IMG/VR virus record: IMGVR_UViG_3300025099_000170
Location: 1-21,343 of that record
DNA from: a virus
DNA: 21,343 nucleotides
Direction: 5' to 3' (one strand)
Program-made: the position numbers and the translations under genes
The notes under the pieces: model-generated
Database searches by the model: none
What the model saw: only the letters and a program-made list of their open reading frames with translations
What the model was told of the DNA's origin: nothing
Shown here: positions 1 to 21,343 of the stretch, one piece after another
Position numbering within the stretch: position 1 is the first letter of the stretch
Layout: every line of letters begins with the position of its first letter

Positions 1-2
1 AA

Positions 3-1157
3 TATTCTGATCTTGATCCAGGTTTTTTTGACGCTCCAGAGTTTCAAGATTATTTATCGGCAGGTAATGGTATTGGAACTATGGATATGTATAACAGCCC
101 TTACTTTGGTATGGGCGGTTCTGGTAGTATTGGTAAAGCGCAAGATAGAGCATACGAGGCTTATTTAGACCGAATAAAATCTGCTGATGCTGCTCCAGTT
201 GTTACCGATCCAGTCGCTGATATGGACCCTACGCAAGTAGATCTACCTTTGGTGCAAGAAGGTCCTTCTGAAGTTATGTCTTTTGAAGATTATAAAATGA
301 GCCAACCAGTGTCTGGACTTGGGCCTGAATCAGATGAAGCATACCGTGAAAGATACAAAAAATATGTAGATTTTTATAACAGTGGTGCGCCAGAATTTGT
401 ACCTCCACAAGAAACTCCTACAGTTCCAGGCACAGAAGTAGTGCCAGCTAATCCTACTGCCCCTCCAACAAACTCAGCTCCCGCAACGCCAACTCCGGGC
501 GTCAGAAGTTTGGGAGATGGACTTGGCGCTCAGTTAAGACAGTTGTTTCAGCAATACATGGGCAGCAGACAGCAATACCCGAACAATTATTCAAGACCTC
601 TTGTTAGACCTATGGATCAGTACAGAACAGCAGTTACTGATACGGATGAATATAAGGCATATAATCAATATGCACAAAGTTTAGGTCCAACTGAAGAACA
701 AAGAGCGGAGCTTCAAAGATTGCAATCAGCTTTCGAAGGCACTGATGCTTACGGTCAGTTTAACCAGCAAAGACAGCAAAGAAGAAATTATATGCAGCCA
801 CTTGGCTACGGCGGAGGTTATGGTGGAGGCTACGGCAGTGGTTATGGTGGTGGTTTTCAAGGAGGCTTTGGTGGTTATGGAGGTGGTTATGGAGGGTACC
901 AACAACCGTCTTATCAACAGCCTTATTATCAACCGCCAATGCAACAACAATTGTATTATGGTGGTGGTATTATGGGCGGAAGCTCTTATGGTTACCCGAA
1001 CAATTATTCGAGTTATCAGCAGCCTTATCAACAACCTTATCAAATGGCGCAACAATACCAGCAACAACCAGCATATCAATCTTATGGAAGTGTTCAGCCG
1101 CAATATCCAACGCAATATAGCTCTTATGCGTCCCCATTTGCTAATTCAATTAGGTAA
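3..1157 (+). CDS. Low-complexity Pro-rich, Gly/Tyr/Gln-rich protein, 5' end outside window
   Basis: The frame is open from the left edge to the stop at 1155-1157. It runs 26 codons upstream of the ATG at 81, which has no convincing ribosome binding site, so the gene most likely starts before the window. Counting from that ATG, residues 1-115 are ordinary and acidic. Residues about 103-140 are Pro/Thr/Ala-rich, and 140-235 are polar with many Gln, Arg and Tyr. About 240-275 is a run of GGY/GGF repeats, and from 275 to near the end it is QQPY/QQ-rich, like a prion-like or adhesive low-complexity tail. The repeats use mixed Gly codons, so selection looks to act on the protein. It and the 9484-9714 gene are the only plus-strand genes, and its stop abuts the minus-strand gene exactly. 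I do not recognise a family. A virion or fibre-associated role is possible but is only inference. Confidence 0.75.
   Translation, partial: YSDLDPGFFDAPEFQDYLSAGNGIGTMDMYNSPYFGMGGSGSIGKAQDRAYEAYLDRIKSADAAPVVTDPVADMDPTQVDLPLVQEGPSEVMSFEDYKMSQPVSGLGPESDEAYRERYKKYVDFYNSGAPEFVPPQETPTVPGTEVVPANPTAPPTNSAPATPTPGVRSLGDGLGAQLRQLFQQYMGSRQQYPNNYSRPLVRPMDQYRTAVTDTDEYKAYNQYAQSLGPTEEQRAELQRLQSAFEGTDAYGQFNQQRQQRRNYMQPLGYGGGYGGGYGSGYGGGFQGGFGGYGGGYGGYQQPSYQQPYYQPPMQQQLYYGGGIMGGSSYGYPNNYSSYQQPYQQPYQMAQQYQQQPAYQSYGSVQPQYPTQYSSYASPFANSIR
576..1009 (+). repeat. 17-nt in-frame direct repeat encoding YPNNYS, flanking the Gly-rich tract
   Basis: The sequence TACCCGAACAATTATTC occurs at 576-592 and again at 993-1009, in the same reading frame, encoding YPNNYS both times. 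Between the copies, roughly 800-900, lie imperfect GGT/GGA-TAT repeats coding for GGY units. Identical codons in the two copies suggest a recent internal duplication or recombination rather than convergence. The Gly-rich tract could expand or contract by slippage. Confidence 0.7.
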
Positions 1158-1346
1158 TTATATGTTATAACCTTCTTTTCTAAGGTTTTTAACAAATTTA
1201 TCTAATTCTTCCCTGGCTTCCCAAAGGCGTAATCTTACATTATGAGCTTCATTATTTCTGTTTTTATCTTCTTGTAATCTATCTACTGCCCGACGCAAAA
1301 AGTCTAACTCTGCATTTTGCGCCGGGTGTAATGATTTTAGTCCCAT
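1158..1346 (-). CDS. Small charged helical protein, unknown function
   Basis: This 62-aa reading frame overlaps the end of the DUF3846 gene by 10 nt and begins with ATG at 1344-1346. A modest GGGTG lies about 8 nt upstream. The protein is very rich in Arg, Glu, Asp and Lys, and heptad-like Leu spacing from residue 14 to 55 suggests one or two amphipathic helices or a coiled coil. It is the last gene of the early block, and its TAA abuts the stop of the convergent plus-strand gene. No family is recognised. It is called real because it is packed against its neighbour with a plausible start. Confidence 0.6.
   Translation of the reverse strand: MGLKSLHPAQNAELDFLRRAVDRLQEDKNRNNEAHNVRLRLWEAREELDKFVKNLRKEGYNI
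1164..1193 (+). terminator. Possible weak hairpin terminator after the plus-strand gene
   Basis: GTTA-T-AACCTT (1164-1174), a 7-nt loop, then AAGGTT-TT-TAAC (1182-1193) forms a 10-bp stem with a small internal loop and a T-run on its 3' side. It starts seven bases after the plus-strand stop codon and lies inside the end of the minus-strand gene 1158-1346. The stem has few G-C pairs and the T-run is interrupted, so it is a weak candidate. On the minus strand there is no T-run. Confidence 0.3.
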
Positions 1347-1570
1347 TTTGCATCACCCTTTAGAACAATGGCGTTACCTACAATACCAGTTTCAGCGTAT
1401 CTTGTGGCTTCTTTGTTCCAGGGTAGATTAAGCAACATACCTTCCTCATTGACCAAGACTTGAATATCTGGGTCACTTGGAGAATGTACCATTTCAACAA
1501 GACCGCCAACAATCTCTTGAGCTTGTTGCAGCGTTGGTTTTGTTTCTAATGTGTCAAATACTTTTAACAT
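1337..1570 (-). CDS. DUF3846-like small phage protein
   Basis: This 77-aa protein has the pattern I associate with DUF3846: a predicted N-terminal strand, then GGLVEMV (residues 22-28), LVNEEGMLLNLPWNKEAT (39-56) and a closing IVGNAIVLKGD (64-74). The family is common in phages and mobile elements and its biochemical role is unknown to me. The start is ATG at 1568-1570, preceded by a strong AGGAGGT (1575-1581) at good spacing. A TTGACA-type promoter lies in the 52-nt gap upstream, so this gene and the 62-aa gene after it may form their own transcript. Confidence 0.75.
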   Translation of the reverse strand: MLKVFDTLETKPTLQQAQEIVGGLVEMVHSPSDPDIQVLVNEEGMLLNLPWNKEATRYAETGIVGNAIVLKGDAKWD

Positions 1571-1597
1571 CTTTACCTCCTTTCATTTAATGTGGGA

Positions 1598-1626
1598 TTT
1601 TTAACATATACTCCCATTGTTGTCAA
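1598..1626 (-). promoter_or_regulatory. Sigma70-like promoter for the DUF3846 gene
   Basis: On the minus strand a perfect TTGACA (1621-1626) overlaps the stop codon of the primase gene. It is followed by a 17-nt spacer and TAAAAA (1598-1603, 4 of 6 to consensus). The predicted start near 1591 leaves a leader of about 20 nt that still carries the strong AGGAGGT. TGGGA (1593-1597) and TCCCA (1612-1616) form an inverted repeat that brackets the -10 box. Confidence 0.5.
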
Positions 1627-3815
1627 TGATTTTCTCTTGCAGTTCTAGCCTCATAGATACCTTGAGACATAACGCCATTCATGGTTCCTAACCACTTTTT
1701 AACACCACCTTGAGAAAGTCTGTAAACATCAATACGACCTTCTTCTTGTAACGTTGTGATCGTATTCTTTATGGTAGATGAACTAACTTCTTTGAGCGCT
1801 AAAACGCATGGCTCTGAGGAAGAGCTAACACGTATTGCTTCATAGGCTCCATCATCACTACCGCCTTTGGTTACTGCCATTCCATGTTCCTCGCACATAG
1901 AAATAAACTCATACATATGCTCAAGCCTTAGTCGCACTGCTGTAGATAGAGCTAAGTTTCTAATGTCCACAGACCTATCTTCAAGAAGGCCACTGCTTTG
2001 ATTCCTTATAAAGTGTCTGATTTCTCGGTTTGCAGGGCCATTAGATTTAACCACAGCACCATCAAAGACAGAATTACGAGTATATGTAACGCCAAGGTCT
2101 TTACACCGCTGACGCCCCATTTTCTCATCTACTTGCCAGACGCTGAATGCGGAGCGTACACCGTCCACAATTGCTGATGTACCTCTAATTAAGTTACGAG
2201 CCTGTTCAGGCGTTGTAATCACGTCGCTGTCTCTTATTTTAGCCATGTGGTGGTTTACCATGACAGTCGCACCAGTTTCTGTGGCTAACTGTGCAAGCAT
2301 ACCCATAAATGCAGCTCCTGCCGCTGGGTCAGCATTGATGTCTGCATGAACAAAAGACGCCATCGGATCTGCAACAAACAAAGCCAGGTTATCTATCTCA
2401 AGTATTTGCTCATACAACCTCTCAAATTCTGGAGCCATGATGTATGTATTGTCTACCTTTTGCATCATTGGAAACACACCGCCCAGGTTTGGCAATGGTA
2501 GTACACGCAAATCATGTTGGTAATCACTTCGAGCGTTTAACGGATCAAGTCTTTCAATACGCCTGTGCAACTCATCTTTATCATCCTCTGCTGACATCAA
2601 CACAACATTACCATGATTGGCTACAAAGCCACCAAAAGAACTCTGCATTGATTCTCCAGATGCAACCTTCATTGCGAGATCTAACGTCATCATGCCCTTA
2701 CCGCTATCACCAGCCGCTGCAAACACGACTGGCACACCAAGAGGTATTGTATCTGCAATTAAAAACTTTTGTTCTGGTGCAGCGCCCACAAACATATTGG
2801 AGACAAGTAAACTCTCATCACGTAAAGATATGTTTTGTTTTGTTTTATGCTGTGGTGCGTTTAAAAAGTTATTTACATCAAAACCCTCAGAGATAGCATC
2901 AGAGGCATCCCATTTGTCTGGCTTGCCTCTTGGAGGCGTTAGCATGGTCACAGAGGTAGCTCCAGCCTTTGTCGCTAAGTCTTGCACTAACTTTGCTACT
3001 TTGACCCCTGCGCTATCGTTATCAGGCCATAGAATGACTTGCTTGCCCTGTAACGGAGAGAAATCATAGCTAGGTGCAGATCTAACAGAAAGCATACCAG
3101 CGCCCCCTAAATGACAGGTGGCTGTATGACCCAAGGAGTTTAGATCGTCTGCACACTTCTCACCTTCAACCCATATGATGCGCTCTGCTTCTAATATACC
3201 CGGAATGTTGTACAAAGGTCTTGTATCTGGCATTTTAGGAAACGTACTGTTGCCAGAGAATTGACGAAACTCTTTCTTAGCCTTGCCATCATTACCTCGA
3301 AGAACCTCTCCATCTTCGCTCCTAGATATGTAACGCCGTACAAGGCATATGATCTCACCCTCACTAGATGTATAAACGTGTTCACCATCATGTGGTGTGT
3401 TTATGTCAATCTGCATCTTTTGAGGTTTTGGGCTTTCCTGGTTAAGATTAAGATTGACAGGGTTCTCTGGTGGAGGTGGACGAAACTCTGGCCCTAAGTA
3501 ATCAGCAAAGTATTCAGACACGTCTTGCAGCGTCATACCTCGACCTTCCATCATAATCTTTGTAATACCGCCAACGCCTTCATGGGTACTGAAATCCATA
3601 CCTTGCATGAAATCAGATCTATTAGCATCAACAGATATCTTTAGTGACTTTCCCTTTTCTCCATCTAAAGAACCAATTTCAAACTGTGTTCCTCTCATTA
3701 TCCCATTGGGATATGTATCAATTAACGCTTGTAATTGTACTGATTTTGGAACTTTTTCACTAATATCGTCTGCTAGATTTTTTGATTTTGTATTACCAAT
3801 TCTAAGTACGCCCAT
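1623..3815 (-). CDS. Phage primase-helicase: TOPRIM domain plus RepA/AAA_25-type ATPase
   Basis: This is probably the replicative primase-helicase. I place the start at ATG 3813-3815 with GGGTGG just upstream. An in-frame TTG four codons earlier (3827) would swallow that site. The 730 residues show an N-terminal domain (about 35-110, with MDF at 73-75) and then a TOPRIM-like domain with VEGEK (216-220) and LWPDNDSAG (262-270, D265 and D267). A RecA-like ATPase follows with Walker A AAGDSGKG (367-374), Walker B ALFVADP (478-484) and NHH at 521-523. The C-terminal 90 residues look like a winged helix. Gly replaces the usual Ser/Thr after the Walker A lysine. I see no CxxC zinc finger in the N-terminal domain, so primer synthesis is less certain than helicase/ATPase activity. 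It lies directly after the nuclease gene, 27 nt away. Confidence 0.85.
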   Translation of the reverse strand: MGVLRIGNTKSKNLADDISEKVPKSVQLQALIDTYPNGIMRGTQFEIGSLDGEKGKSLKISVDANRSDFMQGMDFSTHEGVGGITKIMMEGRGMTLQDVSEYFADYLGPEFRPPPPENPVNLNLNQESPKPQKMQIDINTPHDGEHVYTSSEGEIICLVRRYISRSEDGEVLRGNDGKAKKEFRQFSGNSTFPKMPDTRPLYNIPGILEAERIIWVEGEKCADDLNSLGHTATCHLGGAGMLSVRSAPSYDFSPLQGKQVILWPDNDSAGVKVAKLVQDLATKAGATSVTMLTPPRGKPDKWDASDAISEGFDVNNFLNAPQHKTKQNISLRDESLLVSNMFVGAAPEQKFLIADTIPLGVPVVFAAAGDSGKGMMTLDLAMKVASGESMQSSFGGFVANHGNVVLMSAEDDKDELHRRIERLDPLNARSDYQHDLRVLPLPNLGGVFPMMQKVDNTYIMAPEFERLYEQILEIDNLALFVADPMASFVHADINADPAAGAAFMGMLAQLATETGATVMVNHHMAKIRDSDVITTPEQARNLIRGTSAIVDGVRSAFSVWQVDEKMGRQRCKDLGVTYTRNSVFDGAVVKSNGPANREIRHFIRNQSSGLLEDRSVDIRNLALSTAVRLRLEHMYEFISMCEEHGMAVTKGGSDDGAYEAIRVSSSSEPCVLALKEVSSSTIKNTITTLQEEGRIDVYRLSQGGVKKWLGTMNGVMSQGIYEARTARENH

Positions 3816-3842
3816 TTTTCCACCCAATTTATATTTTTATTT

Positions 3843-4619
3843 TTATTGCTCCCAACACGCATTCTGAAAATCACAGAACCTACACAAATAAAAATCCTTA
3901 CTCTGTGCGATGCGTGGTAGAATGTCACCTGATTTAATTGCAGTCAAGATATTTACCGCTTTGTCGCTTGCTGACTGAGCAAGGTCTTTATCAAAAGGAA
4001 CTAATTCATAATAGATTTCACTTGTGTTTTTATTAACAACCGTAAACAAACATGGGTTGTCTGATAGTTCCATATACGCCTGGTACAAAGCTATCTGAGT
4101 TGCATAAACTTTATTAGCTTTTGCCACACCAAGCTTAACAAATTCTTTAAACTTTCTATCATTTGCAGATTTGTTTTCCCACAACAAAGGATAGTTCATA
4201 GTGACAGGTCCATCACAGATAACGCCATCTATGTGGCCTTTAATCTGATCATCAGCTATTGAAAAACCAAACTGCTTACCATTGGTATCTTCTGTTCTTA
4301 AATCAAACTTTGCATCTCTTAACCACTTTGCAGCGTAATCTTCAATCTCATGTCCAAACTGAAATATACGCAATGTTCTAGCACTAAATTCTTTATCCTT
4401 GTCTGATGGATACCCCATAAACCTGTATTGAATTTTTCTTGAACACTCCTCTCCAATGGAAGAAGCACCTATGTACTTCCTCTTTGGCTTTTTATTATTA
4501 ACCTCAACGATTGCTTCATCAACTGCAAACTCAATGTGGTCAGTAATATTCTTAAAAGGGGATACTGGTTGTTGCGCTGACGCCAGTTGACTCATAGTAA
4601 TCGTCTTCGAGTTTTCCAA
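3843..4619 (-). CDS. Cas4/RecB-like PD-(D/E)XK exonuclease with Fe-S cysteines
   Basis: This 258-aa protein has a full set of PD-(D/E)XK motifs: FGHEIE (H90), GHIDGV (D131), LWENKSA (E148 and K150) and ATQIALY (Q175 and Y179). One Cys sits near the N-terminus (C59 in EECSRK) and three at the C-terminus (C246, C249, C255). This arrangement holds a 4Fe-4S cluster in Cas4 and AddB-type nucleases. A role in DNA end resection or host DNA breakdown is inferred from the family. The start is unusual: TTG at 4617-4619 has GGAGGT (4625-4630) 5 nt upstream, whereas the next ATG at 4593-4595 has no such site. With the TTG start it overlaps the upstream 73-aa gene by 68 nt. No cas1 or cas2 is present, so it is not a CRISPR adaptation gene here. 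Confidence 0.88.
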   Translation of the reverse strand: MENSKTITMSQLASAQQPVSPFKNITDHIEFAVDEAIVEVNNKKPKRKYIGASSIGEECSRKIQYRFMGYPSDKDKEFSARTLRIFQFGHEIEDYAAKWLRDAKFDLRTEDTNGKQFGFSIADDQIKGHIDGVICDGPVTMNYPLLWENKSANDRKFKEFVKLGVAKANKVYATQIALYQAYMELSDNPCLFTVVNKNTSEIYYELVPFDKDLAQSASDKAVNILTAIKSGDILPRIAQSKDFYLCRFCDFQNACWEQ

Positions 4620-4773
4620 TTTTTACCTCCGCTTCTATTCTTCGTGCATTTTGCAAACCAAAAATTAAGGTTTGAGCATCTTTATCTGTTAAATCACATA
4701 ATCTTTTTTCCCACCCAATGCCTTTGCAAATAAGTGACAACTCCTCCATAGGTTTTCTTAAATCTGTATCCAT
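4552..4773 (-). CDS. Small acidic/charged protein, unknown
   Basis: This 73-aa frame starts at ATG 4771-4773 with GGGAGAG a few bases upstream. Its 3' end overlaps the start of the Cas4-like nuclease by 68 nt, a long overlap that suggests translational coupling. It is predicted mostly helical (LSLICKGIGWEKRLCDLT at 12-29, then a Leu/Gln/Arg helix to about 55). Helix-hairpin-like features at 12-45 recall small domains appended to phage recombination proteins, but I cannot assign a family. Both reading frames in the overlap stay open and start with credible binding sites. Confidence 0.6.
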   Translation of the reverse strand: MDTDLRKPMEELSLICKGIGWEKRLCDLTDKDAQTLIFGLQNARRIEAEVKIGKLEDDYYESTGVSATTSIPF

Positions 4774-4782
4774 ATCTCTCCC

Positions 4783-5106
4783 TCAATGTATTCTTTTATC
4801 GTCTTCGTAGTGGCTATATAAATCCATAACCATTTTTATTTTCTTCTTATCAATTTTGTGGTTTTCAAAAAACAAATTCATTATCTTATCTGGGTTTACT
4901 TTTATGTAAGCTATCCCAAACAAAACTATTTTTTTTAAATCTATTAAACGATCAGTATGTTCATCAACAATTTTTGTTGCTGTGTCATGTACTTTTTTAT
5001 CGTCATTTGGATTATCTGCCCAGCATATCATGTCATATTCTTCTGTGTTAATCTCACCAGAATCGTTCTCTAGTGCTAACAGTATTGACATTTCAAATCT
5101 TGGCAT
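4783..5106 (-). CDS. Hypothetical early phage protein
   Basis: This 107-aa protein is rich in Asp, Lys and Ile, with a conspicuous basic stretch (HKIDKKKIKM) near the C-terminus. ATG at 5104-5106 overlaps the TGA of the DUF6378 gene by one base (TGATG), giving stop-start coupling. A GTG one codon upstream (5109) is an alternative. GGGAAAGAG serves as a possible binding site. No motif, signal peptide or membrane segment is visible. The FGIAYIKVNPD region is modestly hydrophobic but too short and charged for a helix across the membrane. Function unknown. Confidence 0.65.
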   Translation of the reverse strand: MPRFEMSILLALENDSGEINTEEYDMICWADNPNDDKKVHDTATKIVDEHTDRLIDLKKIVLFGIAYIKVNPDKIMNLFFENHKIDKKKIKMVMDLYSHYEDDKRIH

Positions 5107-5393
5107 CACTCTTTCCCTGTTGACATTTCTCCGCCCAAACTAGCGTAACCTATTTTGTCTACCCAAGAGTCTTCATGGTCTATAGTTTCAACTAATCTAC
5201 ACGTCTTTGTCCAGTCCATCATCAACGCAATATGCCCTGGTGTCAAATGACCATGCGTTTTTATGGCTCCATCAACGATAACATTCCAACCAATTGCTAT
5301 GCGCTCATGGTTAATTTTTGCATCACCGTACACCTCAGCTCGATCACCATTAACCAATTCTTTTGCTGAATCAATTAAATCATTTCTCTCCAT
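5106..5393 (-). CDS. DUF6378-like phage protein
   Basis: This 95-aa protein matches the pattern of DUF6378, a small all-helical family found widely in phages, often near nucleotide or replication genes. It shows GDRAEVYGD (16-24), NHERIAIGW (28-36), IALMMDWTKTCRL (55-67) and DSWVDKIGYASL (75-86). The conserved acidic and His residues resemble MazG/dUTPase-like helical folds, but the biochemical role is not known to me. The start is ATG at 5391-5393 with GGGAG 7 nt upstream. A TTG two codons earlier would be only 1 nt from that site. It overlaps the helicase 3' end by 14 nt and is joined to the next gene by TGATG. Confidence 0.8.
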   Translation of the reverse strand: MERNDLIDSAKELVNGDRAEVYGDAKINHERIAIGWNVIVDGAIKTHGHLTPGHIALMMDWTKTCRLVETIDHEDSWVDKIGYASLGGEMSTGKE

Positions 5394-7053
5394 TACCAAT
5401 CTCCCTCACCATTTTATCAATATCATTTTTGTTCCAAAGATAGCTTAACCAACAAGCCGCTTTGTATTTGTCCCAAGAAAAATCCATTGGGCTAACAGTG
5501 ACACCATTTGACTTTAAATGTTGCACTTGCAAAGCAGACGGAGTTTGTGAAAGCCATCTTTTTGTTTTGTTAGCTGCACTACTATCTTCAATCTCTCGAA
5601 GAAAATCATCTGCTGCAGAAGTTGCTTGCACACGAGCGCCAATAGAAACAGCCCTTAATTTACCATGTTTAGATTTAACAATAGCTATAGAAGTATCATC
5701 TATCGTAGCAACTAAACCAAATCCTTGAAATCCTGTAGCCATCATACAAGATCCATTGCCAAAAATATCTAACCATCTGAACGGAGATAATTGCATTAAA
5801 TCGTATTCTGTTAATGAGAAGTCTGATAGTTCTGACTTTGCAACGCCCTCAAAACCATGACCACAATTAGGACATACTCTTGAGTTAGCTGGAATGATGA
5901 AATCACACTCTGGGCATTGTTTCTCAATTCCCATTCCTTCAACGTTCTCTGGAGCGCCGTCTAGGTTTACGTTCTCATCTAAAGCACCATGCGTTAAGAT
6001 ACTGGTGCCAAAATCTAAAACAATGCAATCTTTCTTAATTAATCCCGGATATATCTCTGGGTCAATGATACGCAATCCACGCCCAATCATCTGAACCATT
6101 GTAGATTTGTATGAGCATGGCCTAGTGAGAACAATGCACGAAACAGGTGGAGCGTCAAAACCTTCAGTTAAAACAGCTACGTTTATTACAACCTGGACAT
6201 TACCAAACTCTAAACTCTGCAAAATATCTGCACGTTCATCAGAAGGCGTTTCTCCAGTTACGATTTCTGCATTAATATCATTTGCAACAAACTCATCAAG
6301 CAAAGCATTTGCGTGGCGAATAGTAGAGCAAAACACAACGGTTTTTCTATCTGAAGCCTTCTCTAACCACTCTTTGACCACACGCTCATTAATGATTGTA
6401 CGGTTCATAATTGCTTCAACTTGCTCCATATCAAAATCGTTAGCAAGCTTTCGAACTTCTCCCAATTCGCTCTGCACACCAACGTCAATAACGTAGGCAG
6501 TAGGTTTTACTAAAAAGCCCTCACGAATTAATGTAGTTAATTCAATCTGATGTGAGCAGTTGTTAAAGACACTCTTTAACCCTTTTCTATCTCCACGATT
6601 AGGAGTGGCTGTAAATCCTACGATTTCAGCGTTGTCATTGTCTTCTCGAATTGCATCAATAATCTTTTGATATGTCGGAGCGGCAGCATGGTGACTTTCG
6701 TCTACAACAACCATATCAAACTTAGGTCTATTGCGTAAGTTTGCATCCCTGGACATTGTTTGAACCATAGAGAAAACAGCTTCTCCATCCCAATGTTTCA
6801 TTGAGCCGTTCACAACGCTAGTCGTAATGTAGGGATTTACTTTATTAAACTTAACGCTGTTTTGTTCAACCAGTTCATCTCTATGTTGAAGAACTAAAAC
6901 ACGTTTTCCTTTTTTATGTCTCTTGCCAATTAAGGCAGACATCATGATAGTCTTTCCAGCCCCTGTAGGAGCAACAACAATTGTGTTGTTATGTTTATCG
7001 AGGGCTGTAGACGCATCTGACACAGCGACCTCTTGATAGGGTCTTAATAACAT
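5380..7053 (-). CDS. DEAD/DEAH-box SF2 helicase with C-terminal zinc ribbon
   Basis: This 557-aa superfamily 2 helicase has the motifs in order: RPYQ (4-7, Q-motif-like), Walker A APTGAGKT (28-35), motif Ia LQHRDEL (55-61), DESHH (118-122), FTATP (147-151), TVVFCST (238-244) and VQMIGRGLR (320-328). After the helicase core a zinc ribbon with two CxxC pairs (C380, C383, C394, C397) precedes about 150 residues without a recognised fold. This layout resembles phage and restriction-like UvrB/SSL2-type helicases, expected to unwind or remodel DNA during replication or recombination. The ATG at 7051-7053 has AAGGAA about 6 nt upstream. A structured 93-nt gap precedes the gene and may control it. 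The 3' end overlaps the DUF6378 gene by 14 nt. Confidence 0.92.
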   Translation of the reverse strand: MLLRPYQEVAVSDASTALDKHNNTIVVAPTGAGKTIMMSALIGKRHKKGKRVLVLQHRDELVEQNSVKFNKVNPYITTSVVNGSMKHWDGEAVFSMVQTMSRDANLRNRPKFDMVVVDESHHAAAPTYQKIIDAIREDNDNAEIVGFTATPNRGDRKGLKSVFNNCSHQIELTTLIREGFLVKPTAYVIDVGVQSELGEVRKLANDFDMEQVEAIMNRTIINERVVKEWLEKASDRKTVVFCSTIRHANALLDEFVANDINAEIVTGETPSDERADILQSLEFGNVQVVINVAVLTEGFDAPPVSCIVLTRPCSYKSTMVQMIGRGLRIIDPEIYPGLIKKDCIVLDFGTSILTHGALDENVNLDGAPENVEGMGIEKQCPECDFIIPANSRVCPNCGHGFEGVAKSELSDFSLTEYDLMQLSPFRWLDIFGNGSCMMATGFQGFGLVATIDDTSIAIVKSKHGKLRAVSIGARVQATSAADDFLREIEDSSAANKTKRWLSQTPSALQVQHLKSNGVTVSPMDFSWDKYKAACWLSYLWNKNDIDKMVREIGNGEK

Positions 7054-7071
7054 TTGATTTCCTTACGCTAC

Positions 7072-7147
7072 TGGAAGTTGGGGGGTTAGCGGCTCACGGC
7101 CCCCCGATCCGTGTTTCTAGCAGACAACCAAGAGTCCTGCCGCTAGA
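7072..7147 (-). promoter_or_regulatory. GC-rich structured RNA leader with predicted pseudoknot, upstream of helicase
   Basis: The gap between the SSB-like stop and the helicase start is visibly more GC-rich than its surroundings. In the minus-strand RNA, TAGCGGC (7139-7145) can pair with GCCGCTA (7087-7093). Inside that stem, CACGG (7109-7113) pairs with CCGTG (7095-7099). The loop of the inner hairpin contains GGGGGG (7100-7105), complementary to CCCCCC (7080-7085) just past the outer stem, a pseudoknot. An alternative hairpin, TCTAGC (7142-7147) with GCTAGA (7116-7121), would break the outer stem. CTTCC (7073-7077) could also mask the helicase AAGGAA. This suggests a regulatory leader, or an operator, or an RNA processing site. 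No T-run follows, so a simple terminator is unlikely. I do not recognise a known riboswitch class. Confidence 0.5.
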
Positions 7148-7759
7148 TTATTTATTTGCCCAACTAGGAATAGGACCACCTGATCCTGGTTGTGCTTGTG
7201 CCTGTGGCTGGTGCGTAGGTTGTTGCACCTGCGGTGAAGCGTAATTACCCGAAGGAATGAACTCTTTTTGGTTTGGTGTCAACGCTACCATGAGCTTGTT
7301 TTGATCATCATAACCATTTGTACCCTTCTTGATACCAACTTTAGCACAGATTTCCATACCAGTCAAAGCGTCCACGCCAGAGATCTGACGACGAGACTGT
7401 GCTTCTGGAGACATATCCGCTGGGTCTAAGTTATTTGCGCTTTCAATAATTGATCGCAAAGTGCGTAAACCAATCTCTTTTGCTAATGGAATACCACTTT
7501 CACCCATCTTGTCACCATCAACAAAAATTCTGTCCCAGAACTTACGACGGTCAAACTGACCACCAATAATTGTAAACTCTAGTTCCATCCATTTTGCAGA
7601 TGAAGTCTGTGATGCTTTAAACCACTGACCATTACCAAACTCTGGGATTGATGTTTCGCCCATCTTTACCAAGATCGTCGCCCTTGCTACTGTGCCAATC
7701 GGAATTAGAGTTCTTTCCATTTGACCTGTTTCTGGCTGTACTTCATTTAAGTTAATCAT
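7148..7759 (-). CDS. Putative phage single-stranded DNA-binding protein (DUF669-like)
   Basis: This 203-aa protein resembles phage SSB-like proteins of the DUF669 kind. A predicted OB-type beta region spans about 18-80 (LIPIGTVARATILV, KWMELEFTIIGGQFDRRKFWDRIFVDG), followed by a helical segment (GIPLAKEIGLRTLRSIIESA, 89-108). A second strand set includes MEICAKVGIKKGTNGYDDQNKLM (135-157, 23 residues with Gly and Asp turns). The last 40 residues are Gln/Pro/Ala-rich and disordered, ending in IPSWANK, like the flexible tails of SSBs, although it lacks their usual acidic tip. It overlaps the Sak4 gene by 8 nt, with GAGGT 8 nt before the ATG at 7757-7759. Its place beside Sak4 supports a recombination/replication role. 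Confidence 0.7.
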   Translation of the reverse strand: MINLNEVQPETGQMERTLIPIGTVARATILVKMGETSIPEFGNGQWFKASQTSSAKWMELEFTIIGGQFDRRKFWDRIFVDGDKMGESGIPLAKEIGLRTLRSIIESANNLDPADMSPEAQSRRQISGVDALTGMEICAKVGIKKGTNGYDDQNKLMVALTPNQKEFIPSGNYASPQVQQPTHQPQAQAQPGSGGPIPSWANK

Positions 7760-8624
7760 TTTTATTTACCTCTTCTTTAGGAGCTTGTGTTTTAGGATCG
7801 ACAAAATTCAACGGTCTTTCAGACTGAGGTTTGCCGCTCCCCATTTTAGCGATCAGTTTACCTAAGTGTGGCTCTTCGAGCGCGTCAAGACGACCAGATC
7901 TATCCTTTGCTGGATACCCCCAATCATTTAAAGCATGACACACAAAAGCCCTGTAGGGTCCGTTCTCGCCAGTTAAAATAGACATTGTAATCATCTCATC
8001 TACAATGCCTGGTAGTTCACGCCCTGTCTTAGAGCCTTCGATTTGTAGAGAATATTGCTTTCGATTATAATCATCTGTTGTTTCATCTAAGATACCAACA
8101 AAGATTACATTCTTTTCTCTAATGTGTTGAAGATGTGTTAGCCAAGCCATCATCTCACGACCATGCAGACCATAAGCAGATCTGGTATCTAACTTACCTG
8201 TTCGATCTGATCTACTTTCTGGTTGTTGTTGACACCATTGAAAACATAAACGTCCGGCAACTGTGATTGAGTCAATAAACAAAGTATCGTACTTGTTCAT
8301 CATTTCTTCACGCTCACCATAAATAGACGAAACATAGTCAAAGTGTGATTTACCATAAGGCTGATCTTCTGCCAGTGACGGATTAGGACCACCCAAGAAG
8401 CACGCAAAATCTCTGCATTCCCCCCAGGTTCTTGGCCTAATCACATCAACAGGCCACCCCTCAATGGCTGCATCTCCAGCTTCAAGGTCAAAGAACAATG
8501 TACTATCATAGTCTAAAGTTCTAGCAAGAGTTGTTTTACCAACTCCGCTAGGACCACATACCACAATCTTATGACCTCGTTTTTCTGCCATACGTTGATC
8601 GGCAGTTATAATATTTAAACCCAT
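7752..8624 (-). CDS. Sak4-type RecA-like ATPase (AAA_24)
   Basis: This 290-aa single-domain RecA-fold ATPase has Walker A GPSGVGKT (24-31), strand 2 LFFDLEAG (43-50) and Walker B YDTLFIDS (112-119). GILDETTDD (around 177-185) and GRELPGIVDEMITM (about 202-215) are typical of the phage Sak4/AAA_24 family. These proteins are thought to bind single-stranded DNA and help strand annealing or recombination with an SSB partner. The neighbouring SSB-like gene fits. The ATG at 8622-8624 follows GGAGGA by 6 nt, and the upstream TAG is one base away. The C-terminal 40 residues are polar and probably disordered. Confidence 0.88.
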   Translation of the reverse strand: MGLNIITADQRMAEKRGHKIVVCGPSGVGKTTLARTLDYDSTLFFDLEAGDAAIEGWPVDVIRPRTWGECRDFACFLGGPNPSLAEDQPYGKSHFDYVSSIYGEREEMMNKYDTLFIDSITVAGRLCFQWCQQQPESRSDRTGKLDTRSAYGLHGREMMAWLTHLQHIREKNVIFVGILDETTDDYNRKQYSLQIEGSKTGRELPGIVDEMITMSILTGENGPYRAFVCHALNDWGYPAKDRSGRLDALEEPHLGKLIAKMGSGKPQSERPLNFVDPKTQAPKEEVNKND

Positions 8625-8625
8625 T

Positions 8626-9024
8626 CTAGTCCTCCAATTCTACTTTGAAAGAACCAATCTCGGTGGTTCTACAAGTTTGCAATAGATCACGAACATCTGG
8701 AGTAGCCGCATTATATTTGGTTTCCTCCACATGATAAGTAATTTTTGCGTAATGATTTGCATTCACTGGGGACATACTCGTGAAGACTTCTTTCAAAGCC
8801 TCCTGGTCCCAAGTAACTTTCTTAGTGACTTTTACTTTGAACTTCATGTTATCAACTAAAACGCTAGTTGTACCAAAGTCCTTTCCAAGTTCACTCAGTT
8901 TTTGACGTGCAATTGGTAAGTAAGATTCTGAAAGCTTTTCATCAATCTCTTTTACCTGAACCTTCAACAAACGGATTTGTTGAGACAGTTCGTCACGACG
9001 AGTAAACAATTCAATATTTGACAT
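8626..9024 (-). CDS. Coiled-coil phage protein of the recombination cassette, unknown
   Basis: This 132-aa protein starts with a coiled coil (about 6-45, SQQIRLLKVQVKEIDEKL). A beta-rich domain follows, with VDNMKFKVKVTKKVTWDQEAL (56-77 region) and KITYHVEETKYNA. Such small proteins often sit just before Sak4 and SSB genes in marine phages, but I cannot name the function. The start is set by the binding site: AGAGGT (9031-9036) is 6 nt from ATG 9022-9024 and directly abuts the in-frame TTG at 9030, so the ATG is preferred. It is the first gene after the 9064-9093 promoter and its stop nearly touches the Sak4 start. Confidence 0.7.
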   Translation of the reverse strand: MSNIELFTRRDELSQQIRLLKVQVKEIDEKLSESYLPIARQKLSELGKDFGTTSVLVDNMKFKVKVTKKVTWDQEALKEVFTSMSPVNANHYAKITYHVEETKYNAATPDVRDLLQTCRTTEIGSFKVELED

Positions 9025-9063
9025 AATCAACCTCTCTTAGTTATTTTAATCTGCTAGAACGTT

Positions 9064-9093
9064 AAAATATGACCGATTAATTTATTATGTCAA
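9064..9093 (-). promoter_or_regulatory. Sigma70-like early promoter for the replication block
   Basis: TTGACA (9088-9093) directly follows the TAG of the DUF1064 gene. An 18-nt spacer and TATTTT (9064-9069) complete the promoter, read to the left. A start near 9057 leaves about 33 nt of leader with AGAGGT before the 132-aa gene. It would drive 9024 through at least 3843. ATTTTAA (9043-9049) and TTAAAAT (9062-9068) form a perfect inverted repeat with 12 nt between, covering the -10 box and transcription start. That is where an operator could sit. Confidence 0.55.
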
Positions 9094-9465
9094 CTACTTT
9101 TTTTTAGATAAGTATATTTCTATGCCAAGACACGCTTTCATAAGCTTCTTTTTTAGTTTAAATTCAGGGGTTTCTACACCTTTGGCATCTTCAATAATTT
9201 CTTCCCAATCACCTTCTGGATTTTGTCTTTTGTATCTAAAGTCGGCTATGTAAGCACAGATCTTTTGACCATTCACCTCCAGATTAAACCTTACTTGCAG
9301 CTCTAAATCTTTTACAGTTTTGGCGCGTTCAAGGGATTTTAGGTACAAATATCGTTCTGATTCCCACTTAGAATCAAATTTAATATTATTGATAATAACT
9401 TTTTTATTACCATATTTGGGTCTTGACCCAAGCCTTCTGGGATTATATGTTGTTCTTGCTAACAT
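9094..9465 (-). CDS. DUF1064-family PD-(D/E)XK nuclease
   Basis: This 123-aa protein matches the compact DUF1064 phage nucleases: KYGNKKV (17-23), the FDSKWESERYLYLKSLE stretch (30-46, with E35), LELQVRFNL (54-62), YIADFRY (72-78, D75) and EDAKGVET (92-99, with D93 and K95). The spacing E, then D, then ExK-type lysine fits the PD-(D/E)XK fold. Family members are thought to cut branched or single-stranded DNA. It diverges from the RHH-like gene with only 18 nt between start codons. The minus-strand GGAGG lies 13 nt from the ATG at 9463-9465, a little far, so translation may be weak. The RHH promoter and palindrome lie inside its N-terminal codons. Confidence 0.85.
   Translation of the reverse strand: MLARTTYNPRRLGSRPKYGNKKVIINNIKFDSKWESERYLYLKSLERAKTVKDLELQVRFNLEVNGQKICAYIADFRYKRQNPEGDWEEIIEDAKGVETPEFKLKKKLMKACLGIEIYLSKKK
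9416..9451 (+). promoter_or_regulatory. Promoter with overlapping 16-bp palindromic operator for the RHH-like gene
   Basis: TTGGGTCTTGACCCAA (9416-9431) is a perfect inverted repeat with 7-bp arms and a 2-nt centre. Its right half contains TTGACC (9423-9428), followed after 17 nt by TATGTT (9446-9451), giving a plausible plus-strand promoter about 30 nt upstream of the RHH-like ATG. A palindrome covering a -35 box just upstream of a predicted DNA-binding gene suggests autorepression. The same bases code for RLGSRPK in the nuclease, so part of the symmetry could be chance within coding constraint. Confidence 0.5.
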
Positions 9466-9483
9466 TATTGGGAAGGAACCTCC

Positions 9484-9714
9484 ATGCCAAACCCCGGAAA
9501 ATATAAATCAGTAGGACTAAACCTTGAAGCTTATGGTAAGCTAGTATTCATAGCAGATCAAGAGGATCGCGCTATAGGGCGTCAATTGTCTCGCATGATA
9601 GACCAGGAATACAATAGAGTATCTGCAGCTACAGGGCAGCAAATGACTAGAACTGAGACTGTAAGAACACCAGTCGGTAGCGGTCTAGGTGGCTATGCTG
9701 TAATTGAAGACTAA
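9484..9714 (+). CDS. Small ribbon-helix-helix-like DNA-binding protein
   Basis: This 76-aa plus-strand protein has the shape of an Arc/MetJ-type repressor. A short strand (KYKSVGLNL, 6-14) is followed by helix A (EAYGKLVFIADQEDR, 15-29), a turn with RAIGRQ, and helix B (LSRMIDQEYNRVS, 35-47). The C-terminal 28 residues are polar and Gly-rich. GGAAGG (9471-9476) lies 7 nt before the ATG. The gene sits alone on its strand at the border between late virion genes and early genes. It diverges from DUF1064 and converges on the 1013-aa gene with overlapping stop codons, which suits a phage regulator. The fold call is from pattern only, and a non-regulatory virion-associated protein is possible. Confidence 0.6.
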   Translation: MPNPGKYKSVGLNLEAYGKLVFIADQEDRAIGRQLSRMIDQEYNRVSAATGQQMTRTETVRTPVGSGLGGYAVIED

Positions 9715-12700
9715 AGAAGATCGGCGCTTCCAAGCCCACCAAGTAAGCTCGAAGCTACTGCTGGGTTTTGCGCCGCTCTTTGTCTTATATTACTTTTTCT
9801 TATAGCTTCTTGCCTTATTTGCTCTATAGGACTTAAAGGTGCTGCAGGTGTTGGGGCTTTAGGAGAACCAGAAAAAATATCTTGTTGAAAAAGCTCAGAT
9901 TGAGGTGGCGTTACAATTGGAACAGGCGTGCTTTGATCTGAAGCTTGATTATAAGCTGCACGAGGCACCCCTTGACGCGCAACTTGACCAGACCCCGCTA
10001 AACCAAGACCTGAAACCTTACCTGCTTGTTGTGCAATTTTTTGTAATCCAGACAAGTTTGCAGCATTTTGTTGTGTCATTTGATTTATTGCCTGAGAGGT
10101 ACTCATACCAGACTTTTTAAATTTTATATATTGTTCTAACTTAGCTGTGTCGTTAAATATTTTTCCTAAGAAACTAAATTTTGCTACTTTACCTGCATTT
10201 TTAAGAGGATTACTTGCAAACCCTACCGTAATTCCTGCCGTTGCTATTGCGCCTTCTTTTCCAAAATCCCCAAGACTTTCTAAATCTTTTCCAAGTTCTT
10301 TAAGATTTTTTAAATGCTCTTTACTATATATTTTTTCAAGAACTCCTGGTTTGTAACTATCTAAAGCTTTACTTAAACCAGCAGATGCTCCTTTAGTTGA
10401 GAAAATATCCTGGTCGACGTATTTAAGGATGTCCTCAGTAATTAAACCCCTTATTTGTTCTAAAGCAACTGGGTCGTTTCTAAAAAAATTTAATGTTCTT
10501 GACACTTCTGTCTGTGTCATTTTTGGATTTATTACTAATCTAGCAGCGTCTTCTGGAGTTAAATTTCCATCACTAAGTTTTTTTATTGCAGTATTTTTAA
10601 AAGCTTCTTCAAGATTATTTTGAGCCAAACTTAATCTTTGGAGAGAAGAGACTAAATTATCTCCAGGCTGTTGGGATATAATACTTTTTAATGTAGCGTC
10701 ATCCAATGAATTATCTAATTTAGCGTATCTTAAACCTTTTGATAATTTTTGAACTTGATCCCAATTTTCTTTAAATAAAACTTTTCCTGTTCCTTTTAAA
10801 GCTTTTATTTGTTCGTAAAAAGCTTGTCCATTAAATGCTGTTGGATCATCTAAATCTCTACCTGCTTTAGTCATAGCATCATCTAAATATTGACGTGCTA
10901 ATCCAGATCTGACTTCTTCTGGATTGTCTACAGCTCTCAAAAGATAATTTAATCTTTCAGGAGAATCATTTTTAATTATTTTTCGTGCAAGACCGTCACT
11001 AAACAATCCTGGTTCTCTTTGAGCTTTTCTAAAGTTATCAATTATGCGTAAATCTGAAACTCTTTCAAACCTTTCAATCCCAGCTCTATAATTATCCATT
11101 GCTTTATTTCTAGCCTTTGCAGCTTTTGCAAAAGTTTTTGGTTTAGGAATGCCCCTGAGAGTAGATATATTTAAACCATCCATTTGATCGTCTATTATAG
11201 TTCTAAATACATTTAATTGATCCATAACAGTTCTGCTAGGAGTACCGTTAAAAAACATATCATCATTAATTGACTTTCTTAAAATAGATAAGTTTTCAAA
11301 AGAAGCTTTTCCATCAAGGTCATCAAGAGTATTTTTTATTTTTAACACAGTAGGGTCTAATTGATTAGGTGATCCAGCGCGTTCAAGAAGATCATCCATT
11401 TTAGCTTTTAAAGTTTTTGTATCAAAAACCTTTAAGTATCCCCCAGTTCTCGTTGCAGGTTGTCCATTAATTAAAATACTAGGTTCTTCTTTTATTATTT
11501 TTGACAGAATGTCATCTATAGCTTGAAACTCCTTTCCTGAAACCTCGCTAAAGTTAGAAAACGCAGAATTTATAGATTTTAATGTTGAATCATTTACTTC
11601 AAAACCTTCTTTAGATGCTTTTTCTAAAAAATTAATAGCATCATCAATTGAAGTAAGTGCAGATTTCTGTGCTGCACTTTGAGCGCTTTCTAAAGCTTTA
11701 AGTTGTGCAACACCTGAAGTTTCTAAGGTTTTACCTAAATCATCTAAACCTGTTTGATTTGCATTGAGAGTTTTTCTTAAATTATCAGCTTCATTAAGGG
11801 CAAAGTTTATATTTTTTGTTAATCTAGTTTTATCTTGAGTAATACCCTCTGCTAACTTTTGACCATACGAAAAAGCCCTTCCCGCACCAACAGATTCATA
11901 ACTTGGCTGTCCTCCTCTTTGTATGATTGAAAGCGCCCTATCAAGACCTTCTTGTTGTAGTTGAGCCGTTGGGGATGTTGCTAATGATTTTCCCTTTCTA
12001 ACGGCTCCTGTAGCTAACTTTGTACCACCTCTACCAATAGCAAAAACAGTACCACCAACTAAATCTAAACCACCAGCAATTGCCGCTTCCATGGCTACAT
12101 CTTTAGCAACTTCTTTACCAGTTTGCGTTTGAACCCCAAGTAAATATTCTATTCCCTCTTCAATAGCTTGAAAAGTAGCTGCACCTGTCGCAGAACCTAC
12201 CGCACTACCACCTATTATTCCGGGAAGACCTCCTGGCACACCTAATATACCACCAACTATTGAACCACCTACGCTACCAACAACCTCTGGAGCAATACCA
12301 GCTAAATCAGAAAAATCTTTCATACTAAAGGCATCGTCTTCAATAATTAAATTCTTACCCTTGTACTCTATTCCTCTATCTAATTGACCTTTTTCTGTAA
12401 GAGCTAAGTTTCCGCCTTCATCACGAGTAAAACCATCCTCACCAACAAGACTTGTTAGTATAGCCTCTTTGTCTCCTGAAGTTTCTCCAAAAGAAATTAA
12501 AGAACGTAACTTTCCGTCTGCACCAGAACTGTAATCAAATTTATCTAAATCACGGCCTCTTCTTTTGTCAACTAAATCTCCTAAACTTTGATTTGAATTT
12601 AAAGTTGAAAAAGACAAAGAACCAAGAAGATCAGCAACTTCTGAATCATCAACATCTTGCTCTATTGCTTTAAAGGCTGTGAGTTTTTGACGGTCACTAA

Positions 12701-12752
12701 AAAGACCTGATTCTATTCCTTGAAAAAGAGTTAATTTAGTTCTATCTTCCAT
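9711..12752 (-). CDS. Large internal virion/ejection-type protein
   Basis: This 1013-aa protein is the last of the virion block. A short N-terminal repeat (LTLFQGIESG at 7-16 and LTAFKAIEQD at 24-33) is followed by a soluble domain. A long Gly/Ala/Val-rich hydrophobic segment, about 148-192, could insert in a membrane. Most of the rest is helical and rich in Lys, Leu, Asn and Asp, with coiled-coil stretches around 310-420. The tail after about 930 is Gln/Pro/Ala-rich. Size, position at the end of the structural block and membrane-active segment resemble podovirus ejection proteins, but I see no transglycosylase motif. The ATG at 12750-12752 has only a weak A-rich binding site, so coupling to the upstream gene, 6 nt away, is likely. 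The 3' end overlaps the RHH-like gene by 4 nt. Confidence 0.75.
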   Translation of the reverse strand: MEDRTKLTLFQGIESGLFSDRQKLTAFKAIEQDVDDSEVADLLGSLSFSTLNSNQSLGDLVDKRRGRDLDKFDYSSGADGKLRSLISFGETSGDKEAILTSLVGEDGFTRDEGGNLALTEKGQLDRGIEYKGKNLIIEDDAFSMKDFSDLAGIAPEVVGSVGGSIVGGILGVPGGLPGIIGGSAVGSATGAATFQAIEEGIEYLLGVQTQTGKEVAKDVAMEAAIAGGLDLVGGTVFAIGRGGTKLATGAVRKGKSLATSPTAQLQQEGLDRALSIIQRGGQPSYESVGAGRAFSYGQKLAEGITQDKTRLTKNINFALNEADNLRKTLNANQTGLDDLGKTLETSGVAQLKALESAQSAAQKSALTSIDDAINFLEKASKEGFEVNDSTLKSINSAFSNFSEVSGKEFQAIDDILSKIIKEEPSILINGQPATRTGGYLKVFDTKTLKAKMDDLLERAGSPNQLDPTVLKIKNTLDDLDGKASFENLSILRKSINDDMFFNGTPSRTVMDQLNVFRTIIDDQMDGLNISTLRGIPKPKTFAKAAKARNKAMDNYRAGIERFERVSDLRIIDNFRKAQREPGLFSDGLARKIIKNDSPERLNYLLRAVDNPEEVRSGLARQYLDDAMTKAGRDLDDPTAFNGQAFYEQIKALKGTGKVLFKENWDQVQKLSKGLRYAKLDNSLDDATLKSIISQQPGDNLVSSLQRLSLAQNNLEEAFKNTAIKKLSDGNLTPEDAARLVINPKMTQTEVSRTLNFFRNDPVALEQIRGLITEDILKYVDQDIFSTKGASAGLSKALDSYKPGVLEKIYSKEHLKNLKELGKDLESLGDFGKEGAIATAGITVGFASNPLKNAGKVAKFSFLGKIFNDTAKLEQYIKFKKSGMSTSQAINQMTQQNAANLSGLQKIAQQAGKVSGLGLAGSGQVARQGVPRAAYNQASDQSTPVPIVTPPQSELFQQDIFSGSPKAPTPAAPLSPIEQIRQEAIRKSNIRQRAAQNPAVASSLLGGLGSADLL
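9722..9775 (+). terminator. Nested hairpin with T-run, likely terminator of the RHH-like gene
   Basis: Eight bases past the stop of the plus-strand gene, CCCA (9735-9738) pairs with TGGG (9762-9765), and AGT plus AGCT (9743-9749) pair with AGCT plus ACT (9753-9759) around a CGA loop. TTTT (9766-9769) follows the TGGG. An outer CGGCGC (9722-9727) pairs with GCGCCG (9770-9775). It lies within the last codons of the minus-strand 1013-aa gene, so coding sequence and terminator share bases. Confidence 0.45.
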
Positions 12753-12758
12753 TTTTCT

Positions 12759-14657
12759 TTATGAGCCTCGATCTTTTTTAAAATTTTCCATATAAAGATT
12801 AAGAGCTTCTTGTTCTTTTTCATCTAATGATGCGTTATTATATGCCTGATCACCAATTCTTCTTCCAGTATATTTATTTAATGTACTAAGACCTTGTTGT
12901 ATATCTCTCCTGCCGCCTACAATAATATCTGAGAATAAACTATCAATTCTTGCTCTTAAAGATCTAATGTCAGTACCTAATTTTAATTGTCCAACGATTC
13001 TTTCTACACGTTCACGATCACCGTCTGAAATTGTTTTACCAGATTCTCCAAGAATCCTTGAAGCATTTTTCATTGCTATGTTATCTAGTATTCTAATCAT
13101 TTTTCCTGATTCTGTTTCGTCATCACTAAACCTAATACCAAGAGCCGACCCAAAACTATCAATTTTATCTAAAGTAAATGTAAAAACGTTTCTATTATCT
13201 GCAGCTAACAAGCCTAAATCAATAAATTTTTCTTCAGCTTCACCAAGATCTTTAGCCATTCTGGAAAGTAATCTGTAAGACTCAGCTCCATCTCCGCCCA
13301 TAATTGTTTTACCATTTGGATTGTTATTTGGGTTAGGGTCAAATACTCTAATTTGAAATGCTTCATCTTTAATACCAGGAATTAAATTAACATTTCTTCC
13401 CGCTGTAAGATATAAATTTTTTGCTTCTGGAGTTTTCATCGCTTCTTCTACAATACTTGCCCAACTTGATCCTGGCAAAACATCAAATTTAGAAGAAAAT
13501 TCAGGATTTTCCATTAATTTAGACAGTTCATATTTATTTAAAGATTGTAGAGAACCTTTATCTAAATTAGCAATTTGACCACTAATACCCTCACCTTTTG
13601 GTATAAGATAATAATTTTCACGAGCCATTGCTTTTTCTTTAGCGGCAGTTCGTTTAGCTTCATCTGCGGAACGCATTTCGATAGCATACTTACCAGCTTG
13701 TGCAGCGCCAACTTTTGCTTCTTTTTTAGCGGCTTCTAGTTTTGGTAGGGCTTTTTCTCCAGCTTCTCCAACAGAAGATAACATCTTACCTACATTAAAT
13801 CCTTTACCAGCTTTATTTTGCATTAAAGCTAATCCCATAGCCATTAAAGCTGAACTTTTATCAACCTTACCACTAACATCAATACCAGTAGCTTCCGCAA
13901 ATTCTTTTTTATAATCGTCAATGCTTTTTTGTTCAGGTGTATCTGGCCCAGTTCCACGAGCTTCTGTTATAAAATCCTGCATGGCTGAGGCAAACAAATC
14001 CTCTGTTGAGTTTGGAGCAGAATCTATTTTTGTATCCCCAAGAGCTTTTTCTCTTCTGTTTAATGCAGCTTCGTCATCAATAGCTTTTTTTGCCTTTGCC
14101 TCTTGAGCTTTTCTTGCTTTAGCTGGGTCACCAACAGGGGGAGCCATACCCATTACAGATTCTTCTGTAAAAGCATCAAGAGTTTTTGGCGCAGAATTTT
14201 TTAATAAATCGTCAAAAGCTTCTTCGCCAGCTTCATTCATTATTTTTGTGATAGTTGGGCTTTGAAGAAAATTAGTATCTTGCATTTCACCAGGCGTGGG
14301 AACATTTTCCCCAGTAAATAATGCTTCTGGAACAGATCCAAGGCCACCAAACATACCTTCTTTAAAAAATCTTGATCCTTGATCATAATTTTGATCAGCA
14401 AATTCTGCAAGTTTAGCGCCTATTTCAGGTTGATTAATAAGATTTGCGCCAAAAGAAAGAGCATCAGAAATTCCACCGCCAAGATAATTACCTGCTCCAA
14501 GAACGTCACCTGCTAAATATTGAGGAAGAAATTGTTTTAAAAAAGGTCTAGCATTTCTAAGTTGTAATGCTTGTTCTTGTGCATCTGCACGATAATTTGG
14601 CGTAGTTATCTCAGGTGGTGCGTTTAATATTTCTTCAAAAGAAGGTAGATCAGCCAT
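12759..14657 (-). CDS. Predicted virion protein, 632 aa, unknown function
   Basis: The sequence begins MADLPSFEEILNAPPEI and then a Gly/Leu-rich stretch (about 40-75). Charged Ala/Lys coiled-coil segments lie near 175-205 and 295-345. No enzyme motif was seen. The gene is preceded by GGAG about 7 nt before the ATG at 14655-14657, lies 13 nt after the 523-aa gene and 6 nt before the 1013-aa gene, and shares their direction. Its size and composition suggest an internal virion or tail-associated protein that partners the 1013-aa protein. That is inference from position and composition only. Confidence 0.65.
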   Translation of the reverse strand: MADLPSFEEILNAPPEITTPNYRADAQEQALQLRNARPFLKQFLPQYLAGDVLGAGNYLGGGISDALSFGANLINQPEIGAKLAEFADQNYDQGSRFFKEGMFGGLGSVPEALFTGENVPTPGEMQDTNFLQSPTITKIMNEAGEEAFDDLLKNSAPKTLDAFTEESVMGMAPPVGDPAKARKAQEAKAKKAIDDEAALNRREKALGDTKIDSAPNSTEDLFASAMQDFITEARGTGPDTPEQKSIDDYKKEFAEATGIDVSGKVDKSSALMAMGLALMQNKAGKGFNVGKMLSSVGEAGEKALPKLEAAKKEAKVGAAQAGKYAIEMRSADEAKRTAAKEKAMARENYYLIPKGEGISGQIANLDKGSLQSLNKYELSKLMENPEFSSKFDVLPGSSWASIVEEAMKTPEAKNLYLTAGRNVNLIPGIKDEAFQIRVFDPNPNNNPNGKTIMGGDGAESYRLLSRMAKDLGEAEEKFIDLGLLAADNRNVFTFTLDKIDSFGSALGIRFSDDETESGKMIRILDNIAMKNASRILGESGKTISDGDRERVERIVGQLKLGTDIRSLRARIDSLFSDIIVGGRRDIQQGLSTLNKYTGRRIGDQAYNNASLDEKEQEALNLYMENFKKDRGS

Positions 14658-14670
14658 TTAATTACTCCAT

Positions 14671-16242
14671 CTATGCTTGGTTTAGCCCTTGAAGCGTAGA
14701 ATATGCTCCAATTCCAGCTAAAAACGGATTCGTTTGAGCAACTGGAGATGTTTGATATTGATTGTACATACTAGCAGAAGGTGTGCCAGATAGCGCACTG
14801 TAAGCATAATTGTAAGGCATTAGAGCTTGTTGTGTGTTTCTCATGCCCTCTTGTCTACCAATATCTATTCCTTGCTGTCTGTAATCTCTTCTACCCATTC
14901 CTAGTGAACCCATCATAGCGATGTCTGCTGGTGCGAGTCTTGAGTAAGCAGTGCCAATATTAGCGCCTGTAGTGGCAAGATTACCGTATCTACCACCCAT
15001 TTCACCCTGAGCAGAGCCAACAGCGCCTAGAGTCTGTCCTAGACCGCCATATAAGCGTCCTGCTTCTAAGTTACGCTTCTTTTCATCTTCAGCTGCTTTA
15101 GCCTGTGCCTGTGCGCTAGAAAGCCCCATAGATCTGTACATATCAGCCGCTTGTTGCAATCTTTTTTGACCGCTTTCAAACGCTGTTTGTCGAGCTTTAT
15201 TTTCTGCATCAGTTATACCAGCTCCAAGTTGTCCTGCCGATAGATCTCTTTTCCTTGCGCCTTCAAATGCTGAAGTTTCAAGCCTAGCACCTTCTGCGCC
15301 TAACTTACCAGTTAGTCCTGCCGCTTCTAATGCTCTTCTTCTTGATGCTTCGTCTGCTGACATTGCAGATGATAACGATTGTGAATAACCGCTTGATAAC
15401 AAGTCAGCTATGGTTTTATTTTTTGCATCTTGAATATTTTTAGCAGTTTCTGCAGCTTGAACGCCTGTTCGAGAACCACCAAACGCTCCAGCGCCAATTG
15501 CACTAGCGTTCATTTTGTTCAGGGCTTGCTCACCTTGTTTATTGATCTCCTTCATAGCTTGATCAATAACCTGTTGTTTATAAGGGTCCATGAAAGATGT
15601 GACTGCTTGAGAAGGATCAAACTTACCAAGACCTTGTTTTGCTGTTTCTAAAGAAGGGTCAATCCTTCTGTCATATGTTTGTCTAGCGGCAAAATCACCT
15701 TGACCGCTTTGAATCGCTCTTATTGCATCCTCATAAGAATCTACAGGAGGTTTATATGTTTCAGAACCTAAATCAGCCCTTAACTTTGCACCGCCAAGTT
15801 CAGTATCATACATTCCTTTAGCACCAACAGCACCTGTTCCACTGTCAAGATATCTTTGAGCATCTGGGAAATAAGTTTTTGCCTGGCTTAATGTGTCTAG
15901 TCCAGCTGCAATACCAGATCCAGCTTCTTGTAAGTACCTTGGTTTTCCGGATGCGTCTAAGAAATATGGTTGATAGCGATTAACATACGCCTGTCTTTCC
16001 TCTGGCGTATCAAACATCCCATAAGCTGCTTGCTCAAGTGGATCTAATGCTGCTTGCTTGTATTCTGGTATGGTAAATAAGTCAGGATACTTAGAAGCAT
16101 CTATAAGACCACCAGAATAAGTAACACTTCCATCGTCCGCAGTTGTTGGCGTGCCAAATATTTGATCTAATAAAAGCTGTTCACGTTGTTCAATGTATTC
16201 TGGACGACGATTTGTTGTTTGGACTGTAGTTGTTTCAGCCAT
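14671..16242 (-). CDS. Predicted virion protein, 523 aa, Ala/Gly-rich
   Basis: The N-terminus (EYIEQREQLLLDQIFG) is helical. A DxF/PYF-rich region follows, including MFDTPEERQAYVNRYQPYF (about 76-94), and from about 215 the protein is a long Ala/Gly/Ser/Lys helical region (KQGEQALNKMNASAIGAG and related). The C-terminus is Gln/Tyr/Ala-rich. AAGGAA lies 9 nt before ATG 16240-16242, and the TAA of the 334-aa gene overlaps its ATG by one base (TAATG). I cannot assign a specific role. Helical Ala-rich virion proteins of this type are common in the structural block of marine podoviruses. Confidence 0.65.
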   Translation of the reverse strand: MAETTTVQTTNRRPEYIEQREQLLLDQIFGTPTTADDGSVTYSGGLIDASKYPDLFTIPEYKQAALDPLEQAAYGMFDTPEERQAYVNRYQPYFLDASGKPRYLQEAGSGIAAGLDTLSQAKTYFPDAQRYLDSGTGAVGAKGMYDTELGGAKLRADLGSETYKPPVDSYEDAIRAIQSGQGDFAARQTYDRRIDPSLETAKQGLGKFDPSQAVTSFMDPYKQQVIDQAMKEINKQGEQALNKMNASAIGAGAFGGSRTGVQAAETAKNIQDAKNKTIADLLSSGYSQSLSSAMSADEASRRRALEAAGLTGKLGAEGARLETSAFEGARKRDLSAGQLGAGITDAENKARQTAFESGQKRLQQAADMYRSMGLSSAQAQAKAAEDEKKRNLEAGRLYGGLGQTLGAVGSAQGEMGGRYGNLATTGANIGTAYSRLAPADIAMMGSLGMGRRDYRQQGIDIGRQEGMRNTQQALMPYNYAYSALSGTPSASMYNQYQTSPVAQTNPFLAGIGAYSTLQGLNQA

Positions 16243-17246
16243 TATGCAATTCCTTCCAGATTATCTTGTAGAGCATACGCTCTTTCTATACCTTTTTTCT
16301 GATTGCCGCCACCTAATCCTTTTATAGCGTCTTGAGTTAAAACAAACTCTCCTGCCATAAGCATAGCAGGTACATCATCTTTAGTTCCTGATCCTTCACT
16401 TGGCATTATTCCGCCAGTTCTTCTTGGAAAGTATTCTGGAACTGGGCCGCCTTTTTCCGCTCTCATTATAGGAGCTGAAACTCTTACATTACCATGACCA
16501 AACGGTCTGTTAGCTTCTGCCCCCATTGCGTCTGTTTCTTCTTTATCAAACATAGATAGACCTTGAGCGCCAAGGCCAAACAATAATGCTTCTCCAGCAG
16601 GAGTGTTTAAAATATTACCTAAAACATTACCTTCTTTTCCAATACTTGGAAATATTTTAGAAAGAATACTTCCAGCACCCATTAAATCATCTCTAAATTT
16701 AATGTCGCCCCCTGTCTTGGCTGCAGTTTTAGCAATCTCAGAAAGACCTTTTTGCCCTCTATCTTCTGCTAAATAACCTCCATAAGGTTGTTTCGCACTA
16801 GCGCCAATAATACCAGAAGTTATGTCATCTGTGCCTAAGCCAAATGAATCTGCCAAAGAACCACCACCTAAAGTATTTATGCCACCACCTAAGATGCCAC
16901 TAAGTAAAGTTCCTCGAAGGGTTGGTTTTTGACCTGATATTAAACTACCAGCAATATTAGTAAGAGCGGCTTGACCCGCAGCGCTTCCTAAAATTGGTTT
17001 AATAAAAGTAAGTAATTCAGTAAAGAAAAATTCTGGCTGACCAGTCATTGGGTTTATACTGTTATCTGAACTACCAACTTTATATCTTTTAGGATTCCCA
17101 CCCATATCCATGATAGCAGCGTTAATCCCAGCATTTAGCTCAGGACGATTATTAAGAACCTGCCGTGGAACTACCATTTCGCCTGGAGAAACGTGCGCTA
17201 ACTGCGTATCTCCGTTTCTTCCCATAGCTGCCATATTTTGCATCAT
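16242..17246 (-). CDS. Predicted virion protein with two PGE(F/M)V motifs
   Basis: This 334-aa protein carries a motif near each end: GDTQLAHVSPGEMVVPRQVL (12-31) and DDVPAMLMAGEFVLTQDAI (290-308). Such motifs are known from phage tail tape-measure and related virion proteins. The middle is Gly/Ala/Leu-rich with hydrophobic stretches (about 78-130), and the C-terminus is Gly-rich then Glu/Asn/Gln. ATG 17244-17246 is followed immediately by a second ATG (17241-17243), so the exact start is uncertain. A weak GAGAT precedes them. A promoter-like TATAAT lies 18 nt upstream. Assigned to the virion block by position and motif. Confidence 0.65.
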   Translation of the reverse strand: MMQNMAAMGRNGDTQLAHVSPGEMVVPRQVLNNRPELNAGINAAIMDMGGNPKRYKVGSSDNSINPMTGQPEFFFTELLTFIKPILGSAAGQAALTNIAGSLISGQKPTLRGTLLSGILGGGINTLGGGSLADSFGLGTDDITSGIIGASAKQPYGGYLAEDRGQKGLSEIAKTAAKTGGDIKFRDDLMGAGSILSKIFPSIGKEGNVLGNILNTPAGEALLFGLGAQGLSMFDKEETDAMGAEANRPFGHGNVRVSAPIMRAEKGGPVPEYFPRRTGGIMPSEGSGTKDDVPAMLMAGEFVLTQDAIKGLGGGNQKKGIERAYALQDNLEGIA

Positions 17247-17263
17247 ATCAATCTCATTAGCTA

Positions 17264-17293
17264 ATTATATACACTTTAACAAAACTTTTACAA
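17264..17293 (-). promoter_or_regulatory. Candidate late promoter inside the virion block
   Basis: A perfect TATAAT (17264-17269) on the minus strand has TTGTAA (17288-17293, 4 of 6) 18 nt upstream, with a predicted start near 17257. The leader before the 334-aa gene would be short, about 11-14 nt. TAGCA (17300-17304) and TGCTA (17310-17314) form a small inverted repeat just upstream, around the stop codon of the 97-aa gene. The short leader and weak -35 make it uncertain. Confidence 0.35.
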
Positions 17294-17304
17294 CATTACT
17301 AGCA

Positions 17305-17598
17305 TTATGTGCTAACTGTTACTGAACCAACCGCTCCTGTCGCTTGAAAACCTCTTACATAAGGAGAATACTCTACAGGAACTCTTAAAGCTCCCCCATG
17401 ATTAAATACACCTCCATCCTCCAAACCAGAGTCATCAGTTTGAAGGGCTGTAAATACAGTAAAGGTGTTTCTGCCTTCTCCAGCATTTTGAATTTGGATT
17501 AGATATGTTGAGTAAGTCCTTATAACTTCATCAAAATATCGCCTTTCGTATTGCTCTGGTGCTATGGGCAGGTAAGGTAAGTTTAAATTTCTTGACAT
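17305..17598 (-). CDS. Small conserved-looking virion-block protein
   Basis: This 97-aa protein begins with SRNLNLPYLPIAPEQYERRYFD and then a helix (EVIRTYSTYLIQIQ, 24-37). A beta-rich C-terminal half follows (FTVFTALQT, GGVFNHGGALRVPVEYSPYVRG, AVGSVTVST). A short LPxLP-plus-YDxRYF N-terminus is a pattern I associate with small proteins following tail or stabilisation genes in marine phages, but no function is known to me. Its ATG overlaps the TAA of the 704-aa gene by one base (TAATG), with GGAGG 5 nt before, so the two are translationally coupled. Confidence 0.7.
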   Translation of the reverse strand: MSRNLNLPYLPIAPEQYERRYFDEVIRTYSTYLIQIQNAGEGRNTFTVFTALQTDDSGLEDGGVFNHGGALRVPVEYSPYVRGFQATGAVGSVTVST

Positions 17599-19712
17599 TA
17601 ACGCCTCCCATCAAGTCGCATATCGACTCTTGGCGTACCTAACCTCCACGTCACCCCTTCATCGTCACTTTCTATTCTGAAAGCAAATGATCTTCCCCTA
17701 AGCCTTAAATATATTTGATCAGTAAATTGTTCTACTGGCACTGTTGCGCTTTGAGAAACGGAGTTTGCATTGTTTTGCAAATAGTTACCACCTGGGAAGT
17801 TTCTTGTTTTTAAAGTAACTGTAGCTGCAGGAGTTGCAGCCGTAGAGTTTCTAAACGTTAAATCTGGTATTAATTTTTTCATAAAGACAAAACGATCACC
17901 ATCGCCCATATCTATCTGACTGCTTTCTATGTAAGCGCTAATAGCGCTACTAGGAGAGCTACTACCATCATCAAACCCAACTTCATGTGAATATAAGAAA
18001 TGATCCGTTCCAGCAGCTATAGGATCGCTCTCAACGCCTCTATCTAGCCATACTGTCCTAGATAGCGTTCCATAATACCAAATCTGTTGCTGATAGTTAT
18101 AAACAACGTAACGATCACATTCAGAGCTACTTGCAGATGGATAGAGCCACATTATCTCTGCAAATGCTGTATTTGTAGATGCAGTAACTTTTTCTAACTG
18201 ACCATTGTTGATATCGTTAAATACATAATCCCTTACAGAACAAGGCAACCGCTGAACGGCGCCACTGTATACATAAAACTCTTCTGCACCCATCCAGTAA
18301 ACACTATCTTCAACCGCTATTGCAGCCAATGGTCCAGCTATTGTTATGTTTTCAGATATAGAATTAATGCCAAAAGTAAATGGTGGTCCTAAATACTGCA
18401 TTGCGTGTAAAGAAACATCAGTAAAAACAAGGACTTGTTGTCTAGTTTCAACAGCAGTTACAATTTTTGATCCAGAACCAATTCTTAAATCACCCGCAGT
18501 ATTTGTAACAAGAGAGTTCCAAACAAGAACATTCTCTTGATCTGAAAATCTAATTAACAATGGATCTTGCACGCCAGCATTTGTTTCGCTGTCACATCCA
18601 AAAGCAATAACGTGCCTATCTTTATCAGAAACTAATACTTGTTTTGCGATAGTCGGTGCTGAAACTGAATTGGTAAGGTCACTTATTGCAACGGCTCTTG
18701 TAGAAGTGCCATTTGTTTTGTCCCAATAGAAAATACCAGCATCTCGAACATTAATAATTAAATCTTCACCAAAATTATCATGGCTCCAAATTCTTAAAGT
18801 AGAACCAGATACAATCAAAGAAGCAGCAGAGTTCCAAGTACCACGACCCCAAGTCCCTGCGCTCCAACCTGTTCCAGTTATAGTTGTATCAAGACCAGTG
18901 TTAATTTGATAAGCAGCAACGACAGAGCCACCTCCATTGCTACTATCACTTGTATTTGAAAATACATATGTAGGTTCTAATCCATTGGTTGTGGTAATAT
19001 CACCAATAGTTGCTACTTCTCTTACCTCAATTTGATATGTGTTATCGTTTACAATATCTGTAATTTGATATTCTTGGTTTAAAACAGCTGCTGTTACTAA
19101 CCCACCCAAGCTTGCAGCACCTGAAAACGTAACAAAATCATTTACTAAAGCACCATGACCAGTTTCACTAACTGTTATAGTTGCACAACCAACAGACGCA
19201 CCAGAGCTATGTGCTGCTGCTGCTGTGCTGTTTAAACCTCTTACACAACCAATTAAATCATTACTTGACACAGCTGCGTAAGTTATTATCTCACTATCTA
19301 TTTTTATTCTACCAGACGCTGGAAAGCCTGTAGAGCTTGTTAATGGAATGGTAGTGTCCACCGCTGTAACTGAAGCGCTTAAAGTATTTGCTTTAGTGGC
19401 AAAAGTGGCGTCACCAGCAGAGGTTGTTAATCTTATAGGTGTTATGTCGTAGTAAGCACCACCCTCATTAATATAATATTTTAAGTGCGTGCCAACGCCT
19501 AAGTAAGCACTACTATCCAAAGCGACCCAAGGATGTAATGCTCTACAAGTTCCTAAAAAATTTGTAGTTGTATTTTTTATCCATCCACCAATTTTCTCAG
19601 GAAAGCCAAATCTGAACCTAACTTTATCCATGTCAAACCAACCACCTTCATTAGAATAAGAGGTGGTTTCACGGTTTATACCGGGTTTAAACTGGAGTTT
19701 GGTCAATGGCAT
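17598..19712 (-). CDS. Large virion structural protein, tail/stabilisation type
   Basis: This 704-aa protein opens MPLTKLQFKPGINRETTSYS, an N-terminus seen in phage tail-tubular or packaged-DNA stabilisation-type proteins of marine podoviruses. The family assignment is from memory, not a search. Residues about 115-175 form a module with LTSSTGFPASGRIKIDSEII and CVRGLNSTAAAAHSSGASV, a beta domain common in phage structural proteins. The remainder is beta-rich (many Thr/Ser/Val strands, DNFGEDLIINVRD, ITDIVNDNTYQIEV) with no enzyme motif. AGGAG lies 6 nt before ATG 19710-19712. It is separated from the endolysin by 33 nt and heads the virion genes in this window. A tail or neck role is inference. 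Confidence 0.72.
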   Translation of the reverse strand: MPLTKLQFKPGINRETTSYSNEGGWFDMDKVRFRFGFPEKIGGWIKNTTTNFLGTCRALHPWVALDSSAYLGVGTHLKYYINEGGAYYDITPIRLTTSAGDATFATKANTLSASVTAVDTTIPLTSSTGFPASGRIKIDSEIITYAAVSSNDLIGCVRGLNSTAAAAHSSGASVGCATITVSETGHGALVNDFVTFSGAASLGGLVTAAVLNQEYQITDIVNDNTYQIEVREVATIGDITTTNGLEPTYVFSNTSDSSNGGGSVVAAYQINTGLDTTITGTGWSAGTWGRGTWNSAASLIVSGSTLRIWSHDNFGEDLIINVRDAGIFYWDKTNGTSTRAVAISDLTNSVSAPTIAKQVLVSDKDRHVIAFGCDSETNAGVQDPLLIRFSDQENVLVWNSLVTNTAGDLRIGSGSKIVTAVETRQQVLVFTDVSLHAMQYLGPPFTFGINSISENITIAGPLAAIAVEDSVYWMGAEEFYVYSGAVQRLPCSVRDYVFNDINNGQLEKVTASTNTAFAEIMWLYPSASSSECDRYVVYNYQQQIWYYGTLSRTVWLDRGVESDPIAAGTDHFLYSHEVGFDDGSSSPSSAISAYIESSQIDMGDGDRFVFMKKLIPDLTFRNSTAATPAATVTLKTRNFPGGNYLQNNANSVSQSATVPVEQFTDQIYLRLRGRSFAFRIESDDEGVTWRLGTPRVDMRLDGRR

Positions 19713-19745
19713 ACGTTTCTCCTAGTAATGTTTTACACTAAAAAA

Positions 19746-20258
19746 TTAATTTAACAAGTTTAAAGCCTGTTCTTTTGTCTCATCATTTCTTCTAATCCAA
19801 CCACGACCAAACGTATCAAACGTACTTAAAGATCGGTAGAAGTTATCTCGCATATGGTGCATTTGCTCTATTATTTCTGCTGGCTCTACTTCCAACACAG
19901 CCTGTAGTGTCATTGGCCCTATACCACCATCTTGCTCTACACCTGCAATACGCTGTAGTGCCTTAGCTGATCTGCTTGTTCCAGAGTTTACACCCCAATC
20001 AAATACAGACCAGTCAACACCAGAAGGAAGGTCATCTGCTCGAATGCGATCCCAATAGTTCTCTCTATATATAGGATACACATCATCGTGGGTAAGACCC
20101 TCCATCTCACCGTCCATTACTTGCCGACCAGCATACTGTTCGTAAACTGCGCGTGTAACTCCATGATTTGTCTCGCCGCCGGGATCATTAGGGTGATTTA
20201 CATACCCCCCTTCGTGTTCTAACAGCCAACCCATGCACTGTTCAAAATTTTGTTTCAT
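19746..20258 (-). CDS. GH108-type N-acetylmuramidase endolysin
   Basis: This 170-aa lysozyme has the GH108 signature: LLEHEGGYVNHPNDPGGETN (12-31), with E16 as the expected catalytic acid, GVTRAVYE and DWGVNSG (88-94). A C-terminal putative peptidoglycan-binding domain runs about 95-168 (AKALQRIAGVEQDGGIGPMT). It degrades the cell wall at lysis. There is no signal peptide, so release depends on the neighbouring holin. The ATG overlaps the holin TGA by four bases (ATGA), a common holin-endolysin coupling. Length is in the normal range and no key residue appears lost. Confidence 0.92.
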   Translation of the reverse strand: MKQNFEQCMGWLLEHEGGYVNHPNDPGGETNHGVTRAVYEQYAGRQVMDGEMEGLTHDDVYPIYRENYWDRIRADDLPSGVDWSVFDWGVNSGTSRSAKALQRIAGVEQDGGIGPMTLQAVLEVEPAEIIEQMHHMRDNFYRSLSTFDTFGRGWIRRNDETKEQALNLLN

Positions 20259-20719
20259 TTTGCATTCTTTCTTAGTTTAGCAAATTGGCGTGATCCAAAC
20301 CAAAATGAGATAATACTTGTAAAGAGTAAATTCGTGTCGTCATTCCAAATTTCTTGTGCCGCATCGTTAAATGTAACACCTGTACTCATAGAATAGAATA
20401 AGCCACTAATTTTTACAGTCAGAAACAAACCCACAAATAAATATGTTACAACTGGCCTGACTGACCCTGATAGCGCCGCTGCGAATCCAGACTTAGCGTT
20501 AGCTGCTGCCATACTTTTATATATACCTTCTGCCTCTGCAATATCTGCCTTAGCATCTAGCTCGTCTAATTTAAGAGATGATAATTGCGCTGCGTACTTA
20601 CCCTTGGCCTCAAGCATTTTAAGCTCTTGGGCATCTTTCTGTTTCTGCTGAAATAAATCAAGTACACTTGGTATTATAGAAGTACCAAACCCTAGCGCTG
20701 CTCCTAACAGTGATAACAT
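20255..20719 (-). CDS. Holin of the 3-TM type
   Basis: This 154-aa protein has three hydrophobic segments: about 1-23 (MLSLLGAALGFGTSIIPSVL), about 88-110 (RPVVTYLFVGLFLTVKISGL) and 131-149 (LLFTSIISFWFGSRQFAKL). A charged helix (24-70) lies between the first two. SVRPVVTY and ISFWFGSRQ are motifs of the 3-TM holin family. It would form holes in the inner membrane so the endolysin reaches peptidoglycan. AGGAGGATAAT precedes ATG 20717-20719. It lies 9 nt after the EF-hand protein and overlaps the endolysin by 4 nt. Confidence 0.9.
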   Translation of the reverse strand: MLSLLGAALGFGTSIIPSVLDLFQQKQKDAQELKMLEAKGKYAAQLSSLKLDELDAKADIAEAEGIYKSMAAANAKSGFAAALSGSVRPVVTYLFVGLFLTVKISGLFYSMSTGVTFNDAAQEIWNDDTNLLFTSIISFWFGSRQFAKLRKNAK

Positions 20720-20728
20720 ATTATCCTC

Positions 20729-21052
20729 CTATTTTAATTTAGTCTTAGAAATAGCTGTAGCACCCATAAAACCAACCACCACACCTAACTGAGCGACGAT
20801 AAAAGTGTTTAAAAAACCTGAAGCAGTCGCAACTCTTTCAACAGCTACTACAGGTGTTAGCAAAACAACGACAGCTACAATCGTCACAATCATTGCAATC
20901 CACGCCATAATACGTTGCGTATCGGCTAACTTATCTTCGTTCTCCAGACGTATCCAACGTTCATGACGATCCATTTCTTCATCGGTTATAACACCGTCAC
21001 CATCAGCGTCCGCCATTGCGTACTTACTATTTTCCTGTAATTTCTTAGCCAT
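20729..21052 (-). CDS. Two-TM lysis-region protein with canonical EF-hand loop
   Basis: Starting at ATG 21050-21052 (AGGAG 5 nt upstream, better than an in-frame TTG at 21079), this 107-aa protein has a 12-residue EF-hand loop DADGDGVITDEE (15-26). Asp at loop positions 1, 3 and 5, Gly at 6, Ile at 8 and Glu at 12 are all present, and flanking helices are plausible. A charged linker and two membrane helices follow (about 48-70 and 79-101), with KTKLK at the end. It could be a second holin, a holin regulator, or a calcium-sensing membrane protein. The location next to the 3-TM holin supports a lysis role. Only one EF-hand loop is visible, while most act in pairs, so it may dimerise. Confidence 0.75.
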   Translation of the reverse strand: MAKKLQENSKYAMADADGDGVITDEEMDRHERWIRLENEDKLADTQRIMAWIAMIVTIVAVVVLLTPVVAVERVATASGFLNTFIVAQLGVVVGFMGATAISKTKLK

Positions 21053-21075
21053 TTTTTCTCCTAGTCTTAAAATGC

Positions 21076-21343
21076 TCAATTAGACAACGGGTTGTCAAGA
21101 GCCTCCTGTAATCTCTCATTTAACTGTTCTTCAAGTTTACGCATATCTTCTTCTATTCTGTTTTCTATGTCGCGCATTGTATCACGAACATCCTTCTCTG
21201 TCTCCCTATTTAACGTTTCAACCTCTCTTATTGCAGCTGTCACGTCTTTTTGCACCTCGTTCATTTGATTAAGAACGTCTTCTAATACCAAGTCTATAGA
21301 GCTTTGCGTTGTTTTTATGCGTTCAGAAGATGTCTCAATCTTT
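21076..21343 (-). CDS. Coiled-coil protein, 5' end outside window
   Basis: The frame is open through the right edge. Reading leftward from 21342 it gives KIETSSERIKTTQSSID before the TTG at 21291, with no stop codon in between. That TTG has no binding site, so the gene most likely starts beyond the window. Almost the whole visible chain is heptad-patterned and rich in Glu, Arg, Asn and Asp (DVTAAIREVETLNRETEKDV, then EDMRKLEEQLNERLQEAL), i.e. a long coiled coil. No membrane segment is seen. It precedes the lysis genes by 23 nt and could be a spanin-like, scaffolding or tail-fibre-associated piece. Which one cannot be decided from this part. Confidence 0.7.
   Translation of the reverse strand, partial: KIETSSERIKTTQSSIDLVLEDVLNQMNEVQKDVTAAIREVETLNRETEKDVRDTMRDIENRIEEDMRKLEEQLNERLQEALDNPLSN

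Follow-up and report, generated by a model that had tools for sequence, protein, structure and literature searches.

Genomic context of the intergenic element

The window analysed here is the whole 21,343-nucleotide stretch of IMG/VR virus record IMGVR_UViG_3300025099_000170, whose source phage belongs to a mostly marine group. On its minus strand, a GC-rich gap of 94 nt (positions 7054–7147) separates the stop of a 203-aa gene (7148–7759) from the start of a 557-aa gene (5380–7053), whose Shine-Dalgarno sequence, AAGGA, is located at 7060–7064. The downstream gene encodes a superfamily II DNA helicase (Pfam ResIII and Helicase_C; PHROG 16, DNA helicase). The upstream protein has no Pfam family and matches PHROG 2300, which carries no annotation. 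Its AlphaFold model (pLDDT 83) retrieved the PrgE ssDNA-binding protein as the top Foldseek match (E 8e-5), followed weakly by RPA, supporting its prediction as an OB-fold ssDNA-binding-like protein (hereafter SSB). Nearby genes encode a Sak4-like AAA protein, a Holliday-junction-resolvase-like DUF1064 protein, a Cas4-domain exonuclease and a primase/helicase, and the neighborhood is a phage replication and recombination module. The last residues of the SSB-like proteins in the window (7148–7162) and its relatives form a conserved (V)PSWA motif, which may be a partner-binding tail by analogy with that of bacterial SSB. No convincing DNA match to the window was found in the phage collection, where the nearest SSB relatives belong to Wolbachia phage WO and one Megaira phage, at no more than 32% identity.

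A conserved double-pseudoknot RNA

The initial annotation had proposed that this gap ahead of the helicase gene holds a structured, likely functional RNA with a G6:C6 pseudoknot, and the pairings it quoted (UAGCGGC:GCCGCUA, CACGG:CCGUG, GGGGGG:CCCCCC and UCUAGC:GCUAGA) are all literally present on the minus strand. The folding free energy of this GC-rich stretch is no better than that of shuffled sequences (z −0.58) and is thus uninformative, so only comparison with relatives could decide whether the structure is real. Searching viral contigs for the helicase and the SSB yielded 159 loci, and the same element was seen in their gaps. A covariance model, R1, built from 33 sequences detects the RNA across relatives, and the structured-RNA family is present in more than 100 virus contigs.

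The comparison of related phages' gaps, as the initial annotation had proposed, revealed compensatory changes, and the structured RNA with its G6:C6 pseudoknot is conserved. Across 72 distinct aligned sequences and 24 pairs, 93.2% of cells hold standard pairs versus 76.8% after shuffling, both-side changes occur in 19 of the 24 pairs, cells changed on both sides number 239 versus 62 in shuffles, and the covariation score is 0.433 versus 0.150, counts that lean towards helices A, C and D, to which the alignment was fitted. Although the model left out the pseudoknot pairs, B is 100% and E 94% paired; a first MAFFT alignment, fitted to no structure, gives the same covariation result. Sliding the partner columns by 1–3 positions abolishes the signal.

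The whole conserved RNA covers 7077–7148 on the minus strand (70 positions in models R1 and R2; cmsearch 74 bits, E 1.6e-16, the window being itself a model member). From 5′ to 3′ it consists of the first strand of helix A, a GGC bulge (B), hairpin C, the second strand of A (A′), helix D with helix E starting in its loop, D′, B′, an A-rich stretch and E′. Helix A joins UCUAGC (7142–7147) to GCUAGA (7116–7121), with 98.3% of cells paired, both-side changes in four of five counted pairs, and variants such as CCAAC:GUUGG, GCAAC:GUUGC, GUAGC:GCUAC and GCAAG:CUUGC in relatives. The GGC in its bulge (7139–7141) pseudoknots to GCC (7091–7093), which lies within the long D/E pseudoknot loop; all cells of this pairing (100%) are paired, and L405, L412 and L415, of a divergent clade, have GUC:GAC instead. 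Hairpin C pairs AGGAC (7134–7138, with one bulged G) with GUCU (7122–7125) around loop C, UCUUGGUU (7126–7133), and covaries in relatives, with an imperfect alignment register. Helix D, CACGG (7109–7113) with CCGUG (7095–7099), is 95.5% paired, and every D pair shows both-side changes. Helix E, formed by GGGGGG within the loop of D (7100–7105) and CCCCCC (7080–7085), is 93.8% paired, with both-side changes in all six pairs and variants including GGGUAG:CUACCC, GGGAG:CUCCC and GGGAAG:CUUCCC. All main helices therefore covary, both pseudoknots included. D and E form a classical H-type pseudoknot, and B:B′ clamps the A/C hairpin onto its long loop, so that the fold predicted from the alignments is a compact double pseudoknot. 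Nearly invariant unpaired bases are limited to three adenines (A11, A57 and A87 in the numbering of alignment A3).

The stems of the initial annotation correspond to this fold in part. CACGG:CCGUG and G6:C6 covary, and what had been called the second hairpin, UCUAGC:GCUAGA, is real, being the covariation-supported helix A. The outer stem is conserved only in its GGC:GCC portion; its four outer pairs, UAGC:GCUA, are fully formed in just 12 of the 72 distinct relatives, and the outer stem was rejected as a conserved helix. The proposed two-state switch between mutually exclusive hairpins loses its support with it: the clash arises solely through those four pairs, GGC:GCC is compatible with UCUAGC:GCUAGA, and the conflict vanishes in the conserved fold because the four extra pairs are not conserved.

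An additional UUCUAG(C) copy of the 5′ strand of A lies 5–15 nt before the ribosome site in L316, L345, L074 and other loci. This third UCUAG copy was considered as an alternative, switch-like partner of A and dropped; it is common in the clade whose helix A carries UCUAG, has no matching copy where A is CCAAC or GCAAC, and is missing in others.

Helices A, B and D contain 15 G-U cells versus 2 A-C cells, which are not independent events. Because a G-U pair here would be A-C on the opposite strand, the functional molecule is most likely the minus strand as RNA, an argument to which we give modest weight.

Position relative to genes and distribution

The RNA keeps a fixed relationship to the gene that follows it. 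In the main group of phages its first nucleotide falls −3 to +16 nt relative to the SSB stop, and the distance from its end to the start codon is 16–29 nt for the helicase and 21–28 nt for other genes. A sequence-pattern scan of the loci yielded 109 matches, 105 of them in this gene context (including L329, whose SSB was identified by eye) and four chance matches lacking the remaining RNA. Every RNA match examined has the same sense as the downstream gene. In most cases that gene is the helicase. In some loci, however, the RNA is followed at the same spacing by a PDDEXK endonuclease gene or a small gene that comes before the helicase, which weakens the idea of a strictly helicase-specific element.

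A clade found via a more distant SSB (L298 and L405–L416) has SSB and helicase separated by one or more genes. No RNA follows the SSB there; instead it lies about 20 nt before the helicase (R2 E 1e-8 to 2e-10, model R2 having L405, L412 and L415 but not L298 among its sequences), ruling out a strict SSB 3′-UTR element. In L405, the RNA is about 500 nt past the previous gene, yet about 21 nt before the helicase. The SSB–helicase setting described initially thus holds insofar as the RNA usually lies between both genes, but other genes can follow it, and in the L298/L405 clade it is located away from the SSB. Because start-codon distance and sense stay constant even where genes intervene, the element is best read as a cis-acting mRNA leader. 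Comparative sequence data accordingly show three properties of the element, namely its fold, its sense orientation and its fixed distance to the start codon.

The window contains one model match, as does each relative's locus. Sister clades (L418/L433/L440 and L479–L493) retain the helicase, and nearly all of them the SSB, with no detectable RNA, indicating that the RNA is dispensable rather than essential to the system. No RNA match was found in two Manatee Spring phages with the nearest catalogued helicases. Of 395 bacterial genomes in the family of G037, only G037 itself carries the RNA, probably on a phage contig placed in its metagenome bin.

Proposed regulatory role and alternative explanations

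A leader-type role, as suggested in the initial annotation, fits these data best, and we regard it as probable that the RNA is a cis-acting leader of the next gene. The stretch would be transcribed within the replication mRNA and fold into a compact RNA, with hairpin A/C followed by the H-type pseudoknot D/E and the GGC bulge of A clamped onto GCC. It would act in cis on the next cistron, normally the helicase, and the folded form would lower initiation of that gene through pairing of loop C, which resembles an anti-Shine-Dalgarno sequence in most clades, with the ribosome site. Melting or binding of the RNA by anything would then release the site.

Loop C is variable in relatives (73% pyrimidine, 9% G) and often complementary to the downstream Shine-Dalgarno sequence. 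The anti-Shine-Dalgarno character of the loops exceeds that of shuffled ones (p 0.001), and the match of a loop C to its own downstream Shine-Dalgarno beats that to swapped partners (p 0.012–0.034 on reduced sets of 28–52, in which shared ancestry is still only partly controlled). Strong cases include UAACUCC:GGAGUUA with seven predicted pairs in L100, ACUCC:GGAGU in L345, ACCUUU:AGAGGU in L043, and L074. The complementarity is absent or weak in L316, L053 and L351 and poor in the window. The CUUCC that had been proposed to mask the helicase ribosome site is not kept, relatives having CUUUC, CUUCU and others, and masking of the helicase start in particular is further opposed by loci with inserted genes, where that start no longer adjoins the RNA. 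From the loop C sequences we infer lowered translation initiation; pairing of loop C with the next gene's Shine-Dalgarno as the mechanism is conceivable but somewhat doubtful, while the broader reading, in which the cis-acting leader reduces initiation at the next gene through occlusion of the ribosome site, stands slightly short of an even chance. Since just three unpaired adenines are near-invariant, a metabolite pocket is less likely than shape recognition or simple occlusion. Speculatively, this RNA class might sense replication state, for example free SSB or helicase, and gate helicase translation via loop C:Shine-Dalgarno pairing.

Rated next after the occluding leader, although rather unlikely, is a protein-bound operator of the T4 gene 32 type, in which the phage SSB (or the helicase) would bind the pseudoknot and spread over a less structured ribosome-site spacer, coupling helicase synthesis to free SSB. 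The upstream neighbor is predicted to be an SSB-like OB-fold protein, the pseudoknot with its 16–29 nt spacer holding the ribosome site resembles the T4 layout (PMC535899), and so few unpaired invariant bases would suit shape recognition. However, it is the helicase or another gene, rather than the SSB's own start, that follows the site, and the RNA does not adjoin the SSB in the L298/L405 clade.

An intercistronic stability or processing element is also improbable, if slightly more so. Here the fold would block exonucleases or mark a processing site, giving the upstream and downstream messages different lifetimes with no action on translation required. The position of the RNA between cistrons, mostly right after the SSB stop whichever gene follows, would agree with this, but its placement in L405, far from the previous gene and close to the helicase, points to a constraint on the start-codon side, and a plain hairpin would suffice to block exonucleases.

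Metabolite pockets usually have more than three near-invariant unpaired bases, and the replication genes around the element name no metabolite. Despite a compact double-pseudoknot fold upstream of a gene, a ligand-binding riboswitch controlling the helicase is therefore very unlikely. Even less probable is an element acting as single-stranded DNA, such as an origin or a primase or helicase loading site. The neighboring genes bind and unwind DNA, and DNA roles have been raised for the STAXI motif (PMC2864571), but the fixed sense orientation and start-codon spacing, together with the excess of G-U over A-C, argue against it. A recoding signal for readthrough or frameshifting of SSB into helicase, suggested by a pseudoknot starting 0–3 nt past the SSB stop in most loci, is refuted by the random stop-to-start phase (26/19/19) and spacing of up to 16 nt, and by L405, where the SSB does not adjoin the RNA.

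Relationship to known RNA elements

The Rfam search proposed in the initial annotation gave no family matching the window: none of the 4227 families of Rfam 15 reached its gathering score with the window or eight relatives, and at E up to 10 the window and two divergent relatives gave nothing or unrelated chance matches below the cut-off. A known ribozyme or riboswitch was accordingly set aside. No description of the RNA was found in the open-access literature. The ssNA-helicase motif, named in the literature as an RNA family, is an Rfam candidate RNA, a nucleic-acid structure near helicase genes; its model, if included in Rfam 15, does not match the window or the two divergent relatives at E up to 10.

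Two described pseudoknots come closest. In the T4 gene 32 operator, an RNA pseudoknot is followed by less structured RNA containing the ribosome site (PMC535899). In the present RNA, too, a pseudoknot precedes a spacer with the ribosome site, ending 16–29 nt before the start codon, and both elements belong to phage replication gene clusters that include an ssDNA-binding protein. However, the T4 operator is about 28 nt long with a single pseudoknot and precedes the SSB gene itself, whereas the present RNA is about 70 nt long with two pseudoknots and follows the SSB stop, before the helicase or another gene. The STAXI motif also lies near ssDNA-binding protein genes, as a pseudoknot repeated two or three times (Weinberg 2010; PMC2864571); unlike these tandem pseudoknots, the present RNA is single-copy and has an extra hairpin and a bulge-loop clamp. 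Because each fails a tested defining feature, neither the T4 operator nor STAXI is identical to it. The RNA combines covarying secondary structure with sense-strand placement at a steady distance before a start codon, the marks of a cis-regulatory leader, and we class it as a new family with its own fold among a known kind, the structured phage mRNA leaders.

This strongly supported structured-RNA family is absent from Rfam and occurs in phages without a close cultured relative in the collection searched, adding to the few cases of RNA control of phage replication genes if the leader reading holds. The RNA is short, single-copy and small enough for a laboratory reporter or structure solution, and the clades with and without it permit a natural comparison of helicase regulation.

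Other features of the loci

In several loci (L114:3703-4119, L126, L037, L046, L222, L282 and L287), a gene for a PDDEXK_14 phage endonuclease separates the RNA from the helicase position, an arrangement beside a replication-gene leader that we liken to the T4 SegG nuclease gene. Contigs with the module were binned with bacterial genomes from metagenomes in the case of L282 (a Rhodobacteraceae bin) and L287 (a Thalassolituus bin), which points weakly to possible hosts. L405 (4440-4950), L413 (4837-5600) and the regions upstream of L433/L440 have a GT-rich noncoding segment of at least about 500 nt that separates small genes from the helicase and contains numerous GGCAGTT-like repeats; it may be a replication origin or a repeat region. 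In L405 (4900-4960), TTGACATATCCGTGTATG...TTATACC immediately precedes the RNA. A related stretch precedes the helicase of L451, where there is no RNA, and contains the inverted repeat GGGTACAAT...ATTGTACCC; the stretch shared by L405 and L451 may be a promoter or hairpin.
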